The notes beneath the pieces are model-generated. The model ran no database searches and had not been told where the DNA came from. It saw only the letters and a list, made by a program, of their open reading frames with translations. A DNA stretch of 64,000 nucleotides from a virus. The position numbers were made by a program, and so were the translations under genes. Where the stretch lies: IMG/VR virus record IMGVR_UViG_3300032304_000672, positions 39,696 through 103,695 of that record; one strand, given 5' to 3'. This document shows, in pieces, positions 1 to 64,000 of the stretch (its first letter is position 1; every line of letters begins with the position of its first letter).

Positions 1-128
1 ATCATATTATTGATACTACAGGTGTCCATGGAATTGCAGATACATCACAATTAGCCACACTTACTACAACAAATTCCCTAAATACCCGCCTTATCTCAAT
101 TGAGCTAGGCCTAGGGATATTTGATTAA
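1..128 (+). CDS. C-terminal end of a protein cut by the window edge, probably a tail fibre
   Basis: An open frame enters at base 3 and ends at TAA 126-128, giving 41 residues that begin HIIDTTGVHGI and end LGLGIFD. The short, Thr/Ser-rich tail resembles the ends of trimeric phage fibres, and the next gene is a fibre, so a structural role is likely but inferred. A small complete protein at 8879-9025 sits in the same position before the paralogous fibre at 9062 and also ends in a Leu-rich helix-like stretch. Its true start and length are outside the window. Confidence 0.6.
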   Translation, partial: HIIDTTGVHGIADTSQLATLTTTNSLNTRLISIELGLGIFD

Positions 129-148
129 AACTTACAGAATGCTATAAT
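121..148 (+). promoter_or_regulatory. Extended -10 promoter before the first fibre gene
   Basis: TATAAT at 143-148 is preceded by TGC (extended -10). TTGATT at 121-126 is a possible -35 with a 16-base spacer. Predicted start is near 155, leaving a very short leader with AGGAG at 154-158. The block AATGCTATAAT recurs before the genes at 9062 and 19026. Confidence 0.65.
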
Positions 149-164
149 ACATTAGGAGAAAAAA

Positions 165-2075
165 ATGCCAAATTATTCAAGTTTATCAACCCAGATCGAT
201 GCGATCAAGAGCGAAATATCATCCTCTCTCGCAGCATCTGCCTATTCCGCTCAAGATCTAGTATATGTAGCCAAAGCGCTACAAGCGCTAGGTTCAGTAG
301 TTGCACCAGATGGTGTATCTAACATTACAATTAACGACAATATTTATCTTGGCACAACAGCAGAAGCGTTTGCAACCACTGCTGCACTAACAAATCCTAA
401 TTTAGTAATTACTGTGAGCAAAGATGACTACGCACAAATAGCATTTTCAAATAGATCTTCAAATGCCAATGCATCAACAGATATCATTCTTTATTCAAAT
501 AATGGTAATGACGCATCTGGTTATATTGATATGGGTATTACATCTTCTAACTTTGCCGACCCAGACTTCACAGTTACTGGAAAGGGCGATGGCTATATAT
601 TTATGGTCGGAGCAGAAGCTGGCACAACAGATAGAGGAAACCTAGTATTTGCAACTTCAAATACTGGAACACAAAACAAAATTATTTTCGCTGCAGGAGG
701 ATTGGCTTCTGATAACGAACAAATGTCGATTACTCCAGATCAGAATGTGCATATCGAAATTGACACTCCGTCTACCTCACCTACAACTGGTGCACTGACT
801 GTAGTCGGCGGAGTTGGTATTTCTGGTGACGTTAACATCGACGGAACAATTACATTTGGCGGAGCGGGAACCACAGTAGAGACTTCAAACCTTGCAGTTA
901 CAGATCCTCTTATCTTTACAGGAAATGAAAACCAAGGAGATGCACTTGACCTAGGATTTGTTGGAGAATTTGCAAATCCAATTGCAACAATTACTAAGAC
1001 GGTTTCTAACAAGGCCCTTACATCTAACGTAGCAACACTTACTACATCAACAACCCACGGATTCTCCGTCGGAGACATTGCTGTTATCACAGGAGTGGAC
1101 GCAACATTCAATGGAACTTATTATGTAAAAGCAGTTCCTACAACTACAACATTTACATTTGATAAAACTAATGCTAACGTAACTTCAGCAGCAGCAACAG
1201 GCTCAGTCTCAGTATCAGGTCAACGCAGATTTGCGGCGGTAGCAAGAGATGCCTCTGACGGAGTCATTAAATTCTTAACAAACATTACAACAAAGCCTAC
1301 AACTACAATTAACTTTGCGGAGGCAGGAACAGTATACGCAGACATACTAGTAGATGATATTACAGCAGATGCAATTACTGCAACATCAGCCACAATTGGC
1401 GATGTATCAAATACAGAGCTACAGTATCTCAATAACGTATCTTCAAATATTCAAACACAGTTAGATGCTAAACTAGCATCAGCAACAGCGGCAACAACAT
1501 ATGCCCCTATTGCTTCTCCAACATTAACTGGAACACCATTATCAACAACAGCGGCAGTAGATACAAATACAACTCAAATTGCTACAACAGCATATGTAGT
1601 TGGACAAGGATATCTAAAGTCTGCTACAGCATCTTCAACATATGCACCATTAACAAATGCTAACCTTGTTAGCCCAGTTCTACAGTCTCCAGAAGAAGTA
1701 ATTACAGTAGCTGCAACTGCAGCAACTGGCACAATTAACGTAGATCTCGCAACATCTGCAATTCATTATTACACTGCAAACTCTTCAGCAGACTGGACAT
1801 TTAATTTTAGAGGAAATGGATCAACAACATTAAACTCTATGCTAAATGTTGGCGGAACAATATCAGTAGCATTTATGATTACAAATGGTGCTACTCCATA
1901 TAAGCCAGCAGCAACATCAGTTCAAGTAGATGGAGTTACAGTTACTCCTAAATGGAACGGTGGAACGGCACCTTCTACAGGAAATGCTAACTCAATAGAC
2001 GTTTATACATTTACAATTATTAAAACAGCATCAGCAACATATACTGTTCTTGGAACACAATCTAAGTTTGCATAG
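165..2075 (+). CDS. Tail fibre protein 1 (paralogue of those at 5242 and 9062)
   Basis: A 636-residue, Thr/Ala/Ser-rich, beta-repeat protein with no catalytic motif. Order: an N-terminal helical segment (about 1-45, ending DLVYVAKALQAL, shared with the fibre at 9062); a region with NKIIFAAGG; the phage-fibre repeat TTGALTVVGGVGISGD near 205-224; a module of about 65 residues starting NKALTSNVATL near 281-345 that recurs in the other fibres; a Thr/Ala shaft near 430-520; and a C-terminal beta domain like that of the fibre at 5242. It is probably a trimeric host-recognition fibre. AGGAG lies 6 bases before the ATG. The gly-rich adhesin-like gene follows 9 bases later. Fibre identity is from composition and context. 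Confidence 0.8.
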   Translation: MPNYSSLSTQIDAIKSEISSSLAASAYSAQDLVYVAKALQALGSVVAPDGVSNITINDNIYLGTTAEAFATTAALTNPNLVITVSKDDYAQIAFSNRSSNANASTDIILYSNNGNDASGYIDMGITSSNFADPDFTVTGKGDGYIFMVGAEAGTTDRGNLVFATSNTGTQNKIIFAAGGLASDNEQMSITPDQNVHIEIDTPSTSPTTGALTVVGGVGISGDVNIDGTITFGGAGTTVETSNLAVTDPLIFTGNENQGDALDLGFVGEFANPIATITKTVSNKALTSNVATLTTSTTHGFSVGDIAVITGVDATFNGTYYVKAVPTTTTFTFDKTNANVTSAAATGSVSVSGQRRFAAVARDASDGVIKFLTNITTKPTTTINFAEAGTVYADILVDDITADAITATSATIGDVSNTELQYLNNVSSNIQTQLDAKLASATAATTYAPIASPTLTGTPLSTTAAVDTNTTQIATTAYVVGQGYLKSATASSTYAPLTNANLVSPVLQSPEEVITVAATAATGTINVDLATSAIHYYTANSSADWTFNFRGNGSTTLNSMLNVGGTISVAFMITNGATPYKPAATSVQVDGVTVTPKWNGGTAPSTGNANSIDVYTFTIIKTASATYTVLGTQSKFA

Positions 2076-2084
2076 GGGGACTAA

Positions 2085-2948
2085 GTGCCAATAATTACAA
2101 CAATACGTGGCAATCTTAGGCCATTCGGTAAAAGAGCTACATTTTTAAGAGATTCAACAGGTGGAGATATTTCTACCGCTGGTTCTTATAGAGTACATAC
2201 TTTTTCCAGCATTGGCACTACAACTTTTAATGCAGGCGCAAATGGATCTGTAGAGGTTTTAGTTTTAGCTGGAGGAGGCTCTGGTGGCCCAGGCCAACCA
2301 GGATTTTGGGAAATTGGCGGTGGCGGTGGAGCAGGAGGATTAATTTATAATTCATCTGTTTCTGTTTCAGAAGGACCAATTACGGTTACAGTAGGAGACG
2401 GAGGGCTTGGTAAATCTGGCAATACAGGCGATGACCCAGGACTACCTGGACAAAACTCAGTATTCGGATCACTAACAGCAATTGGAGGCGGCGGAGGAGC
2501 AGCTAATTATTCAAGTACCAACCCAGCTTATGTTCCTTATATGAATGGAGGCTCAGGTGGTGGAGGACAAGGTAACTTTGCATCAGTCAGAGGATTAGGT
2601 ACTTCAGGACAAGGAAACAACGGAGGATTTTCTACAGCAAATGCAGATAACTCTGGCGCAGGCGGAGGAGGCGGAGCAGGAGCCGTTGGCAACAATGCTT
2701 CAGGCAACAGTGGCGGATCAGGTGGATCAGGTTTATCAGTATTTGGTACAACTTACGCAGGCGGAGGAGGAGGTTCACATTCTTCAAGTGGGAGTGGAAG
2801 TATGGGCGGAGGAGGCTCAGGAGGAGGCGGAGCAGGCGGAAACAACAATGGGACAGATGGACTCGGCGGTGGTGGCGGAGGAAATCGTGTTGGAAATAGA
2901 TCTGGCGACGGCGGATCTGGAGTAGTTATAGTAAGGTATATACCTTAG
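2085..2948 (+). CDS. Glycine-rich tail adhesin-like protein 1
   Basis: A 287-residue protein dominated by poly-Gly runs. The pattern is shared by four proteins in this region: a short N-terminal beta segment (SYRVHTFSSIGTTTF), then VEVLVLAGGG, GGGGGAGGL, ITVTVGDGG, long Gly/Ser loops, and the closing strand GSGVVIVRYIP. This is the glycine-rich domain of many phage fibre-tip proteins, and recalls the poly-Gly sandwich of T-even gp38 adhesins. A receptor-binding role at a fibre tip is inferred. GTG start with AGGGGG 7 bases upstream. A terminator overlaps its stop codon. Confidence 0.75.
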   Translation: MPIITTIRGNLRPFGKRATFLRDSTGGDISTAGSYRVHTFSSIGTTTFNAGANGSVEVLVLAGGGSGGPGQPGFWEIGGGGGAGGLIYNSSVSVSEGPITVTVGDGGLGKSGNTGDDPGLPGQNSVFGSLTAIGGGGGAANYSSTNPAYVPYMNGGSGGGGQGNFASVRGLGTSGQGNNGGFSTANADNSGAGGGGGAGAVGNNASGNSGGSGGSGLSVFGTTYAGGGGGSHSSSGSGSMGGGGSGGGGAGGNNNGTDGLGGGGGGNRVGNRSGDGGSGVVIVRYIP

Positions 2949-2969
2949 ATTTTAGTTAAATCTTTTTTT
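2947..2969 (+). terminator. Rho-independent terminator after glycine-rich protein 1
   Basis: Stem AGATTT (2947-2952) with AAATCT (2958-2963), a 5-base loop and a T run to 2969. It overlaps the stop codon and the 3' end of the convergent minus-strand gene. Confidence 0.6.
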
Positions 2970-3671
2970 AACCCAATGATTTTTTTTATACCCACCCCAA
3001 AAATGTTTTCTTAATTTTTGTACGTAATGGGTTTGAGCATCTTCGTTATACTCATTAGACTCAGATCGCCACTCGTCCCTTTTAAAAGGAATTATTTGAT
3101 ACATAGGCGTTCCTATTGGAATAATCCCAGTAAAATTATTTTTTAATAAAAACGGAAGATTAGATCCTTCTTGAGATTGATTATAAGTATCACAATCAAT
3201 AATCCCAGATAAAGTATAAAAAGGTAAATCTGTTCTATTAAGTGGATGGGTTATAATAGCAGAGTAGCCTTTAGGAAGTTCTGGAATCCATACTGGATGC
3301 CACATCAATTCAAATTGATAGTACTCTGAAGGTATTGGAAGCTTATGTTTTCCTTGATTTCTAACCCCCATAATATCAGGCTTTGTTGGATATTGATAAG
3401 CAAATGCTTTCTGCTGATTGCCATTGTCATTTAATGATATATTTATCTCTTGCCAGGTTTCCTGGATATATCCCATAGATAAAGAGTCTAAAAATGGCAT
3501 ACACATTTTAATTGTTCTATCTGTGGTTCCAGAGCTATCAAAACTAGGCTTGCCATTTTGAAAAGCTGGTATATCCTTATACCAATCTGGCAAATACTCT
3601 CTAGATGGCCTAGGAGCTTTTACAGAAAGCTCAGTAAGCTTACTTACCGCATTAAACTTAATAATTTGCAT
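2952..3671 (-). CDS. Conserved phage protein of unknown function, only minus-strand gene
   Basis: A 239-residue protein with a Trp/Tyr/Pro-rich body and no signal peptide or membrane span. Marks include RPSREYLPDWYKDIP (about 21-35), MWHPVWIPELP in the middle, GIIPIGTPMYQIIPF near 185-200 and a basic C-terminus. The composition suggests a compact soluble enzyme or ligand-binding fold. I believe similar proteins lie near fibre genes of marine phages, but I cannot assign a function. It is divergent from the oxygenase gene at 3743, with a 71-base shared promoter region holding a palindrome, which suggests joint control. Its orientation marks it as an accessory insertion. Confidence 0.7.
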   Translation of the reverse strand: MQIIKFNAVSKLTELSVKAPRPSREYLPDWYKDIPAFQNGKPSFDSSGTTDRTIKMCMPFLDSLSMGYIQETWQEINISLNDNGNQQKAFAYQYPTKPDIMGVRNQGKHKLPIPSEYYQFELMWHPVWIPELPKGYSAIITHPLNRTDLPFYTLSGIIDCDTYNQSQEGSNLPFLLKNNFTGIIPIGTPMYQIIPFKRDEWRSESNEYNEDAQTHYVQKLRKHFWGGYKKNHWVKKRFN

Positions 3672-3689
3672 TTTTGCTCTTTTCTGAAT

Positions 3690-3695
3690 AGTATA
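3690..3695 (-). promoter_or_regulatory. -10 box for the minus-strand gene
   Basis: TATACT read on the minus strand, 18 bases before its ATG. No clear -35. It overlaps the palindrome at 3692-3705. Confidence 0.45.
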
Positions 3696-3705
3696 GTAAA
3701 CTATA
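3692..3705. promoter_or_regulatory. Palindrome between divergent promoters, possible operator
   Basis: TATAGT-AA-ACTATA, a perfect 6-base inverted repeat with a 2-base centre, covering most of the minus -10 and lying 12 bases before the plus -10. A regulator bound here could control both genes. AT-rich palindromes arise by chance, so this is tentative. Confidence 0.35.
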
Positions 3706-3717
3706 TCATATAGACCT

Positions 3718-3723
3718 TATAAT
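3718..3723 (+). promoter_or_regulatory. -10 box for the oxygenase gene
   Basis: TATAAT 19 bases before the ATG at 3743, with GGAGG at 3734-3738 as ribosome-binding site. No convincing -35. Confidence 0.55.
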
Positions 3724-3742
3724 TTCAATACCTGGAGGAAGC

Positions 3743-4243
3743 ATGTTAAACGTAACAAAAAATTTTTTATCAGAAAGCCATATTAATATCATATCAAAAC
3801 ATCAATCCTTAAATTCATTTTCAGCCACCCAGTCCGAAGATTTTGAAACAATTAAAGAGATAATTAGTCTAATAAAGAATAAAATTAATATAGATTTTTC
3901 TACTCTGGACCTATACCTTGAAAATGTGGGAATTAAAACAAATTTTGCTGGAGAATCTATCCCATTGCACTATGATGCTAGCGGCATCACCCTAGGCAGA
4001 AGAGAATATGCAGCACATCTTTATTTAAATAATGATTTTACTGGGGGAGAGATTTGCTATCCAAATCAAGAATTTAATGAAAAGCCAGAATGCAACACCC
4101 TAATTATATTCCCTACTACAGAAGAATACTCTCATGAAATGAAGACAATCCTTTCTGGCGAAAGAAGAGTAATGCTAATTCATTTTACTAGCAATAAAGA
4201 CCTAGCCTATACCCACAACATGGCTGGATATAGCTCAATCTAG
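3743..4243 (+). CDS. 2-oxoglutarate/Fe(II)-dependent oxygenase (prolyl 4-hydroxylase-like)
   Basis: A 166-residue protein with the double-stranded beta-helix signature: His76-x-Asp78 (PLHYDAS), a middle strand AAHLYLNNDFTGGEICY (91-106), the distal iron ligand His131 (YSHEM) and Arg141/142 in SGERRVMLIHF for the 2-oxoglutarate carboxylate. The family hydroxylates or demethylates protein side chains, nucleic-acid bases or small molecules using O2 and 2-oxoglutarate. The substrate is unknown. Its place among fibre genes suggests hydroxylation of a structural protein, while DNA-base oxidation is an alternative. It has its own promoter and GGAGG site, and is divergent from the gene at 2952. Confidence 0.85.
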   Translation: MLNVTKNFLSESHINIISKHQSLNSFSATQSEDFETIKEIISLIKNKINIDFSTLDLYLENVGIKTNFAGESIPLHYDASGITLGRREYAAHLYLNNDFTGGEICYPNQEFNEKPECNTLIIFPTTEEYSHEMKTILSGERRVMLIHFTSNKDLAYTHNMAGYSSI

Positions 4244-4270
4244 ACAGATGCAAATTTATCAAATATCGAG

Positions 4271-4276
4271 TATAAT
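4271..4276 (+). promoter_or_regulatory. Leaderless promoter (-10) for the gene at 4284
   Basis: TATAAT ends 7 bases before the ATG, so the expected start point is the A of the start codon. No ribosome-binding site is present. Confidence 0.7.
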
Positions 4277-4283
4277 GTAAATT

Positions 4284-4655
4284 ATGGCTATCTCAAGACT
4301 AGCAACATCTAATCCAGCATCCAATACAGATATACTTTTGTATACTGGATCAAGAACTATTCTATCTTCAGTTATTGCTACAAATAAATCTTCAGATCCC
4401 GCCACAATTAGAGTATGGGTTGTCCCATTAGATCAGGATGCAACTGCTGCAAATCATGTATTTATTTCTTACAATGTATCAATTGGCGGAAACAACAGTC
4501 TTGAAACTTTTAGATTTCCAGTTTTAACTGGAGATAAAGTTTATGTGCGGGCATCAACAGCAGATATTTCATTTAGCCTTTCAGGTATAGATGATACAAC
4601 AGTTACTGGGCTTGAGTATGCGACCTTAGAGGCGCTTATTCTGGGCTTGGCATAG
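4284..4655 (+). CDS. Small beta-rich virion protein, unknown role
   Basis: A 123-residue protein with alternating beta strands (ILLYTGSRTILSSVIATN, TIRVWVVPLD, DKVYVRASTADISFSLSG) and no catalytic motif. The plan of an N-terminal strand pair, an ISYNVSI strand and a GDKVYVRAS strand matches the protein at 10554 (SIQVYASAADLTFQAFGS), so the two are probably paralogues. The fold looks like an immunoglobulin-like or jelly-roll decoration or fibre-base unit. It is the first gene of a run of small beta proteins ahead of the second fibre and is predicted to be translated from a leaderless message. Confidence 0.65.
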   Translation: MAISRLATSNPASNTDILLYTGSRTILSSVIATNKSSDPATIRVWVVPLDQDATAANHVFISYNVSIGGNNSLETFRFPVLTGDKVYVRASTADISFSLSGIDDTTVTGLEYATLEALILGLA

Positions 4656-4664
4656 GAGATATAG

Positions 4665-4670
4665 TATAAT
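4665..4670 (+). promoter_or_regulatory. Leaderless promoter (-10) for the gene at 4677
   Basis: TATAAT ends 6 bases before the ATG. The only AGGAG (4654-4658) is 18 bases or more upstream of the ATG, too far to act. Confidence 0.7.
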
Positions 4671-4676
4671 AACAAT

Positions 4677-4991
4677 ATGGCAAATTTCGGGAATGTAAAG
4701 TCAACTTCAGTAGGAACCTCGGCGGTAAACCTAAAGGTTGTAACTACCCCTACTCTTGTAACAGGATGTAATATTCTAAACAAGACTGGATCAACTGCCT
4801 CAATATCTCTTTATGTAACAAACACCTCAGTAGATTACTACATATTTAAAAACAAACAGATTGACGGAAATACAAATATAGAGGCAATAACAGGAAACAA
4901 GATTGTCCTAGTAAGTGGCGATACATTAAAGGCAATATCAGATGTTTCAGCCGCCTTTGATATAATTGTTTCTACATTGGACGGATTCTAA
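4677..4991 (+). CDS. Small beta-rich virion protein, unknown role
   Basis: A 104-residue protein of short beta strands: VKSTSVGTSAVNLKVV, TGCNILNKTG, ASISLYVTN, a Lys/Asn loop, then GNKIVLVSGDTLKAIS. It shows the same strand order and a GD-L/V turn near the C-terminus as the proteins at 4284 and 10554, so it may belong to the same small family. No enzyme motif, signal peptide or coiled coil. Its stop overlaps the next start (TAATG), implying translational coupling. A minor tail or fibre-base part is inferred from position only. Confidence 0.6.
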   Translation: MANFGNVKSTSVGTSAVNLKVVTTPTLVTGCNILNKTGSTASISLYVTNTSVDYYIFKNKQIDGNTNIEAITGNKIVLVSGDTLKAISDVSAAFDIIVSTLDGF

Positions 4992-5242
4992 TGGCCACAA
5001 TATCTAACCCAAATGAGGTCTCAGACCTCAGCTTTGCAAATAACACATTTTATGGATTTAAGATTATTGCCAATACAGGCAAGTTCTACGTCCATGTAAT
5101 AAATGACGGGTCAACCGTAGAATTACCCGTAGATGACGTACTAAAAGATAATCAGTATAGAACTTGGATTTGGACCAAAAATACTGTACAATTTAGTTGG
5201 GACGGCACAAAGAAGACACACCTTAAGATGGAGATAAAATAA
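4991..5242 (+). CDS. Hypothetical small protein before fibre 2
   Basis: An 83-residue protein, not recognised. It has two halves: a strand-rich N-terminus (NTFYGFKIIANTGKFYVHVIN) and a C-terminus with several Trp (RTWIWTKNTVQFSWDGT) that could form a small sugar- or protein-binding beta sheet. No clear ribosome-binding site. It overlaps by one base with both neighbours (TAATG at each end), so it is probably made by coupled translation with the beta protein before and the fibre after it. It may be a fibre-attachment or assembly factor, which is inference. Confidence 0.5.
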   Translation: MATISNPNEVSDLSFANNTFYGFKIIANTGKFYVHVINDGSTVELPVDDVLKDNQYRTWIWTKNTVQFSWDGTKKTHLKMEIK

Positions 5243-7659
5243 TGACACAAATTATAGATTTAGGCAAACTTAGATTTCACTGGGCAGACGCATGGAGTTC
5301 TTCCACAGAATACGAATTAAACGACGTAGTCAAATACGGTGGAAACGCATATGTTTACACAAACGCAGTAGCCACAACTAGCAACCTCCCAACTAATACC
5401 ACATATTGGAAAACAATGGTGGAAGGAATAAACTTCTTGGGTGCATACTCATCTAACACAGCATATAAGCCAGGAGACTCAGTAACACATGGTGCAAACC
5501 TTTATCTTTGCGAAAATCCATCAACTAGCAACACTCCCCCAAATGCAACATATTGGTCAAAGCTTGCAAGCGGAATTCAATATGAAGGATCATATAATGG
5601 AGGAACTCAATATGAAAAAGACGATATTGTGTCTTACGGCGGAAGCGTATATATTAGATTGCAAGATGGCGCAGGAAACCTTCCAACAGATGCTACACAT
5701 TGGGCAAAATTAGTAGACGGTACATATCCAGCACAAGCTGGCTTAACAAATTATATTTTAAAGACAGACGGTACAAACGTATCATGGACAAATGCCCCAA
5801 CATTAGATGATGCAACAATTGTTGACGATTTAATTGTAGGAGGAACAACATATGCTGGAAATGCTGCAGATAATTTTGATACTGACGCAGTATTAACTGG
5901 AGCACGAGCAGTATTTGATATGGACTCATCTCCATATGGACAGATTGCAGTACACAACTCAAACACAACTTCATCAACAGATGTTATTGCATATTCCGCA
6001 AATGGAGTAGATGCATCTGGTTGGATTGATATGGGTATCACTGGAGAAGATTTTAACCAGGCAACATTTGGAATTACAGGACCAAATGATGGATATATCT
6101 TTATGCAAGCCCCTGAAACATTTACAGAAACTGTAACAAACAAAGCATTAACAAACAACGTAGCGACACTAACTATTGGAGCAAACGACTTTAGAGTTGG
6201 AATGCCAGTAACCGTAACAGGCGTTGACGCAACATTTAACGGCACATATACAATTACAGCCAGAACATCTACAACATTTAGTTATGCAAAAACAGCATCT
6301 AACGTAACATCAACAGCGGCTTCAGGTACAGCAGTTGCTGGTAAAACAGGAGCAGGTAATTTAGTTCTTGCAACTGGCGCAAACGGTACAGATAATAAGA
6401 TTATATTTGCAGCAGGTGGATATGATTCTGGTAATGAGCAAATGAGCATTACCCCTGATGAAAACGTACATATTGAAATTGATACCCCTTCAACATCTGC
6501 TTCAACTGGAGCACTAACCGTAGTCGGAGGTGTCGGTGTACAGGGAGATATGAACGTCGCAGGAGATGTTTCTATCGTAGGTAACCTATCATTTGGCGGA
6601 GGATCAACAAGCGCAGAAAATCTAGCAGTTACAAACCCACTAGTATTCGTAGGAGATCAAAATAACGCAGATACTCAAGACTTAGGTCTTGTAGGAGAAT
6701 ATTCAGCTACAGTAACAGTTTCTACAGCTACAGTAAATAATAAAGCATTAACAAACAATGTTGCGACATTAACAACTGCAGCGGCACACAATTTCCTAGT
6801 AGGAGATAGAATAACAGTCGCTGGAGTAGATGCAACCTTCAATGGTACATATGCACTAACAGCAATTCCAACAGCCACAACATTTAGCTATGCCAAAACA
6901 GCATCAAATGTAACTTCAGCAGCAGTATCGCCAACAGGAACAGCAGATGCTGTAACTCGTAGAGAGTTTGCTGGAGCAGTAAGAGATGCCTCAGATGGAG
7001 TATTTAAATTTTTCCAGGATGCAGTCACAAAGCCATCATCCACAGTTAACTTTGCAGAGGCAGGATTAACATATGCTCCTATTAGAGTAAAAGACATTAC
7101 TGCAGATCAAATTACTGGCTCAGGAAACCTTGCAGTCGGCACAGATAAGCTAACAGTAAATGCTTCAACAGGTGCAGTTGGAATGGCTGGAGCTCTAACT
7201 ACAACAGGACTAATCACAGCAAATGGTGGACTAACTACATCAGGAGCATTAACAGTATCAGGTGGAGCAACATTTACTGGAACAACAGATGTTCAAGAAC
7301 TTCGTGAAAATGTAGTTGATGTAACATTATCTTCAAATGCAGGAACATTAGATTGGACTGCAGGAAATATTTATTATATTGCAACAGCACCAACTGGAAA
7401 CATGACTTATAACCTAACAAATCTTCCTGCAACTAATTCAAAGATTATGACCATAAACGTACTTGTTACACAAGGTGCAACTGGTTATATTCCATCTACC
7501 TTCCAAATTGGTGGAGCATCACAAACAATTCGCTGGGCTGGTGGAAGTGCACCAACCCCAACATCTTCAGCAGGAAAGATTGATATATTTAACTTTACCC
7601 TACAAAGAACTACTGCTGGGGCATGGATAGTATACGCAACATCATCCCTAAATTTCTAA
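5242..7659 (+). CDS. Tail fibre protein 2 with three N-terminal carbohydrate-binding repeats
   Basis: An 805-residue fibre. Residues 17-59, 66-109 and 115-158 are three copies of a Trp/Tyr module with pattern Y-x4-D-x-V-x-Y/H-G-x-x-Y/L and a closing T-x-W, matching the carbohydrate-binding type 5/12 (chitin-binding-like) family. Then follow fibre modules shared with those at 165 and 9062: YIFM (near 286), NKIIFAAGG, the TTGALTVVGGVGVQGD repeat (near 420), and two copies of the NKALTNNVATL module (about 300-363 and 499-568). The first of these interrupts a sequence that is continuous in the other fibres. The C-terminal beta domain resembles that of the fibre at 165. It probably binds host glycans. 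GGAG lies before the ATG. Confidence 0.85.
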   Translation: MTQIIDLGKLRFHWADAWSSSTEYELNDVVKYGGNAYVYTNAVATTSNLPTNTTYWKTMVEGINFLGAYSSNTAYKPGDSVTHGANLYLCENPSTSNTPPNATYWSKLASGIQYEGSYNGGTQYEKDDIVSYGGSVYIRLQDGAGNLPTDATHWAKLVDGTYPAQAGLTNYILKTDGTNVSWTNAPTLDDATIVDDLIVGGTTYAGNAADNFDTDAVLTGARAVFDMDSSPYGQIAVHNSNTTSSTDVIAYSANGVDASGWIDMGITGEDFNQATFGITGPNDGYIFMQAPETFTETVTNKALTNNVATLTIGANDFRVGMPVTVTGVDATFNGTYTITARTSTTFSYAKTASNVTSTAASGTAVAGKTGAGNLVLATGANGTDNKIIFAAGGYDSGNEQMSITPDENVHIEIDTPSTSASTGALTVVGGVGVQGDMNVAGDVSIVGNLSFGGGSTSAENLAVTNPLVFVGDQNNADTQDLGLVGEYSATVTVSTATVNNKALTNNVATLTTAAAHNFLVGDRITVAGVDATFNGTYALTAIPTATTFSYAKTASNVTSAAVSPTGTADAVTRREFAGAVRDASDGVFKFFQDAVTKPSSTVNFAEAGLTYAPIRVKDITADQITGSGNLAVGTDKLTVNASTGAVGMAGALTTTGLITANGGLTTSGALTVSGGATFTGTTDVQELRENVVDVTLSSNAGTLDWTAGNIYYIATAPTGNMTYNLTNLPATNSKIMTINVLVTQGATGYIPSTFQIGGASQTIRWAGGSAPTPTSSAGKIDIFNFTLQRTTAGAWIVYATSSLNF

Positions 7660-7669
7660 GGAGAAATAA

Positions 7670-8464
7670 ATGCCATTTATTAGCAGCGTAAGAGGTTCAC
7701 ATGGTGCACAAAGTAGACTGCGTGGATTTATCCCAACAATTTCAAATTCTACTGGCGGAACAATTACAAATTCTGGTGCATATAGAATACATACATTTAC
7801 TACAATTGGAAACTCAACACTTACTTTATCAGGAGCTGGAACTGTTGAGTATTTAATTCTCGCAGGCGGCGGTGGCGGCGGATCTGACGGAGATGTTGGC
7901 GGCGGAGGAGGAGCAGGAGGTCTTCTTTCTGGAAGCGTATCTCTTTCTGCAGCAAACTACACTATAACTGTAGGAGATGGAGGAATAGCAGGCAGCACTA
8001 CCGCTTGGGGTGGTTCAGATTTTTCTGGCACAGGTGCTGGAACTAATGGAACTCAAGGAAACAATTCTATTTTTAATGGTTTAACTGCAATTGGCGGAGG
8101 TTACGGAGGTACTCGTGAGGCGGCTGGAGGTAACGGTGGCTCGGGAGGCGGCGGTGGAGACAACTCTAAGCCTGGAGGCTCAGGAACAGCGGGTCAGGGA
8201 AATCGTGGTGGAGATGGACCAGGAATGAATACCCAAGGTGGGCAAGACTCAGGTGGTGGTGGTGGTGCGGGAAGCGCAGCCTCATTTAATAATCCAGGAT
8301 CAGGACTTGCAAATTCAATTTCTGGAAACTCAGTTACTTACGCTGCAGGCGGCAGAGGAATTCAGCTAAATACGGCGCAGGCTGCTGCAAACAACACTGG
8401 AAATGGTGGCCCTGGAGTTCGTAAAGGTGGATCTGGTGTAGTAATAGTTCGTTACACAATATAA
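7670..8464 (+). CDS. Glycine-rich tail adhesin-like protein 2
   Basis: A 264-residue paralogue of the protein at 2085, with AYRIHTFTTIGNSTL, then VEYLILAGGGGGG, GGGGGAGGLLSGS, YTITVGDGG, GLTAIGGGYGG, long Gly/Asn/Ser loops and the closing strand GSGVVIVRYTI. As in the first copy, it directly follows a fibre gene (10 bases), so fibre and adhesin seem to form a transferable pair. A fibre-tip receptor-binding role is inferred from the glycine-rich fold. AAGGAG precedes the ATG with good spacing. The Gly loops are where specificity would be expected to vary. Confidence 0.75.
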   Translation: MPFISSVRGSHGAQSRLRGFIPTISNSTGGTITNSGAYRIHTFTTIGNSTLTLSGAGTVEYLILAGGGGGGSDGDVGGGGGAGGLLSGSVSLSAANYTITVGDGGIAGSTTAWGGSDFSGTGAGTNGTQGNNSIFNGLTAIGGGYGGTREAAGGNGGSGGGGGDNSKPGGSGTAGQGNRGGDGPGMNTQGGQDSGGGGGAGSAASFNNPGSGLANSISGNSVTYAAGGRGIQLNTAQAAANNTGNGGPGVRKGGSGVVIVRYTI

Positions 8465-8480
8465 CAGAAAAGAATTAACA

Positions 8481-8864
8481 TTGAGATTTAAATCAACACA
8501 AAATATATTTAAAGATTTTGGCGAAGTGTTTGAACAATCATGGATGGACTCTAACAAAGTTGGTATGCCACCAAAAACAGAATGGGATTATTCTCGCCAA
8601 CTACAAATTGAAGATGTAGATATTTGGGAAGTTATTTATGAACAAGGCGGAGCAGTAGGAGTATATGCTGCATGGTCTCCATATGCTGAATTCTATATGG
8701 TAAGAGTTGGCTGGCAAAAAGAAGCTGAAGGTTATGGAGTTGAAACATATTATGGTCCAGGGGCACAAAAACAAGTACAGAATAGAATGCGTGAAATGAA
8801 CATTCCTTTTAGCGTTAATCAAACATGGGTAGAGCCAGAAGATATGTGGTTATATACAAATTGA
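8481..8864 (+). CDS. Conserved phage protein, unknown function
   Basis: A 127-residue soluble protein rich in aromatic and acidic residues, with blocks DIWEVIYEQGGAVGVYAAW (about 46-64), AEFYMVRVGW and an Arg/Gln-rich helix (GAQKQVQNRMREM) before an acidic Trp-containing end. I recall similar proteins beside structural genes in aquatic phages, but know no function. The start is taken as TTG at 8481, because no ATG in frame would keep the conserved N-terminal segment; the upstream AGAAAAG is only a weak ribosome-binding site. It ends 2 bases before a leaderless promoter, so it closes the fibre 2 unit. Confidence 0.6.
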   Translation: MRFKSTQNIFKDFGEVFEQSWMDSNKVGMPPKTEWDYSRQLQIEDVDIWEVIYEQGGAVGVYAAWSPYAEFYMVRVGWQKEAEGYGVETYYGPGAQKQVQNRMREMNIPFSVNQTWVEPEDMWLYTN

Positions 8865-8866
8865 GG

Positions 8867-8872
8867 TATAAT
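8867..8872 (+). promoter_or_regulatory. Leaderless promoter (-10) for the 48-residue gene
   Basis: TATAAT ends 6 bases before the ATG at 8879. GAGGT at 8863-8867 overlaps the box and is too far upstream to serve as a ribosome-binding site. Confidence 0.6.
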
Positions 8873-8878
8873 TAAACC

Positions 8879-9025
8879 ATGCCTGGATACTTGACTAATA
8901 GATATATTACCTTGAACCCCGCCGCCGATGTTCAGACGGTAACAACAAGCGTAACAACCCTTGCCTCAAGAGTAACTGAGGCGGAAGCAAGCATAGATGA
9001 TCTTAGCCTTAATATAGGCGTTTAA
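8879..9025 (+). CDS. 48-residue helical protein before fibre 3
   Basis: A complete short frame, ATG 8879 to TAA 9023-9025. After MPGYLTNRYITLNPAADV the rest has a heptad-like spacing of Val/Leu/Ile (VTTSVTTLASRVTEAEASIDD), suggesting a short coiled coil. It sits between the leaderless promoter at 8867 and the extended -10 promoter of fibre 3, the same arrangement as the truncated frame at 1-128 before fibre 1. It could be a fibre trimerisation or attachment peptide, or the remnant C-terminus of a longer fibre. The start-proximal promoter supports it as a real gene. Confidence 0.5.
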   Translation: MPGYLTNRYITLNPAADVQTVTTSVTTLASRVTEAEASIDDLSLNIGV

Positions 9026-9033
9026 ACCTACTT

Positions 9034-9044
9034 AATGCTATAAT
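9034..9044 (+). promoter_or_regulatory. Extended -10 promoter for fibre 3
   Basis: AATGCTATAAT, identical to the block before fibre 1 and before the gene at 19026. AAGGAG at 9050-9055 serves the ATG at 9062, so the predicted leader is only about 10 bases. Confidence 0.65.
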
Positions 9045-9061
9045 TTCAGAAGGAGATACAC

Positions 9062-10552
9062 ATGGCACTTACAACAGAAATTGGTTTAGTTAAAACGGAA
9101 ATAGCTTCATCGCTAGCCGCTTCTCTATATACCGCAAAAGATTTAGTATACGTAGCAAAGGCGATTGAAGCCCTAGCAAATGCAGAGACAACAACTGGAG
9201 TCTTTGAGACAGTCGATGTAAACTCTCTTCTATATGTTGGCCCAAATGCAGACACATTTAATACAGCGGCGGGACTAACAAATCCTGTAATCGTTGCACA
9301 GATATCAAATAATGATTATGCTCAAATAGCATTTAAGAATACCAGCTCAGGCACAAACGCCTCAACAGACTTTATTGCATACTCAAACAATGGAACAGAC
9401 TCAGATGGATACATTGATATGGGTATTACTTCACAAAACTTTTCAGACCCAGATTTTACTATTACAGGAGCTGGCGATGGATATATATTTATGGTCGGTG
9501 CCGCAGGCGGAGCAGATAAGGGTAACTTAGTACTTGCTACATCCGATACAGGTTCACAAAACAAAATTATTTTCGCAGCAGGTGGCTTAGCATCTGATGA
9601 TACTCAAATGGTTATTACTCCAAATCAGAATGTACATATTGAAATTCCAACCCCCTCAACATCACCAACTACTGGTGCATTAACAGTTGTCGGTGGCGTA
9701 GGTATATCTGGCGATATTAATATTGCTGGTAACGTAACATTTGGTGGAACAGGAACTACTCTTGAAACATCTACTCTTGCAGTAGCAGATCCACTAATAT
9801 TCGTAGGTAATGATAATATTACAGATGCCGTAGACCTAGGACTAATTACAGAATATGGCACAGCATTAGCTTCAACACTAACAGGAACAATTACAAATAA
9901 AGCATTGACTTCAAATGTAGCAACACTTACAACTGGAGCAACTCATGGATTTGCAATCGGAGACATTGTAGTAGTAGCTTCAGTAGATGCAACATTTAAC
10001 GGAACACATGTAGTTAAAGCAGTTCCAACAACAACAACTTTCACATTTGATAAGACAAACGCTAACGTAACTTCAGCGGCAGTTAGCCCAGCAGGAACAT
10101 TCTCAGCGTCAACAAAACGCAGATTCGCAGGAGCAGTAAGAGATGCCTCAGATGGAGTAATTAAAGTATTTAAAGATGCTACAACTAAACCATCTGGCAC
10201 AGTTAACTTCTCAGAAAGCGGACTTGCATTTGCAGATATGAGAATGGCAGGACTAACAGCATCTTCAATTACAGTCGGAGATGTATCAAACACAGAATTT
10301 GGATATTTGAACGGTGTTACAAGTGCCATTCAAACACAGCTAGATGCTAAAGCCGTATATCCATCACAAACTTCTAACAGTGGTAAATATCTTACTACTG
10401 ACGGAAGCGCAACATCTTGGGCAACGGTAGATGCCCTTCCAGCACAAGCAAATAATTCTGGATATTATCTAACCACAAATGGTACAGCGGCATCATGGGC
10501 AGCACTTGTCACTGATCCGAATCCACAAATATTCATGATGATGGGAGCATAA
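9062..10552 (+). CDS. Tail fibre protein 3
   Basis: A 496-residue paralogue of the fibre at 165. Shared parts in order: N-terminal helix with DLVYVAKAIEAL (about 24-40), YSNNGTDSDGYIDMGI, NKIIFAAGG, TTGALTVVGGVGISGD (about 203-224), and the NKALTSNVATL module (about 279-350). It lacks the long C-terminal beta domain of the other two fibres and instead ends in a short repeat (NNSGYYLTTNGTAASWA) and MMMGA. This suggests a different tip or a shorter rod completed by the downstream gly-rich proteins. Host-recognition role inferred. Good AAGGAG site and its own promoter. Confidence 0.8.
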   Translation: MALTTEIGLVKTEIASSLAASLYTAKDLVYVAKAIEALANAETTTGVFETVDVNSLLYVGPNADTFNTAAGLTNPVIVAQISNNDYAQIAFKNTSSGTNASTDFIAYSNNGTDSDGYIDMGITSQNFSDPDFTITGAGDGYIFMVGAAGGADKGNLVLATSDTGSQNKIIFAAGGLASDDTQMVITPNQNVHIEIPTPSTSPTTGALTVVGGVGISGDINIAGNVTFGGTGTTLETSTLAVADPLIFVGNDNITDAVDLGLITEYGTALASTLTGTITNKALTSNVATLTTGATHGFAIGDIVVVASVDATFNGTHVVKAVPTTTTFTFDKTNANVTSAAVSPAGTFSASTKRRFAGAVRDASDGVIKVFKDATTKPSGTVNFSESGLAFADMRMAGLTASSITVGDVSNTEFGYLNGVTSAIQTQLDAKAVYPSQTSNSGKYLTTDGSATSWATVDALPAQANNSGYYLTTNGTAASWAALVTDPNPQIFMMMGA

Positions 10553-10553
10553 C

Positions 10554-10886
10554 ATGCCAACAACTTATAAGGTACTAGGAAGAAAAGCTTCAGCGGCTAC
10601 AACAATGGAAGAACTCTATGCAGTTCCTTCATCTACTTCAGCAGTAATTTCAACAATTACAGTATGCAATAGAGCGGCGGCAGCAAGAACATACAGAATT
10701 GCAATCAAGCCAGCAACAGGAACAACATTAGCAAACGAACACTATGTAGCTTATGATGTAACAATTGCAGCAAATGACACAACTGCTTTGACACTTGGTC
10801 TAACACTTGCAACAGGTAATTCAATTCAAGTATACGCATCTGCAGCAGATTTAACTTTCCAGGCTTTCGGCTCAGAGATATCGTAA
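10554..10886 (+). CDS. Small beta-rich virion protein
   Basis: A 110-residue protein of predicted beta strands (SAVISTITVCNRAAAARTYRI, HYVAYDVTI, TALTLGLTL, SIQVYASAADLTFQAFGS). It is probably a paralogue of the protein at 4284: both have an S-x-I-x-T-x-N strand, a V-x-Y-D/N-V-T/S-I strand and a C-terminal V-x-A-S strand. It lies between fibre 3 and two gly-rich proteins and is likely co-transcribed with them. A capping or attachment role in the fibre is possible but not shown. GGGAG near the end of the fibre gene may act as its ribosome-binding site. Confidence 0.65.
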   Translation: MPTTYKVLGRKASAATTMEELYAVPSSTSAVISTITVCNRAAAARTYRIAIKPATGTTLANEHYVAYDVTIAANDTTALTLGLTLATGNSIQVYASAADLTFQAFGSEIS

Positions 10887-10901
10887 TAGGAGGAATAGTT
10901 A

Positions 10902-11789
10902 ATGACTGTTTCTCGTTTTAATAAATCAACAGTTAAAACTGGTAATCCAAAATATAATACTTTTAATGATAGTGTTATTCCTGCAAATGGAGTAGAGGTA
11001 TTAATCGTCGGCGGCGGAGGCGGCGGAGGATTTGCAGCAGGCGGAGGCGGCGGAGGCGGCGGGGTCGTATATCTTCCTTTATATCAGGTAGCTTTAGGAC
11101 AAACATATAGCGTAATTGTTGGCGGTGGACAAGCGGGCGCAACTACCTATCCACAAACACTTAGCAATGGGCAAAATAGTTCATTTGATAACATAATTGC
11201 ATATGGTGGTGGAAGCGGTGCAGGGTACACGGGAAATGGTAACTCATCCGCAACAGGCGGAGGATCAGGAGGATCTGGAAGCGGAACGAACGGATCTAGC
11301 AGTTATCAAAATCAAGGATTCGATGGAGGTTTTGGAAGAAACGTTGGCGGCGGCGGAGGCGGCGGCGCAGGAGGACCTGGGCAAAGCCCCTTGGTAACTA
11401 CTGGAATGGCAAATATGGCAGGATCTGGTGGTCCTGGAGTTTTATTTTATGAAAATTATTATGGCGGCGGAGGCGGCGGTGGTGGATTTAATCCTGCAAC
11501 CTATCCAGCAAATGGCGGAGTTGGAGGCGGTGGCGCAGGAGGAGTTGCAACAGATTCTGGCGCAGAATCACCTGCACCAACTCCTGGGACAAATGGACTA
11601 GGCGGCGGAGGCGGCGGTGGTGGAGGATCGAAAAATGGAGCAGCAGGTGGTAATGGAACCGTGATAATAGTTTATCCTATTTCACAACGTGCAGCGATTG
11701 CTACAACAGGAACAGTTAACATCACAACATATAGCGGTGGAACAAAACGTGCATATATATTTACATCAACTGGGAGTATAACTTTCTAA
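10902..11789 (+). CDS. Glycine-rich tail adhesin-like protein 3
   Basis: A 295-residue member of the family seen at 2085 and 7670: VEVLIVGGGGGGG, GGGGGGGVVYLPLYQV, YSVIVGGGQAG, long Gly/Ser loops with GGGGGGGGFNP, then GTVIIVYPI. Unlike the first two it has an added C-terminal segment of about 35 residues after the closing strand (TTGTVNITTYSGGTKRAYIF) with an IFTSTGSITF end, resembling the N-terminal HTFTxxG strand of the family, so a further repeat may have been started or lost. AGGAGG precedes the ATG. Its stop overlaps the next gly-rich start (TAATG). Confidence 0.75.
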   Translation: MTVSRFNKSTVKTGNPKYNTFNDSVIPANGVEVLIVGGGGGGGFAAGGGGGGGGVVYLPLYQVALGQTYSVIVGGGQAGATTYPQTLSNGQNSSFDNIIAYGGGSGAGYTGNGNSSATGGGSGGSGSGTNGSSSYQNQGFDGGFGRNVGGGGGGGAGGPGQSPLVTTGMANMAGSGGPGVLFYENYYGGGGGGGGFNPATYPANGGVGGGGAGGVATDSGAESPAPTPGTNGLGGGGGGGGGSKNGAAGGNGTVIIVYPISQRAAIATTGTVNITTYSGGTKRAYIFTSTGSITF

Positions 11790-12709
11790 TGACAAAATCA
11801 TTTTCTACATCATCAATTAATTCTTTAATAAATCTTTCTTCTTTTAAAGATAAAATTTACGCAACTGGCGGTAATCAAGTTATTGATATTAATAATTTTA
11901 GATATCATGTATTTACAAGCGTAGGTTTGAATTCTTTTCAAGTTTTGTCTGGAAAACAAAGCGTGGAAGTAATGATGTGTGGCGGTGGTGGTGCTGGAGG
12001 ATACAGAATCGGCGGCGGTGGCGGTGGCGGAGAGTTAAAGTTATTCACAGCAACAACATTAAATCAAGGAGTATATCAAGTTATTGTAGGATACGGAGGT
12101 TTAAGAGGCACTGGTAGTAACGGGATAAAAAATAATGGTGGATCTTCCAGGCTTATAAAAGATTCAACAATTATTTTGTCGGCTTTAGGAGGCGGCGCTG
12201 GTGGCACACAAGGAAATGGTGATGGAAACACTGGAGGCTCTGGCGGCGGAGCGAACGAATGGTCGCTTACTGGAACTGGTGGAAAACCAGGCCTTGCTGT
12301 TGGATCTAATACAAATGCTGGTGGAGATTCAAGGACTAATCCCTGGGCAGGCGGTGGCGGTGGCGGAGTAACTGCTTCTGGTTCTTCAGCTTTTCCACTA
12401 GGAGGAAACGGCGGCGGAGGCGGCTCGGGAATTGTGTTAACAAATGTAGATTCAAATTTTACATCAGGAAATTTTTCAACATTTTCTGGAATGACAGTAA
12501 TTTGTTCTGGAGGTGGCGGAGGTTCTTATAATTCAGGCACAACTGGTGGACCTGGTGGCACTGGTGCAGGATCTGGAGGAACCCCTAGCGTTGTCGCTAC
12601 AAGCGCAACTTCTTTTGGCTCTGGCGGCGGTGGCGGCGGCGGAGATCAAGGTGGAGCACTTGGTTCAAGTGGGTACCAAGGTATTGTAGTTATTAAATAT
12701 TCTTTATAG
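11789..12709 (+). CDS. Glycine-rich tail adhesin-like protein 4
   Basis: A 306-residue protein with a longer non-glycine N-terminus (about 1-48), then FRYHVFTSVGLNSF, VEVMMCGGGGAGG, GGGGGGGELKLF, YQVIVGYGG, several Gly-rich loops and the terminal strand GIVVIKYSL. It is fused head-to-tail by TAATG to the preceding gly-rich gene, so two adhesin types are probably made together. The Gly loops differ strongly from those of copy 3 while the framework strands are kept, as expected for receptor-binding variation. Function inferred from the family. Confidence 0.75.
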   Translation: MTKSFSTSSINSLINLSSFKDKIYATGGNQVIDINNFRYHVFTSVGLNSFQVLSGKQSVEVMMCGGGGAGGYRIGGGGGGGELKLFTATTLNQGVYQVIVGYGGLRGTGSNGIKNNGGSSRLIKDSTIILSALGGGAGGTQGNGDGNTGGSGGGANEWSLTGTGGKPGLAVGSNTNAGGDSRTNPWAGGGGGGVTASGSSAFPLGGNGGGGGSGIVLTNVDSNFTSGNFSTFSGMTVICSGGGGGSYNSGTTGGPGGTGAGSGGTPSVVATSATSFGSGGGGGGGDQGGALGSSGYQGIVVIKYSL

Positions 12710-12712
12710 TAG

Positions 12713-12718
12713 TATAAT
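12713..12718 (+). promoter_or_regulatory. Leaderless promoter (-10) for the LamG protein
   Basis: TATAAT ends 6 bases before the ATG at 12725. No ribosome-binding site between it and the stop of the previous gene. Confidence 0.7.
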
Positions 12719-12724
12719 AATATT

Positions 12725-14470
12725 ATGAGTTATCAACTGAAGGTAATTAAAGATTATCCGATTGGCTTTTGGCCGTTGGATGAATCTTCGGGTACCACCG
12801 CTTCTGATATTTCAGGATGTGGAAATAACGCTACTTATGTAGGATCACCTGCATCAAACATGTTACCAATTATTCCAGGCGGCGGATCAGGAACTAAGAT
12901 AACCAATACTGCTTATATAACAGTACCAACATCAAAAGACTTTTATGGCTCATCCGTTTCAAACGGACTAGGCAATAAATACTCTTCAGACAACGACTTC
13001 ACACTAGAATTATGGGTAAGCCCATCTATTCAGTCATCCACCCTAACCACACTGTTTGCAGACACTACAGACAAGATCGGTTTATATTGGGAAAAAGGCG
13101 ATGTTCTATTTAAGGTTACAGATACAGAACAAATTAGGTGGGCTGTAACATATAGCAAAAAGGCAATGCACATTGTAGGAATATATTCCGTAAACTCTAT
13201 TTCTTTATATATTGATGGAACTCAAGTAGCAACTAAAACTATAGACTCTAATTTTAAATTTACTAACACATCTTTAGACTTACAGATAGGACCAACATCA
13301 GATGCTGGAGATTCTTTTGTAGTAGATGCACCAGCAGTATATCGATATGGATTAAATGCGGCATCTATTAATAGACACTACAACGATGCCAATTATTACA
13401 TTCAGCCAATACATGTTGTTAACCCAGAAGAGGGAGTGTTATTTTCCTGCTCTGATAGAACAAATAAAATAGATTTTAGCTACACCTATGGAGTAGATGC
13501 AACATGGGATAGCTTTTTAGATTCAAATACTTACTATGACGATAAGGGAAAGTATATTGGATTTATTCCAACTGCCACCTCTGAATCAAAGTCATCGGTA
13601 ATTACTGATTTCTTGTTTATTCCAATGGAGTCGGGCTTTGTAGATTCTAAAATTGAATGGCGTAATGAATTAGGGATAACAGTAGAAACTAGCGTAGATG
13701 GAACTACTTACTCAACTTGCGTAAATGGAGAATCAATTCCACAATATAAAAAGGGCAGCTTCGGTACAAGCGGACTCCTATATATTAAAATTACTATGGC
13801 TACTACAGATGCCAGCAAGTTCTTGCCAAGATTATCATATTTCTCAATTAGATTTTATAGTCAGTCTAGAGTTTATGCAGATAACTTTAATAGTTATATT
13901 GAATCTAACAATCAATTCGCAATAGGATCTCTAAATTATTCCCCACTTCTAAGACATTACAATAATGGAATTAGACCAAATTCAGGATATGGATTTAATA
14001 TCAATACTGGATTAAATATAAATACAGTAGAGATGTTTTTTACTCCTAAAACAACTGGAGCAAATACTTTATTTAGCCATGCAGCATCAGGCACTAAGTA
14101 TGCCTGGAATGGGTCTGGCGTGGTCTCTAAGGCCTCTATAAGCAAAGTTTATATCAATGGGGTAGATAAGACCTCACAGACCAATATAAGCAATTTCCTG
14201 GTGGCTGGAGAGCCTCATCATATAGTCCTTGTATTTACTTCAGCAATAACTGGAGTCCTTCGGTTTAATTATGAAACTTCAGGCGGGCCAGATAATCTAT
14301 ACAATAACATAGCAATATATAATAGAACGCTTACTCAGGCAGATGTTACCGCCCACTTTGATTTATATTGTGGCAGACCAACCTCTACAATCACTGATCC
14401 TGTAATTGACCTGACAGAATTATCTCCTGAATATTACGATAATGACTGGGTCGTTATCCAAAGCGTCTAA
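12725..14470 (+). CDS. Minor tail protein with two LamG/concanavalin-like lectin domains
   Basis: A 581-residue protein. Residues about 8-225 form a LamG-like jelly roll: the opening YPIGFWPLDESSGTTASDISG, a central DFTLELWVSP strand, and SISLYIDGTQVATK. Residues about 395-565 form a second, more diverged copy (NTVEMFFTPKTTGANTLFSH, ISKVYINGVDKT, IAIYNRTLTQADVTAHF). These folds bind glycans or proteins and occur in minor tail proteins of actinophages. It is probably another adhesin at the tail tip or side. It is transcribed from its own leaderless promoter, separating it from both the gly-rich genes and the portal unit. Confidence 0.8.
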   Translation: MSYQLKVIKDYPIGFWPLDESSGTTASDISGCGNNATYVGSPASNMLPIIPGGGSGTKITNTAYITVPTSKDFYGSSVSNGLGNKYSSDNDFTLELWVSPSIQSSTLTTLFADTTDKIGLYWEKGDVLFKVTDTEQIRWAVTYSKKAMHIVGIYSVNSISLYIDGTQVATKTIDSNFKFTNTSLDLQIGPTSDAGDSFVVDAPAVYRYGLNAASINRHYNDANYYIQPIHVVNPEEGVLFSCSDRTNKIDFSYTYGVDATWDSFLDSNTYYDDKGKYIGFIPTATSESKSSVITDFLFIPMESGFVDSKIEWRNELGITVETSVDGTTYSTCVNGESIPQYKKGSFGTSGLLYIKITMATTDASKFLPRLSYFSIRFYSQSRVYADNFNSYIESNNQFAIGSLNYSPLLRHYNNGIRPNSGYGFNINTGLNINTVEMFFTPKTTGANTLFSHAASGTKYAWNGSGVVSKASISKVYINGVDKTSQTNISNFLVAGEPHHIVLVFTSAITGVLRFNYETSGGPDNLYNNIAIYNRTLTQADVTAHFDLYCGRPTSTITDPVIDLTELSPEYYDNDWVVIQSV

Positions 14471-14519
14471 ATTTGTCATCTTCCGTGACAAAAAGCTGGA
14501 CTTAAACCATAAAGAGTGG

Positions 14520-14525
14520 TAAAAT
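14520..14525 (+). promoter_or_regulatory. Possible leaderless promoter for the pre-portal gene
   Basis: TAAAAT ends 8 bases before the ATG at 14534 and no ribosome-binding site is present. The box is non-consensus and a second TAAAAT overlaps it, so this is weak. Confidence 0.35.
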
Positions 14526-14533
14526 AAAATACT

Positions 14534-14878
14534 ATGGATATCAATAAAATAAATAGTCAAGTTATGGACGAAGAGTCTACCCTTGGGATCTATGTTTGGG
14601 AAATGCCAGACGGAAGATGGATTGGCGATGATGAGGGAAACTACTTGTCTATTACTTCTAAAAAGAATAATAAATCAAGAATTGAAGCCCTTGCTAAAGA
14701 GGTTAGAGGATTTGGTATCTATGAAGGGCAGCCTAAGTTTCTTAGCGCCCGTCGAAAAGTTACAGATGAAGAATTTGAAGAACAGCAATCAAGACTTAAG
14801 TGGGGCCTAGTTCCAGATCCTTTAGATATTGGTAACTACAAGGACGAAGTTAAAAAGTACGGTAATCTAAGGGGATAA
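14534..14878 (+). CDS. Hypothetical protein upstream of portal
   Basis: A 114-residue acidic soluble protein. The N-terminal half has STLGIYVWEMPDGRWIGDDEG, the middle a basic helix (KKNNKSRIEALAKEVRGFG), and the C-terminal half EEFEEQQSRLKWGLVPDPLDIGNY. I recognise the type as a conserved small protein just before actinophage-type portal genes, but know no role. The portal starts 2 bases after its stop, so the two are coupled. It may be a head-assembly factor, which is inference from position only. Confidence 0.6.
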   Translation: MDINKINSQVMDEESTLGIYVWEMPDGRWIGDDEGNYLSITSKKNNKSRIEALAKEVRGFGIYEGQPKFLSARRKVTDEEFEEQQSRLKWGLVPDPLDIGNYKDEVKKYGNLRG

Positions 14879-14880
14879 AG

Positions 14881-16461
14881 ATGCAATTTATGGAAGACGA
14901 CGACTCAGCAGATATTTCAATTTCTAACATGGCGGATTGGATGAAGTTTAATACTCCAACACAATCAACAAGCAATGATCCTTTCAAGATTGAAGGAGAA
15001 GAGCTAACTAAAGTCTCAGGACTTGGTGCAACATTCCGTCGTAAAATGAATCGTGATCTTCAAAAGAGATTTCAAGGAATTGAAGGAACAGAGACTCAGC
15101 AGAACCTGCTTGCACAGGCAATTACAGGCTATGCAATGTTCGATCTTATTGAACCTCCATATAACTTAGATTATCTTTCTCGTATTTATGAAATTTCTCC
15201 ATATAACTATGCAGCAATTAATGCTAAAGTTTCTAATATCGTAGGCCTAGGCCACGACTTTGTAGAAACAAGAAAAACAAATGAAGCTTTCGATAATATT
15301 ACAGATGACAAGTCTTTAGAACGTGCACGACGTAAACTTAATAGACTACGTCAAGATCTATATGAGTGGTTAGAGCAGTGCAACGAAGAAGAAACATTTA
15401 CAGAAACATTAATAAAAGCTTACACAGATGTTGAATCTACAGGAAATGGCTATATCGAAATTGGCAGAACATCTGCTGGAAAGATTGGCTATATCGGACA
15501 TATTCCAGCAAAGACAATGCGTGTGCGTCGCCTACGTGATGGCTTTATTCAATTGCTTTACGGCAAGGCAGTTTACTTCCGTAACTTTGGAGATCAAGAT
15601 ACACCGAATCCGATTGATGGCGGACTAGAGAGACCAAATGAGATTATTCATTTAAAGAAGTACACTCCAACAAATAACTATTATGGTATTCCAGATATCG
15701 TAGCGTCTTCAAATGCTATGGCTGGAAACGAGTTTGCTGGCAAGTACAACCTTGATTACTTTGAGAATAAGGCGGTCCCAAGATACATTATCACAGTAAA
15801 GGGAGCTAAATTATCTACAGAGTCAGAGCGTAAGCTCCTTGAATTTTTCCAGGTTGGCCTAAGAGGAAAGAATCACAGATCCCTATATATTCCGCTTCCA
15901 CCAGATTCACCAGACTCAAAGGTTGAATTTAAGATGGAGCCAATTGAGGCAGGAACTCAGGAGTCCTCATTTAACGTGTATCGTAAATCTAATAGAGATG
16001 AAATCCTATTATCTCACCGTGTCCCAATTAATAAAATTGGAACTCCAGAAGGAGTTAATTTAGCGGTAGCAAGAGATGCCGATAAAACATTTAGAGAGCA
16101 AGTATGTCGTCCAGCTCAAATGAATTTAGAAAAGAAATTAAATAAAATTATTGAAGAGATGACCGATGCCCTATTACTTAAATTTAATGAGCTTACTTTG
16201 ACCGATGAGGATACTCAATCCAAGATCGATGAGCGATATTTGAGAATGCAGGTAATTACCCCTAATGAAGTTAGAATTAGAATGGGTATGGTTCCAATTG
16301 ATGGTGGAGATAAAGTCGTAGAATTAAAGCCACAAGCTGCAGCAGAACAAAGAGCCCAAGCAGGGCAGACCAGAACCAGAGATTCTGAAAGGTCTGCAAA
16401 TTCACCAGATATTTCTGGAGAGGGCAGAAATGCTCAGGGCGACGGAAGACAAGTCAACTGA
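14881..16461 (+). CDS. Portal protein
   Basis: A 526-residue protein with the layout of HK97/PBSX-type portals: a variable N-terminus, then NLDYLSRIYEISPYNYAAINAKVSNIVGLGHDF cut by acidic helices, a core with GNGYIEIGRT, IGYIGHIPAKTMRVRR, NEIIHLKKYTPTNNYYGIPDI, a long helix (KYNLDYFENKAVPRYIITVKG), and HRVPINKIGTPEG before the C-terminal helices. Twelve copies would form the channel at the capsid vertex through which terminase pumps DNA. The C-terminus is Gln/Arg-rich and probably disordered. The large terminase gene is not adjacent but 42 kb downstream. Confidence 0.9.
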   Translation: MQFMEDDDSADISISNMADWMKFNTPTQSTSNDPFKIEGEELTKVSGLGATFRRKMNRDLQKRFQGIEGTETQQNLLAQAITGYAMFDLIEPPYNLDYLSRIYEISPYNYAAINAKVSNIVGLGHDFVETRKTNEAFDNITDDKSLERARRKLNRLRQDLYEWLEQCNEEETFTETLIKAYTDVESTGNGYIEIGRTSAGKIGYIGHIPAKTMRVRRLRDGFIQLLYGKAVYFRNFGDQDTPNPIDGGLERPNEIIHLKKYTPTNNYYGIPDIVASSNAMAGNEFAGKYNLDYFENKAVPRYIITVKGAKLSTESERKLLEFFQVGLRGKNHRSLYIPLPPDSPDSKVEFKMEPIEAGTQESSFNVYRKSNRDEILLSHRVPINKIGTPEGVNLAVARDADKTFREQVCRPAQMNLEKKLNKIIEEMTDALLLKFNELTLTDEDTQSKIDERYLRMQVITPNEVRIRMGMVPIDGGDKVVELKPQAAAEQRAQAGQTRTRDSERSANSPDISGEGRNAQGDGRQVN

Positions 16462-16501
16462 CCCTACTCGACCAGTATTTGCCTTATATACAATAACGTT
16501 A

Positions 16502-16507
16502 TAAAAT
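16502..16507 (+). promoter_or_regulatory. Possible leaderless promoter for the protease-scaffold gene
   Basis: TAAAAT ends 7 bases before the ATG at 16515. No ribosome-binding site is visible in the 53-base gap after the portal. Non-consensus box, so tentative. Confidence 0.35.
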
Positions 16508-16514
16508 TAAGCAT

Positions 16515-17831
16515 ATGAACATTGAAAAATCACTTTGGTCTTCGCATGGCGACAACATTACGTTGTCCGTGCCATTCACCAAAGTTAACCGTGAAAAAAG
16601 AACAGTCTCAGGATTTGCAACTCTAGATAATCTTGATCAGACTGGTGATGTTGTTACAGCAGAAGCAAGCCTAAAAGCATTTGAAAGTTTTCGTGGAAAC
16701 ATTCGTGAGATGCACGGGTCAAACGCAGTTGGTAAAATGGTTTCATTTAAACCAGAAACATTTTATGATCCAACAACAAAAGAATTTTACAATGGAGTTT
16801 ATGTTGACGCATACATCTCAAAGGGCGCACAAGATACTTGGGAAAAGATTCTTGATGGCACATTAGCAGGATTTTCAATTGGCGGAAAGATTGTAGATTC
16901 AGAAAACGAAGTTAACAAGTCTACAGGTAAGCCAGTTAGATTTATTAAAGAATACTCATTGATGGAGTTGTCAGTAGTTGACTCACCAGCAAACGAGCTA
17001 TGCAACATCTTGTCTGTTCAGAAAATGAATGGTCAGCTAGTATTTAAAGGAATGGCAACAGAAGTTGTAGCAGAAAATATTTTTTATTGTGAAGATAGCG
17101 ATTCAGTATTTGTATCAACAGAGTCATCATATGATTCACCAGTTACAGGTAAGCCTGCAACATTGATCGGATGGGTAGAATCAAACGATGTTAACAAAGC
17201 AAAAGAAATAGATAAGATTCTTGATTTACATAAAAGATCAAGATTGTCCTTGCCTGAAACACAAATTGCAAAACAGGCAGACATAGAAGGAGGTAATGAA
17301 GTGTCAGAAAATACAGAAACAGTATCAGTCGAAGAGACTGTAGTAGAAACTCCTGTTGAAGAAGCACCAGTTGTTGCTGAAGAAGCACCAGCAGTTGTAG
17401 ACGCACCAGCAGAATCAACAGACGCTTCTGCCGAAACTCTAGAAAAAGCAGCCGACGTATCAGAAGTTATGGTTGATGAACCTGATTTTGCAAAGATGCT
17501 TGGCGATCTTAAGGGATTTTTCTCAGAGACATTGAATAAGGCTTCAGAAGCAAATGCTGCTCAAGTTACAACTATTAAAGATACAGTTGAAACTTTCAGC
17601 AAGAGCGTAGATGGTCGAATTTCAGAATTGGCAGAACAGCATGCAGCACTTTCAAAGGCTGTAGAAAATATCAAGAGCACGATTGATGGCGTAGAGAAGC
17701 GTGTCGATGCAGTAGAATCAGAGACTGCAATTAAGAAGTCCTCGGACCTTGGCGGGTCTCAGGAAGTAACAATCAAAAAATCAAAGTGGAACGGTTCTTT
17801 CCTCGGTTCCGTAAATGAAATTTTTAACTAA
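16515..17831 (+). CDS. Capsid maturation protease fused to scaffold (XkdF-like serine protease)
   Basis: A 438-residue protein in two parts. Residues about 15-170 resemble the prohead serine protease family of XkdF type: the GFATLDNLDQTGDVV strand, His67 in REMHG, Ser121 in GFSIGG, and the typical SVVDSPAN (153-160). From about 255 the sequence becomes acidic and low-complexity (repeats of ETPVEEAPVV type), followed by a coiled coil (about 330-410) and a basic end KKSKWNGSFLGS that likely binds the shell. The scaffold shapes the procapsid and the protease then cuts scaffold and capsid delta parts. It lies just before the major capsid gene, as usual. Confidence 0.85.
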   Translation: MNIEKSLWSSHGDNITLSVPFTKVNREKRTVSGFATLDNLDQTGDVVTAEASLKAFESFRGNIREMHGSNAVGKMVSFKPETFYDPTTKEFYNGVYVDAYISKGAQDTWEKILDGTLAGFSIGGKIVDSENEVNKSTGKPVRFIKEYSLMELSVVDSPANELCNILSVQKMNGQLVFKGMATEVVAENIFYCEDSDSVFVSTESSYDSPVTGKPATLIGWVESNDVNKAKEIDKILDLHKRSRLSLPETQIAKQADIEGGNEVSENTETVSVEETVVETPVEEAPVVAEEAPAVVDAPAESTDASAETLEKAADVSEVMVDEPDFAKMLGDLKGFFSETLNKASEANAAQVTTIKDTVETFSKSVDGRISELAEQHAALSKAVENIKSTIDGVEKRVDAVESETAIKKSSDLGGSQEVTIKKSKWNGSFLGSVNEIFN

Positions 17832-17853
17832 AAAAGGTAGGTGAAAATATAAA

Positions 17854-18918
17854 ATGAGTAATGAACTATTAGCGAAGACAATCGCAGCAGGTACAACTGC
17901 TACAGGCACATTCACTTCCATTGCTGACACAGGTTCTAACGTAACTGGTGTTCATCAGGGCAGCGAAGCAGGCAACGGCGGTCTTCTAAACGCAGAACAA
18001 TCAGCTCGCTTCCTGGACTACATGTTCGACGCTACCGTAATCGGTAAGGTCGCACGTACTGTCCGAATGAGAGCAGACACAACTGAGATTGATCGTATGT
18101 CAGTAGGCGAGAAGCTTATGAAGCTCGCAACTGAAGGAGATGACACAGCAGCAAACAGCGCTGTAACTTTCTCAAAGATCTCTCTCACAACAAAGAAACT
18201 TCGTCTAGATTGGGAACTTTCAACTGAGTCTCTAGAAGACAATATTGAAGGTCCAGACCTAGAAGATCACATTGCACGTATGATGGCAACACAGGCAGGT
18301 AACGATATTGAAGACGTAGTCCTCAATGGAAATACAGCTCTTTCATCAGACGCACTATACAAGTCATTTGACGGTGTAGTAAAGAAGGCTAAGGCCTATG
18401 GACACGTTGTAGACGCAGGTGGAGCTGCAGTAAGCCGTGCTGTATTTAACAGCGCTCTTAAGGCTCTTCCACGTAAGTACAAGCAACGTCGTGCAGACCT
18501 TCGTTTCTTGGCAGGATCAAACCTAATCCAAGACTTCCTATATGCTAACAGCATTGGAACAAACAACACAATTCCACAGGATATCGCTTCAAGCGTAATC
18601 CGTGGTCAAGGTGTACAGCCACTAGGTGGCCCAGCAGGATATGTGGCACCATTCGCATTCGGTATTCCGATTGTTGAAGTTCCACTTCTTCCAGAGGCAC
18701 AGGATGGCGATTATTCAGGAGAGACTGGTAATCACGGAGATATCCACTTGACATTCCCAAATAACGTAGTTATTGGTATCAAGCGTGATGTAACTGTTTA
18801 TCGCTTCTTCTGGCCACGTAAGGACTCAATTGAGTACACAATGTATACTCGTGTTGGCGTCCAGATCGAGCAAGCAGACGCTTGGGTCGTTGTTAAGAAC
18901 GTTAAGGTAGCATCATAA
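17854..18918 (+). CDS. Major capsid protein, HK97 fold
   Basis: A 354-residue protein typical of actinophage-type capsid subunits: a flexible N-terminus ending VHQGSEAGNGGLLNAEQ, a long helix (ARFLDYMFDATVIGKVARTVRM), an E-loop-like section (VTFSKISLTTKKLRLDWELS), a spine helix (HIARMMATQAGNDIEDVVLNG), and a C-terminal P-domain with IGIKRDVTVYRFFWPRKDSIEYTMYTRVG in pieces. It is richer in C-ending codons (cgt, ctc, ttc, aac) than its neighbours, consistent with very high expression. AGGTAGGTG precedes the ATG. A strong terminator follows 24 bases after the stop. Confidence 0.92.
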   Translation: MSNELLAKTIAAGTTATGTFTSIADTGSNVTGVHQGSEAGNGGLLNAEQSARFLDYMFDATVIGKVARTVRMRADTTEIDRMSVGEKLMKLATEGDDTAANSAVTFSKISLTTKKLRLDWELSTESLEDNIEGPDLEDHIARMMATQAGNDIEDVVLNGNTALSSDALYKSFDGVVKKAKAYGHVVDAGGAAVSRAVFNSALKALPRKYKQRRADLRFLAGSNLIQDFLYANSIGTNNTIPQDIASSVIRGQGVQPLGGPAGYVAPFAFGIPIVEVPLLPEAQDGDYSGETGNHGDIHLTFPNNVVIGIKRDVTVYRFFWPRKDSIEYTMYTRVGVQIEQADAWVVVKNVKVAS

Positions 18919-18941
18919 TTTAATTATTGCTAACCAGCTGG

Positions 18942-18975
18942 AAAGGCCCCCGAATTAATTTTTGGGGGCTTTTCA
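18942..18975 (+). terminator. Rho-independent terminator after the capsid gene
   Basis: Stem GCCCCCGAA (18946-18954) with TTTGGGGGC (18961-18969), one G-U pair, 6-base loop, then TTTTC and more T. It insulates the capsid transcript from the connector genes. Confidence 0.85.
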
Positions 18976-18987
18976 TTTTAATTTAGT

Positions 18988-18998
18988 AATGCTATAAT
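18988..18998 (+). promoter_or_regulatory. Extended -10 promoter for the connector operon
   Basis: AATGCTATAAT, the same 11-base block as before fibres 1 and 3, directly after the capsid terminator. AGGAG at 19015-19019 serves the ATG at 19026. Confidence 0.65.
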
Positions 18999-19025
18999 TG
19001 TTTAGAGTAGAAATAGGAGATTTAC

Positions 19026-19427
19026 ATGTCATTTGAGACATTGAAGGTTTCAGAAATAAAGAAAATTGCAGAAGATTTTGCAGTTGATACAGACGGCTTA
19101 AAAAATAAAGCCGATATTATTGCGGCCCTTGCAGAAGAAGGCGTAACCTGGTCTGTATATAACAAGACCATTGAAAAGATGGAAGAAGACGAAGAAGATA
19201 TGGCAGTAGAGGTATTACCTAAGTTCGATCCAAAGGCGGAACATCCAGAGGATACAGTGCTAGTAAGAATGACCAGAGCTAATTTTAGATATGATATTAT
19301 GGGGTATACGTTCACAAAAGAGCACCCATTTGTAGCAATGCATAAAGAAGATGCTCAAGAAATTTTTGACAGGGAGGAAGGGTTTAGATTAGCAACTCCA
19401 AAGGAAGTTCAGGAGTATTACAACTAA
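19026..19427 (+). CDS. Head-associated protein with a SAP/HeH-like N-terminus
   Basis: A 133-residue protein. Residues about 5-38 (LKVSEIKKIAEDF, LKNKADIIAALAEEG) fit the helix-extension-helix SAP/HeH/LEM pattern found at the start of small phage head proteins and Rho. The middle is acidic (EEDEEDM) and the C-terminal half (DTVLVRMTRANFRYDIMGYTF) looks beta-rich, with HPFVAMHKEDAQEIF. It is the first gene after the capsid terminator and may be a head-fibre or decoration protein. The exact role is unknown. Confidence 0.65.
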   Translation: MSFETLKVSEIKKIAEDFAVDTDGLKNKADIIAALAEEGVTWSVYNKTIEKMEEDEEDMAVEVLPKFDPKAEHPEDTVLVRMTRANFRYDIMGYTFTKEHPFVAMHKEDAQEIFDREEGFRLATPKEVQEYYN

Positions 19428-19440
19428 CTAAACCTACACT

Positions 19441-20415
19441 ATGGAAATTTATGTAGGATCAACTAACCCAGTAAAACACAAAGTGTTTTGGAGGGGCGAA
19501 CCAACAGACGCAGACTCTAACCCAACAGTTACAGTTTATGATATTACCAACGATCCAGAAACAAACATAAATCCAAACACTGCTTTGTACTCAAATCTGG
19601 CTACCGAGAAAGCAGAAACTGACATTGGTGTTTATAATTTAAATCTACCAGTAAATGCAACATATAAGTCTAGAGAATTAAAACTTGTATGGTCTTATGT
19701 CGTTCAAGGCAGCTCTCAGTCTAAAGAACATAAACTATTCGTGGTTGTTCCTTACGTAGACCTTGCTCAGGCCTCTGATAGTTTAGGTGTTGGAAATGAT
19801 CCATCGGATCCGAATTATAAAACATTTAATGAAATATCTGCAGCTGAAAGATATGCTCGTAAAGTAATAGAAAATCACACAGGCCAAAAGTTTTACACAT
19901 ATTCAGAGACATGTTCTGTTTACGGCGTAGATTCAGACACTCTTGTGTTACCTTCTAGAATAGAGTCCTTATATAAGTTATATTCAAATGACATACTTTT
20001 AGAAGACAATTTAAATAATATTGATAATTGGAATTATAAGGTAGATGTTACTGAGAGCGGATTTGGTTTGCGTATAAATAGAGCCAACATGCTCGATAAT
20101 ACAGTTTACACTGCAAATGGCATGGTTCCTCCAACAATTCATGATTACTCTGGTATTTTTAAAAGAGGAGTAAGATATAAAGTATTTGGAAAATTTGGAT
20201 GGGACGAAGTTCCAGATGAAGTAGAGCTAGCAACAATAGAATTAATGAAAGATTATTTTTCTAAAGATAATCTATGGAGAAATAAGTACATCAATAAGAT
20301 CTCAACATTTGACTGGGATTTTGAGTACGGAAGCGGATCAACTTCAGGAACTGGAAATCTGTATGCAGATCAATTGCTTTCAGACTATGTAGTTTCTAAA
20401 GTTATACTTATCTAA
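19441..20415 (+). CDS. Head-tail adaptor protein with an extra N-terminal beta domain
   Basis: A 324-residue protein. Residues about 1-105 form a beta-sandwich-like domain (VGSTNPVKHKVFWRGEP, NPTVTVYDITND, ELKLVWSYVVQG). The rest resembles the helical head-tail connectors that dock under the portal: EISAAERYARKVIENHTGQKFY near 137-160, a beta hairpin with DTLVLPSRIESL, and VPDEVELATIELMKDYFSKDN near 255-275. The usual connector is under 200 residues, so the N-terminal domain is an addition. It shares one base with the next gene (TAATG). Confidence 0.75.
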   Translation: MEIYVGSTNPVKHKVFWRGEPTDADSNPTVTVYDITNDPETNINPNTALYSNLATEKAETDIGVYNLNLPVNATYKSRELKLVWSYVVQGSSQSKEHKLFVVVPYVDLAQASDSLGVGNDPSDPNYKTFNEISAAERYARKVIENHTGQKFYTYSETCSVYGVDSDTLVLPSRIESLYKLYSNDILLEDNLNNIDNWNYKVDVTESGFGLRINRANMLDNTVYTANGMVPPTIHDYSGIFKRGVRYKVFGKFGWDEVPDEVELATIELMKDYFSKDNLWRNKYINKISTFDWDFEYGSGSTSGTGNLYADQLLSDYVVSKVILI

Positions 20416-20843
20416 TGAATGGAATTATAGACTCAGTCCTGTCTATGAATTTAGATGTTTACAAACAATTTGAAGTTCAAGACACTGATACAGGAGCAAT
20501 CGTTAGAGAGTGGAACTATTACAGAACCGTTCCCTGCCACGTAAAAGGAGTTATTAGCAACTCTGCTACTACTAGGTCTAGCGACAAGCAACTATTTTCA
20601 AACAAATATATAAACGATCAGGTTATTCAAGTACGAACAATAGAAAAGTTAACTATTAGAGAAAAAGTTACAAACATTAGAGACTCTCAGGGGAACGCCA
20701 TTTGGACAGAAATTAATTATCCTAATGATACCCCTACAGTTTTTGAAGTAATGGGAACTACTCCAGTCACAGATCCTTTTGGAAGAGTAATAGGATACAA
20801 CTCAGCAATGAAGAGATCGGAGAATCAGCAAATTGGACAATAG
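20415..20843 (+). CDS. Head-tail joining (stopper) protein
   Basis: A 142-residue, beta-rich protein between the adaptor and the neck/tail-completion genes, the usual place of the stopper that closes the portal channel. Features: DVYKQFEVQDTDTGAIVREW, a central VIQVRTIEKLTIREKVTNI and the C-terminal VFEVMGTTPVTDPFGRVIGY, which matches the end of stopper-type proteins where a beta strand precedes a conserved Pro/Gly turn. No enzyme motif. Function inferred mainly from position and size. Confidence 0.65.
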   Translation: MNGIIDSVLSMNLDVYKQFEVQDTDTGAIVREWNYYRTVPCHVKGVISNSATTRSSDKQLFSNKYINDQVIQVRTIEKLTIREKVTNIRDSQGNAIWTEINYPNDTPTVFEVMGTTPVTDPFGRVIGYNSAMKRSENQQIGQ

Positions 20844-21615
20844 CGGAATGCTGATTCAAGCGGCAAGCGGACTTGAAAGAATGATGTACGCAAATCAAAA
20901 CGGACCACTGAAAGATAGTACAGTTGCACAGATATCAGCTTATGTATATTATGAGGCAGCCGTAATATCTAAGCTTACAACAAATGCTAAATTTAAAGCA
21001 GCATTTACAAAGATAATGTTTGACCAGATAGATACAGATTTTGGCAACTATATTGATGCACTGGCAAGATCAAAACCTAAATCACTACATCATGTTTATG
21101 AATGGAAAAAGTCAGGAAACAAGTCTTCAAGACTTTTTAAGCTTAATAAGATTTCAGATGATGGATTATCATTTAGAGTAAACTACACACTACTTCCCTC
21201 AAAGTCTATGGTGCCTACAACAAACGGTAAAAGAAGACACGTATTTGTAAACAAAGCTTCTATAATGGAAGAAGGAAAGCCTTTAGTAATTAGGCCAAAA
21301 AATTCAGATAGACTTGTTTTTCAAGTTGACGGAGAAACAGTATTTATGCCAAAGGGCAAATCAGTTACAGTAAAAAGACCTGGTGGATCAGCAGCAACAA
21401 ATCAATTTAGCTTAGCTCATTCAAGATTTTTTAGCGGAAGATTGGTAAACGAATCAATAAAAAGATCTGGTTTTCAAAAGATATTTAACTCAAGCCTTAC
21501 TAAAGCCTTAAGCGTTCCTGCTGATATTAAAAAGGTTCAGTATTCATTTTCACCAAATACAATTAAGTCTCAGGCAGATGCAGCATTAACTGCGTCATTT
21601 GGAGGTGCAATGTGA
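20833..21615 (+). CDS. Neck / minor tail protein
   Basis: A 260-residue protein overlapping the stopper gene by 11 bases. The start is placed at TTG 20833 because GGAG at 20819-20822 fits it; ATG 20848 is the alternative. The N-terminal helices (ASGLERMMYANQ, IDTDFGNYIDALARS) are followed by a basic region (SLHHVYEWKKSGNKSSRLFKL) and a beta-rich half. This pattern is like the HK97 gp10-family neck proteins, though longer. It probably helps join head and tail. The fit is moderate. Confidence 0.6.
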   Translation: MDNSGMLIQAASGLERMMYANQNGPLKDSTVAQISAYVYYEAAVISKLTTNAKFKAAFTKIMFDQIDTDFGNYIDALARSKPKSLHHVYEWKKSGNKSSRLFKLNKISDDGLSFRVNYTLLPSKSMVPTTNGKRRHVFVNKASIMEEGKPLVIRPKNSDRLVFQVDGETVFMPKGKSVTVKRPGGSAATNQFSLAHSRFFSGRLVNESIKRSGFQKIFNSSLTKALSVPADIKKVQYSFSPNTIKSQADAALTASFGGAM

Positions 21616-22124
21616 CGGCTAACTATAAATTAGATGCGATGCTTGAACTAAGAAAGTATCTATGGAAAGAGCTATATACAAGAAATATATTTGACGAGGA
21701 TGATTACTGGTCAGACAATCTAAATGAAAATATAGTTCCAATTATTCCAGTTCAACAGTCTGCCGAAATGAATCAATTCTTGAGCGGAAAGAAGCATATA
21801 GTCTATGATAAGATTGGAATGTCATATGATGACAACTGGCTAATATGCTGCGAGCAGATCTTGTTTACTCTATATTCAACTTCAGTAGCAGAGATTAATG
21901 AGATTAGAAACTATATGACTGATGAGTTTAGAAGAATGGATGAGTCAGCTAGAGACATAAATCAATGGTCAGGGCTTTCAGATAAGTTTAAATTTCATAC
22001 TATTTGGGTTGCCGATATCTCCCCTACAGCCCCATCAGAAGAGCTTCAGGGATTTTTCTCTGCTGAGGTTATCTTAGAAATAAAGTATTCAAGAATTACA
22101 GACGGTCAGGGCAGGTTCCTTTAG
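21612..22124 (+). CDS. Tail terminator protein
   Basis: A 170-residue protein with GTG start and GGAGG upstream, overlapping the previous stop by 4 bases. Helical N-terminus (LDAMLELRKYLWKELY), then a beta-rich core with IVPIIPVQQSAEMNQF, DDNWLICCEQILFTLYS and FHTIWVADISP, ending with the strand SAEVILEIKYSRI. Order and fold match the terminator that caps the tail tube before head joining, directly ahead of the tube gene. Its assignment rests on position and strand pattern. Confidence 0.65.
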   Translation: MTANYKLDAMLELRKYLWKELYTRNIFDEDDYWSDNLNENIVPIIPVQQSAEMNQFLSGKKHIVYDKIGMSYDDNWLICCEQILFTLYSTSVAEINEIRNYMTDEFRRMDESARDINQWSGLSDKFKFHTIWVADISPTAPSEELQGFFSAEVILEIKYSRITDGQGRFL

Positions 22125-22150
22125 GGTTTGCCTTTTTACCCTTAATGCAA

Positions 22151-22156
22151 TAGAAT
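22151..22156 (+). promoter_or_regulatory. Possible -10 box for the tail tube gene
   Basis: TAGAAT in the 124-base gap before the tube gene would give a leader of roughly 85 bases holding AGGAGGTGG just before the ATG. No clear -35. The long gap and strong ribosome-binding site suggest a separate strong transcript. Confidence 0.35.
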
Positions 22157-22248
22157 TATACCAAGAGGGAAGAGGCCTAGCCAGCCAAGATTTAAAATTT
22201 GATTTTACAATTTAATAACCAAAGAATTCCAGGAGGTGGAAACACAAT

Positions 22249-23001
22249 ATGGCACAAAATACAGGTAATGCTAGAAACATTCTCGTAGGTGCATCCCCAT
22301 TGTTTATTTCGAATATCGATTCAACATCAGCAGGATATGCAACATACGAAAACTCAGAACCAGGATCAGCCAACGCAGGTGCGCTTGTACCAGGAACATC
22401 CTATACAGACACACTTAACGGCATTGATTCAGGTACATTCTACTACAGAAACGTAGGATTTACTAACAATGGTTTGCAAATTACTTACAACCCAACATAT
22501 GATTCAGTAACAGTGGATCAGCTTCTTGATACAGCTAAGCTGTTCAAGTCTGCTATGGAGGTCATGATCGCAACTGAAATGTCAGAAGGTACACTAGAAA
22601 ACGTTCTAGTAGTATTCGGACAGCCAGACGATCCAACAAACAACTCTGCAATTACTCAGGATAATACAATTATCAAGAGTGGCGCAGGAACATCACACAA
22701 GACTACACTAGGACTTGCAGCAGGAGCTCTCGGTATTGCACCAACAGAGCGTCAGCTTATTGCAGTTGGTCAAGCACCAACAAGACTAGCTTCAGGAGTT
22801 TCTCTTGCAGAAACTAACGTGGCAAAATCAGAGCGTGTATACTATGGGCGTCGTGTCCTTTCAGTACAGCAATCAGCTTTCACACTAGCTAGATCAGCCC
22901 CAACTACATTCCCAGTAACATTCCGTCTTCTTCCAACCGCTACTAGCGGATACGAAGGACAAGAGTACGGTAAGATTATTGACCGTGTACTAACAGTATA
23001 A
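22249..23001 (+). CDS. Major tail tube protein
   Basis: A 250-residue protein with the usual tube-protein plan: N-terminal ILVGASPLFISN, an SFYYRNVGFTNN-type segment (here GTFYYRNVGFTNN), DSVTVDQLLDTAKLFKSAMEVMIATEMSEGTLENV, and a C-terminal strand set VTFRLLPTATSGYEGQEYGKI in pieces. Similar to the capsid gene it uses more C-ending codons and has a strong AGGAGGTGG site, signs of high expression. Hexamer rings would stack to form the long non-contractile tail. A terminator follows within 24 bases. Confidence 0.88.
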   Translation: MAQNTGNARNILVGASPLFISNIDSTSAGYATYENSEPGSANAGALVPGTSYTDTLNGIDSGTFYYRNVGFTNNGLQITYNPTYDSVTVDQLLDTAKLFKSAMEVMIATEMSEGTLENVLVVFGQPDDPTNNSAITQDNTIIKSGAGTSHKTTLGLAAGALGIAPTERQLIAVGQAPTRLASGVSLAETNVAKSERVYYGRRVLSVQQSAFTLARSAPTTFPVTFRLLPTATSGYEGQEYGKIIDRVLTV

Positions 23002-23024
23002 TAATTTATTAATTATTCTACAGG

Positions 23025-23048
23025 GCCCCCAAGAAATTGGGGGCTTTT
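23025..23048 (+). terminator. Rho-independent terminator after the tube gene
   Basis: Perfect 8-base stem GCCCCCAA (23025-23032) with TTGGGGGC (23037-23044), loop GAAA, then TTTT. The GCCCCC/GGGGGC core is shared with the terminator after the capsid gene. Confidence 0.88.
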
Positions 23049-23075
23049 GTGGTTGTATTAGTATATTTCTTTTAG

Positions 23076-23081
23076 TATAAT
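23076..23081 (+). promoter_or_regulatory. -10 box for the tail assembly operon
   Basis: TATAAT directly after the tube terminator, 29 bases before the TTG start at 23111, which has AGGAGG at 23099-23104. Confidence 0.6.
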
Positions 23082-23110
23082 GAATATGACTAGATCCTAG
23101 GAGGATTAAA

Positions 23111-23443
23111 TTGGCAACAACAGTATATGACGTAGAAGAGGTTCAGCTACAAAACGGGCAGACCGTAAAGCTAAAGCCTTTATCAATTAAAGAACTTCGT
23201 AAGTTCATGATAGCAATTAAGAAGACAGCAGAATCTCAAACAGAAGATGACACTCTAAACATCCTAATTGATGCATGTGCAATTGCACTAGAAAAGCAGC
23301 TTCCAGAATTGGTCGCAGACAGAGAAGCATTTGAAGATGCTATCGATGTACCAACAATGAATCGCATACTTGAAGTTTGCGGAGGAATTAAACTTGACGA
23401 CCCAAACCTACTAGCGGCAGCGGTTCTGGCTGGTCAGAACTAG
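23111..23443 (+). CDS. Tail assembly chaperone, short form (gpG-like)
   Basis: A 110-residue protein starting at TTG with a perfect AGGAGG six bases away. Sequence begins VYDVEEVQLQNGQTVKLKPLSIKEL, then a helix KFMIAIKKTAESQTEDD and a helical second half. It is typical of siphovirus tail chaperones that coat the tape measure while the tube forms. The zero-frame product ends QN at a TAG (23441-23443), after the slippery heptamer CCCAAAC at codons 98-99. Both short and long forms are normally needed, in a fixed ratio. Confidence 0.85.
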   Translation: MATTVYDVEEVQLQNGQTVKLKPLSIKELRKFMIAIKKTAESQTEDDTLNILIDACAIALEKQLPELVADREAFEDAIDVPTMNRILEVCGGIKLDDPNLLAAAVLAGQN

Positions 23444-23775
23444 ATTTAGCCGCTTTAGAAGGAGAAGTTTTCGTACTTGGACATTGGAAGAATTACGAAG
23501 AACTTGAAGAAAATTTATCAATGCCAGAACTTATAAATACTCTGCAGGCTTTAAAGAAAAAGGATTACGAAGATAAAAAATTCTTTGCATCTTTAAAGGG
23601 AATAGATATAGGTGATAATCAAAATGATAAAAATGGAGGTCCTACTTTCGAAGACATGGAGTTAAGGGCAGCAGGAATAAATGCAGCAGGTAACGATGTG
23701 GTTTCTTTACAAGGAAGATTCGCAGCTCAGGCTGGTTTTGGAATTGGTGAAGGATTAGGATACTCAAGGGAGTAG
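23111..23775 (+). CDS. Tail assembly chaperone, long form made by -1 frameshift (gpGT-like)
   Basis: The -1 frame is open from the slippery site at 23401-23407 to TAG at 23773-23775. Shifting there gives about 221 residues: the first 99 of the short form plus 122 that begin PTSGSGSG and run through WKNYEELEENL, a helix with KKKDYEDKKFFASLKG and an acidic, Gly-rich end. No start codon with a ribosome-binding site precedes the second frame, so frameshifting is the best explanation; internal ATG 23521 is just a Met codon. Position before the tape measure is as in phage lambda. Confidence 0.85.
23401..23407 (+). other. Slippery heptamer CCCAAAC for programmed -1 frameshifting
   Basis: In the zero frame it reads C CCA AAC, fitting X XXY YYZ exactly. 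A slip by one gives CCC AAA and enters the long open -1 frame 36 bases before the zero-frame stop. Confidence 0.82.
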
Positions 23776-23786
23776 TTTGAATATAA

Positions 23787-26700
23787 ATGGCTGACGAAAC
23801 AATCAGTACCCGAATAGTCGCTAATGCCGACTTCTCATCCCTTATTGCCGATGTGCATAAGGTTACTGCCAGCCTATCCAAATTACAGGAACAATTAGCT
23901 AACTCCAATAAAATGATGGCAAATCAAATTGCTGTCATGAATAGATCTTTTTCAGATACACTAAGAAGCACTGGCCAGTTCTCGACACACTTTGTAAGTC
24001 TTCAGTCAGATGTAGAAAAGTTTGGTAAAAATCTTGATGGTGGAAAGCTAAAGCTAAATCAATATTTTAATACTTTTAGAGATCAAGCTAGAACATCTGG
24101 CGGACTTATAAGAGATCTGGCAAAACAACAAGTAGCCCTACAAAATTCAGTATTACAACCGCTAGGCAGAAACGCACAAGGATTAATGCAATTCAATGTG
24201 CATGTTCCAAGAGGGCTAGATGAAGTAAAGAATAAGACTGCAATTGCAAGACAAGAATTGCAGATTATGAATAAAGTTATTCAAGATGGTGCAACTGGAC
24301 TTATTAACTGGGGTAAAAATACTCAGTGGGCAGGTCGTCAGTTAACAGTTGGATTAACAGTCCCACTTGTAGCATTTGGAGCACAAGCCGCTAAAGCATT
24401 TAGAGAAGCAGATCAAGAACTAGTTCGTTTAACTAAGGTTTACGGAGATGTTGCAGGAACATCATCAGCAGAACTAGGAAGAATTAGAGATGATGTATCT
24501 GCTACCGCAAAAGAAATTTCTGCTGCAATGGGTGTTTCGTTTAAAGAAACAATTGGTTTAGCAGCTGATATTGCAGCAACTGGTAAAACTGGAGATGAGC
24601 TTCTAGGTTCAATTAAAGAAACAACTAGACTTGCAGTACTTGGTGAAGTAGATCGTCAAGAGGCAATGAAAGCAACACTGGCTATTCAGTCAGCATTTAA
24701 GCAAAACACAGATCAACTTTCAGAGTCTATTAACTTTCTTAACGCAGTTGAAAACCAAACTTCAACAACTCTAAACGATCTTGTAGAAGCAATTCCAAAA
24801 GCAGGTCCAGTAATTCAAGGACTAGGCGGAAGCGTACAAGACTTAGCACTTTATTTAACTGCTATGCGTGAAGGTGGTATTAATGCATCAGAAGGTGCAA
24901 ACGCACTTAAGTCAGCATTAGCTTCTTTGATTAACCCAACAGATGTTGCAGTAGGAAAGTTTCAGACTTTAGGAATAGATCTTTTAGGAATTGTAAATAA
25001 TAATGCTGGCAATCTAACTGGCACATTAATGGCTCTACAAGGAGCATTAGATAATTTAGATCCACTTCAAAAGCAACAGGCAATCGAACAGTTATTCGGT
25101 AAATTCCAGTTCTCAAGACTTAATGCTTTATTTGAAAATTTAGGAAGACAGGGAAGCCAGACCTTACAAGTATTAGATCTTATGAAGGCTTCTACTGGAG
25201 AGCTAGCTTCTGTGGCAGATCGAGAATTAGCAGCAGTAACTGAATCTGCTTCTGGTAAATATCGTAGAGCAATAGAAAGCTTAAGAGCATCTTTAGCTGA
25301 AGTTGGAGAACAATTCTTAACTATCAATACTGTTCTTATTCAGGTAATAGACAAGGTTGTGCAATTTGCCAATAACCTACCAGGACCAGTAAAACAAATA
25401 TTAGCTCTTGCAGGTGGAGTTACAGCAATCATTGGTCCAGTAATTATGTTAACTGGTGTTCTTGCTAACTTCTTTGGATATTTGCTAAAGGGTGCTTTCC
25501 ACATGAAGGCATTTCTTAAGGGTGGAGAAGGCTGGAAATATCTAACACCAGAAATGCTAGCAGCAGAAAAAGCTGGTAAATTAGTTGAACAAACATTTTA
25601 TAGCGATGCAAAAGCAGCGGCGGTACTGCAACAGGCACTAAGAAACTTACTAGATGAATTTGCAATACTAGAACAAAAAGCAAAATCAGGAGCAATGTCA
25701 GTAAATCCAGCAGTATCAACAATGGCTGGAAACCTTGTCATGGGCGCAGGTGGAAGAGTAGTAAATCCACAACACCCATTAGCTGGTGCAATGGGATCAA
25801 GAGCAAGTTCTCACATGGTTCCAAGAGCGGGCATGACAGAGGCTGAGAGGCTCTCACAGACGATGTTTGGCATGGTTCCAGGTTCTGGACCAGTAAATCA
25901 AAAGATTGGCCAAAACCCTCAAATTTATATGAATGATGCTCTTCCAAATGTTCCTGGATTAACTACAGTTGGCGGTGTATCAACTGGTGTAGTTGCTGGA
26001 GAAGCTGCAAGATGGCATGCAATGATGGCAACGCTTTCAATGCAATCAAAGGCGGAGATAGAAGCATTGAAGAAGCAAATAGTTGCTACTGGCGTAGTAA
26101 GCAAAGACTTTATGATGCAGTTTGATGATATTTTGCCAGTTGTATCTAAACTAACAGATAATGCTGCAAGAGAATCTGCAGTAATTGTTGCAGAACTTCG
26201 TGCAGGTAAACTAACTGTAGAATCAGCTAAAGCAAAAATAATTGCTCTTAATTTAGAAACAGAAAGAATGATTGCCTCTGCAGTTGGATCACAAGCTACT
26301 GCAATGGGAAGAACAATTAATCCAACAATGGTTCCTACATTAAATCAGCCAGTGGTGGATGCTGCTGGTAAGTCTAATATGAGAGAGTTATTTAAAAAGG
26401 GAAAAACAAGAGACTTTATAAATAAGATAGCTGGCGTACTTGGAGTTAGAACATCAGGTGCTGGATATAATATTGAAACAACTGTTCCACGAAAGATGAA
26501 TTCTGGTGGATATGTTTATACAATGAATGATGGAAACATTGTTCCAGGACCAAATGTAAATGCAGATGTTGTTCCAGCTATGCTTACTCCTGGAGAATTT
26601 GTTGTAAACGCAAAATCTACAAGGCAAAATCTTCCGTTGCTTCAGGCTATCAATAGTCAGAGTGGTTCAGATTTACCAATAGGATATATGCCTCCTAAAG

Positions 26701-29700
26701 TTAGCGACTCTGTGCTAGGAATATTCGGAGAAAGACCAAGGAGTCGTGGATCCTCATCTCCAGGTACTTTGGTAGGTCGCTGGGGAATGATCATGCCTGA
26801 AACTATTAATGGCGCATTAGCACAAAAATTAAATAGTCCAGGAGCGAAAGGGTCGGACCTTATTGCATTATTACAACAACCAGATAGATTAATAGACTTA
26901 GAAGATTTTCTTTCTTATAATGGAGTAGATCCAAAAGATATTAATATTGTAAAAAGAAAAGTCGCAGCAGACATGGCTCGTCAAATTCAACCAAATGCTT
27001 ACTATGCAGACGGAGGATTTGGAAACATTGCCATGAGTTCAACACAAAAAGTTGTTTCTGGACTAGAAAATAAATACCCTGGAATTAGTTTAAAATTTCA
27101 AAAAGATAGAATGACTCCTGGAAGAAGAGATACTTTAAGAAGACCTCGTCCTGGAGAAACACAGGCTCAAGCAAATGCTCGTGGCGGCGGTAGTCCAACA
27201 GGAATTAATTATAAAGACCAAAGGCCAAGTAATTATGGAGCAGGGGCATCCAGAGGCGCAGCATTTGGAGAAGGCCAAGTATGGGGACACTTTGGAGATC
27301 AAGAAATGCAAAGAAACACTTCGATGCTATCTAAATCTTTTGGATTCGCAAGAAAAACTCCAAACTTAATGGCAATAAAAAATGTACTTGATAGCGTATT
27401 GCCAAGAGGAAAATTTACTCCTGGTGCATACAGAGGATACAATAGAAGAAATTCTGGCGGAATTATTGGAATGAATGCTGGAGGCATGGTTCCTGCTGCA
27501 AATGGAAATAAGTACAACATGGGCGGAATGGTTCGTGGATACAACATGGGCGGAATGGTTAAGGGCCTTCTGGCTAGCACTGCAATTTACGGCGGCGGAC
27601 AGATGCTTGGAAACCAAGTAGGCGGCGGAGCAGGCGAAGCGATATCTATGGGATCATCCATACTAGGATCTTTAATTGGTTTTGGTTCTATGGGCGGTGG
27701 AGGAAATCAAGAAGGCAAGAGTCCAGGATTCTTTGGAAGACAAATGGCCAAGGTGCCAGCACAACTAAAGACTCCAATTGGTCCATTAAATAATTTAGCT
27801 ACAGCAGCATCAAGAGTTTCAGGAAACCTATCTGGAATTGCTAGAGTATTTGGCCCAGTGCTAAAGGGATTTGCATCGCTATTAAGATTTACTAGCCCGC
27901 TTGGAATAGCTATTACTGGACTTACCGCTGGCATAGGATTGTTTATTAAGATGCAAAGAGAAAAAGCAAAGGCTTTAGAAACAGGAAGACTGGCATTTGG
28001 ATTAGATGCCGCAGCTGCGGAAAAAGCAGGATTTAAATATACAGATTACAATTCTAAGATAAAGGCGGCTATTGAAGATGCAAAGGCTTTAAAAGAGCGA
28101 AACATGATGGTTTACGAAAGTATGACAAAGGCTAATGTTCCTTTAAATATGACAATTGAGCAATATAAGAAGCTTAAGGAACAAGTAAAGTCAACAATGG
28201 GAAGCTACATAGACCTGTTTAGTCAGACAGACAGAAAAGATGTTGGTCAGGTTGCTATTCAATTAAAGGCACAATTTATGGCTGCAGGAGATTCTGCAGA
28301 AGTTGCTACTGCTAAAATATTTACAATGATTAAGCAGTCTGAAAATGCTAATATGGCTGCACAAGCAATTAGCAATAATGCATTCCAAAGCATTCAAAAT
28401 ATGGAGCAGGCATCTGCTCAAACAGTAAAAACTTTTGAAGCTGCAATGAAAACTGGAGATGCTGAATCTCAAGCTAGAGCTTTACATAGTACATTTATGG
28501 CTATGGATGCTACCCTAGAAGAAACCATTTCAAAGCAGAAAGAATTAGGCGCAGCAGGAAAGGCCAATGCTGAAGAGGTTGGTAACGCAATAGAGCAGAA
28601 GCTAGATAAGATAAATGAGTCCTTTGGAAAGCAAGCAAACCTATCAAAGGATGTTATTAAGGAAATTGGAAAAACAGATCCACTGCTATCTCAAATGTTA
28701 AATAATACAGATACACTATCTAGCGCATGGGCTAAGTACAGATTGATTGTTCAAGGCCTTGCCCTTGATTTTGAATCAATGTCTGGTGAAGCAGCAACAG
28801 CTGCACTATCTTTAAATGAAATAGTAAAGGCTCAAGTTCAGCTTAATCCTGCAGTAGCCGCTGCAAATAAGAGCTACAAGGGAATGACAGACAGAATCAA
28901 GGAGCTTGAAAAGGCTCAAAAGGGTCAGTCTGTTAAAGCTCAATATAATGCTAAAGAAGAGTCTGCTAGATTACAAAAACAAATTGCAGATATTAAAAAG
29001 GCTGCTCAAGATAAAATTGAAGGAATTCGTAAAGCAACTGAGGCAGAAAATACTCAGCTAGAAATTCAGAAAGCTCAACTAAGAGCTCAGCAAGCATTGA
29101 TTCAAGGCAATATGTCTAGTTATGCTGAAGAGCAAATGTCTATTGAGCAGTTGATGAATGAGGCTAATCGCAAAGCTGCAGAAGAAGCAATTATTGCTAA
29201 GGCAGAAATTGATGTTAAACCTCTTCAAGATGCCCTGGATAACATGGCAAAAAATCAAGAGGCTATGGCTAAGAAATCAGCTCTTGCAGGAGAAAGCTTA
29301 TCTTCTCTTAGATCTAAGGCAGATAATTTTAATACAAGTCTTCAAGAATATACAACAAACCTAAACACCACAATGTTTAAGTATTTAACAGATATTAATT
29401 TTAAAGATAGTAAAGAATATCAGGCGGCGTTAACTGCTCTAGATGAACTAGGCAAGAAGTTAGGAATTAAAACTCCAAGTAAAGATGTTGTTTCGGAGCT
29501 TACAAATGCATTGAAGAATGGAATTAATGCACAAAACGTTACAATTTATACAGATAAAATTAACGAAGGTAAACTAAGAGACTATACTGGCGATCAAGCA
29601 AAAATGGCTGATGCTATTAAATCTGGCGGAGGAGATACAACAAAACCTGCTTATAATGTAAATACTCAAATCCTAACAGAAGATGCACAAAAAGCAATTA

Positions 29701-30164
29701 TTAAGGCTGAAGGGTTAGAAGTAGGAGACAAGTTCTTTGATTCTCAAGGAAGACCGTACACTATTAAAAAAGGACGATTTGGTCTTGGCAAAGATGCTGT
29801 AGCTGGAGAGAGACCACTTGGCCCTATTCCTGCACAAATGTCCGCAGGAAGATTTATGGGTGGAAGAATTGTTCCAGGAATTCCTTATACATTAAATGAT
29901 GGTGGTAAAATAGAAGGAATTACATTTGATAGTCCTGGCAACGTATCTCCAAATATCAATACTATGCCTAGCTATAATATTCCTACTGGAATTAAATATA
30001 ATGGAATCAATACATCAAGTGCTTCAACTAGCAATAACGTATATAATATAGATATTGCTCTAAATGGAACTAATGTCACAGCAGATGATGTTATAAATAG
30101 CTTCAAGAGAGAACTAGCATTGGTTAATGCTAAAGAAGGAATAAGCAGAAGGATTGGTTCATAA
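23787..30164 (+). CDS. Tape measure protein
   Basis: A 2125-residue protein, the largest in the window. The N-terminus is helical. Residues about 205-400 match the phage tail tape-measure core family (KVYGDVAGTSSAELGRI, FKETIGLAADIAATGKTGDEL, INASEGANALKSALASL). Hydrophobic stretches lie near 535-570, 1257-1300 and 1362-1390, which could insert in the host membrane. A Gly/Asn-rich motif ending VVPAMLTPGEFVVNAKS near 925-945 is typical of tape measures. Residues about 1720-1800 are a strong coiled coil. At the usual 0.15 nm per residue the tail would be about 320 nm. No lysozyme or peptidase motif was recognised. Confidence 0.9.
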   Translation: MADETISTRIVANADFSSLIADVHKVTASLSKLQEQLANSNKMMANQIAVMNRSFSDTLRSTGQFSTHFVSLQSDVEKFGKNLDGGKLKLNQYFNTFRDQARTSGGLIRDLAKQQVALQNSVLQPLGRNAQGLMQFNVHVPRGLDEVKNKTAIARQELQIMNKVIQDGATGLINWGKNTQWAGRQLTVGLTVPLVAFGAQAAKAFREADQELVRLTKVYGDVAGTSSAELGRIRDDVSATAKEISAAMGVSFKETIGLAADIAATGKTGDELLGSIKETTRLAVLGEVDRQEAMKATLAIQSAFKQNTDQLSESINFLNAVENQTSTTLNDLVEAIPKAGPVIQGLGGSVQDLALYLTAMREGGINASEGANALKSALASLINPTDVAVGKFQTLGIDLLGIVNNNAGNLTGTLMALQGALDNLDPLQKQQAIEQLFGKFQFSRLNALFENLGRQGSQTLQVLDLMKASTGELASVADRELAAVTESASGKYRRAIESLRASLAEVGEQFLTINTVLIQVIDKVVQFANNLPGPVKQILALAGGVTAIIGPVIMLTGVLANFFGYLLKGAFHMKAFLKGGEGWKYLTPEMLAAEKAGKLVEQTFYSDAKAAAVLQQALRNLLDEFAILEQKAKSGAMSVNPAVSTMAGNLVMGAGGRVVNPQHPLAGAMGSRASSHMVPRAGMTEAERLSQTMFGMVPGSGPVNQKIGQNPQIYMNDALPNVPGLTTVGGVSTGVVAGEAARWHAMMATLSMQSKAEIEALKKQIVATGVVSKDFMMQFDDILPVVSKLTDNAARESAVIVAELRAGKLTVESAKAKIIALNLETERMIASAVGSQATAMGRTINPTMVPTLNQPVVDAAGKSNMRELFKKGKTRDFINKIAGVLGVRTSGAGYNIETTVPRKMNSGGYVYTMNDGNIVPGPNVNADVVPAMLTPGEFVVNAKSTRQNLPLLQAINSQSGSDLPIGYMPPKVSDSVLGIFGERPRSRGSSSPGTLVGRWGMIMPETINGALAQKLNSPGAKGSDLIALLQQPDRLIDLEDFLSYNGVDPKDINIVKRKVAADMARQIQPNAYYADGGFGNIAMSSTQKVVSGLENKYPGISLKFQKDRMTPGRRDTLRRPRPGETQAQANARGGGSPTGINYKDQRPSNYGAGASRGAAFGEGQVWGHFGDQEMQRNTSMLSKSFGFARKTPNLMAIKNVLDSVLPRGKFTPGAYRGYNRRNSGGIIGMNAGGMVPAANGNKYNMGGMVRGYNMGGMVKGLLASTAIYGGGQMLGNQVGGGAGEAISMGSSILGSLIGFGSMGGGGNQEGKSPGFFGRQMAKVPAQLKTPIGPLNNLATAASRVSGNLSGIARVFGPVLKGFASLLRFTSPLGIAITGLTAGIGLFIKMQREKAKALETGRLAFGLDAAAAEKAGFKYTDYNSKIKAAIEDAKALKERNMMVYESMTKANVPLNMTIEQYKKLKEQVKSTMGSYIDLFSQTDRKDVGQVAIQLKAQFMAAGDSAEVATAKIFTMIKQSENANMAAQAISNNAFQSIQNMEQASAQTVKTFEAAMKTGDAESQARALHSTFMAMDATLEETISKQKELGAAGKANAEEVGNAIEQKLDKINESFGKQANLSKDVIKEIGKTDPLLSQMLNNTDTLSSAWAKYRLIVQGLALDFESMSGEAATAALSLNEIVKAQVQLNPAVAAANKSYKGMTDRIKELEKAQKGQSVKAQYNAKEESARLQKQIADIKKAAQDKIEGIRKATEAENTQLEIQKAQLRAQQALIQGNMSSYAEEQMSIEQLMNEANRKAAEEAIIAKAEIDVKPLQDALDNMAKNQEAMAKKSALAGESLSSLRSKADNFNTSLQEYTTNLNTTMFKYLTDINFKDSKEYQAALTALDELGKKLGIKTPSKDVVSELTNALKNGINAQNVTIYTDKINEGKLRDYTGDQAKMADAIKSGGGDTTKPAYNVNTQILTEDAQKAIIKAEGLEVGDKFFDSQGRPYTIKKGRFGLGKDAVAGERPLGPIPAQMSAGRFMGGRIVPGIPYTLNDGGKIEGITFDSPGNVSPNINTMPSYNIPTGIKYNGINTSSASTSNNVYNIDIALNGTNVTADDVINSFKRELALVNAKEGISRRIGS

Positions 30165-30166
30165 TT

Positions 30167-30670
30167 ATGCCTACATATTTACCTAGAGGTTCCGTTTTAA
30201 GCATAGAGGCAAAGGACCTACTTGCTACTCCAGAAGGAACTACAAAAATTTGGAATAAGATTACTGAGCATAACAGGTCAGACATTAGCCTATCCGTAGA
30301 AAGAATTGAAAAGACCGTAAGAACTTCTAACGGCACCCTTAGAAAAAATCATATTGCTGATAAGAGAAGATTCTCCATGTCTTGGACCATGCTTCCATCT
30401 TATCGCACACTAACAGTTGACTCTGGGTGGGGAGCAGAAGATTTAAGATCATTCTATCTAAGCGACGACGGTAAGAAAGAATTTAATATAAGAATTAACT
30501 TAGCAAAGGACGGAACAGATAGATCTTCTACTGGCGCCGCATATACGCCAACTATGGCAAAAACATCATCAGAATTATACACGGTGGTATTTGGAGGCTG
30601 TAATTTTTCAGTTGTAAAACGTGGTCTACAGCCACACTGGAATGTTTCTATTGAACTGGAAGAGGTATAA
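30167..30670 (+). CDS. Distal tail-type protein
   Basis: A 167-residue beta-rich protein straight after the tape measure, the normal place of the distal tail protein (Dit) that joins tube and tip. Features: ISLSVERIEKTVRTSNGTLRK, then RRFSMSWTMLPSYRTLTVDSGWGAEDLRSFY and a C-terminal strand pair ending in PHWNVSIELEEV, typical for the ring-forming N-domain. The Trp-rich middle and the RxxFSMSW strand fit this family in actinophages. It overlaps the next start by one base. Confidence 0.65.
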   Translation: MPTYLPRGSVLSIEAKDLLATPEGTTKIWNKITEHNRSDISLSVERIEKTVRTSNGTLRKNHIADKRRFSMSWTMLPSYRTLTVDSGWGAEDLRSFYLSDDGKKEFNIRINLAKDGTDRSSTGAAYTPTMAKTSSELYTVVFGGCNFSVVKRGLQPHWNVSIELEEV

Positions 30671-33600
30671 TGATTTCGTCTCCCACAGTTAAAACTTTAC
30701 TAGAAGAAAATACTACAATTCAAACCAATATTGGTTGCACCATTGAATATAATATGAATTCGATGGTTGATAACATTACTGTTGTTGGTTCTGATTATGT
30801 TAGGGCAGATGGGGCTAAGCCATATCAAAAACTTTTCCCCGCATCTTCTGTTGTTAAATCTTTTAGACCAGTTGGTGCTGGCATAAAGTATGGAATCTTT
30901 GGAGACGTATCCCTTGGAACATGGAAAGATCCTAAGAAGGTTGAATATCCTTTAAATTTTAGAACCTATTATCCTGGAATAGATACTTATTATAAGTACT
31001 GGGTTTCTCAAAAAGGCTCTGGTGCAGACATAACCATAACCTATCCTCAAGCAGTTTTAACTAATAAGATAGTTATCAGATTTGAAATATCTCATTCCAT
31101 CCCAGCCACTTGGACAGTTTCTAAAGAAGGAAGCGCAGTCTTGGCAACTGGAACAAGTTCAGCAATTAAACCATTTATAACTAGCGGATCAAAGAACTTT
31201 GACGCTGGAACACTTACACTATACTATAATGGAACATCATGGGTTACTACAGAGCCTGCTACATTGGCTACTCCAGTATCTATAACCTCTTTAAAGTTGG
31301 TGACGGCTGGAGTTACTAATGCCCACGTTGGAGTTATTGAAGTTTCTCCTAGATGGGTAGCTGATATAACAGATCATATTGTTGCATTTTCTATAGATCA
31401 AGAATCTTCTACAAGCCCTGATGATATTCTTCCAGTTGGAAAAGTTTCTGCAAACTCTATTTCTATGGACTTAGTTTCATATGAGTCAACTAGAAAAATT
31501 ATTACATACGAAAAGGGAACAGCATTTAGTTCTTCTAGCTTGTATATGTACAAGTCCGCAGAATTAAAGCCATACATAAAGGTGTATTATTCAGGAGCAC
31601 CGTATACTGATTCAAAAGGTACTTATGAAAAGATAAAGCAAGGAACATACTATGTTGATAACTGGAGCACCTCAGAGTTTGGAGATATTTCTTTAGACGC
31701 ACTGGATGGCGCAAAGTTTCTTCAAGATATATCTTGCCCTGGAATGGTTTCTAAAGACTCTACTGCAGTAGGAATTATTAGAAGACTTTTAGATAACGTT
31801 GGATTTACAAACTATAATATAAACTACAAAACAGATTCTACTGGAAAGATAACAGACACATCTATCCTAAGCCCGTTCTATTGGTGGACAGACGACGGAG
31901 AAACTGTATGGAACGCTATTCAAGAATTGTGTAGAGATTCTCAAATGATAGCAACGTTTGACGAAAACAATGTTCTGCAGTTTTACACAAGAGATTACTT
32001 GTTTTCTAGAACAGATGCCCATTGGAATTTTAAATACTCAAAAGACGGAAACATACTACCAAATATTATTTCTTTTGAAAAAAGAGATTTACCAGCAGTT
32101 AATCAGGTAAAGGTTCTATGGAGCCCCGTAACATCTAGTCAGCTCATAGGAGATGGACAACCTTTATGGAAGTCTGGAACAGCCTATCTAGGTGCATACT
32201 CTTTAGCATCAGATATTCCTGCTAGTACAATTGGGGGAGGATCTGGAACCGAGATGATCCTAATCCCAATAACAGTAAATCAAGACATTAAACAAATCAT
32301 ATATAACTTTACTGGATATGTGGTTATAGATTCTGAAATCATAGAGTATGATGCAATTGAATATCAATATATAAATACCTCACTGGGAAGAACAAAGCTT
32401 TGGGTAACCCAAGTATCTGATTTGCAAAAAATAGCTAATGATATTACTACTACACTTCCAGCAAATCAAGCAATTGGACAAACTGGAAAAGTTAGAATAA
32501 AATCCAGAGGGGCATTTGGAACAAGTGCTGTTGCTCATGCAAAAACTGGTTCTGTTACTGGATGGAATGGATTTGATAATACCTTTAGAACTAATTCTGA
32601 AAACTTACAGGGAACTAGCACATCTTCAAGTATTTCTCATGAACCTGCAGCACTACCAGATATAAGTTTAACACCACCAGAGGCAGAAGAAACAAAAGTT
32701 ACTCCACCTAAATTAATTCAAAAGTCTTTATTTCAAATAACATCCAGCGGATCTTCTGATAAACAAAATAAGTATTCTGTTTCTGTAAAAGATATGGAAA
32801 TAGCAGATACTGGAGATTGCTATAATTTTGGCACAGGCTTATTCTTTAAAGGCACTAAAACTGATACAAAAGGCTCTGGAGGCATAGGGTTCTTTACAAA
32901 CTCAAATGGTCTTGATGGATACTATGTTAAATTAGAAACAACAAGCAATTTGCCAGAAAGCGGATCAGATAGACCTCTATCTATTTTTAAAGTAAAGAAT
33001 GGCGTAATCACTCCGCTGCAAGATAGTCAAGAAAAGGGAAGCAATAAATCACTAGCTTATTTATCTCAAGGAGTTTCTTATAAGGTTGATATTCGTGTAA
33101 AGATTCAAAGCTCAGTTGTTGCAATAGATGTTTTTATTAATAATTTTAGAGTAACAGCAGTTGATTCATCTGATATAATTTCTCCGACAAGCAATGTGGC
33201 TTTATTTTCAAATGCTAATTCGACATTCTTTGATTATGTTTATTCAATTCCTCTTAATGAAACTCAATATAAAGATGGGGTAATTGGAAATCAATATTCT
33301 GGAAGATTTGGATCAACGACTTTAGACTTTTTATATGGAGATAAACTTTCAAGCGGCTTTGATAATAGCGGTATATCTGGCGGGGCTATAGATGAATTTG
33401 GAACTGTAGCCAGAGAGCTTTTAAAGGTAAACATTAAATATGATTCTAGACCAGCTTTTCCAATTATTACTAGCCTAGGGCTAAACCAATTTGTAGAGCT
33501 ACTTGGCTATAGACTGAACTCGTTTGGAGCAGAGGTTTATGTTTTAAATAACGCTGGAACATTTATACCGCTGGACGACTCTAAATTTGCCTCATTTAGT

Positions 33601-33948
33601 ATAATTGGAAATACCCTAGTACAGTCTGGTCAAAATGAGTACTTAGATAAAACAATAAATGAGTTCACGGTTCCAGAGCAGGCGACTTTCGAGTCAGTTT
33701 GGATTCAAAAAGAATCGGATGCTAAAAGTCTTTCTGACTGGATTAAGGGCCAGTGGTCTAAAAAGCAGTCGGTCTGTGAACTAGAAGTTTTCTCTAACCC
33801 CTTGATTTCCGTAGGAGATATTGTTACAATTAACTATCCAGCCAATGGACTAAATGGCACACAAAAGTTTATAGTATTAAGCATTAACAATTCATTTGAT
33901 GGGGGGCTAAGTACCAAAATAACAACTAGATCTATTTATAGTTCATAA
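30670..33948 (+). CDS. Tail hub / tail-associated protein (Tal-like)
   Basis: A 1092-residue tip protein. The N-terminal part (about 1-240) has jelly-roll strands (ITITYPQAVLTNKIVIRFEIS). Residues about 240-600 resemble the baseplate hub: ITDHIVAFSIDQESSTSPDDILPVG, a VGIIRRLLDNVGF helix, and WNAIQELCRDSQMIATFDENNVL. Around 650-870 lies a concanavalin-like insert (SVSVKDMEIADTGDCYNF, GIGFFTNSNGLDGYYVKLE). The end, SVGDIVTINYPANGLNGTQKF, is the usual closing barrel of Tal proteins. The insert suggests glycan binding at the tip. No peptidase motif was found. Confidence 0.75.
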   Translation: MISSPTVKTLLEENTTIQTNIGCTIEYNMNSMVDNITVVGSDYVRADGAKPYQKLFPASSVVKSFRPVGAGIKYGIFGDVSLGTWKDPKKVEYPLNFRTYYPGIDTYYKYWVSQKGSGADITITYPQAVLTNKIVIRFEISHSIPATWTVSKEGSAVLATGTSSAIKPFITSGSKNFDAGTLTLYYNGTSWVTTEPATLATPVSITSLKLVTAGVTNAHVGVIEVSPRWVADITDHIVAFSIDQESSTSPDDILPVGKVSANSISMDLVSYESTRKIITYEKGTAFSSSSLYMYKSAELKPYIKVYYSGAPYTDSKGTYEKIKQGTYYVDNWSTSEFGDISLDALDGAKFLQDISCPGMVSKDSTAVGIIRRLLDNVGFTNYNINYKTDSTGKITDTSILSPFYWWTDDGETVWNAIQELCRDSQMIATFDENNVLQFYTRDYLFSRTDAHWNFKYSKDGNILPNIISFEKRDLPAVNQVKVLWSPVTSSQLIGDGQPLWKSGTAYLGAYSLASDIPASTIGGGSGTEMILIPITVNQDIKQIIYNFTGYVVIDSEIIEYDAIEYQYINTSLGRTKLWVTQVSDLQKIANDITTTLPANQAIGQTGKVRIKSRGAFGTSAVAHAKTGSVTGWNGFDNTFRTNSENLQGTSTSSSISHEPAALPDISLTPPEAEETKVTPPKLIQKSLFQITSSGSSDKQNKYSVSVKDMEIADTGDCYNFGTGLFFKGTKTDTKGSGGIGFFTNSNGLDGYYVKLETTSNLPESGSDRPLSIFKVKNGVITPLQDSQEKGSNKSLAYLSQGVSYKVDIRVKIQSSVVAIDVFINNFRVTAVDSSDIISPTSNVALFSNANSTFFDYVYSIPLNETQYKDGVIGNQYSGRFGSTTLDFLYGDKLSSGFDNSGISGGAIDEFGTVARELLKVNIKYDSRPAFPIITSLGLNQFVELLGYRLNSFGAEVYVLNNAGTFIPLDDSKFASFSIIGNTLVQSGQNEYLDKTINEFTVPEQATFESVWIQKESDAKSLSDWIKGQWSKKQSVCELEVFSNPLISVGDIVTINYPANGLNGTQKFIVLSINNSFDGGLSTKITTRSIYSS

Positions 33949-33952
33949 ATGG

Positions 33953-33958
33953 TATAAT
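33953..33958 (+). promoter_or_regulatory. Leaderless promoter (-10) for the acidic tail protein
   Basis: TGG-TATAAT (extended -10) ends 6 bases before the ATG at 33965. The intervening bases are all A, so no ribosome-binding site exists. Confidence 0.7.
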
Positions 33959-33964
33959 AAAAAA

Positions 33965-34375
33965 ATGGTGTCCTCAAATAAGAAAAAGCCTTCCGTAAGC
34001 AGTCAGCCAAACACGGCTGCTCTAGTTACTGTTGAAGGATCCGAGCTTGATTTTTATACAAATAAAAATTATCTAGCTTATGAGTTAGCTCAATATGCAG
34101 CGGCACAAAGACAGGGCAAGCTGGGTAGCGACAAAATAGATGATGACATTCCAGGTGAGGAAGAAGAGGAAGAGGAGTCTGAAGAGGGCGAAGAAGGCTC
34201 AGAGGGCTCAGAAGGAGAAGGAAAAGGAAGACCAAGCCTTTCCGATATTGAAATAATTTCAAACGAAGTTGTCCTAGGTGCAGGAGATATCCCTAGTGCA
34301 AAAATAGTATTTAAGGTTAAAAACAGTAGTGGGGTAGAATTGAAAGCAGTAAATGTAAGAGTGGAGAAAAAATGA
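33965..34375 (+). CDS. Small acidic tail protein
   Basis: A 136-residue protein. N-terminus basic (SNKKKPSV), a helix with YLAYELAQYAAAQRQG (about 36-51), a very acidic low-complexity stretch of Glu/Gly/Ser (about 63-90), and a C-terminal beta pair (IEIISNEVVLGAGD, AKIVFKVKNSSG). No known family. The acidic linker could be flexible or bind cations between two small domains. It is predicted to be leaderless and to start the tip-fibre transcript; it overlaps the next gene by 4 bases (ATGA). Confidence 0.6.
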   Translation: MVSSNKKKPSVSSQPNTAALVTVEGSELDFYTNKNYLAYELAQYAAAQRQGKLGSDKIDDDIPGEEEEEEESEEGEEGSEGSEGEGKGRPSLSDIEIISNEVVLGAGDIPSAKIVFKVKNSSGVELKAVNVRVEKK

Positions 34376-35298
34376 TAACTAAATTTGGAAAAAGGTTTCT
34401 GACAAGTTACCTGTCTGGCAACAACGCATTTGCTTCAAAGGAGTTGGCTCTGGGGATTGGATCAACTACCCCTAACGCAAAAGGCAATGATACAAAATTA
34501 AACTTTGAGTTTTATCGTCTGCCAGTAGAGTTATCAAGTTTTAATATTTTAGAAGCAGGCGTAGATGGAGACGGAGATCCCATATACAACTACTTTGTAA
34601 CTTATAAGTCGACAATTCCACAAGATGTATCTGGAGTAGTTTCTGAGGTTGGCCTTTATCCTGGAGATAGACAGTCATTCAATAACTTTGACAGCAAATT
34701 TATTACATCTTTTACAAATGAGTTTAACTGGTTTAACGGAACCGATAACCCTACTTCACAGGGAAATACACAAGATGCTAATGGAGCATATACATTTTTA
34801 TCAAAGGTTAGCGATAGCATGATAAAGGTTGATGTTACTTCAGGACAAACAAAGGAATATATAAACTCTCTTATCTCTGACGATATATCTGGGTACAGCA
34901 TAAATGACACTATTTCTATTGCATATAAAAAGGCAGACAACAACGTGTCTAAGATTAGAGTAAAATTCTATAGCTCTGATTTAGCATATTACTATGTAGA
35001 CTTTACTCCAGAATCTGGAACTGGAGACAAGATACAGACTCTTACTCTAAACAATCTTTTTTCAAACTACACAGCAGCACCTAATCTGCCAGACCCATCT
35101 TCAATTATTAAGATCGGAGTAGCAACAACTGCATCTGGCGGAAATACAACAGTATACTTTGATGCAATAAGAATAAATGACGAGGACACATTTGATCCAG
35201 GATATGGATTAATTAGCAGATCTGTTTTGTCAACACCACTAATTAAGAAACCTGGTAGACCAGTAGATATTGAATATAAGCTGCAGTTGGATTTCTAA
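34372..35298 (+). CDS. Minor tail protein
   Basis: A 308-residue beta-rich protein. The opening TKFGKRFLTSYLSGNNAFASKELALGIGSTTP is a pattern I associate with actinophage minor tail proteins that lie between hub and fibre genes. The middle (about 110-280) reads like a jelly roll of the carbohydrate-binding type (FNWFNGTDNPTS, DSMIKVDVTSGQT, TTVYFDAIRINDEDTFDPGYG). GGAG lies before the ATG and overlap with the upstream acidic gene suggests coupling. A tip or fibre-base role is inferred. No catalytic motif is visible. Confidence 0.65.
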   Translation: MITKFGKRFLTSYLSGNNAFASKELALGIGSTTPNAKGNDTKLNFEFYRLPVELSSFNILEAGVDGDGDPIYNYFVTYKSTIPQDVSGVVSEVGLYPGDRQSFNNFDSKFITSFTNEFNWFNGTDNPTSQGNTQDANGAYTFLSKVSDSMIKVDVTSGQTKEYINSLISDDISGYSINDTISIAYKKADNNVSKIRVKFYSSDLAYYYVDFTPESGTGDKIQTLTLNNLFSNYTAAPNLPDPSSIIKIGVATTASGGNTTVYFDAIRINDEDTFDPGYGLISRSVLSTPLIKKPGRPVDIEYKLQLDF

Positions 35299-38259
35299 AT
35301 GAGCAAAGACGCAGAATACGATGCAAAGAATTTTCCAGCTGACTTAAATAAAAATAATAAGGTCAAAACTGGTCAAGACTACTTTACAATACCTGTTGTA
35401 GATTTAAACATAGGCCAGACGTATTCTTTTAATTTCCAGTGGGTATACCCAAATGGAAAAGTAAGTCCGTGGTCAGACGGATATTCAGTAACAACAGCTT
35501 CTTATGTTTCTAAGCTAACAAAGCCAACAGTTACAGTAACGCCAGCTTCGTTAGGGTATACTGTTTCTTATACCAAGCAAACTGATAAAAATTTTGAGCA
35601 TGCAATTATTGAAGAAGCAGTCTCTACATCAAGCACAGCACCGACAACTGGATGGACAGAGGTTGCAGTTACTTCTACCAACCCAATAACAATAACTGTT
35701 GGAGATGTGTTAAAGAGATGGGTTCGTGTAAAGCTTATAGACAAGATTTTAGGCAATACGCCTTACTCTGATCCAGTTTCAGTAACTCCAATAGATCCAG
35801 TTGCAGCATCGCTAGACTCTACTCCACCCGCATCAGCAAGCAGCGTTGTGGCAGTATGGTCTGGTAACAATATATTAATTACAGCAACAGTTGCTGCTGA
35901 CTCAAAAAAGTTTATTATAAAACTTACAAATGGAGTTAATGATGGCTTCTTTACTAAATTCCCATCAACATCTGGAACCTCACAATCAATATTAATTACG
36001 CAGTCAGAGTTATTTAATACATTTGGCGAGTACTATACTTCATTTACAGGATTGTTTGTCTCAGCAGATTCATTTGATAATCGTGATTCTGGAACAGCAT
36101 TTACTGTGGCTACAAAAACAAATCCATTATTAAGTGTAGTTCCCTCGTTTACTTTGACTGCAATTACAAACGGGTACACTGCTACTTGGACATTGCCAAC
36201 TGGTGCTTCTTATGCAAAGGTGTATGAGTCTGGCACAACCTGGGGATCAGGAGACCCATCAGAATCTGATTTAGTTTTTAGCGGTGCAAGCCCAGCAATT
36301 ATAAAAAAGACAGTTTACACTCAGAGATTTGTTAAGATAAGATTTTTAACTGACGACGGGTTCACCTCATCTTGGTCAGCAGAACAGTCAGTTACACCTA
36401 TTGATGCAATTGCTGCTGACGTAGTGGCTCCAAATGCTCCATCAACAATATCAGCAACAGCAGGAACAGATAGCACTGGAACAATTGGTTTTAATGGAGT
36501 AGTAAATATTTCATGGGCCTCTGTATCAGATACAACTCTTCGTGGCTATAGAATTAGATTTAGGCCTTATAAGGCTTCCGCCCCTTTTGAAAACTACTCA
36601 TATGTAAATTCTCCAGGCACTGGAACAACGTACAGACTTGGAGGCTTAGCTCTAGGGACTACTTACGAAGTAGGTATCGCTTCTTATGACGAGTTTAATA
36701 ATACTTCATCTGCGTACACTGCTCTATCACCAAACATTGCGGTAAGCGGAACACCATTTGTAGGCACAAATGTTTCAACTACTGGATATTTTGAAGCAGG
36801 AGTAAGCGGAACCGATACTGGAACATTTAAGTTTGGATATGGAGTATCTTCTGGCAAAAGAGGTGTTGTACTTAATGCTAATAACTATTGGTATATTGAT
36901 TCATCTGAAGCTGCATCATTTAAAATTGGTGGTTCTACAAATAATTATGTTTCGTGGAACGGCACTAAGTTATCTGTAGACGGAGATCTTGGAGTTGCAG
37001 GTGGAACTACAATTGGTGGAAATATTGCTATGGGTGCATCAGGAGCATCTATTTACCAAGGCACACTCTCTTCTGGAAATTTAGACAGCGACGGATTTTT
37101 ATTAAATAGTAGCGGGCTTGTAATTAAAAAGGGTTCAGTTCAATTAAGACTTGATACATCAGATGGTGGCATATATGCTCAATACGGACAAATTGCTGGT
37201 TGGACAATTGATTCATCTAAGTTTGAAAGAGGCTCATTTACTGTTGGCGGAACTGCTGGAACTGGAACATACACTGGTATAAGTTCTTCTGGCACATATG
37301 CAATATGGGCTGGATCAGATGTTTCTGCTGGAAACTCATCAGCTAATTTTTCAGTAACTCCAGCTGGTGCTGTTATAGCAAAGAATATAACAATTACTGG
37401 TGGATCTTTGACAGTAGGAGCATCCTCAATTGCAGCATCTACTGGAAAGCTTATATCAACAGATGCAGAAATTACTGGAAAGATTACAGCAAGTACTGGA
37501 AAAATTGGCAATGTAAATATTGATAGTGGTGGGCTATATATATCAGATGCAGCTACTCCATCAACAACCGAAGGCAATAGAGTTATATTTAGCGGTGGAG
37601 GAATTGCTGCATATGCTAATGGAAGCTCTACCCCAAAATTTCAATTAGCTTCGAATGGTACTGCAAAAATTGGTGGCTGGACAATCAATGACACATCACT
37701 GTCTTCTAGCGGAATGACATTTGACTCTTCAGATCAAACAATTACATTTAAGCAAGGGTATGAAATAGATCAAGACACATTTTCAATACCTACAATTACA
37801 ACTACAACTGGCGCAGCAAGTACAGATGACGAAGATGACACTCCAAATTCTGTTTACGCCAGCGCATCAGCTGCTTCTGCATCAACAACATCATCAACTA
37901 TTTCTATAAAAGCAACCGCTGGAGTTACATCTGGAGGGGCTTTATATTTAAGCCAAACCCCAATTGCAGCAGTTTTAAGAGCTGGGTCTTCTTATATTTC
38001 AGCAACAAGCACTGGAATAGTTTTAAATGCCGCAACTGCTGGAGCATATGTTTTTAAAAACTTAGTTGCATCAGATCGACGACACCTTAATTATTACGGA
38101 AATGAATCAGCCGCAATGCTTATGATGAAAAGCGACGGTACAGTGTCTGTTGGCAGAACTATATTTAAATCTGGAAGCTCAGAAACTGCTATAACCAGTG
38201 GCGGCAACTTTAATAGCGTGGGCTTAATTGGCGACATAATCTTAAGTACAAGGGATTAA
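35299..38259 (+). CDS. Tail-tip fibre with fibronectin type III domains
   Basis: A 986-residue protein. The first 480 residues hold repeated Ig/FnIII-like units, most clearly at about 377-480 (VNISWASVSDTTLRGYRIRF, TTYEVGIASYDEFNN); earlier units end in near-identical RWVRVKLIDK/RFVKIRFLTD strands followed by PYSDPVSVTPID or SWSAEQSVTPID. The rest is a Gly/Ser/Thr/Ile-rich fibre shaft (GNIAMGASGASIYQG, GKIGNVNIDSGG, IGGWTIN twice), like the C-terminus of J-type tip proteins. It probably contacts the host surface. AAAG-poor start context implies translation coupled to the gene before it. Confidence 0.78.
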   Translation: MSKDAEYDAKNFPADLNKNNKVKTGQDYFTIPVVDLNIGQTYSFNFQWVYPNGKVSPWSDGYSVTTASYVSKLTKPTVTVTPASLGYTVSYTKQTDKNFEHAIIEEAVSTSSTAPTTGWTEVAVTSTNPITITVGDVLKRWVRVKLIDKILGNTPYSDPVSVTPIDPVAASLDSTPPASASSVVAVWSGNNILITATVAADSKKFIIKLTNGVNDGFFTKFPSTSGTSQSILITQSELFNTFGEYYTSFTGLFVSADSFDNRDSGTAFTVATKTNPLLSVVPSFTLTAITNGYTATWTLPTGASYAKVYESGTTWGSGDPSESDLVFSGASPAIIKKTVYTQRFVKIRFLTDDGFTSSWSAEQSVTPIDAIAADVVAPNAPSTISATAGTDSTGTIGFNGVVNISWASVSDTTLRGYRIRFRPYKASAPFENYSYVNSPGTGTTYRLGGLALGTTYEVGIASYDEFNNTSSAYTALSPNIAVSGTPFVGTNVSTTGYFEAGVSGTDTGTFKFGYGVSSGKRGVVLNANNYWYIDSSEAASFKIGGSTNNYVSWNGTKLSVDGDLGVAGGTTIGGNIAMGASGASIYQGTLSSGNLDSDGFLLNSSGLVIKKGSVQLRLDTSDGGIYAQYGQIAGWTIDSSKFERGSFTVGGTAGTGTYTGISSSGTYAIWAGSDVSAGNSSANFSVTPAGAVIAKNITITGGSLTVGASSIAASTGKLISTDAEITGKITASTGKIGNVNIDSGGLYISDAATPSTTEGNRVIFSGGGIAAYANGSSTPKFQLASNGTAKIGGWTINDTSLSSSGMTFDSSDQTITFKQGYEIDQDTFSIPTITTTTGAASTDDEDDTPNSVYASASAASASTTSSTISIKATAGVTSGGALYLSQTPIAAVLRAGSSYISATSTGIVLNAATAGAYVFKNLVASDRRHLNYYGNESAAMLMMKSDGTVSVGRTIFKSGSSETAITSGGNFNSVGLIGDIILSTRD

Positions 38260-38261
38260 AG

Positions 38262-41200
38262 ATGCCTGGTAAAATATATATAAAAACTGGTGATGCCACT
38301 TGGTCAAGAGTTAAAAAAGTATATTTAAAAACTGGTGGTATTACTTGGCAGGCAATAAGAAAAGCTTATATAAAAACTGGAACCTCTACATGGAAAAAGG
38401 TATACGATACAGCAAGCAATAGGCCATTTGTTGGTACCGATATACCAAAGATTAGACTTAATACATTTAGAACTAATAGTAGCTATAACCCTAGTGGAAC
38501 AGCCAATGATCCAGTTAATCCAGTAGTTGAAGCTCCTCCAGTTCAACAAATGGGTCCACCCACAACAACTCCAACAGTAGGTTGGACAAGCGGAACAGTG
38601 GGTAATCATTTGTGGGGGTATGACGGTACATGGACTTCAGGAAACGGAAGTACCATAACATTTATTTATCAGTGGCTATATAATCTTACTGGTAATTCAA
38701 ATGATAACAGATTTGATCCGCAATTTTATGTTTCAGGCACATCAAGTTCAATAAATACTTCTTCAACTGGAAGAGCGGATATGTTGACAAACTCCGAAAG
38801 CTATTTGGGTTATAATGACGGTGACTACTTTGACAAAAACTTTATTACATTCAGAGTAGGAGCATCAAATTCTGCAGGTGGACCAGTTTTTGCAGAAAGC
38901 ACACCAGTTTATATTGTAAGACAAAGACCTAGCGGAACAATTAATTTAATAAATACTAGCGTTGATGTTCCAGAAACATTATCTGCAAGTTTTACTTATA
39001 ATAATCAATGGTATAACAAACCAGATCTTGTTAATTCATACATAGAGTGGTTTGCAATAGATTCTGTTGGAGAGGCATTAACGACAAGCAATAGAGTGGC
39101 AATTGAATATTTAAATTCTATAGTTACAACTGGCACAACAACAAAATCTGGAACTGTATATCATAATGCCACATTAGCCAATAAAATATATTCAGTAAGA
39201 ATTACTCTTAATAACTCAAATACCCAGTCTGCAGTAATTCCTATATCTGGGTTTATCCCTAATTCTCCATTTACTGCAGAAGATTCTACATCACCAGGGT
39301 CAGCTCTTGAAGTTACCTCATTAGACATTTTAGATTACTACGGAAATGAAGGTACAGACAATAGGGGCTATATACCAGTAGGCGGTCTGATGAAAATTAG
39401 ATCTAATGTTACAGGCGTTGATGGAAGTACAACATATAGAATTAGATATAGAATGTATAATATACAAAATAGTAGCTACTACGGAATGGACGGTACTAAT
39501 TATGGTGCCGCCGCTAGCAGCGCATGGACTACAAGAACTGGTTCAAGCACCCAGTTTGGCCCAGGAGGAACATATATTAGTGAAATTTCAATTTCTGGTA
39601 CAACTGCTACGTTAACACATAATGATTTTATAAACTCATCTATATTTGGATCAACAACTTATGCAATAGATGGAGTAAGTGGATATGATAGATGGTTTAT
39701 TGAAATAGAAGTTAGTGCTTTAAAGAATTCAGTAAGAAAGTATTATCTAGATTTTGTTGGCGGACTTTCGTATTACGTTTCTAGACCAGCAACACTATCA
39801 CTTACCGCATCTCCTGATAATGCTCAGGTAAATCAAACTGTAACTTTATCTGGAGCAATTACTGCTTTAGGAGGCGGACTTTCGTATCCAAGACAGTATA
39901 AGGTTGATTTTGGAGATGGCACCCCTGATAGCGGATGGCTCCCTGTGGGAGAATATGCATACGGAACATCTAATCCAACTTTTTCAATTACAAAACAGTA
40001 TTCTGCTGTAGGAGAATATTTTCCTAACCTTAGAACAATACCAGATTATTCATCTACTTCTGCATATGTTAATGTTTCTGCAGCTTTATCTGGAGCAACA
40101 AGTACGTCTATTGTTTCTGTTTCCAGACTTGATAGCACATCAACTAGAGTGGTAGTTAGTTCGTCTGGGGCAAGTGGTCCTTATTATCAATTATATTGGC
40201 AATCTGGATCCACCGCTCCAACTACTGCTTCTTATGATGCTGCTTCAACTACAAGTACAGTAACTGAAGACTTTTCTTTTTCACATAATATAACATATTA
40301 TTTTTATATAAGATCATCTTCGCAAAATTTAGGAAATACAATACAAAATGGCACTGCAACTGCTGGAACATACAGCGCTTATGGTCCTACAACTGGAGCA
40401 GCCAGCTATACATTTTTGCAGCCATCTGGAACTATGAGCGTTTCTCCGTCATCTGGTACGGCTGGATCTACACAATTTACTGCAACTCCTTCTATAAGTT
40501 CTGCTCCTAATGCACAAATATCATATCAGTGGCAGTATTTTGAGGGCGGTTCTTTTGGATGGGTTGCGCTAAGTGGAGCTACGTCTTCAACATATACGCC
40601 ACCTTCAAACTATGTTTCTATATACGGATCTAATTTAAGATGCCAAATAACTGCAAATAATGGAGTTGGAAATACTCTTACACTATCTGCAAACACAACT
40701 GTTGCAGCTGCAGCAGCAAAACTATCAACTCCAACTAATGTTGCAGCAACAGATAATCTTTCAACTGGTATTAGAGTTTCTTGGACAAATGTATCAAATG
40801 CGGCAACTTACGGAGTTTGGTGGGGAGGACAGCCAGGATATGATAATAGCCCAGATTTTGGAGGACCAAATAATAATGGCGGGAAAACAATTACAGGTAC
40901 CCCATTTTTGGACGATGGCGTTGCAACTGGAACTACTAGAGATTATTATGTTCAAGCATTTCCTGCTTCTGGTTCTACCTCGTTTTTAAAATCAGATTGG
41001 TCACTAGGAGATTCTGGAACAAGAGTGGCAGCAGCCATTGCTCCAACTGGTGGCTCTGTATTAGTAAATCCATCATCTGGCACAGCTGGATCTACAACAT
41101 ATACTGCATCTCCCTCTGGTTGGACAGGATCAGGAACGATAACCTATTCCTACTCTTGGCAAAGATTTACTAACGGGGTATTTTCATGGCAAGAGCTGGG

Positions 41201-41630
41201 AACTGGAACAACATTTTCACCTACTGTAGCTCAAAACTCTAGCGCATTAGCTTGGCAAGTTGTTATTACAGCTTCTAATGGAGTGTCTCCAAATGGTACA
41301 TCATCTACATCATTTACAGTAAATAATCCAGTAGCATCTACTCCATCAACTCCTGGAACTCCGACTTTGACATACGTTCCTGCAAATAATACTCCCACTA
41401 CTTGGGGATATAGCGCAACTTGGGGAGCATCTACTGGAACAGGAACAATTCAATATCAGATAGACGGACTTGGCAATTCTGGAGGATCAGCAACCCTAGG
41501 TCTTTATAACACAAACTCTGCAAGTTTTAATTTGTCCAGAAACGATAACCTTTGGCAAATAAGAGTACGGGCTACAAACGATGGCGGATCAACTTGGTCT
41601 AGCTATTCAGGATACTCAAACTCAGCATAG
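38262..41630 (+). CDS. Tail fibre with PKD, Ig-like and FnIII domains
   Basis: A 1122-residue adhesin-like fibre. It opens with three tandem 16-residue units of pattern Y-I/L-K-T-G-x2-T-W (about 5-48). A PKD domain lies near 507-605 (SLTASPDNAQVNQTVTLSG, YKVDFGDGTPDSGW). Two Ig-like units near 721-810 and 930-1025 both contain SGTAGST and a W-Q-x-F core and appear to be duplicates, separated by an FnIII unit (about 820-925, IRVSWTNVSNAATYGVWW). Such modules bind glycans or proteins on the cell surface. AAGGGA lies before the ATG. Only 2 bases separate it from the FnIII fibre. Confidence 0.78.
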   Translation: MPGKIYIKTGDATWSRVKKVYLKTGGITWQAIRKAYIKTGTSTWKKVYDTASNRPFVGTDIPKIRLNTFRTNSSYNPSGTANDPVNPVVEAPPVQQMGPPTTTPTVGWTSGTVGNHLWGYDGTWTSGNGSTITFIYQWLYNLTGNSNDNRFDPQFYVSGTSSSINTSSTGRADMLTNSESYLGYNDGDYFDKNFITFRVGASNSAGGPVFAESTPVYIVRQRPSGTINLINTSVDVPETLSASFTYNNQWYNKPDLVNSYIEWFAIDSVGEALTTSNRVAIEYLNSIVTTGTTTKSGTVYHNATLANKIYSVRITLNNSNTQSAVIPISGFIPNSPFTAEDSTSPGSALEVTSLDILDYYGNEGTDNRGYIPVGGLMKIRSNVTGVDGSTTYRIRYRMYNIQNSSYYGMDGTNYGAAASSAWTTRTGSSTQFGPGGTYISEISISGTTATLTHNDFINSSIFGSTTYAIDGVSGYDRWFIEIEVSALKNSVRKYYLDFVGGLSYYVSRPATLSLTASPDNAQVNQTVTLSGAITALGGGLSYPRQYKVDFGDGTPDSGWLPVGEYAYGTSNPTFSITKQYSAVGEYFPNLRTIPDYSSTSAYVNVSAALSGATSTSIVSVSRLDSTSTRVVVSSSGASGPYYQLYWQSGSTAPTTASYDAASTTSTVTEDFSFSHNITYYFYIRSSSQNLGNTIQNGTATAGTYSAYGPTTGAASYTFLQPSGTMSVSPSSGTAGSTQFTATPSISSAPNAQISYQWQYFEGGSFGWVALSGATSSTYTPPSNYVSIYGSNLRCQITANNGVGNTLTLSANTTVAAAAAKLSTPTNVAATDNLSTGIRVSWTNVSNAATYGVWWGGQPGYDNSPDFGGPNNNGGKTITGTPFLDDGVATGTTRDYYVQAFPASGSTSFLKSDWSLGDSGTRVAAAIAPTGGSVLVNPSSGTAGSTTYTASPSGWTGSGTITYSYSWQRFTNGVFSWQELGTGTTFSPTVAQNSSALAWQVVITASNGVSPNGTSSTSFTVNNPVASTPSTPGTPTLTYVPANNTPTTWGYSATWGASTGTGTIQYQIDGLGNSGGSATLGLYNTNSASFNLSRNDNLWQIRVRATNDGGSTWSSYSGYSNSA

Positions 41631-41637
41631 GAGTCAT

Positions 41638-41826
41638 ATGAACATAGAAGAAAAAAGAAATATAATTTTAGAAAGAATATCTCAATTAGATGAACGTATT
41701 CAAATACTTCAATCTAATATAGATGGCGGGTACCAAAATAAAGAAGGCTTACCAAGCTTTGAGTCTTTAATTCAAGATTCAATAAGGGCAAAAAATGCTC
41801 TTATTGCTGCTATTGACGATTTATAG
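41638..41826 (+). CDS. Small coiled-coil protein
   Basis: A 62-residue protein starting at ATG 41638, chosen over an in-frame upstream Met inside the fibre gene because AGGAG lies 6 bases before it. The first half is a heptad helix (RNIILERISQLDERIQILQSN), then a Gly-rich turn and a second helix ending AKNALIAAIDDL. It is the first of three small helical genes after the tip fibres. It could be a chaperone, an attachment collar or part of the lysis region, but no membrane span is present. Confidence 0.6.
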   Translation: MNIEEKRNIILERISQLDERIQILQSNIDGGYQNKEGLPSFESLIQDSIRAKNALIAAIDDL

Positions 41827-41834
41827 TTAAATGG

Positions 41835-41840
41835 TATAAT
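41835..41840 (+). promoter_or_regulatory. Extended -10 promoter for the small helical genes
   Basis: TGG-TATAAT 17 bases before the ATG at 41858, with AAAGGAGG just ahead of the start. Confidence 0.6.
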
Positions 41841-41857
41841 AATGAAAGGAGGCAAAA

Positions 41858-42073
41858 ATGACATTGTTAACAAATGCAGATAAGTTAAACCTTGTAAATC
41901 AGCACATGAAAAGTATTGATTTCCAGATGTATAATTTTCAGCTAGATCTAATTGAAGCAAATGCTGAATCTCCAGTAAATTCAGAAAACGTTTCAGTTAT
42001 TACTGGTAAAATTAACGCTTTAACAGCAAAAAGAACTGCTCTAGAATCAGAAGCAGAAGCATTAGAAGAGTAG
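41858..42073 (+). CDS. Small helical protein
   Basis: A 71-residue soluble protein predicted to be two long helices: ADKLNLVNQHMKSIDFQMYNF and a C-terminal coiled coil (ITGKINALTAKRTALESEAEAL). No recognised family. It has a strong AAAGGAGG site and its own promoter, and is followed after 9 bases by another coiled-coil gene, so the three small genes may encode subunits of one helical complex. Function unknown. Confidence 0.6.
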   Translation: MTLLTNADKLNLVNQHMKSIDFQMYNFQLDLIEANAESPVNSENVSVITGKINALTAKRTALESEAEALEE

Positions 42074-42082
42074 GAATACAAA

Positions 42083-42268
42083 ATGGCAGAAAAAGCAGAG
42101 CTAATTATTACAGCCTTACAACAGCGCATTGGAGAAATTGTATCTAACTATGAAACTCAGATTGCAATACTTAGGGCAGAAATTACTAAGCTTATGGAAG
42201 AAAAGGATGCTAAGATTGAAGCTGTTCAAGAATACGAAAGCCATCTTAACGATCTCACAGCCAACTAA
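42083..42268 (+). CDS. Small coiled-coil protein
   Basis: A 61-residue protein that is nearly one continuous heptad coiled coil (ELIITALQQRIGEIVSNYETQ, then ILRAEITKLMEEKDAKI). TAGGA lies before the ATG. No membrane span, so not a typical holin. Its 3' half overlaps in another frame with the next gene, whose start is uncertain. It might be a trimerisation or scaffold unit for the surface protein encoded next. Function unknown. Confidence 0.55.
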   Translation: MAEKAELIITALQQRIGEIVSNYETQIAILRAEITKLMEEKDAKIEAVQEYESHLNDLTAN

Positions 42269-42614
42269 TTTTCCTTCAGGTATCGCTGTTAAAACAGATA
42301 AAGATACATATTGGATTAAAGATGGTAAAAGATATAAATTGATTTCTGATAGGGCCGCCAAGTCCTGGTCATTTACAACAGTAAATGCAACTGAAGCGGC
42401 TTTAACAGGATTTAAACTGGCTGGAAAACTAGGGTTCAGAGACGGAGCCTTGATCAAGAACATAGCCGATGGTAGAATATACTTAGTATCACAAAATAAA
42501 CTAAGACACATTGTGGACCCAGATTCTTTTATTAGATATGGTCTAAATAGGTCTAACGTAATAGAGGTATCTGAGGCAGAGATCTCAGCCCATGATTTAG
42601 GAGAGAATATATAA
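42207..42614 (+). CDS. Surface-repeat protein (two YLV-x-K-x-R type beta repeats), start uncertain
   Basis: About 135 residues from ATG 42207, chosen because GGAAG lies 6-10 bases upstream; TTG 42129 would give 161 residues but overlaps the coiled-coil gene more. The firm part begins PTNFPSGIAVKT and holds two repeats: TYWIKDGKRYKLISDRAAKSW and DGRIYLVSQNKLRHIVDPDSFIRYGL split by a helix, then VIEVSEAEISAHDLG. This beta-hairpin repeat is known from bacterial surface and cell-wall-associated proteins, where G-x-L-V-R and S-D-A-E-L motifs recur. Probably a tail- or host-surface binding protein. Confidence 0.6.
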   Translation: MLRLKLFKNTKAILTISQPTNFPSGIAVKTDKDTYWIKDGKRYKLISDRAAKSWSFTTVNATEAALTGFKLAGKLGFRDGALIKNIADGRIYLVSQNKLRHIVDPDSFIRYGLNRSNVIEVSEAEISAHDLGENI

Positions 42615-43042
42615 TGAGCGACACTTTTAATGATGGTGATCCAATTGACGCTACCTTATTGCAAAAATTAAAAACAGATGTAGCTAAGGCTACCGCATTG
42701 GCTGGAGCAAAAGCAGTTGCTGGTTCAAACATTAATGTTGGAGACCTTGCAAATCAGACTGCAGCAGAAATTACAATTCCTAAATTTTTTGGAGGGAAGA
42801 CTGATCCAAAATCTGTTACTAGTGGTAAGCGTACTACATATACAATTAATTACGCTGCTGCTGGATTTTCTGGCAAGCCTTCAGCAATAACGCTAACCGC
42901 TATATGCAAAAGTGGTTTAGCAGATATAAAAGAGCCATCTATAGTAAGTGGATCAGTTTCTAACACTGGAGCCGAAGTACAGATTTGGGGCTCAGGAGAC
43001 ACAAAGTCTATATCAATATTTTTTATAGCAGTTGAAAACTAG
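42614..43042 (+). CDS. Small tail/fibre protein, last of the structural module
   Basis: A 142-residue protein. N-terminus MSDTFNDGDPIDATLLQKLKTDV is the type that attaches small phage fibres, followed by an Ala-rich helix (AKATALAGAKAVAG) and a C-terminal beta domain (KRTTYTINYAAAGFSGKPSAIT, ISIFFIAVEN) resembling compact trimeric fibre knobs. It shares one base with the gene before it. The consensus promoter and terminator at 43047-43112 follow directly, marking the end of the virion region. Confidence 0.65.
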   Translation: MSDTFNDGDPIDATLLQKLKTDVAKATALAGAKAVAGSNINVGDLANQTAAEITIPKFFGGKTDPKSVTSGKRTTYTINYAAAGFSGKPSAITLTAICKSGLADIKEPSIVSGSVSNTGAEVQIWGSGDTKSISIFFIAVEN

Positions 43043-43046
43043 CCTA

Positions 43047-43074
43047 TTGACAGCCTATTTTAATATGCTACAAT
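43047..43074 (+). promoter_or_regulatory. Near-consensus promoter before the DNA-metabolism module
   Basis: TTGACA (43047-43052), 16-base spacer ending TGC, TACAAT (43069-43074). Predicted start near 43081, only about 7 bases before the terminator hairpin at 43088. One of two full -35/-10 promoters seen, the other driving the tRNA. Confidence 0.75.
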
Positions 43075-43087
43075 TTGTTTAATATCT

Positions 43088-43112
43088 AAGTCACGACTCC
43101 GTGACTTTTTTT
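43088..43112 (+). terminator. Rho-independent terminator just downstream of a promoter
   Basis: Perfect 8-base stem AAGTCACG (43088-43095) with CGTGACTT (43100-43107), loop ACTC, then five further T. It ends the structural transcripts, and may also act as an attenuator for the promoter just upstream. The gene at 43128 starts 16 bases later. Confidence 0.85.
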
Positions 43113-43127
43113 ACGCAGGGAAGTTAA

Positions 43128-43928
43128 ATGACAAACGATTTAAAATGGATGTTGTCATCCGATCAGCAATTCCCTTATCAAGATGATAAGATGATTGCGC
43201 TATGGTTTAAAGTCATGAAGTGGTTTAAACCAGATGTAGTCGATTATCTTGGTGACACTGATGATCAAGCTTGCTATAGTAAATATACAGAGGGAAGATC
43301 TGCTGAGTTTATGCAGCTCCATAAAGATGATAGTCGTGATTTAATTGTTCCTATGATGCGTCACGAAGCAAAGGGTGCAAGAGATTTCTATGCAAAGACT
43401 CGTGAGATGCTTCCAGATGCACAACTATTCTCTGCTTTAGGAAATCACGATATACGAATATTTGATTATATAGACAAGAAGCTTCCAGACTATGCTAAGG
43501 ATGTAACTCCAGAATCATTATGGTCATTAGACTCTTTGGGCTACGAGTATATTTATTACGACTCATTGCCTAAGCGTCGCTTTGGAGATGTTCACGTACA
43601 TCATGGTATTTCAATTGCAGCAACTGGTTCCGTAAGAAAAGACATGGAAGACCTTCAGGTTTCTTTAATACGTGGTCACTCACACAGAATTGCTTCACAT
43701 ATGGTAACATATGAACTTAGAAACGGCGGAGAAGGAGAAACCCTTCGAGGCTATGAGATTGGTCACATGTGTGATGAAAAGGGTCCAGGAATGAAATATA
43801 CTCAACACCATGACTGGCAAAAAGGATTTGCTATTGCTCATATTGTAAATGATTATCCTCATATTCAAATGATTCACATTGCTCCAGACTACTCATGCGT
43901 TGTGGACGGAAAGACATTCTCGCTATGA
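43128..43928 (+). CDS. Calcineurin-like metallophosphoesterase
   Basis: A 266-residue protein with the motif series of the metallophosphoesterase superfamily: Asp12-x-Gln14 (SSDQQF, with Gln in place of the usual His), GD at 42-43 (DYLGDTDD), GNHD at 105-108, HH at 158-159 (VHVHHG) and GHSHR at 183-187. Two metal ions would be bound and a phosphoester hydrolysed. Phage members act on DNA ends, cyclic nucleotides or phosphoproteins; the substrate here is unknown. It is the first gene of the replication region and ends with ATGA overlap to a zinc ribbon gene. Confidence 0.85.
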   Translation: MTNDLKWMLSSDQQFPYQDDKMIALWFKVMKWFKPDVVDYLGDTDDQACYSKYTEGRSAEFMQLHKDDSRDLIVPMMRHEAKGARDFYAKTREMLPDAQLFSALGNHDIRIFDYIDKKLPDYAKDVTPESLWSLDSLGYEYIYYDSLPKRRFGDVHVHHGISIAATGSVRKDMEDLQVSLIRGHSHRIASHMVTYELRNGGEGETLRGYEIGHMCDEKGPGMKYTQHHDWQKGFAIAHIVNDYPHIQMIHIAPDYSCVVDGKTFSL

Positions 43929-44113
43929 TGAGATGCGGAAGGTGTAACGGAAGAGTATTTATTGATAGAGTATTCTCTCAAAAACTACACACAGAGTTGT
44001 TTTGCATCCTATGCGGAAAGCGTTGGATGATCAATAAGGAAACGAATGCATTCGGTAAATGGCTAGAAAAAACAGACAGCGACTACGCAAAAAATTCGTC
44101 TATTTCTTCTTAA
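43925..44113 (+). CDS. Small zinc-ribbon protein
   Basis: A 62-residue protein starting at ATG 43925 (ATGA overlap with the previous stop). Cys4-x2-Cys7 and Cys27-x2-Cys30 form a zinc ribbon, followed by a mixed C-terminus rich in Trp, Lys and Ser. Such single zinc ribbons in phages often bind nucleic acid or RNA polymerase. The exact role is unknown. The downstream HTH gene begins inside its 3' end. Confidence 0.65.
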   Translation: MMRCGRCNGRVFIDRVFSQKLHTELFCILCGKRWMINKETNAFGKWLEKTDSDYAKNSSISS

Positions 44114-44541
44114 ATGGTAAGGTACATAAAGTACTAAAGCTTTCTAGGGCTAAGGACGAGGTAATTGCGTGGTCTTACCTGGATAAAAAAAGAATGATGT
44201 ATTCTTATTCTCAGGTAGAAAAGAATATGGAAAAGGCCTACAGCGTTGTAGATGTAAGTAAAATTCTTGGCAGGCACAGGGTTACAATAGAAGAATATAT
44301 ACTTCAAGGTAAAATAAAACAACCTCAGAAAGTATATCCAATTGGCAATCCAGATAGCACATGGTCAAAGTATATGCTTAGTGAATCGGACATATTGGAC
44401 ATTCATCAGTTTATTATTGATGCTGGCCATATAAGAGATTTGCCTTCAAGATCGGAGCTACAAGCTATTCTCAAACACAACTTAATATTGTATACTAAGA
44501 CAGAAGACGGAAAGTTTGTACCTGTATGGAAGGCGGAGTAA
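44059..44541 (+). CDS. DNA-binding protein with an excisionase/MerR-type HTH
   Basis: A 160-residue protein. Very basic N-terminus (ARKNRQRLRKK), then at about 60-90 a helix-turn-helix of the excisionase/MerR type: AYSVVDVSKILGRHRVTIEEY followed by the typical wing LQGKIKQPQKVYP. The C-terminal half holds another helix pair (SESDILDIHQFIIDAG). It may be an early regulator or replication-origin binder. The start at 44059 overlaps the zinc-ribbon gene by 55 bases; a later start would still keep the HTH. No integrase was seen, which argues against a true excisionase. Confidence 0.65.
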   Translation: MARKNRQRLRKKFVYFFLNGKVHKVLKLSRAKDEVIAWSYLDKKRMMYSYSQVEKNMEKAYSVVDVSKILGRHRVTIEEYILQGKIKQPQKVYPIGNPDSTWSKYMLSESDILDIHQFIIDAGHIRDLPSRSELQAILKHNLILYTKTEDGKFVPVWKAE

Positions 44542-44747
44542 TGTCAGAGACGAGAGTAAAGGTGGACCTATCGTTCACACGCAATCTAGGAAACTACGAA
44601 AGCATTAAGATTAATATAGGCGTAGAAGACAATGTGCGTAGTGGAGAAAATGTAGATACTGCCACGGAAAGAGTCTACGCTTTTGTAGAGAACAAGCTTA
44701 TTGAAAAGACTCGTGAGGTTGAAGAGGAATTAAAACGTGGCAAATGA
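44541..44747 (+). CDS. Conserved small phage protein
   Basis: A 68-residue acidic protein starting at ATG 44541 (TAATG overlap), preferred to ATG 44526 because AAGGCGGAG precedes it. The pattern TRVKVDLSFTRNLGNYESIKI, INIGVEDNVRSGENVD and a C-terminal helix ERVYAFVENKLIEKTREVEEE is shared by a widespread family of small phage proteins beside replication genes. I know no established function; a subunit or modulator of the replisome is possible. It overlaps the next gene by 11 bases. Confidence 0.65.
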   Translation: MSETRVKVDLSFTRNLGNYESIKINIGVEDNVRSGENVDTATERVYAFVENKLIEKTREVEEELKRGK

Positions 44748-45057
44748 AAAACAGCCATATGTATTAATTGGCCTTTACGAATCTCTATACCTAGACAAGT
44801 ATGGCAAGAAGCCAAGGCTTAATAAGTTTCGTGAGAAGTGGGCTATGCAGGATGTTGTTGACAGCGTAGGATTTGATAGAGCCAGAGATCTTCTGGTTTA
44901 CTATTTTAAAACTAACAAGTCTGGTCATCCTCTTAGTTTCTTTTTCTATAACTTTGACAAGATAGACTATTTAAAGTCAGAGCGAGAAAAAGATGAGAAG
45001 CATCGTCGATTGCTATTACAAGCAACGAAGGAATTAGTAGAGGGCGGAGATGAATGA
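44737..45057 (+). CDS. Possible helicase loader or primosome accessory protein
   Basis: A 106-residue basic, helical protein with GTG start. Features: YVLIGLYESLYLDKYGKKPRLN, FREKWAMQDVVDSVGFDRARDLLVYYFKT in adjoining helices, SGHPLSFFFYNFDKID and a charged C-terminal helix. There is no Walker motif, so it is not a DnaC-type ATPase. Small helical proteins in this place, just ahead of a DnaB gene and overlapping it by 4 bases, are often helicase loaders, which is why I suggest the role. Evidence is positional. Confidence 0.5.
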   Translation: MANEKQPYVLIGLYESLYLDKYGKKPRLNKFREKWAMQDVVDSVGFDRARDLLVYYFKTNKSGHPLSFFFYNFDKIDYLKSEREKDEKHRRLLLQATKELVEGGDE

Positions 45058-46298
45058 ATACAGAGGCAGAGTTACTGTCAGCGGTATGCAAGAACAAAGA
45101 CATAAGCACCCTACTTGCTGATAACGTAGATGAAATCTTTACATCACATAAAGATATTTGGGAATCATTAAAGTCATATTACTATAAGTTTAAGGCTGTT
45201 CCAGAAGCTGGAATCCTTATGGAAAGATTCAAAGACTTCGAGCCAGTAGAGACAAAAGCAGAAACTGGATACTATCTAGACAAGCTTAAGAATGAATATC
45301 TAACTGGTAGACTAAAGAATATTATTCTTCAAAGCGGTTCTGCTCTCAAAGAAGATGCCGCTACTAGAGTTCTAGGAGATTTACAGGCAAAGCTTTCACA
45401 GTTATCAAAGTTTACAAATCATGTTCGTGACGTAGATATTACAGATATTGATTTAGCAGAAAAGCATTTTCTAGCAGTTAAAGAGCGTTCATCTATTATG
45501 GGTGGTGCTCCAGGAATTCTAACTGGGTTTGATGCAATTGATAAGGCATACCCTACAGGAATGGCTCCAGGACACCTTATCGTGGCTATTGGATGGCCAG
45601 GACGTGGTAAGACATGGTTTACATCCTACCTTGCTTGCAAGGCTTGGGAGCAGGGCTTCAAGCCTATGATCGTATCCCTTGAAATGTCACCAGAGAATAT
45701 GCGTGATCGTATTTATACAATGATGGGCTCTGGATTATTCCGTGCATCAGATTTTGCACGAGGCGATGTTAATGTTGATACATTTAGGTCATGGGGACAG
45801 AAAAGGTTTGAAAACAAGAACAGGTTTATCCTTGTGTCTAATGAAGGCATGGGAGAAGTAAATGCCAATACAATTCAGTCTAAGATTGATCAGCATAAAC
45901 CAGACTTAGTTATTCTAGATTATCATCAGCTGTTTTCAGATAATAAGAGAAGCACTGGCGCAACTGAACGTAATATGAATGTGTCTCGTGAATTTAAGAT
46001 GCTTGCTATGACAAACAACATTCCAGTAATTGATATTACTGCAGCAACTATGGATGATATTACAGATCAAGATGCTCCACCTATGCTATCTCAGGTTGCG
46101 TGGTCAAAGGCTATTGAGTATGATGCTGACATGGCAATTGCTATTCATAAGTACACGGACACAAATATGATTGAGGTAGTTAGTCGTAAGAATCGTCACG
46201 GTCAGGAGTTTAATGTGTTCTTAGATTGGGATATCAACAGGGGTATCATCAAAGAGATTTATGAGAATCCGTTTGCTAATGACGCATCGAAAAATTAA
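45054..46298 (+). CDS. dnaB: Replicative DNA helicase, DnaB family
   Basis: A 414-residue helicase. The N-terminal helical domain (about 1-125) is followed by a RecA-like motor: ILTGFDAIDKAYPTGMAPG, Walker A GWPGRGKT (180-187), IVSLEMSPENMRDRI (207-220), Walker B LVILDYHQ (285-292) and the DnaB motif SREFKMLAMTNNIPVIDI, then a VSRKNRHG arginine-finger region. It would unwind DNA at the fork as a hexamer together with the primase gene just downstream. It is shorter than the cellular enzyme (about 450-470), mostly in the N-terminal domain. Confidence 0.92.
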   Translation: MNTEAELLSAVCKNKDISTLLADNVDEIFTSHKDIWESLKSYYYKFKAVPEAGILMERFKDFEPVETKAETGYYLDKLKNEYLTGRLKNIILQSGSALKEDAATRVLGDLQAKLSQLSKFTNHVRDVDITDIDLAEKHFLAVKERSSIMGGAPGILTGFDAIDKAYPTGMAPGHLIVAIGWPGRGKTWFTSYLACKAWEQGFKPMIVSLEMSPENMRDRIYTMMGSGLFRASDFARGDVNVDTFRSWGQKRFENKNRFILVSNEGMGEVNANTIQSKIDQHKPDLVILDYHQLFSDNKRSTGATERNMNVSREFKMLAMTNNIPVIDITAATMDDITDQDAPPMLSQVAWSKAIEYDADMAIAIHKYTDTNMIEVVSRKNRHGQEFNVFLDWDINRGIIKEIYENPFANDASKN

Positions 46299-46581
46299 AA
46301 GATTTCAAATAGATGTAGAGTTTCAAGATAACGCTCAATTAATTAGCTTGAGACCACAATATGAGAATTTATTAATTCAGGACATGAGGGGTAAGGGCTA
46401 CGTCAGAGTACTTGACATAGACCCAGCATTTTCGGTAGAATTTACAGGCGAGACATGGAAGTTCTTAATGAGCATTCATGGTGTTTATGTGGGAAAGAAG
46501 AAGGCATGGCAATTAGAGGGTATAACACAAGGGAAGTCGATACCACGCACTACACGCCAAACCATATCAAGTCGATCCTAA
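46279..46581 (+). CDS. Hypothetical protein between helicase and primase
   Basis: A 100-residue basic protein from ATG 46279, overlapping the helicase gene by 20 bases; ATG 46261 would add 6 residues. Central VEFQDNAQLISLRPQYENL and KGYVRVLDIDPAFSVEF look like beta strands, and the Arg/Ser-rich tail overlaps the primase gene by 76 bases in another frame. It is not recognised. Nested 3' overlaps of this size are unusual, so part of the tail may simply result from the reading of primase sequence. It may be a primosome accessory factor. Confidence 0.5.
   Translation: MTHRKIKRFQIDVEFQDNAQLISLRPQYENLLIQDMRGKGYVRVLDIDPAFSVEFTGETWKFLMSIHGVYVGKKKAWQLEGITQGKSIPRTTRQTISSRS
46412..46441 (+). promoter_or_regulatory. 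Possible internal promoter for the primase gene
   Basis: TTGACA (46412-46417), 18-base spacer, TAGAAT (46436-46441), with the primase ATG 65 bases downstream. It lies inside coding sequence, so the match could be chance. Confidence 0.35.
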
Positions 46582-47504
46582 AATCAATAGGACTTGAAAT
46601 AGTTGGTGAAACTGGTAATGACTTTCTATGCTACTGCCCATTTCATTCCAATAGACACACATCAAGCTTTAGCGTAAGTCGGGAGAAGGGTGCATTCATA
46701 TGCTTCAATCCTTCTTGTGGTGAGGCGGGAACACTGCAAGAATTAGTAAAGCGTGTAATGAATAAGAATGATTTTGAGGCGATGAGATTTATTGCAACAA
46801 AAGAAACTGAGTCCTTAGAAAATTTTGACGACCTATTATCAGATGCAATGAATGAGAAGCCTGTCTTTGAAGAGTTCTCAGAAGATACTTTAAGCAAACT
46901 TCATAGCGGTCTTATTAATAGCGATAAGGCTAAGTCTTATTTTAAATCTCGTGGAATTGAAATGCAGGCTGCAATAGACTTTTCTTTAGGATATTCCGCT
47001 AATATGGATATGGTTACTGTTCCAGTTCACAGTCCAGATGGAACGGCAATTGGAATTGTTGGTAGATCAATTGAAGGCAAGTCTTTTAAGAATAGTACTA
47101 ATCTACCAAAGAGCAAAACATTATTTAATATTCATAGGGCTAAAAGAATTGGCTCACACGTTATAGTTGTGGAGTCTAGCTTTGATGCAATCCGTGTGCA
47201 TCAGGCTGGGTTTCCAAATGTTGTTGCTACCCTTGGCGGATTCCTGTCTACAGAGCAGCACAACCTTTTAAACAGGCATTTTAATAAGATAACTATTATG
47301 ACTGATGCTGACCAAGCTGGCAGGGAGCTTGGCAAAAGCATAACTAATAAACTAAAATTCAAGGACCTCTTGTGGGCTTCGTATGAATATGGTAAGATAT
47401 ATCCTCATGATGCAAAAGATGCTGGCGACATGACTGATGAGGAAATAAAAACCTGCATTAAAAATTCTGTATCCGATATAGAATACAGATCTTGGAACTC
47501 GTGA
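46506..47504 (+). CDS. dnaG: DNA primase, DnaG-type with zinc-binding and Toprim domains
   Basis: A 332-residue primase. Start at ATG 46506, with GAAGAAGG before it. Zinc domain: Cys44-x2-His47 (CPFH) and Cys66-x4-Cys71 (CFNPSC), with SFSV between. The catalytic Toprim domain has Glu223 (VVESSFDA) and Asp267-x-Asp269 (TDADQAG), and the N-lobe motif VTVPVHSPDG-IVGRS. It makes RNA primers for the DnaE-type polymerase and works with the DnaB helicase. It is about half the length of cellular DnaG and lacks a clear C-terminal helicase-binding domain. Confidence 0.92.
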   Translation: MAIRGYNTREVDTTHYTPNHIKSILKSIGLEIVGETGNDFLCYCPFHSNRHTSSFSVSREKGAFICFNPSCGEAGTLQELVKRVMNKNDFEAMRFIATKETESLENFDDLLSDAMNEKPVFEEFSEDTLSKLHSGLINSDKAKSYFKSRGIEMQAAIDFSLGYSANMDMVTVPVHSPDGTAIGIVGRSIEGKSFKNSTNLPKSKTLFNIHRAKRIGSHVIVVESSFDAIRVHQAGFPNVVATLGGFLSTEQHNLLNRHFNKITIMTDADQAGRELGKSITNKLKFKDLLWASYEYGKIYPHDAKDAGDMTDEEIKTCIKNSVSDIEYRSWNS

Positions 47505-47510
47505 TATAAT
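47502..47510 (+). promoter_or_regulatory. Extended -10 promoter for the ssDNA-binding protein gene
   Basis: TGA-TATAAT, with the TGA being the primase stop codon. The predicted 38-base leader holds a small hairpin GATGG/CCATC (47520-47536) and AAGGAG before the ATG at 47556. Confidence 0.65.
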
Positions 47511-47555
47511 AAAAATACAGATGGATTTATACCATCAACTATAAAGGAGAAATAT

Positions 47556-48227
47556 ATGAGTATAGTAAAGGGTCTAAAAGACCTCAACAAGGCACTAGAT
47601 AAGCCTACCTATAGCGGTGGGGATGAAAACAAAGGTCGCTGGCTAAAGGTTGAAGATGGAGAAAGCGTAAAGATTAGATTCCTACAGGAACTAGATCCAG
47701 ATTCACCTAATTATAATGACAAGCTTGGTTGCGGATTTATTGCACTAGAGCACACAAACCCAAAAGATTATCGACGCAAGGCTCTAGACACAATGGAGTC
47801 AGAAGGTCGTGACTGGGCAAATGAACAACATCGCAAGGATCCAAAGGCTGGCTGGAAGGCCAGAACACGTCTCTATATCAACGTCTTGGTGGACGATGGT
47901 AAAGAAGAACCGTATGTAGCAATTCTTTCACAGGGTACAAGCGGTAAAACAATTACTCCTACCTTAATTGAATACGCTGGTGAAATGGGAAGTATCACCA
48001 ACCTTATGTGGCGCATTAAGCGCAACGGTTCAAAAACAGATACAAGCTATACAATCATTCCATTGGCAAAAGATGAAGCCCCATTTGACTTCTCTGCCTT
48101 AGAGTTGTATGACTTGGAAAAAACAGCAGTTCGTCACGTTACATATGCAGAGCAAGAAGCTTTCTATATGGGTGAAGGTGGCAATGCAGAAGAGTCTTCT
48201 GCCTCATCTAGCAGCGTAGACTGGTAG
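47556..48227 (+). CDS. Single-stranded DNA-binding protein (gp32-like)
   Basis: A 223-residue protein. Plan: a basic N-terminus (SIVKGLKDLNKALDK), an OB-like core with RWLKVEDGESVKIRFLQEL, CGFIALEHTNPKDYRRKAL and RTRLYINVLVDDGKEEPYVAIL, and an acidic Ser-rich tail ending SVDW. The core order and the negatively charged aromatic tail are those of phage ssDNA-binding proteins that recruit replication partners. It has its own strong promoter and a strong terminator, fitting a protein needed in large amounts. The call is by fold pattern and position. Confidence 0.75.
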   Translation: MSIVKGLKDLNKALDKPTYSGGDENKGRWLKVEDGESVKIRFLQELDPDSPNYNDKLGCGFIALEHTNPKDYRRKALDTMESEGRDWANEQHRKDPKAGWKARTRLYINVLVDDGKEEPYVAILSQGTSGKTITPTLIEYAGEMGSITNLMWRIKRNGSKTDTSYTIIPLAKDEAPFDFSALELYDLEKTAVRHVTYAEQEAFYMGEGGNAEESSASSSSVDW

Positions 48228-48237
48228 TATAAATATG

Positions 48238-48267
48238 TACAGGGCTAGTCTATTGACTAGCCCTGTA
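48238..48267 (+). terminator. Strong terminator after the ssDNA-binding gene
   Basis: A perfect 13-base stem TACAGGGCTAGTC (48238-48250) with GACTAGCCCTGTA (48255-48267), loop TATT, followed by an AT-rich run with TTTG. Symmetric enough to act in both directions. Confidence 0.85.
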
Positions 48268-48275
48268 ATATTTGT

Positions 48276-48281
48276 TAGAAT
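48276..48281 (+). promoter_or_regulatory. Leaderless promoter (-10) for the gene at 48288
   Basis: TAGAAT ends 6 bases before the ATG, directly after the terminator. No ribosome-binding site. Confidence 0.6.
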
Positions 48282-48287
48282 AACAAT

Positions 48288-48494
48288 ATGATCTCATACG
48301 AAATACCAGACCCATTTCAAACCTTTGTCTCTAATAAGTATAAAGACTATAAAGGAATGGTATACGATTTCTTCGCTAAAGAATGGTATTTAAAGGCTGC
48401 ATGTTGCGGAGAAGATTTATATGCACCAAATAAAAAGACTATGAATAAGATAAGACTTTATCATACAAGAAATGAATGCATGGGCGGATATTAA
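48288..48494 (+). CDS. Small protein ahead of the DNA polymerase
   Basis: A 68-residue basic/aromatic protein, predicted to be translated from a leaderless message. Features: ISYEIPDPFQTFVSNKY, YDFFAKEWYLKAACCG (Cys39-Cys40), and a C-terminus with CMGGY. Cys and His residues (near 57-64) could bind a metal, but the spacing is not a standard finger. Not recognised. It shares one base with the polymerase gene (TAATG), so it is probably an upstream coupling cistron or polymerase partner. Confidence 0.55.
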   Translation: MISYEIPDPFQTFVSNKYKDYKGMVYDFFAKEWYLKAACCGEDLYAPNKKTMNKIRLYHTRNECMGGY

Positions 48495-51400
48495 TGAGCT
48501 TTACACACCTACACGTTCACTCCTATTATTCGTTAATGGATGGACTGAATTCTCCTAAAGAATTATGTCAGGCTGCCTTAGATGCAGGTCAGACAGCAAT
48601 TGCAATTACAGATCATGGAACATTATCGTCACACCGTGAAATGCAGATTGCTGCAAAAGAATTGGGCATCAAGCCAATCCTTGGAGTAGAAGCGTACATA
48701 TCACCTACAGATAGATTTGATCGCTCCTCTAAAACAGATAAGTCGATTCAGGCTTACAACCATATCATCTTGCTGGCTAAGAATAAAAAGGGTCTAGAAA
48801 ATATAAACATACTACAGGAGCTTGCATGGAACGAAGGCTTTTATCATAAGCCACGTATTGACAGAGAGGTTTTAAAAGAATATGCAGAAGGTATTATTGT
48901 TCTTTCTGGTTGCCTTAATGGACTTATTTCTAAAGCTATTGAAAAGGGCGAGTTTTCAGAGGCCAAGAATATACTCAAAGATTTTAGTAAGACTTTTGGT
49001 GACGACTTTTACATTGAGGTGCAATCTCATAATCCGCATGAAATAAATTCAAAGCTACTTGAGTTAGCAGATGAGCTTAAAATTAAGGCGGTGGCAACAG
49101 GAGATGCACACTTTGCCAAGGAAGAAGACCGTATATTAGAAGAGGCTATGCTTATTCTATCAACATCCCCTAAGTCTGACAAAGATGCAGACTTCGATAT
49201 GTCTAGAAATATAAAGGATATGTTAGATAGATTTAATTATCTTTATCCAGATAGAAAGATATCATTCGTAGACTATAATTTATTTATCCAGACTAGGGAT
49301 GAGATTGAGGCTGACTTTAATAAGGTTGGAATTACTCGCAAGGATATCTACGATAATACTATGGAGATAGCCGATAAAATTGGAGAATACGATTTTAACA
49401 GTGGTTTAGACCTACTTCCTGTCCCTAAGACCAATGCTGATAAAAAGCTTGGCGAAATGGCCTTAGAAGGCCTTAGAAGGCTAAACCTATCAGATGATCA
49501 GGTCTACTTAGACAGGCTTGATGAAGAGTTATCTATAATTAAAGATAAATCATTTGCTTCATACTTCTTAGTGGTAGCAGATATGATTAACTGGGCTAAA
49601 GAGAATAATATTATGGTTGGGCCTGGTCGTGGTTCCGCCGCTGGCTCCCTTGTCTGTTATGCCCTAGGCATTACAGATGTAGATCCAATTAAATATGACC
49701 TGCTATTCTTCCGATTTATTAATCCAGAACGTAACGATTTTCCAGATATTGATACAGACTTTGAAGATCGTCGCCGCAAAGAGGTTAAGGATTACCTAAA
49801 GAAAAAGTTTAAGCACGTTGCTTCTATTTCCACCTACACTTATTTTAAAGATAAGGGTGTAATTAGAGATGCTGCTCGTGTATTCATGGTTCCGCTGTCT
49901 GATGTTAATCGTGCAATGAAATCAATTGATACATTTGAAGACTTTATGGACTCTCCAAATACAAAAGAATTTAGAATGAAGTATCCAGAAGTTGTTTGGT
50001 TGTCAGAAAGATTACGTGGCAAGATTCGAAGCGTAGGAGTACACGCTGCTGGAGTTGTGGTTGCTAAAGATGATATTAGAAAGTTTGCCCCAGTAGAATC
50101 TCGTGCAGATGCTAGCGATGATGTGTCAGGAAGAATTCCAGTCGTCGCATACGATATGGATACGGTTGCAGATATAGGTCTTATTAAGCTAGATGCACTA
50201 GGTCTTAAGACTTTATCTGTGATCTCAGATACAATTAAATCAATTAAAGATAGAAGCGGAAAGGCAATTAATCTTTCTAGCCTTCCTCTAGACGATCCAA
50301 AAGTTTATAAGACATTAAGCGAAGGATATACTAAAGGCGTATTTCAAGCAGAAGCAACTCCTTATACAAACCTATTGATTAAAATGGGTGTAAGCGTATT
50401 TGAAGATCTCGCTGCGTCAAATGCTTTGGTTCGTCCAGGAGCTATGAATACGGTAGGAGCATCATATATTAAAAGAAAGCATGGTCAGGAAGCAGTTCAA
50501 TATATTCATCCAATCATGAAGCCTTTTACTGAAAACACATATGGTGTTATTATATATCAAGAGCAGGTTATGCAGGCTTGCGTACACTTGGGTGGAATGA
50601 CATGGTCAGAGGCTGACAAGGTCCGTAAGATTATTGGAAAGAAAAAGGATGCAAAAGAATTTGACGAGTTCAAAGATAGGTTTATTGTTGGGGCTTCAAA
50701 ACACATTAGTAAGAAGCAGGCGGAAACGTTATGGCATACTTTCGAGGCTCACGCTGGGTATTCTTTTAATCGTTCCCATGCTGTTGCTTACTCTATGCTC
50801 TCTTACTATACTGCTTGGCTCAAGACTTATTATCCTTTGGAATTTATGTTCTCGATTCTTAAAAACGAAAATGACAAAGATGTTCGTACGGAATATCTAA
50901 TTGAGGCTAAAAGACTTGGGCTTAAAGTATTGCTGCCTCACATTAACGAATCTGATATTTACTTTTCTTTGCAGAAAGACGCTATTAGATTTGGATTAGC
51001 AGAAGTTAAATTTATTTCTGACAGCATAGCAAATAAGATTATGGACAACAGGCCTTTCTTAAACTATAAAGAGTTTATTGAAAAGTCTTCTAAAAAGGGA
51101 AGTGGAATTAATAGTAGAGCTATAGCGGCTCTTAATGCCATCGGAGCTGCTGCATTTGAGGATAATCCTAGAGAAGGTAATGAGAAAGACAACTATTATG
51201 AGTATCTTGGAATACCTACATTTAACCTAGACCTTCCACCAAGAATTAAAACACAAGCAAAACCAATCTCAGAGTTTGATGATTTAGGATCATTTGTTAT
51301 GTTTGGTATGGCTAAATCTATTAAAAGAGGTAATGGCTGGGCTAGAATTGAATTAGTAGATGAGACTGGATCGATAGGTTTATTTCATAACGAACAGACT

Positions 51401-51760
51401 CCAATTGAAACAAATCAAATGTATTTTATTCTAGTTGGAGATAATAGAATTGCAAGATATGTGAAGGTTCAAGATATTAATCCTCAGTCTAAAGACTCAT
51501 TCGTAGACTACCTTTATAGGAAAGAGTACGACCTTGAAGAAAACCAGTATCATGTGGTAGACTTTACACCTTATAAGACAAAGGCTGGCAAAACAATGGC
51601 ACATATTGTAATGTCAGATAAAGATAAAAATTTAACTAGAGCTATTGTTTTCTCTAGTATGTATAAAATTGCCTTAGCAAAAATGCGTGAGGGAATGAAA
51701 TGTCAGGTTGTTTTGTCTAAATTAGATGACGGCACCTTGATGGTTAAGGAAATAAAATGA
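48494..51760 (+). CDS. dnaE: DNA polymerase III alpha subunit (DnaE family)
   Basis: A 1088-residue replicase. Start ATG 48494 is used because it overlaps the previous stop and gives the typical SFTHLHVHSYYSLMDG. The PHP domain opens with HLHVHS (5-10). The palm has GPGRGSAAGSLVCYALG, the catalytic pair Asp418/Asp420 in PDIDTDF (417-423), and KLDALGLKTL for the third Asp. Later, AGYSFNRSHAVAYSMLSYYTAWLK and a C-terminal OB-like domain follow. It copies the phage genome with the phage helicase and primase, relying on host clamp and loader because none is seen here. It overlaps the next gene by ATGA. Confidence 0.95.
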   Translation: MSFTHLHVHSYYSLMDGLNSPKELCQAALDAGQTAIAITDHGTLSSHREMQIAAKELGIKPILGVEAYISPTDRFDRSSKTDKSIQAYNHIILLAKNKKGLENINILQELAWNEGFYHKPRIDREVLKEYAEGIIVLSGCLNGLISKAIEKGEFSEAKNILKDFSKTFGDDFYIEVQSHNPHEINSKLLELADELKIKAVATGDAHFAKEEDRILEEAMLILSTSPKSDKDADFDMSRNIKDMLDRFNYLYPDRKISFVDYNLFIQTRDEIEADFNKVGITRKDIYDNTMEIADKIGEYDFNSGLDLLPVPKTNADKKLGEMALEGLRRLNLSDDQVYLDRLDEELSIIKDKSFASYFLVVADMINWAKENNIMVGPGRGSAAGSLVCYALGITDVDPIKYDLLFFRFINPERNDFPDIDTDFEDRRRKEVKDYLKKKFKHVASISTYTYFKDKGVIRDAARVFMVPLSDVNRAMKSIDTFEDFMDSPNTKEFRMKYPEVVWLSERLRGKIRSVGVHAAGVVVAKDDIRKFAPVESRADASDDVSGRIPVVAYDMDTVADIGLIKLDALGLKTLSVISDTIKSIKDRSGKAINLSSLPLDDPKVYKTLSEGYTKGVFQAEATPYTNLLIKMGVSVFEDLAASNALVRPGAMNTVGASYIKRKHGQEAVQYIHPIMKPFTENTYGVIIYQEQVMQACVHLGGMTWSEADKVRKIIGKKKDAKEFDEFKDRFIVGASKHISKKQAETLWHTFEAHAGYSFNRSHAVAYSMLSYYTAWLKTYYPLEFMFSILKNENDKDVRTEYLIEAKRLGLKVLLPHINESDIYFSLQKDAIRFGLAEVKFISDSIANKIMDNRPFLNYKEFIEKSSKKGSGINSRAIAALNAIGAAAFEDNPREGNEKDNYYEYLGIPTFNLDLPPRIKTQAKPISEFDDLGSFVMFGMAKSIKRGNGWARIELVDETGSIGLFHNEQTPIETNQMYFILVGDNRIARYVKVQDINPQSKDSFVDYLYRKEYDLEENQYHVVDFTPYKTKAGKTMAHIVMSDKDKNLTRAIVFSSMYKIALAKMREGMKCQVVLSKLDDGTLMVKEIK

Positions 51761-51960
51761 CAGAAGATATCGAAGGCTTAGTTACTTCTATAAGTATAAA
51801 TCAGGTCCTAGTCGCAGTGCTTGAAGAATATGGCAGGCTTACCGTTCCAACTCTTAAATTTTTAGAGTCGAAGGCGGAAGAAAAAGAATTAGTTATTGAT
51901 TATGATGAGAATGGTCCATCATTTACATTTAGTTTAAGGGATAAGAATGAACAGCAATGA
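51757..51960 (+). CDS. Hypothetical small protein after the polymerase
   Basis: A 67-residue acidic protein. A helix ISINQVLVAVLEEYGRLTVP is followed by TLKFLESKAEEKELVIDYDENG and a short strand FTFSLRDK. The pattern of a helix then beta pair is shared by small polymerase-adjacent proteins, but I recognise no family. It overlaps the polymerase gene by 4 bases and the MazG-like gene by 14, so it belongs to the same translational unit. Confidence 0.6.
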   Translation: MTEDIEGLVTSISINQVLVAVLEEYGRLTVPTLKFLESKAEEKELVIDYDENGPSFTFSLRDKNEQQ

Positions 51961-52294
51961 TATTCTAGTAGAATACGGACTAGATGCATTAGCGGCAACG
52001 CTTCACGAAACAGCAAAAGAAAAAGGGTTTTGGGATGGAGAGTATTCTCATGACAAGATTGGAAACAAGCTTGCCCTAGTACATTCAGAAGTTACTGAGG
52101 TGTTAGAGGCAATTAGAAAAAGTCACGGATCTGAAAAGATAGTTGAAGAAATGGCAGATGTTATTATTCGTCTTCTAGATGTTTATGCAGCCATGAGAAA
52201 TGAAGAGCAAATTCTACATAGTCTTGATGAAGTATTAGAGGCTAAGATAAATAAAAATAAAGAGCGACCAAGACTTCACGGCAACCTTTTTTAA
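51947..52294 (+). CDS. MazG-like nucleotide pyrophosphohydrolase
   Basis: A 115-residue protein of the all-alpha NTP pyrophosphatase superfamily. Helix 2 carries Glu48-x2-Glu51 (HSEVTEVLEA) and helix 3 Glu68-x2-Asp71 (VEEMADVIIRLLD), the four acidic metal ligands. These enzymes hydrolyse (d)NTPs to monophosphates, cleansing nucleotide pools or lowering ppGpp-like signals during phage infection. It overlaps the gene before it and lies ahead of recA. The C-terminus is basic and short. Confidence 0.85.
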   Translation: MNSNDILVEYGLDALAATLHETAKEKGFWDGEYSHDKIGNKLALVHSEVTEVLEAIRKSHGSEKIVEEMADVIIRLLDVYAAMRNEEQILHSLDEVLEAKINKNKERPRLHGNLF

Positions 52295-52303
52295 TGATAT
52301 AAT
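52295..52303 (+). promoter_or_regulatory. Extended -10 promoter for recA
   Basis: TGA-TATAAT (TATAAT at 52298-52303) overlapping the end region of the MazG-like gene, 24 bases before the ATG at 52328. The ribosome-binding site is weak (AGAAGAAAG). Confidence 0.6.
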
Positions 52304-52327
52304 TAGCAGAGAGAAGAAAGAATAATA

Positions 52328-53332
52328 ATGGAAATTTTATTAGATGATATATTAGCAAAACTAGATCCAAAAACAAGAGCAAGAGTCCAGTCAGCACAGA
52401 ACGTAACAGTAGATCGTCAACCAACGCCAAGCATTGGTCTTAATTTAGCCTTGCGTGGCGGACTTGGATATGGTCGTCAGGTTATGGTTTGGGGAAATAA
52501 GTCTGCTGGTAAATCTTCTTTCTGCTTACAGATGATTGCAATTGCACAAAAAGAAGGAAAGACTTGTGCATGGATTGACGCAGAAGATTCATACGATCAG
52601 GTATGGGCAGAGTCTTTGGGAGTTAATTCAGCCTCATTGATTCACTCAAAGGTAAAAACAATAAATGACATGGTTGATGTTTCAACTAAGTTGATGGATG
52701 CTGGCGTAGATATTATTGTAGTAGACTCTATATCCGCATTATTGCCAGCCATCTATTTTGAAAAAGATGGAAATGAATTAAAAGATCTGCAAGACACTAA
52801 GCAGATTGGCGCTGAAGCAAAGGATATGACACACGCAGTCAAGATGTTAAATTATGCAAACAAAAACACACTACTTGTTCTCATCTCACAACAACGAAAT
52901 CAATTTGGATCTATGCATGCTAGTCACATCCCCACAGGTGGAATGGCAGTCAAGTTCTTTTCTTCCACGGTCATTAAGTTATGGTCGTCTGAAGCTGAGG
53001 CTAATGCTATTAAGGCTGGCGTTAAAGTTGGCGACAAGATTATCGAACAAAGAGTCGGCAGACCAGTTAACTGGATTGTTGATTACAACAAACTCGGCCC
53101 CCCTAATTTATCGGGACAGTACGACTTTTATTACCAAGGGGACACTCTCGGTATAGATGCCGTAGGAGAAACATTAGATGTTGCAGAAATGTGTGGCATC
53201 GTAGAAAAAGGTGGAGCATGGTATACAGTAAATGGAGAACGTTTTCAAGGACGTGCAAAGGCTGTAGCATATTTAAGGGCAAATCCAGATGTTGTAGACA
53301 GCTTAATCGGAGAAATAAATGCCAAATCTTAA
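52328..53332 (+). CDS. recA: RecA family recombinase
   Basis: A 334-residue protein. Walker A GNKSAGKS at 56-63, the segment CAWIDAEDSYDQVWAESLG that binds the nucleotide base, Walker B DIIVVDSISALL, and a loop with KQIGAEAKDMTHAVKMLNY, then LVLISQQRNQFG. The family polymerises on single-stranded DNA for strand exchange, here likely with the Cas4-like nuclease and RuvC-like resolvase encoded nearby. A short C-terminal part (GERFQGRAKAVAYLRANPDVV) resembles that of actinobacterial and phage RecA homologues. Confidence 0.92.
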   Translation: MEILLDDILAKLDPKTRARVQSAQNVTVDRQPTPSIGLNLALRGGLGYGRQVMVWGNKSAGKSSFCLQMIAIAQKEGKTCAWIDAEDSYDQVWAESLGVNSASLIHSKVKTINDMVDVSTKLMDAGVDIIVVDSISALLPAIYFEKDGNELKDLQDTKQIGAEAKDMTHAVKMLNYANKNTLLVLISQQRNQFGSMHASHIPTGGMAVKFFSSTVIKLWSSEAEANAIKAGVKVGDKIIEQRVGRPVNWIVDYNKLGPPNLSGQYDFYYQGDTLGIDAVGETLDVAEMCGIVEKGGAWYTVNGERFQGRAKAVAYLRANPDVVDSLIGEINAKS

Positions 53333-53507
53333 TGAATTTTTTAATCAAAAAATTGATCAAAAGGAATATGACCTAGAAAAGATTCCAGGTCTCAGAGCAT
53401 GTGATAAATGTGATGAAAATGTTAACGGAGCAACCTGGGATCCAATAGAGTTAGTAATGTCTTGGAGATGTTCCAAGGGACACGAAACAGTTTTTAAGGT
53501 TAAATAA
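53319..53507 (+). CDS. Small zinc-finger protein
   Basis: A 62-residue protein overlapping recA by 14 bases. Cys28-x2-Cys31 and Cys51-x3-His55 form a possible zinc finger, separated by TWDPIELVMSW. It also overlaps the next gene (TAATG). It is possibly a DNA- or protein-binding accessory of the recombination group. The specific role is unknown. Confidence 0.6.
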   Translation: MPNLNEFFNQKIDQKEYDLEKIPGLRACDKCDENVNGATWDPIELVMSWRCSKGHETVFKVK

Positions 53508-53821
53508 TGTCAGAAAGATCTGAAGTTAAAAGAGATAACGCTAAGGCACAAAAAAATAGTGGTCGTGGTGATTATCAAAAAGGTGATGCTAAATGGAATC
53601 AGTTTTTGGTGGACTATAAAGAAGCATCATCTTCTTTTACTTTGAATAAGCCAGTATGGTCTAAGATATGTACCGACACATTTAAGGTTAGCAGAGATAT
53701 GCATCCAGCATTAAAGATTATTATTGGAACTGAGTCTAAAGTTAGACTCGGTATTATTGAGTGGGCAGTACTAGAAGAACTGATCCAATTCTGGGAGGAT
53801 AACAATGGCGAACAAGCGTAG
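53507..53821 (+). CDS. Possible small nuclease, conserved phage protein
   Basis: A 104-residue protein: basic N-terminus SERSEVKRDNAKAQKNSGRG, then GDAKWNQFLVDYKEASSSFTL, VWSKICTDTFKVSRDMHPALKIIIG and a C-terminal helix. The combination GD...VDYKE followed by hydrophobic strands resembles the core of PD-(D/E)XK Holliday-junction resolvase-like nucleases, and similar phage proteins occur in recombination gene sets. The call is tentative because the domain is minimal. It lies between recA, zinc finger and Cas4-like nuclease genes. Confidence 0.5.
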   Translation: MSERSEVKRDNAKAQKNSGRGDYQKGDAKWNQFLVDYKEASSSFTLNKPVWSKICTDTFKVSRDMHPALKIIIGTESKVRLGIIEWAVLEELIQFWEDNNGEQA

Positions 53822-53933
53822 GTTTAACGATACCATTATTAGGAATGGAATGATTATAAAGATTCGTAAAGATGGAACAGTAAGATCAGTAGTTGGTCCA
53901 TATATAGTAAATCATAAAAAGGCAAAGCAATGA
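53805..53933 (+). CDS. 42-residue basic protein
   Basis: ATG 53805 to TGA 53931-53933. GGGAGG lies 7 bases before the start. Sequence is basic throughout (ANKRRFNDTIIRNGMIIKI, KIRKDGTVRSVVG, NHKKAKQ), with predicted beta hairpins, suggesting a nucleic-acid binder. It overlaps the gene before by 17 bases and the next by 4 (ATGA). It is not recognised, but a good ribosome-binding site and overlaps support it as real. Confidence 0.55.
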   Translation: MANKRRFNDTIIRNGMIIKIRKDGTVRSVVGPYIVNHKKAKQ

Positions 53934-54034
53934 CAATGTTTTTGCTAGGTATAATGTTGGGTTTTGTTATCGGATATGGTTTGGGTTTATTTATAGATAA
54001 GATAGATAAGAGGATAAAAAATGGCAGACGATAA
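53930..54034 (+). CDS. 34-residue single-span membrane peptide
   Basis: ATG 53930 to TAA 54032-54034. Residues 3-21 form one hydrophobic span rich in Gly and Leu (MFLLGIMLGFVIGYGLGLF), followed by a basic tail (KIDKRIKNGRR), so the N-terminus would face outward. GG repeats spaced 4 apart could mediate helix packing. It overlaps the genes on both sides. Candidate roles are a small holin, a membrane anchor for replication, or a host-modulating peptide. No family is recognised. Confidence 0.5.
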   Translation: MTMFLLGIMLGFVIGYGLGLFIDKIDKRIKNGRR

Positions 54035-54359
54035 GAATACATTAGAGTTAATTAGCTCTATCACAGAGTTCAATGACTTGCATGAGTATATGGGCGACGA
54101 TCAATTAGACAAAGCCCTTGCGATTGTAGTAAAGTTATTGATGAATCCAGATGTTCCTTCAGCCAAGGCTCCGTATTTAATTATCGAGCTTCAGGCTATG
54201 TCTACTAAGTTTTCAATGATGGCATCTTATTATTCCACCATTGCTAAGGATAAGGCTGGCACCACAAACAATAACAAGAAGAACATTTACTATTCAGCAA
54301 AGGAGTCCATAGACAAACTTGTAGATGCACTTAAGTATGTCGTTAGGTACAATTCATAG
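54021..54359 (+). CDS. Conserved hypothetical protein
   Basis: A 112-residue, mostly helical acidic protein. Features: TLELISSITEFNDLHEYMGDDQLD, IVVKLLMNPDVPSAKAPYLIIE across helices, and a C-terminal helix KESIDKLVDALKYVVRY. I recall such proteins beside RecB-like nucleases in siphophages, but know no function. It overlaps the membrane-peptide gene by 14 bases and shares one base with the nuclease gene, so it may be a nuclease partner. Confidence 0.6.
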   Translation: MADDKNTLELISSITEFNDLHEYMGDDQLDKALAIVVKLLMNPDVPSAKAPYLIIELQAMSTKFSMMASYYSTIAKDKAGTTNNNKKNIYYSAKESIDKLVDALKYVVRYNS

Positions 54360-55150
54360 TGGGTAGAGATATAGTAAAGAACCTTAAGTTTAAGAAGCAT
54401 ACTGGTAAATTTTTTGACCCAGAGCTTTTTGCACAATTGCTTGACGAGTCCTACCGAAATACTAAACGTGCAGACGGAGAAATGACCAAGAAGTCTTTCA
54501 GCCCAAGCTCCCTTGGTTACGGTCATGGAACATGCCCAAGATACTGGTATATGGCTTTTAGTGGAGCAATGTTTATCGATGATAATGATGCCGTAGCAGT
54601 TGCTAATATGGCTCAGGGAACACAGGCTCACGAACGTTTGCAAAAACTTATTGCAACTATGCCACAGTTTAAGGCTGAAGAAGAAGAAATTATTAATGAG
54701 TATCCACCGATCAGGGGCTTCATAGACCTTATTATGGAATACGATGGTGAAACAGTAATTGGTGAAATTAAAACGGCTAAGCAGGAAGTTTGGGATGCTC
54801 GTCAATCTGAAATGAAGCCTACTCCAAACCACATGCTTCAGTTGCTTACATACATGAAGATGAAGAATGCCAAAGAAGGGTTTTTCCTTTATGAGAATAA
54901 GAATACGCAAGAGCTAATCGTTATTCCAATTTCCATGAATGAAAAAAATACTAAGATTATTGAAGATACTTTTACTTGGATGTGCGAAGTTTGGGATAAC
55001 TTTCAAGACGGTGATCTTCCAATGAGACCAGAAGGCTCTTCGAAGTCCAAGATGCCTTGCACATACTGTCCAATTAAAAAAGAATGTTACAGTAAAGACA
55101 CTCCAGTTGGCACTGTTCAGATAGAGTTGTTTGCGGTTCCAAAAGTATGA
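54359..55150 (+). CDS. Cas4/RecB-like exonuclease with iron-sulfur cysteines
   Basis: A 263-residue protein of the PD-(D/E)XK family with GTG start. Motifs: His91 (TQAHE), Asp123 (RGFIDLIM), Glu136-x-Lys138 (IGEIKTAK) and Gln161 (HMLQLLTYM). Cys59 (GTCPRYW) together with Cys234, Cys237 and Cys243 (PCTYC...KKEC) match the four cysteine ligands of the 4Fe-4S cluster in Cas4/AddB-type nucleases. It would process DNA ends for RecA-mediated recombination, or degrade host DNA. It is coupled to its neighbours by overlaps. Confidence 0.9.
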   Translation: MGRDIVKNLKFKKHTGKFFDPELFAQLLDESYRNTKRADGEMTKKSFSPSSLGYGHGTCPRYWYMAFSGAMFIDDNDAVAVANMAQGTQAHERLQKLIATMPQFKAEEEEIINEYPPIRGFIDLIMEYDGETVIGEIKTAKQEVWDARQSEMKPTPNHMLQLLTYMKMKNAKEGFFLYENKNTQELIVIPISMNEKNTKIIEDTFTWMCEVWDNFQDGDLPMRPEGSSKSKMPCTYCPIKKECYSKDTPVGTVQIELFAVPKV

Positions 55151-55425
55151 TCTGTGCAAATAAAGAGTGCGCTAAAGACTTCGAGCCTAAGACTCATAAT
55201 CAAAAGTATTGCACAGATGAATGCTGCCGTGTTGCTACCAACAGAAGAATTATGGAAAAGTATTACGAAAAAAAGGCTATTAGAAATGGTGCTGCTCGTG
55301 GATGTAAAAAGTGTGGCGCACAACTAAGCAGATATAATGACACTCCACTATGTGCTTCCTGCCAGAAAAAAATAGATATAACAAAAAGAAATAAAATTGT
55401 GGGGATGCTAGATGAAATTAGCTGA
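55147..55425 (+). CDS. Double zinc-ribbon protein
   Basis: A 92-residue basic protein with two Cys sets: Cys3, Cys8, Cys22, Cys26/27 (KYCTDECCRVA resembles the zinc-binding bundle of HNH-type or treble-clef fingers) and Cys53-x2-Cys56 with Cys69-x2-Cys72. Helix NRRIMEKYYEKKAIRNG links them. Likely a nucleic-acid binding factor. It overlaps the nuclease gene by 4 bases and the RuvC-like gene by 14. Confidence 0.65.
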   Translation: MICANKECAKDFEPKTHNQKYCTDECCRVATNRRIMEKYYEKKAIRNGAARGCKKCGAQLSRYNDTPLCASCQKKIDITKRNKIVGMLDEIS

Positions 55426-55978
55426 GCTTGTAAAGACTAAGGCCAACAGGGTATTAGGAATAGACGCCTCTACTAATTCTGTTGCATTTTGTTTAATGGA
55501 AAATGACAAGCCATTAAAGTGGGGTAAGATAGAGTTTACTGGTGCCGATATATATGAAAAAATATATGATGCTAAAGTAAAGATGCACGTTATGTTAGAT
55601 CAACTTAAGAGTGATTATATTGCTGTAGAGGGAGCTATTCTTGTAAGATCACCTGATGCTGTGATAAAATTGTCTTATGTATATGGAGTTGTTATTGCTG
55701 AGCTTATGTCTACTGGTGCTAAAGTTATTACTATTAGCCCTTCCGCATGGCAGGCATACATTGGCAACAAGAATCCAACAAAAGATGAGAAGTCTGGAAT
55801 AAGGCTAGCTAATCCAGGCTACGCAGATTCCTGGTATAAAAATAAGTTAAGAAATATGCGTAAGCAAAGAACAGTAGATTACTTTAATAATAAGTATAAT
55901 TTATCAGTAACAGATTTTGACGTAGCAGATGCATTCGGCATTGCTCATTATGCTAATAAGGTGTTGACGGAACGATGA
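55412..55978 (+). CDS. ruvC: RuvC-like Holliday junction resolvase
   Basis: A 188-residue protein with the RNase H-like fold of RuvC: Asp18 in VLGIDAST, Glu73 in YIAVEGAIL, and a C-terminal acidic cluster DFDVADAFGIAHY with Asp170 and Asp173. A basic insertion with KDEKSGIRLANPGYADSWYK in the middle is not typical of bacterial RuvC. It would cut four-way junctions and branched DNA before packaging. It overlaps the small HTH gene by 4 bases. Confidence 0.85.
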   Translation: MKLAELVKTKANRVLGIDASTNSVAFCLMENDKPLKWGKIEFTGADIYEKIYDAKVKMHVMLDQLKSDYIAVEGAILVRSPDAVIKLSYVYGVVIAELMSTGAKVITISPSAWQAYIGNKNPTKDEKSGIRLANPGYADSWYKNKLRNMRKQRTVDYFNNKYNLSVTDFDVADAFGIAHYANKVLTER

Positions 55979-56121
55979 AGTTATATCAGAGTCAAACATG
56001 GCTATACAGAAGATATGTAGTACAAAAGAAAACAGTAACTGAAATTGCCGATGAGTGCAAGGTCTCTGCTATGACTATACAGAGACATTTAGAAAAGTTT
56101 CAGTTAATTAAAAGGAGATAG
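55975..56121 (+). CDS. 48-residue helix-turn-helix protein
   Basis: ATG 55975 to TAG 56119-56121. Basic, with a classical HTH of the homeodomain-like/transposase type: TVTEIADECKVSAMTIQRHLEKF (about 20-42, in two parts), where the turn A-D-E-C-K-V-S is well formed. It is too short for more than one domain. It could be a small regulator of the following glycosyltransferase genes or a terminase-like DNA recogniser. AAGGAG at its 3' end serves the next gene. Confidence 0.6.
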   Translation: MKLYQSQTWLYRRYVVQKKTVTEIADECKVSAMTIQRHLEKFQLIKRR

Positions 56122-56122
56122 T

Positions 56123-56881
56123 GTGAGTATAGAAAAAAAGATTTGGCAGACCTACGAAACAACTTTTGACGAATTACCAGATTACGCTAAAGAAAGCGTA
56201 GGGACATGGACTTATCAAAATCCAGAATGGACTCATGGATACATGAGTGGACAAGACAGAGAAGACTTCTTCAAGGAGCATTTTGACTCAAAGACATATG
56301 AGACATATGTTAATCTTCCTTTAGGAGTAATGAAAGCTGGTTTATGGAGATTTGCTATTCTTTATATTCACGGTGGCATATATGCAGATATGGATACACA
56401 CTGTAAGGTTCCAGTAGATACTTGGTTAAACTCTGAATACGATATGATTCTAGATATAGAAAGAGATACCCCATGGCTAGCAACTCAAACAATTGCTGCT
56501 AAAGCTGGTCACCCACTACTAAAAGCAGCTATAGATCTTTGCGTTGAAAGATGTTCTGAAGGAATTATTCAGCATAATCATATGGTTCATTACTACACTG
56601 ATGTTCAAATGTTTACTGATGCTCTTTACCGTGAACTTGGAGTAGAGCCGTATCAAAAACACATCAATGAATGGGCACCAGAGCTTATTGAAATGCCATT
56701 TCTAAAAGATAATAAAGTTTATATTTTTCACGGAGAAGATGCTAAAAGACTTCTAGATAGAGATGTGGTTCATCTATATTGGGGAGATGATAGAGAAGAA
56801 GGATGGATTGCTTGGAAAAAGGATCCTAGAGTAAACGAATCTTATCCTAATGGATTTAACCCTCACGATTGGGAAAAGTAA
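56123..56881 (+). CDS. Glycosyltransferase, GT32 (OCH1-like) family
   Basis: A 252-residue GT-A-type glycosyltransferase with GTG start. Signature: IEKKIWQTYETTFDELP at the N-terminus, and RFAILYIHGGIYADMDTHCKV, where GGIYADMD (84-91) holds the DxD metal-binding motif (Asp89, Asp91). This family transfers sugars from nucleotide-sugar donors to sugars or proteins. The acceptor is unknown. It lies directly before the sugar nucleotidyltransferase gene with a one-base overlap, so the two probably make and use one activated sugar. Confidence 0.85.
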   Translation: MSIEKKIWQTYETTFDELPDYAKESVGTWTYQNPEWTHGYMSGQDREDFFKEHFDSKTYETYVNLPLGVMKAGLWRFAILYIHGGIYADMDTHCKVPVDTWLNSEYDMILDIERDTPWLATQTIAAKAGHPLLKAAIDLCVERCSEGIIQHNHMVHYYTDVQMFTDALYRELGVEPYQKHINEWAPELIEMPFLKDNKVYIFHGEDAKRLLDRDVVHLYWGDDREEGWIAWKKDPRVNESYPNGFNPHDWEK

Positions 56882-57543
56882 TGTCAACTATTGGAGTATT
56901 GCCAGCGTCAGGAAAAGCTTCTAGAATTGGAGGCATTCCTAAATTTTGTTTACCCATATCAGATGAAAGATCGCTTTTGCAGTGGCACGTAGAGCAAATG
57001 CTTGAAGTGTGTGATGAGGTTAGAGTTTCTACAAGAGCTGAGTGGGTTCCAATCATTCAAAATATGGATATGAATATTAAACTAATTGTTCGTGAGCCAT
57101 CAACAATGTCAGATGCAGTAAAGTTTATGGTGGGAGAATATAACGATACTGTTCTAATTGGCATGCCAGACACATATATATTAAATGCACCTGGAAATAT
57201 ATACAAGCCTTTATTTAAAGATAATACTGCTGACCTTGTTTTGGGAATTTGGGAATGCGGAGAATCTATAAAAGGCCGTGTTGGACAAGTTTTAGTATCT
57301 CAAGATAGAGTAATTGAATCAGAAGACAAAGTCGACAATTGTGATTACCCAGATATGTGGGGCACTATGCTATTCCGAAAGAATATGATAAGATACATAG
57401 ATACAGCACTAGATCATCCAGGAAAACAATTAAAGGAATGGATTTCCAAGGGTGCTAATATTAGGGCGGTAAGACCAGGCGGACATTATATGGATATTGG
57501 AACCTTAAGAGGACTTAAACAATTATACAAGGAGATGGAGTAA
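56881..57543 (+). CDS. Sugar nucleotidyltransferase (NDP-sugar pyrophosphorylase-like)
   Basis: A 220-residue protein starting at ATG 56881 (TAATG overlap). The nucleotide-binding start IGVLPASGKASRIGGIPKF (4-22) is the G-x-G/A-x-R...PK signature of the RmlA/GlmU-like superfamily. VLIGMPDTYI has the metal-binding Asp, and later GIWECGES, YPDMWGTMLFRK and GGHYMDIGT match sugar-binding loops. It probably joins a sugar-1-phosphate to an NTP, feeding the upstream GT32 enzyme. It ends at the start of the Nmad1 gene. Confidence 0.85.
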   Translation: MSTIGVLPASGKASRIGGIPKFCLPISDERSLLQWHVEQMLEVCDEVRVSTRAEWVPIIQNMDMNIKLIVREPSTMSDAVKFMVGEYNDTVLIGMPDTYILNAPGNIYKPLFKDNTADLVLGIWECGESIKGRVGQVLVSQDRVIESEDKVDNCDYPDMWGTMLFRKNMIRYIDTALDHPGKQLKEWISKGANIRAVRPGGHYMDIGTLRGLKQLYKEME

Positions 57544-57884
57544 TGGCGGGATACCCAGATAGAGATAACGGATACCAATTGTGGGTTACGGATTTACAAT
57601 TGATCGCTACAAATGCGCCATCAGGTCAAAAGATTATTAGAGAATGTCTTGAGATAGCAGAGATGCTTATTCAAAAGAATATATCATACGGAGACTCAGC
57701 TTTGAGCCCAATTAGAATATTTTCACAGGCAGATAATCAAGAACAAATTAAAATTAGAATAGATGATAAGATTAATAGAATAAAGAATGGCTCAGGATTT
57801 GCTGGAGATAACGATATTGACGACATGATTGGTTATTTAATCCTACTTAAAATTGCTAAGAAACTTGCTATTTCAGTCGACTAG
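57543..57884 (+). CDS. DUF1599 / nucleotide modification associated domain 1 (Nmad1) protein
   Basis: A 113-residue protein matching the DUF1599 pattern: helix IIRECLEIAEMLIQ, KNISYGDSAL (45-54), FSQADNQEQIKIRIDDKINRI (ending 80), and DDMIGYLILLK (93-103). The domain was named Nmad1 from its genomic links to phage DNA-base modification enzymes; its own biochemistry is not firmly established. Here it follows two sugar genes with one-base overlap, supporting a shared nucleotide or sugar modification role. A leaderless promoter for the terminase genes follows 4 bases later. Confidence 0.75.
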   Translation: MAGYPDRDNGYQLWVTDLQLIATNAPSGQKIIRECLEIAEMLIQKNISYGDSALSPIRIFSQADNQEQIKIRIDDKINRIKNGSGFAGDNDIDDMIGYLILLKIAKKLAISVD

Positions 57885-57887
57885 AAG

Positions 57888-57893
57888 TATAAT
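57888..57893 (+). promoter_or_regulatory. Leaderless promoter (-10) for the terminase operon
   Basis: TATAAT ends 8 bases before the ATG at 57902, with no ribosome-binding site between. Confidence 0.65.
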
Positions 57894-57901
57894 GATGTTA
57901 T

Positions 57902-58438
57902 ATGGAAATCGAATTAATTGATCATTATGATCGAATGAACAGAGTAGTTGAAGAACTACTCAAGGGCAATAACCCTACCCAGATAGCCACCCTAACAGGT
58001 TTTAAAAGAGCAGAAGTTGTTGAGTATATAGAAGAGTGGAAGAGTGTTGTTCACAACGACACAGCGGCTCGTGAAAGGGCTAAGGAAGCCATCTCAGGAG
58101 CTGATCAACACTACGCTATGCTTATCAAAGAGGCGTGGAAGACAGTAGAGGATGCAGATCAGGCTGGACAGCTAAGCGTTAAATCTGGAGCATTAAAACT
58201 AATTGCAGACATTGAAGGCAAAAGAATAGGCATGCTTCAAGAGATAGGCTTACTTGATAATGCTGAACTTGCTACACAGATTGCTGACACAGAACGTAAG
58301 CAAGATATCCTAGTAAAGATTTTAAAAGAAGTTACTGCAAGCTGTCCAAAATGTAAGATGGAAGTTGCTAAAAGACTATCTCAGATTACAGGAATCGTAG
58401 AGCCGATAGAGATAGTTGAGGAAGTAAGTGGACCTTAA
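57902..58438 (+). CDS. Terminase small subunit
   Basis: A 178-residue helical protein. Residues about 12-45 hold a helix-turn-helix (RVVEELLKGNNPTQIATLTG, KRAEVVEYIEEW), which would bind the packaging site. The middle has helices that could form the ring, and near the C-terminus Cys148-x2-Cys151 (SCPKCKME) forms half of a possible metal site. It overlaps the large subunit gene by 11 bases, the basis for the call together with the HTH. It appears to be translated from a leaderless message. Confidence 0.75.
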   Translation: MEIELIDHYDRMNRVVEELLKGNNPTQIATLTGFKRAEVVEYIEEWKSVVHNDTAARERAKEAISGADQHYAMLIKEAWKTVEDADQAGQLSVKSGALKLIADIEGKRIGMLQEIGLLDNAELATQIADTERKQDILVKILKEVTASCPKCKMEVAKRLSQITGIVEPIEIVEEVSGP

Positions 58439-60218
58439 TTTTGATGATCTTATTGACATACTGGATGGCGAAGAGTTTGATGAGCGTCCAGTTGATCTAC
58501 GTACATTTGTTCAAAGCCCAGACTATCTAGGACTACCACCTTTATCTGAATATCAGTATACTCTTATTGAAAAGAGTTCTCAGATTTACAAAGAATCAAC
58601 ACTCGTTAAGCTATTTGGCGAAGACGAAGGTGTCAGAATGTTTAAGCAAACAGCTAATGAAGTTGTTGCTCAACTAGGTAAGGGTTCTGGAAAAGATTAC
58701 TGCTCTACAATATCAGTAGCATACATAGTTTATTTATTGTTGTGCCTTAAAGATCCAGCAACCTATTATGGTAAGCCTCCTGGAGACTCAATTGATATTA
58801 TTAATATTGCTATTAACTCTCAACAGGCTAACAATGTTTTCTTTAAAGGATTTAAAACACGAATAGATAAGTCGCCATGGTTTACTGGAAAGTATGAGCC
58901 AAAGGCTTCTGAAATGAAGTTTGATAAGGCTATAACAGTACACTCAGGTCACTCAGAACGTGAGGCCTGGGAAGGGTATAACGTTATCGTAATCATCCTT
59001 GACGAAATCTCAGGCTTTGCCACGGAGAATACGACTGGGCATGAGCAGGCTAAAACTGGTGGAGCTATTTATGATATGTATAGGGCATCAGTAGACTCAC
59101 GTTTCCCAGACTTCGGTAAGGTTATCCTTCTGTCATTCCCTAGATACAAGAACGATTACATCCAGCAAAGATACGATGATGTTGTAGCGGAAAAAGAAGT
59201 TGTAATTAGAACTCATCACTTTAAGCTAGACGATGATCTTCCAGATGGAACCGAAGGCAATGAGTTTGATATTGAGTGGGAAGAAGATCATATTATTTCT
59301 TATAAGTATCCTAAAATGTATGCCCTTAAAAGACCTACATGGGAAGTAAATCCAGTAAGAAAAATTGATGACTTTAAAGTGGCATTCTACAAGAACGCAC
59401 CAGATGCGCTTGGAAGATTTGCCTGCATGCCATCAGAAGCAGTAGATGCATTCTTTAAGTCAAGAGAGAAAATTGAAAAAGCATTTAGTAATATGGCTAT
59501 TGCGGTAGATAGCTTTGGAAGATTTGAAGATTGGTTTGCCCCAGATCCAGATAAGGAATACTTTATACACGTTGACCTTGCACAAAAGCATGACCATTGT
59601 GCAGTAGCAATGTCACATGTAAAGAAGTGGGTTAATGTTAAGGTAACAGATACATATTCTCAGCCAGCTCCAATTGTTGAAGTAGATGTTGTAAGATATT
59701 GGACTCCAACTCCAGATAAGTCTGTAGACTTTACAGAGGTTAAAGATTATATTCTGTCTCTTAGATCTAAAGGATTTAAAGTTAGAGTGTGCACATTTGA
59801 CAGATGGAACTCCCATGATATGATGCAGCAACTAAAGCAATATGGAATTAACACAGAGACCTTATCTGTTGCTAAAAAACATTATGATGATATGGCAATG
59901 GTTGTAGCAGAAGATAGACTTGATGGCCCACACATTCCTTTACTAATAGATGAATTGCTTCAGCTAAAGATTATGAGAGATAGAGTAGATCACCCTAGAA
60001 AGGGATCTAAAGACTTAGCCGATGCTGTTTGCGGATCTATATTTAATGCTATTAGCAGAAGCAGGCCACAGAACAATGATGAAATAGATATTCACACATA
60101 TAGTTCTTTGAAGTGGGATAGAGAAGAAGAGGAAGACACAATTGTAACAAACATGATAAGAGCACCAAGAATGCCAAAGGACTTATCAGATGTATTAGAC
60201 GGAATGGAAATAGTATGA
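58428..60218 (+). CDS. terL: Terminase large subunit
   Basis: A 596-residue packaging motor with GTG start. ATPase: Walker A LGKGSGKD (83-90) after EVVAQ, Walker B VIIILDE-type (I189-E193, ILDEISGF), and a coupling motif in VILLSFPRYKNDYI. Nuclease: Asp383 in IHVDLAQKHDHCAVA, an Asp in VCTFDRWNSH and KDLADAVCGSIFNAI near 535-550, the three acidic ligands of the RNase H-like fold. It cuts concatemers and pumps DNA through the portal. It is 42 kb from the portal, an unusual separation. Confidence 0.93.
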   Translation: MDLNFDDLIDILDGEEFDERPVDLRTFVQSPDYLGLPPLSEYQYTLIEKSSQIYKESTLVKLFGEDEGVRMFKQTANEVVAQLGKGSGKDYCSTISVAYIVYLLLCLKDPATYYGKPPGDSIDIINIAINSQQANNVFFKGFKTRIDKSPWFTGKYEPKASEMKFDKAITVHSGHSEREAWEGYNVIVIILDEISGFATENTTGHEQAKTGGAIYDMYRASVDSRFPDFGKVILLSFPRYKNDYIQQRYDDVVAEKEVVIRTHHFKLDDDLPDGTEGNEFDIEWEEDHIISYKYPKMYALKRPTWEVNPVRKIDDFKVAFYKNAPDALGRFACMPSEAVDAFFKSREKIEKAFSNMAIAVDSFGRFEDWFAPDPDKEYFIHVDLAQKHDHCAVAMSHVKKWVNVKVTDTYSQPAPIVEVDVVRYWTPTPDKSVDFTEVKDYILSLRSKGFKVRVCTFDRWNSHDMMQQLKQYGINTETLSVAKKHYDDMAMVVAEDRLDGPHIPLLIDELLQLKIMRDRVDHPRKGSKDLADAVCGSIFNAISRSRPQNNDEIDIHTYSSLKWDREEEEDTIVTNMIRAPRMPKDLSDVLDGMEIV

Positions 60219-60466
60219 GTATATATCAAGAAAAAGCTAAAGAGTGTAAATGTTGTGGAAAGCACGTGCCACTTCCAACAGTTCTAAAAGAATATAATGG
60301 AGTTTCAGTATGCCCAACCACATTTGCTAATGTTATAGAATATAAAAGAATGTGGAAGTCTTTAGGAAAGAGACCATCTGGAAGTATAAGAAAACATTTT
60401 TCTGATTATGTTCAGCAATTAGTAGAAGAAACTATTGACAAAAATGAAGACGGAACGTTACAATAG
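60215..60466 (+). CDS. Small cysteine-rich protein after terminase
   Basis: An 83-residue basic protein overlapping terL by 4 bases. Cys11, Cys13, Cys14 and Cys33 (ECKCCGKHVPLP, NGVSVCPTTF) could form a zinc finger, followed by helix VIEYKRMWKSLG and a C-terminal helix FSDYVQQLVEETIDK. It resembles small zinc proteins beside terminases, which may include HNH-like or packaging accessory factors, but the HNH residues are absent. The tRNA promoter begins in its 3' end. Confidence 0.6.
   Translation: MSIYQEKAKECKCCGKHVPLPTVLKEYNGVSVCPTTFANVIEYKRMWKSLGKRPSGSIRKHFSDYVQQLVEETIDKNEDGTLQ
60435..60464 (+). promoter_or_regulatory. Full promoter for the tRNA gene
   Basis: TTGACA (60435-60440), 18-base spacer, TACAAT (60459-60464). 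Predicted start near 60471, four bases before the tRNA. It lies within the 3' end of the preceding gene. Confidence 0.7.
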
Positions 60467-60474
60467 ATCAACTG

Positions 60475-60548
60475 GCACCAGTAGCCAAGTTGGTCAAGGC
60501 CCCGAACTCATAATTCGGCTATCGTAGGTTCAAGTCCTACCTGGTGTA
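60475..60548 (+). tRNA. tRNA with anticodon CAT (Met, elongator, or Ile2)
   Basis: Full cloverleaf: acceptor GCACCAG (60475-60481) with CTGGTGT (60541-60547, one G-U pair), D-stem GCC/GGC, anticodon stem CCGAA (60502-60506)/TTCGG (60514-60518) with loop CTCATAA, T-stem GTAGG/CCTAC with loop TTCAAGT, discriminator A60548. CCA is not encoded. It lacks the three G-C pairs of initiator anticodon stems, so it is elongator Met, or Ile2 if C34 is modified to lysidine. Own promoter just upstream. Confidence 0.93.
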
Positions 60549-60561
60549 CTAAGGAGATATT

Positions 60562-60885
60562 ATGCATGACGATAAATATGATGACGGCGATTCAAGGCTG
60601 GCATACTACCTAGAAATAGGCGCAGTGTCTTTAGAAGGCATGGATGAAAACGGCGAGATGATATTTTCTATAAGCGAAACGGCAAAAGAAATAGCACCAG
60701 AACTGTGGCAGTCACACATAGAATATGTTGATAAGTCTCTTATGGAATTATATGAGGCGGGTCTGGTTGAAGTTGAGTATGATGAAAACCTAGAAGCAAC
60801 ATTGCACTTAAGCCCAGAAGGACAAAGGGTTGCCAAAGAAAAAGGTCTAATTGAATTGGATATGCCAGACATTCCAAACGATTAA
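60562..60885 (+). CDS. Conserved small acidic protein, winged-helix-like
   Basis: A 107-residue very acidic protein. Pattern: YYLEIGAVSLEGMDENGEMIFSISETAKEIAP, then a helix HIEYVDKSLMELYEAGLVEVEYDENLEATLHLSPEG in adjoining parts, and a C-terminal helix. The helix-then-beta-wing arrangement (LYEAGLVEVEY...ATLHLSPEG) is like a winged helix. Similar proteins are frequent in aquatic phages, with no known function. AAGGAG precedes the ATG. The tRNA ends 13 bases upstream, so both may share a transcript. Confidence 0.65.
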   Translation: MHDDKYDDGDSRLAYYLEIGAVSLEGMDENGEMIFSISETAKEIAPELWQSHIEYVDKSLMELYEAGLVEVEYDENLEATLHLSPEGQRVAKEKGLIELDMPDIPND

Positions 60886-60891
60886 AATTTA

Positions 60892-60900
60892 TGATATAAT
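60892..60900 (+). promoter_or_regulatory. Extended -10 promoter for hsp20
   Basis: TGA-TATAAT (TATAAT at 60895-60900). Predicted start near 60907, giving a 55-base 5' UTR that starts exactly at the first hairpin. Confidence 0.65.
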
Positions 60901-60906
60901 TATATT

Positions 60907-60961
60907 AGGATGCCCTTAAGGGGTCCTATAAATTAACTTATTCGCTTGAAGGAGGAATAAA
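60907..60961 (+). promoter_or_regulatory. Candidate ROSE-like RNA thermometer in the hsp20 5' UTR
   Basis: Two hairpins. The first pairs AGGA (60907-60910) with TCCT (60924-60927) around the palindrome CCCTTAAGGG. The second pairs 60938-60947 (TTATTCGCTT) with 60952-60960 (GAGGAATAA) around a GAAG loop: nine pairs and one bulged G at 60944. The ribosome-binding site AAGGAGG is buried in it. The 5' arm holds UCGCU, which fits the ROSE consensus U(U/C)GCU, and its G is bulged opposite AGGA as in ROSE elements. Heat would open the site. Confidence 0.6.
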
Positions 60962-61381
60962 ATGGTAACAACATATACATGGGATCTTTTTAAAGATCCT
61001 TTTTTTATTGGCTTTAACCGTGAGATTGAAAGAATGGCTAATGTGCACAATGCTGCATCACGCCAATCATATCCACCATACGATGTATTAAAGCTAGATG
61101 AAGATACATATCAGGTATCTCTTGCAGTGGCAGGATTCACAAAGGAAGACATTAGCCTATCAGTAGACAACGGCACCCTTGTGGTATCTGGAGAAATTAC
61201 AGAAGTTACAGACGCAGAGGTTTTGCACAAAGGAATTGCTGCTCGTAAGTTCACACGCTCTTTTGCCCTAGGAGAATATATGGAAGTCTCTAGCGCATCT
61301 CTAAAGGACGGTATGCTTAATATTAATATTGATCGTATTGTGCCTGAAGATAAAAAGCCAAAAATCATCAAAATCAAATAA
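60962..61381 (+). CDS. Small heat-shock protein, Hsp20 / alpha-crystallin family
   Basis: A 139-residue chaperone. The N-terminal arm is short (TTYTWDLFKDPFFIGFNREIE), then the alpha-crystallin domain from about 37: YPPYDVLKLDEDTYQVSLAVAG, EDISLSVDNGTLVVSGE, ASLKDGMLNINIDRIVP (matching A-x-L-x-D/N-G-x-L), and the C-terminal I-x-I anchor in PKIIKIK. It holds unfolding proteins without ATP. Phage copies may help virion assembly or protect phage proteins under heat. Expression probably responds to temperature through the hairpin masking its AAGGAGG. Confidence 0.93.
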   Translation: MVTTYTWDLFKDPFFIGFNREIERMANVHNAASRQSYPPYDVLKLDEDTYQVSLAVAGFTKEDISLSVDNGTLVVSGEITEVTDAEVLHKGIAARKFTRSFALGEYMEVSSASLKDGMLNINIDRIVPEDKKPKIIKIK

Positions 61382-61385
61382 ATAG

Positions 61386-61391
61386 TATAAT
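61386..61391 (+). promoter_or_regulatory. -10 box before the structured RNA region
   Basis: TATAAT 5 bases after the hsp20 stop; start expected near 61398, at the first hairpin. A second TATAAT (61482-61487) lies just before the nuclease ribosome-binding site and may be a separate promoter. Confidence 0.55.
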
Positions 61392-61396
61392 GGTAG

Positions 61397-61480
61397 TCTG
61401 CACCCCGTCACTGGGGAGTCGCAGATTATATGCGGGCCGCTACCCGCAGGATGGACCTGAGCATGTCCGCAAACTGCTCT
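61397..61480 (+). ncRNA. Structured RNA: leader of the nuclease gene or small RNA
   Basis: A GC-rich island in AT-rich sequence with three hairpins: TCTGC (61397-61401) with GCAGA (61421-61425), enclosing CCCC/GGGG; GCGGG (61432-61436) with CCCGC (61443-61447); and GGAC (61453-61456) with GTCC (61465-61468). It has no ORF of note. It is not a tRNA by shape, and matches no riboswitch that I know. It could be a riboswitch-like leader for the nuclease gene, or a separate small RNA made from the promoter at 61386. Confidence 0.5.
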
Positions 61481-61499
61481 TTATAATTTAAGGAGAATC

Positions 61500-61907
61500 A
61501 TGTTCGAGTATTATGTTAAAAAGGTTACTAAGGTTGTGGATGGGGATACAATCGATGTAGAGATTGATCTTGGATTTGATATCTCATTTAGCTCAAGAGT
61601 AAGGCTTGCTGGTATCGATACACCAGAAAGCAGAACAACAGATAAGATGGAAAAGGCGCTAGGGCTTGAAGCAAAAGCTTATCTTAAGCATGAAATTGAG
61701 GCTGCTAAATCTGTTGTTATTAAAACAGAAAAGATGGACTCGTCAGAAAAGTATGGAAGAATTTTGGGATGGGTTTTCCTTGATGGCTCATCAGTATCTT
61801 TAAATGAAAAAATGATTGCAGACGGACATGCCTGGGGATACTTGGGAGATACTAAGGTTAAAGACTTTAACGCCTTAGCAGAGAAGAGAAAAAAGAGCGG
61901 TAAGTAA
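61500..61907 (+). CDS. Staphylococcal nuclease-like (thermonuclease) protein
   Basis: A 135-residue OB-fold nuclease. The catalytic residues occur at the same numbers as in the mature staphylococcal enzyme: Arg35, Asp40 and Glu43 (RVRLAGIDTPES) and Arg87 (KYGRILG), with the opening VTKVVDGDTIDVEIDLG. It needs Ca2+ and cuts DNA and RNA. There is no signal peptide, so it acts in the cell, perhaps in host DNA breakdown or DNA repair. AAGGAG precedes the ATG. It overlaps the FmdB-like gene by one base. Confidence 0.92.
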   Translation: MFEYYVKKVTKVVDGDTIDVEIDLGFDISFSSRVRLAGIDTPESRTTDKMEKALGLEAKAYLKHEIEAAKSVVIKTEKMDSSEKYGRILGWVFLDGSSVSLNEKMIADGHAWGYLGDTKVKDFNALAEKRKKSGK

Positions 61908-62095
61908 TGCCTGTATATGAGTATAAGTGTTCACACGATGATGCACATGCAACAATGTCAGTACATAGATCAATAACAGATATAGATCCAGGTTATACAT
62001 GTGTAGAGTGTGAGTCACAAATGACTAGACACTTTACACCTTTTGGTATACAGTTTAAGGGTAATGGCTTTTATAAAACAGATAATCCTAAATAA
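61907..62095 (+). CDS. FmdB-type zinc-ribbon protein
   Basis: A 62-residue protein of the FmdB/CxxC zinc-ribbon family: MPVYEYKCSHDD with Cys8 (and His10), then GYTCVECESQMTRHF with Cys32-x2-Cys35, and the typical end GIQFKGNGFYKTD. Bacterial members are probably regulators and bind zinc; phage copies have unknown roles. Cys8-x-His10 replaces the usual first Cys-x2-Cys. It shares one base with the nuclease gene. The promoter of the secreted protein follows. Confidence 0.85.
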   Translation: MPVYEYKCSHDDAHATMSVHRSITDIDPGYTCVECESQMTRHFTPFGIQFKGNGFYKTDNPK

Positions 62096-62101
62096 CACTA
62101 G

Positions 62102-62110
62102 TGGTATAAT
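62102..62110 (+). promoter_or_regulatory. Extended -10 promoter for the secreted repeat protein
   Basis: TGG-TATAAT (TATAAT at 62105-62110), 44 bases before the TTG start at 62154. Confidence 0.65.
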
Positions 62111-62114
62111 TATT

Positions 62115-62140
62115 AAGTAAGCAAAGATATTGCATTACTT
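62115..62140 (+). promoter_or_regulatory. 5' UTR hairpin next to the ribosome-binding site
   Basis: AAGTAA-GCA (62115-62123) pairs with TGC-TTACTT (62131-62140, one bulged A). AGGAG at 62141-62145 sits just outside and stays exposed. Confidence 0.4.
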
Positions 62141-62153
62141 AGGAGATACCTAG

Positions 62154-64000
62154 TTGACTAGAAAGTTACAGTATTTTTTAACCAGCCTTTTTATAATCGG
62201 CTGGCTTTTCCTTTTTAGCCCTAGCTTTGCTAATGCCAATGAGCCACCAGCACCTGCAGAGCAAGTTGTAGTAAGCCCTGCACAGCAAGCAGTTAATACA
62301 GCAATTGCAACAGCAACTACAGAAGTTGCACAGGCTGTAGCAGCATCAGATACAGCAACAGTGACTATAGCCACTGCGGTTGAATCAGTAACAGCGTCTA
62401 ACGCTGCTGTGGCAGCAGCAAATACAGCGGTAGCAGCAGCAACGGCTGCGGTAGCAGAAGTATCAAATGTATCCTCAGCCGTAGAAACAGCAACAACAGT
62501 TGTTCAAACAGTTACATCAACAATAGCATCTGTCACACAGGCAGTGGCTGCAATTCCAGTAACAGCTACAACTCAAACACCAGAGGTTGTAGCAGCGCAA
62601 ACAATAGTAACGCAAGCCGTTACTACCGTAGATTCTGCAGTAGCCACTGTTATAGCAACAGCAACTCCATTAATGACAGAGACTCCAACCACGGTTACAC
62701 AAGTATCCACAGCAATTGCAACAGAAGTTGCCCAATCAGAGACAGCCACAGTTTTAGTTCAATCAGCACAAACAGCAATAGATACGGCTACTGCAACAGT
62801 TACTACAGCAACTACAGCGGTGGCAGCAGTAGCACCTGCACGGACAGAGGCTCAAACACAATTAACTCAAGCAAACGTAGCAATTAATAACGCCCAAGAT
62901 GCGGTCAATGCTTTGGCAGCAACCATTGGCACCACAACAAACGTTTTATCTAATGTAGATGATGCTGGTGTCCGAATGAACCTCCCATTTAATTTACAAA
63001 TGGGTGGGGTCACATACAACAATGTTTATGTTGGATCTAATGCGACAATCACCTTTGGAGTAAATGAGGGTGCAAATTATTATTCTACACCTAATGCACC
63101 CTCCATTTCTATAGCAGGGTATGACTGGACTACTTGGAGTAGTGGGTCTGGAATTACGTATTCAACAACTACAAACACCCTTAGCGTTGCTTGGGATCTT
63201 AGAGTTTATCCTTTGCAAACAGCAGAAACACAAATGACTCAAGTTAGATTTAATGCGGATGTTAATCCTTCAGATGGTGCCTGGCAGGCAGATGTAAGCG
63301 TGACTGGACCAATACCAAATGGTGCTAGATTTAACGTAAGAGAGACTACAAATGGTCCCGTAACAAATATTAGTAATACAACCACTACTACGGGATTTAC
63401 TGGAACAATTAGTCAAGGCGCTGCATTTACTCCCACCCCTGATCCAGACAATGCGACAGTCTTGGCAGCAATTGATACAGCAAATGCACAAATTGCTACA
63501 TTAAACTCAGCAGTTACAGCTATTGTTGCAACAAATACAGCAAATACAAATACAGTTATTGCACCAATTGCAACTGTTTCTCAAAATACAATTACATCAT
63601 TAAATAATGCAAGCACAGACTTAACTAATAAAGTAGCGGCAATTGCAACAGTTTCTGTAGCAGTAGAAAAAGTAACTACAGCACCTACAATAGTAGCAGC
63701 AGCTCAAACAGTAATTGATGCAGTTCCTGCACCAGCGCCCTTGCCAGCCCCTGCTCCACCTGCACCAGTTGAACCACCAGTAGTCGTGCCACCTGTAGAC
63801 ACTACACCCGTAGTCGTGCCACCTGTAGACACTACACCCGTAGTCGTGCCACCTGTAGACACTACACCAGTAACTACCACACCAGTTGATACAACACCTG
63901 TGGAGACAGAGCCAATTGACACAGAGCCTGTGGAAACAGAGCCAATTGACACAGAGCCTGTGGAAACAGAGCCAATTGACACAGAGCCTGTGGAAACAGA
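62154..64000 (+). CDS. Large secreted repeat protein with adhesion-like domain, runs off the window
   Basis: An open frame from TTG 62154 (AGGAG 8 bases upstream) to the window end, at least 615 residues. A signal peptide: MTRKLQYFLT, hydrophobic SLFIIGWLFLFS, and cleavage after ANA (28). Then a long Ala/Thr/Val repeat region, likely helical (about 40-255), a beta domain from about 275 (LPFNLQMGG, YNNVYVGSNATITFG), of the type found in NIDO-like surface proteins, further Ala/Thr repeats, and Pro-rich decapeptide repeats VVVPPVDTTP and VETEPIDTEP. It is probably exported and surface-bound. Its role in a phage is unknown; the anchor is not visible. Confidence 0.75.
   Translation, partial: MTRKLQYFLTSLFIIGWLFLFSPSFANANEPPAPAEQVVVSPAQQAVNTAIATATTEVAQAVAASDTATVTIATAVESVTASNAAVAAANTAVAAATAAVAEVSNVSSAVETATTVVQTVTSTIASVTQAVAAIPVTATTQTPEVVAAQTIVTQAVTTVDSAVATVIATATPLMTETPTTVTQVSTAIATEVAQSETATVLVQSAQTAIDTATATVTTATTAVAAVAPARTEAQTQLTQANVAINNAQDAVNALAATIGTTTNVLSNVDDAGVRMNLPFNLQMGGVTYNNVYVGSNATITFGVNEGANYYSTPNAPSISIAGYDWTTWSSGSGITYSTTTNTLSVAWDLRVYPLQTAETQMTQVRFNADVNPSDGAWQADVSVTGPIPNGARFNVRETTNGPVTNISNTTTTTGFTGTISQGAAFTPTPDPDNATVLAAIDTANAQIATLNSAVTAIVATNTANTNTVIAPIATVSQNTITSLNNASTDLTNKVAAIATVSVAVEKVTTAPTIVAAAQTVIDAVPAPAPLPAPAPPAPVEPPVVVPPVDTTPVVVPPVDTTPVVVPPVDTTPVTTTPVDTTPVETEPIDTEPVETEPIDTEPVETEPIDTEPVET
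62182..62216 (+). terminator. Terminator-like hairpin inside the signal-peptide codons
   Basis: CCAGCC (62182-62187) pairs with GGCTGG (62199-62204) around an 11-base loop, then CTTTTCCTTTTT. It may attenuate the transcript, or simply reflect T-rich codons for hydrophobic residues. Confidence 0.35.
63780..63869 (+). repeat. Three tandem 30-base repeats (VVVPPVDTTP)
   Basis: Units at 63780-63809, 63810-63839 and 63840-63869, nearly identical, only the last differing near its end. In frame with the secreted protein, giving a 10-residue Pro/Thr unit. Confidence 0.9.
63901..64000 (+). repeat. Tandem 30-base repeats (VETEPIDTEP) reaching the window end
   Basis: Units at 63901-63930, 63931-63960, 63961-63990 and a partial fourth. 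First unit differs by one base. Same 30-base period as the neighbouring repeat, but acidic (Glu/Asp) instead of valine-rich. Confidence 0.9.

Follow-up and report, generated by a model that had tools for sequence, protein, structure and literature searches.

The hsp20 locus and its promoter

The window analyzed here is a 64,000-nucleotide stretch of viral DNA spanning bases 39696-103695 of a 103,695-base IMG/VR virus record. On its plus strand, an open-reading frame (ORF) of 139 amino acids (60962-61381) encodes a product that is assigned to Hsp20 on the basis of its matches to PF00011 (6.5e-19) and phrog_432 (3.3e-37), and which constitutes the single PF00011 match in the whole record. A tRNA with a CAU anticodon (60475-60549) is located between the terminase and hsp20 genes. 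No PF00589 integrase was detected across the 103.7-kb record, which may be partial, and the lytic-type lifestyle put forward in an earlier sequence-only reading of this DNA is thereby weakly supported. Genome contigs searched for a host yielded no close relative. One contig binned as a Phycisphaeraceae MAG (L230; 3001) encodes an Hsp20 31% identical to that of the window behind the same two-hairpin leader, but it is probably a phage contig and names no host.

Several structures lie downstream of hsp20. At 61383-61452, a TATAAT sequence is followed by two hairpins (CUGCACCCC..GGGG..GCAG and GCGGGCCGCUACCCGC, the latter with a CGCUA loop kept in relatives), and these immediately precede an H-type pseudoknot at 61453-61479 with the arrangement GGAC-CUGAGCAU-GUCC-GC-AAACUGCUC, in which GGAC pairs with GUCC (P1) and the loop sequence GAGCA pairs with the tail UGCUC (P2). 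P2 covaries over 56 versions of the pseudoknot (GAGCA/UGCUC, GGACA/UGUCC, GGGUA/UGCCC and GGGCA/UGCCU), and two further copies are found in the record on the minus strand (G000 18260 and 19819); the pseudoknot has no Rfam match. Together, hairpins and pseudoknot resemble a structured RNA that separates hsp20 from the nuclease gene. Five relatives (L037, L040, L069, L072 and L073) carry a different structured-looking RNA (CCCACACAGGACCUUAGAGAUGGUUUAGUUACC...UGUGUGGGG) at the same place. A long, repetitive Ala/Thr-rich coding stretch runs from 62150 to the end of the record (64000).

Upstream of hsp20, an extended -10 promoter element, TGATATAAT, is located at 60892-60900 on the plus strand. The sequence TGNTATAAT is present at 129 of the 136 distinct loci of the window's clade (78 of 79 in the first set), and other phage clades maintain the same spacing with different promoters. 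Based on the position of the extended -10, transcription is predicted to start at about 60906-60907. The leader thus proceeds from TGATATAAT to UAGGAUGCCCUUAAGGGGUCCUA (hairpin H1, 60906-60928), a spacer, UUAUUCGCUUGAAGGAGGAAUAA (hairpin H2, 60938-60960) and, at once, AAUG.

Structure of the hsp20 leader

Both H1 and H2 are present in the minimum-energy and centroid folds. The leader and start region are more stable than dinucleotide shuffles (z -2.2, 5/200), but a single fold with such a score is weak evidence, so we judged the role of chance by conservation in relatives. H1 has the structure UAGGAU-G-CCC-UUAA-GGG-GUCCUA, pairing inward from U60906-A60928 and leaving G60912 bulged, in agreement with the earlier proposal of a second hairpin starting at the predicted 5′ end of the transcript. 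The Rfam ROSE_3 consensus contains a matching GAUGCC..GGGUC hairpin, which identifies H1, at the level of sequence, as the counterpart of hairpin I in short ROSE elements. We also considered whether the UCCU in the 3′ arm of H1 could compete with H2 for the Shine-Dalgarno (SD) sequence. Such pairing is possible in the window, but the arm is not conserved (GUAC, GGUC and others elsewhere), and this candidate was discarded.

H2 is the predicted thermosensing hairpin and holds the SD sequence AAGGAGG (60949-60955). Its outer pairs are U60938-A60960, U60939-A60959, A60940-U60958, U60941-A60957, U60942-A60956 and C60943-G60955; inside the bulged G60944 they are followed by C60945-G60954, U60946-A60953 and U60947-G60952, closing on a GAAG loop. 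The ROSE signature UCGCU (60942-60946; consensus U(U/C)GCU) faces AGGA at 60953-60956, the second AGGA of AAGGAGGA. G60944 is unpaired in both folds and is also bulged in the alignment to our covariance model (see below), so that the opposition of UCGCU to AGGA and the single bulged G reported in the sequence-only reading both hold in the fold. That reading also had the hairpin fully masking AAGGAGG. G60952-G60955 are indeed paired, but A60949, A60950 and G60951 sit in the loop, and the SD is therefore partly, not fully, paired.

Conservation of the leader across phages

Relatives comprised eighty close ones plus sets gathered with other Hsp20 queries, and they show the two-hairpin layout. Among non-redundant phage hsp20 leaders, 184 of 192 contain UYGCU within their last 45 nt, compared with 4% of shuffles, and every member of the window's clade has it. 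The eight remaining leaders include several automatically miscalled start codons, two instances of ACGCU and one or two unrelated sequences. The layout is found in the named phages Syn1, S-CRM01, S-H38, S-B05, S-8S53, Melnitz, HTVC103P, HTVC115P, C48C1, Phosso, Atu_ph07 and AG-345-E15. Across different promoters, the leader recurs before hsp20 in uncultivated phages as well as in cyanophages, pelagiphages, rhizobial jumbo phages and a Methylophilales phage. The hsp20 leader of Vibrio phage PWH3a-P1 is devoid of a ROSE-type element, indicating that the element is not universal. The loss of SD pairing in homologous phages had been named beforehand as an outcome that would speak against a thermometer; as these counts reveal, homologous phages keep it.

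The search for covarying pairs suggested in the same reading was also productive. In 51 diverse leaders, compiled with the window's clade left out, H1 covaries strongly, with 72 cells changed on both sides versus 28 in shuffled data (0/500), and one H1 pair appears as G-C, A-U, C-G and U-A. H1 with its bulged G is present alongside UYGCU in 164 of 182 phage leaders, and the bulged-G motif Y-G-C-Y is common to H1 and H2 in nearly all of them. The core of H2 is 94% paired and nearly invariant in the 51 leaders. This near-fixation reflects the fact that one of its strands is the SD, whose bases hardly vary, which also places the core pairs beyond covariation testing. The third pair below the bulge (U60941-A60957), just outside the SD core, is paired in 98-100% of the leaders and does vary: most phages have C-G, pelagiphage-type leaders have A-U and the window's subgroup has U-A. 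Many leaders of the clade have a five-pair core plus bulge, and these may be too weak for good SD masking when warm.

We derived a covariance model (R1) from the 51 diverse leaders. With E up to 10, its sole match in the window, and in the 103.7-kb record, is at 60906-60964 (32.3 bits, E 1.1e-6). R1 recovers all the clade loci tried except one, and its lone strong match in 624 kb of unrelated phage DNA (L583) is another hsp20 leader. A complementary, gene-blind search of IMG/VR used a pattern for the H2 core only, CTCGCTTN{2,6}AAGGAGA. An ORF follows 108 of its 121 matches; 89 of these 108 ORFs encode Hsp20 and at least four more are truncated Hsp20-like starts, whereas a permuted pattern used as a control yielded no Hsp20 among 32. 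The notion of a general leader for the genes of this phage was rejected, because the H2 core and R1 each match once in the record. Besides hsp20, ROSE-type leaders were observed before small unknown proteins of 70-84 aa (L464, L429, L453 and L411; R1 28-47 bits) and before a peroxiredoxin-like gene on a viral contig (L414; R1 37.6 bits), and the H2 core alone before another such small protein (L494) and before a DnaK-like gene on a viral contig (L524).

Relationship to known ROSE elements

By definition, ROSE-like elements have two to four hairpins, a predicted bulged G and a U(U/C)GCU sequence whose pairing with the SD is imperfect (PMC11342760, PMC11182007, PMC9450479). The window displays U(U/C)GCU opposite the SD, the bulged G, two hairpins with the SD in the 3′-most one and a small heat-shock gene downstream, a feature that is typical of, but not obligatory for, the class. 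None of the Rfam ROSE models matches the window with E up to 10. The window is hence not a member of Rfam ROSE_3 (RF02523), falling below its gathering cut-off of 43 bits, and is ROSE-like by the motif definition. On the phage contig L470, ROSE_3 scores 43.5 bits, above the cut-off; sub-threshold scores, that of Melnitz among them, of 34.1 bits (L232) and 21-30 bits (others) are always at the hsp20 leader. ROSE_3 also scores 69 bits at the hsp20 leader of L237, where R1 matches a bacterial-type ROSE with E 0.005. L237 is an unverified 22.6-kb record, 'Pseudomonas phage Y7', that carries an IbpA-like gene and looks like host DNA; we infer that its hsp20 is a host ibpA. L231 is an unrelated bacterial hsp20. 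Conservation in distant phages, covariation, the R1 match to a bacterial-type ROSE and the L470 score thus uphold the earlier assignment to ROSE on motif and layout, and we regard the hsp20 leader as, almost certainly, a conserved ROSE-type SD-pairing element.

Other assignments fared poorly. A FourU thermometer was dismissed because the partner of the SD is UUCGCUU and H2 contains no UUUU. Rfam searches of the window, at the gathering cut-off and at E up to 10, returned the tRNA and otherwise chance matches, those to tsr31 and Plastid-ycf2 being due to chance or to the tRNA read backwards.

The known element that the phage leader resembles most is the short ROSE of Pseudomonas ibpA (RF02523). 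This validated element is a 61-62-nt leader with two hairpins; of the two, only hairpin II melts, and the leader works in E. coli reporters (PMC3669281). Both share a leader of ~56-62 nt from the transcript start, a hairpin I with the GAUGCC..GGGUC core, a hairpin II combining U(U/C)GCU, bulged G and SD, an unpaired AUG and a small heat-shock gene downstream. In contrast to its bacterial counterpart, the leader described here precedes a phage gene, is AU-rich, scores under the Rfam cut-off in the window, follows an extended -10 instead of a sigma32 promoter and is succeeded by a terminator-like hairpin within the ORF; in part of the clade, it also has a longer UUAUUC/GAAUAA lower stem. The ROSE1 of Bradyrhizobium hspA and the E. 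coli ibpA ROSE share with it U(U/C)GCU against the SD, the bulged G and a location in a small heat-shock 5′ UTR, but have three to four hairpins. The papers found name three phage RNA thermometers, namely lambda cIII, SPbeta blyA (fourU) and the leader of a sigma70 gene of a gut Caudoviricetes (fourU) (PMC11182007, PMC10586365). These are likewise phage-borne structured leaders for which temperature sensing has been proposed or shown, but they are not of the ROSE type, are not associated with hsp20 and are not known to recur across distant phages. We found no cyanophage or phage ROSE elements or hsp20 thermometers in the open-licence literature, and an earlier report elsewhere is possible.

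Probable temperature response

The best overall explanation, and one that we consider well favored, takes the leader to be a ROSE-type translational element, short and with two hairpins, to which the window's clade adds a second layer within the ORF. In the proposed mechanism, H1 would cap the 5′ end of the transcript and remain folded, while in H2 the SD would be held by U-C-(bulged G)-C-U, so that fewer ribosomes load at ordinary temperature; upon warming, or under some other proteotoxic condition, H2 would loosen and Hsp20 would be made. By analogy with bacterial elements, the leader probably acts as a thermometer. We infer the thermal switch from the conserved destabilizing bulge and from the tested bacterial ROSE relatives, in which the bulged G lowers stability and is required for the response (PMC3669281, PMC11342760).

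Nearest-neighbor folding predicts little temperature dependence. AGGAGG is 34-37% unpaired at all temperatures from 5 to 50 C, and H2 remains closed to 50 C, although its energy weakens from -8.3 kcal/mol (20 C) to -3.3 kcal/mol (50 C). The absence of predicted melting in the window between 5 and 50 C, together with the placement of H1 at the 5′ end, as in mRNA-stabilizing hairpins, would suit a leader whose hairpins only set a low constant level of translation and shield the 5′ end of the mRNA, with no useful temperature response. Yet the model, which excludes the non-canonical pairs of ROSE, is also a poor predictor for a bacterial-type ROSE, whose unpaired fraction goes from 0.04 (20 C) to 0.26 (50 C). 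Since the bacterial element opens so little in the same model, the flat prediction is a weak objection to a thermometer, and the preservation of the exact ROSE signature, destabilizing bulged G included, across phages with different promoters runs counter to a constant brake, which we deem improbable.

The leader could instead be a protein-binding site, most likely for Hsp20 itself, with temperature acting by way of misfolded protein that titrates Hsp20, and not by melting alone. There is precedent for this in E. coli, where IbpA represses its own ROSE-bearing mRNA and leaves it on heat (Miwa et al. 2021, reviewed in PMC8155344). The occurrence of the bulged-G Y-G-C-Y motif in both hairpins, as in a twofold protein site, and the near-exclusive association of the leader with hsp20 fit this explanation; leaders of the same type before the peroxiredoxin-like gene (L414) and the small proteins (L464, L429, L411 and L453) do not, and neither does the free variation of the H1 stem sequence provided that pairing is kept. 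On balance, we find a protein-binding site rather unlikely, although Hsp20 autorepression may act on the same leader and is compatible with a thermometer.

A terminator-like hairpin within hsp20

Two points go beyond the sequence-only reading: the element belongs to phage hsp20 genes in general, and the ORF itself contains a constrained terminator-like hairpin. The latter consists of GGGAUCUUUUUAAAGAUCCU followed by UUUUUU (60981-61007, plus strand) and comprises eight pairs (three of them G-C), a loop of 4 and UUUUUUA, which corresponds to the shape of an intrinsic terminator (a stem with G+C and an immediate U tract). No other terminator-like site lies in 60400-61560, for which shuffles give a mean of 0.9, and the hairpin is a feature of 53 of 54 clade leaders versus 1 of 138 others.

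The hairpin occupies codons 7-16, for which we counted synonymous changes in 133 ORFs on a tree based on the remainder of hsp20. Codons of the stem and U tract have changed very rarely (D-4 once, D0, F2 and F3 never, I4 twice), compared with 23 changes in the loop codon F-2, 15 in the neighboring F6, 21 in P1, which lies between stem and U tract, and about 14 in a typical two-fold codon. GATC is preceded by G in 131 of the 133 ORFs despite 15 changes of the amino acid at that position (M, L, W, G), and two relatives with different amino acids (MGSIFT; L062 and L180) retain GGATCT..AGATCC. The constraint, as the codon usage indicates, is selection on the nucleic acid, and its shape is that of an intrinsic terminator. 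These patterns contradict a purely protein-level cause, in which hairpin and U tract would be a by-product of the D-L-F-x-D-P-F-F sequence, even if the DPF motif does occur in distant phage Hsp20s that lack the hairpin. The repeated GATC could, in turn, be a DNA site. That the hairpin is a protein by-product or DNA-level site, and not a terminator, we view as distinctly less probable than not.

The position of the hairpin suggests how a terminator might operate. The footprint of an initiating ribosome usually reaches about +15 to +19, and the 5′ arm starts 20 nt past the first base of the AUG (+21), so that it would sit just beyond that footprint. As long as H2 is closed, no ribosome would load and RNA polymerase should halt near +50 of the ORF; once H2 opens, the first ribosome would cover the hairpin and transcription would continue. 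H1, H2 and the in-ORF hairpin are mutually compatible in one fold, and the switch would therefore be the ribosome, not refolding. The in-ORF hairpin might alternatively pair with the SD (UCCUU/AAGGA), but this option was discounted, as it needs CCT and most relatives have CCA. Position and sequence constraint thus make a translation-coupled attenuator an evenly balanced proposition. As in translation-coupled transcription attenuation, the terminator-like hairpin would be covered by an initiating or elongating ribosome; unlike in that system, the hsp20 leader has no leader peptide and no alternative antiterminator.

Implications for phage hsp20 regulation

None of the three phage thermometers named in the papers found is of the ROSE type (PMC11182007); here, a ROSE-type leader recurs before phage hsp20 genes. 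We tentatively propose, leaning somewhat against it as a complete account, that the opening of the ROSE element is read twice, first by admitting the ribosome and then, over codons 7-16, by the ribosome disarming the terminator, so that temperature would set both translation and transcript completion, with ROSE as a regulatory device common to the hsp20 genes of phages as diverse as cyanophages, pelagiphages and rhizobial jumbo phages. If the in-ORF terminator is real, it would provide a compact conversion of a translational thermometer into a transcriptional one. If the leader is a thermometer, phage Hsp20 would be an infection gene tuned by temperature or proteotoxicity, and the element would establish a testable link between water temperature and phage physiology.
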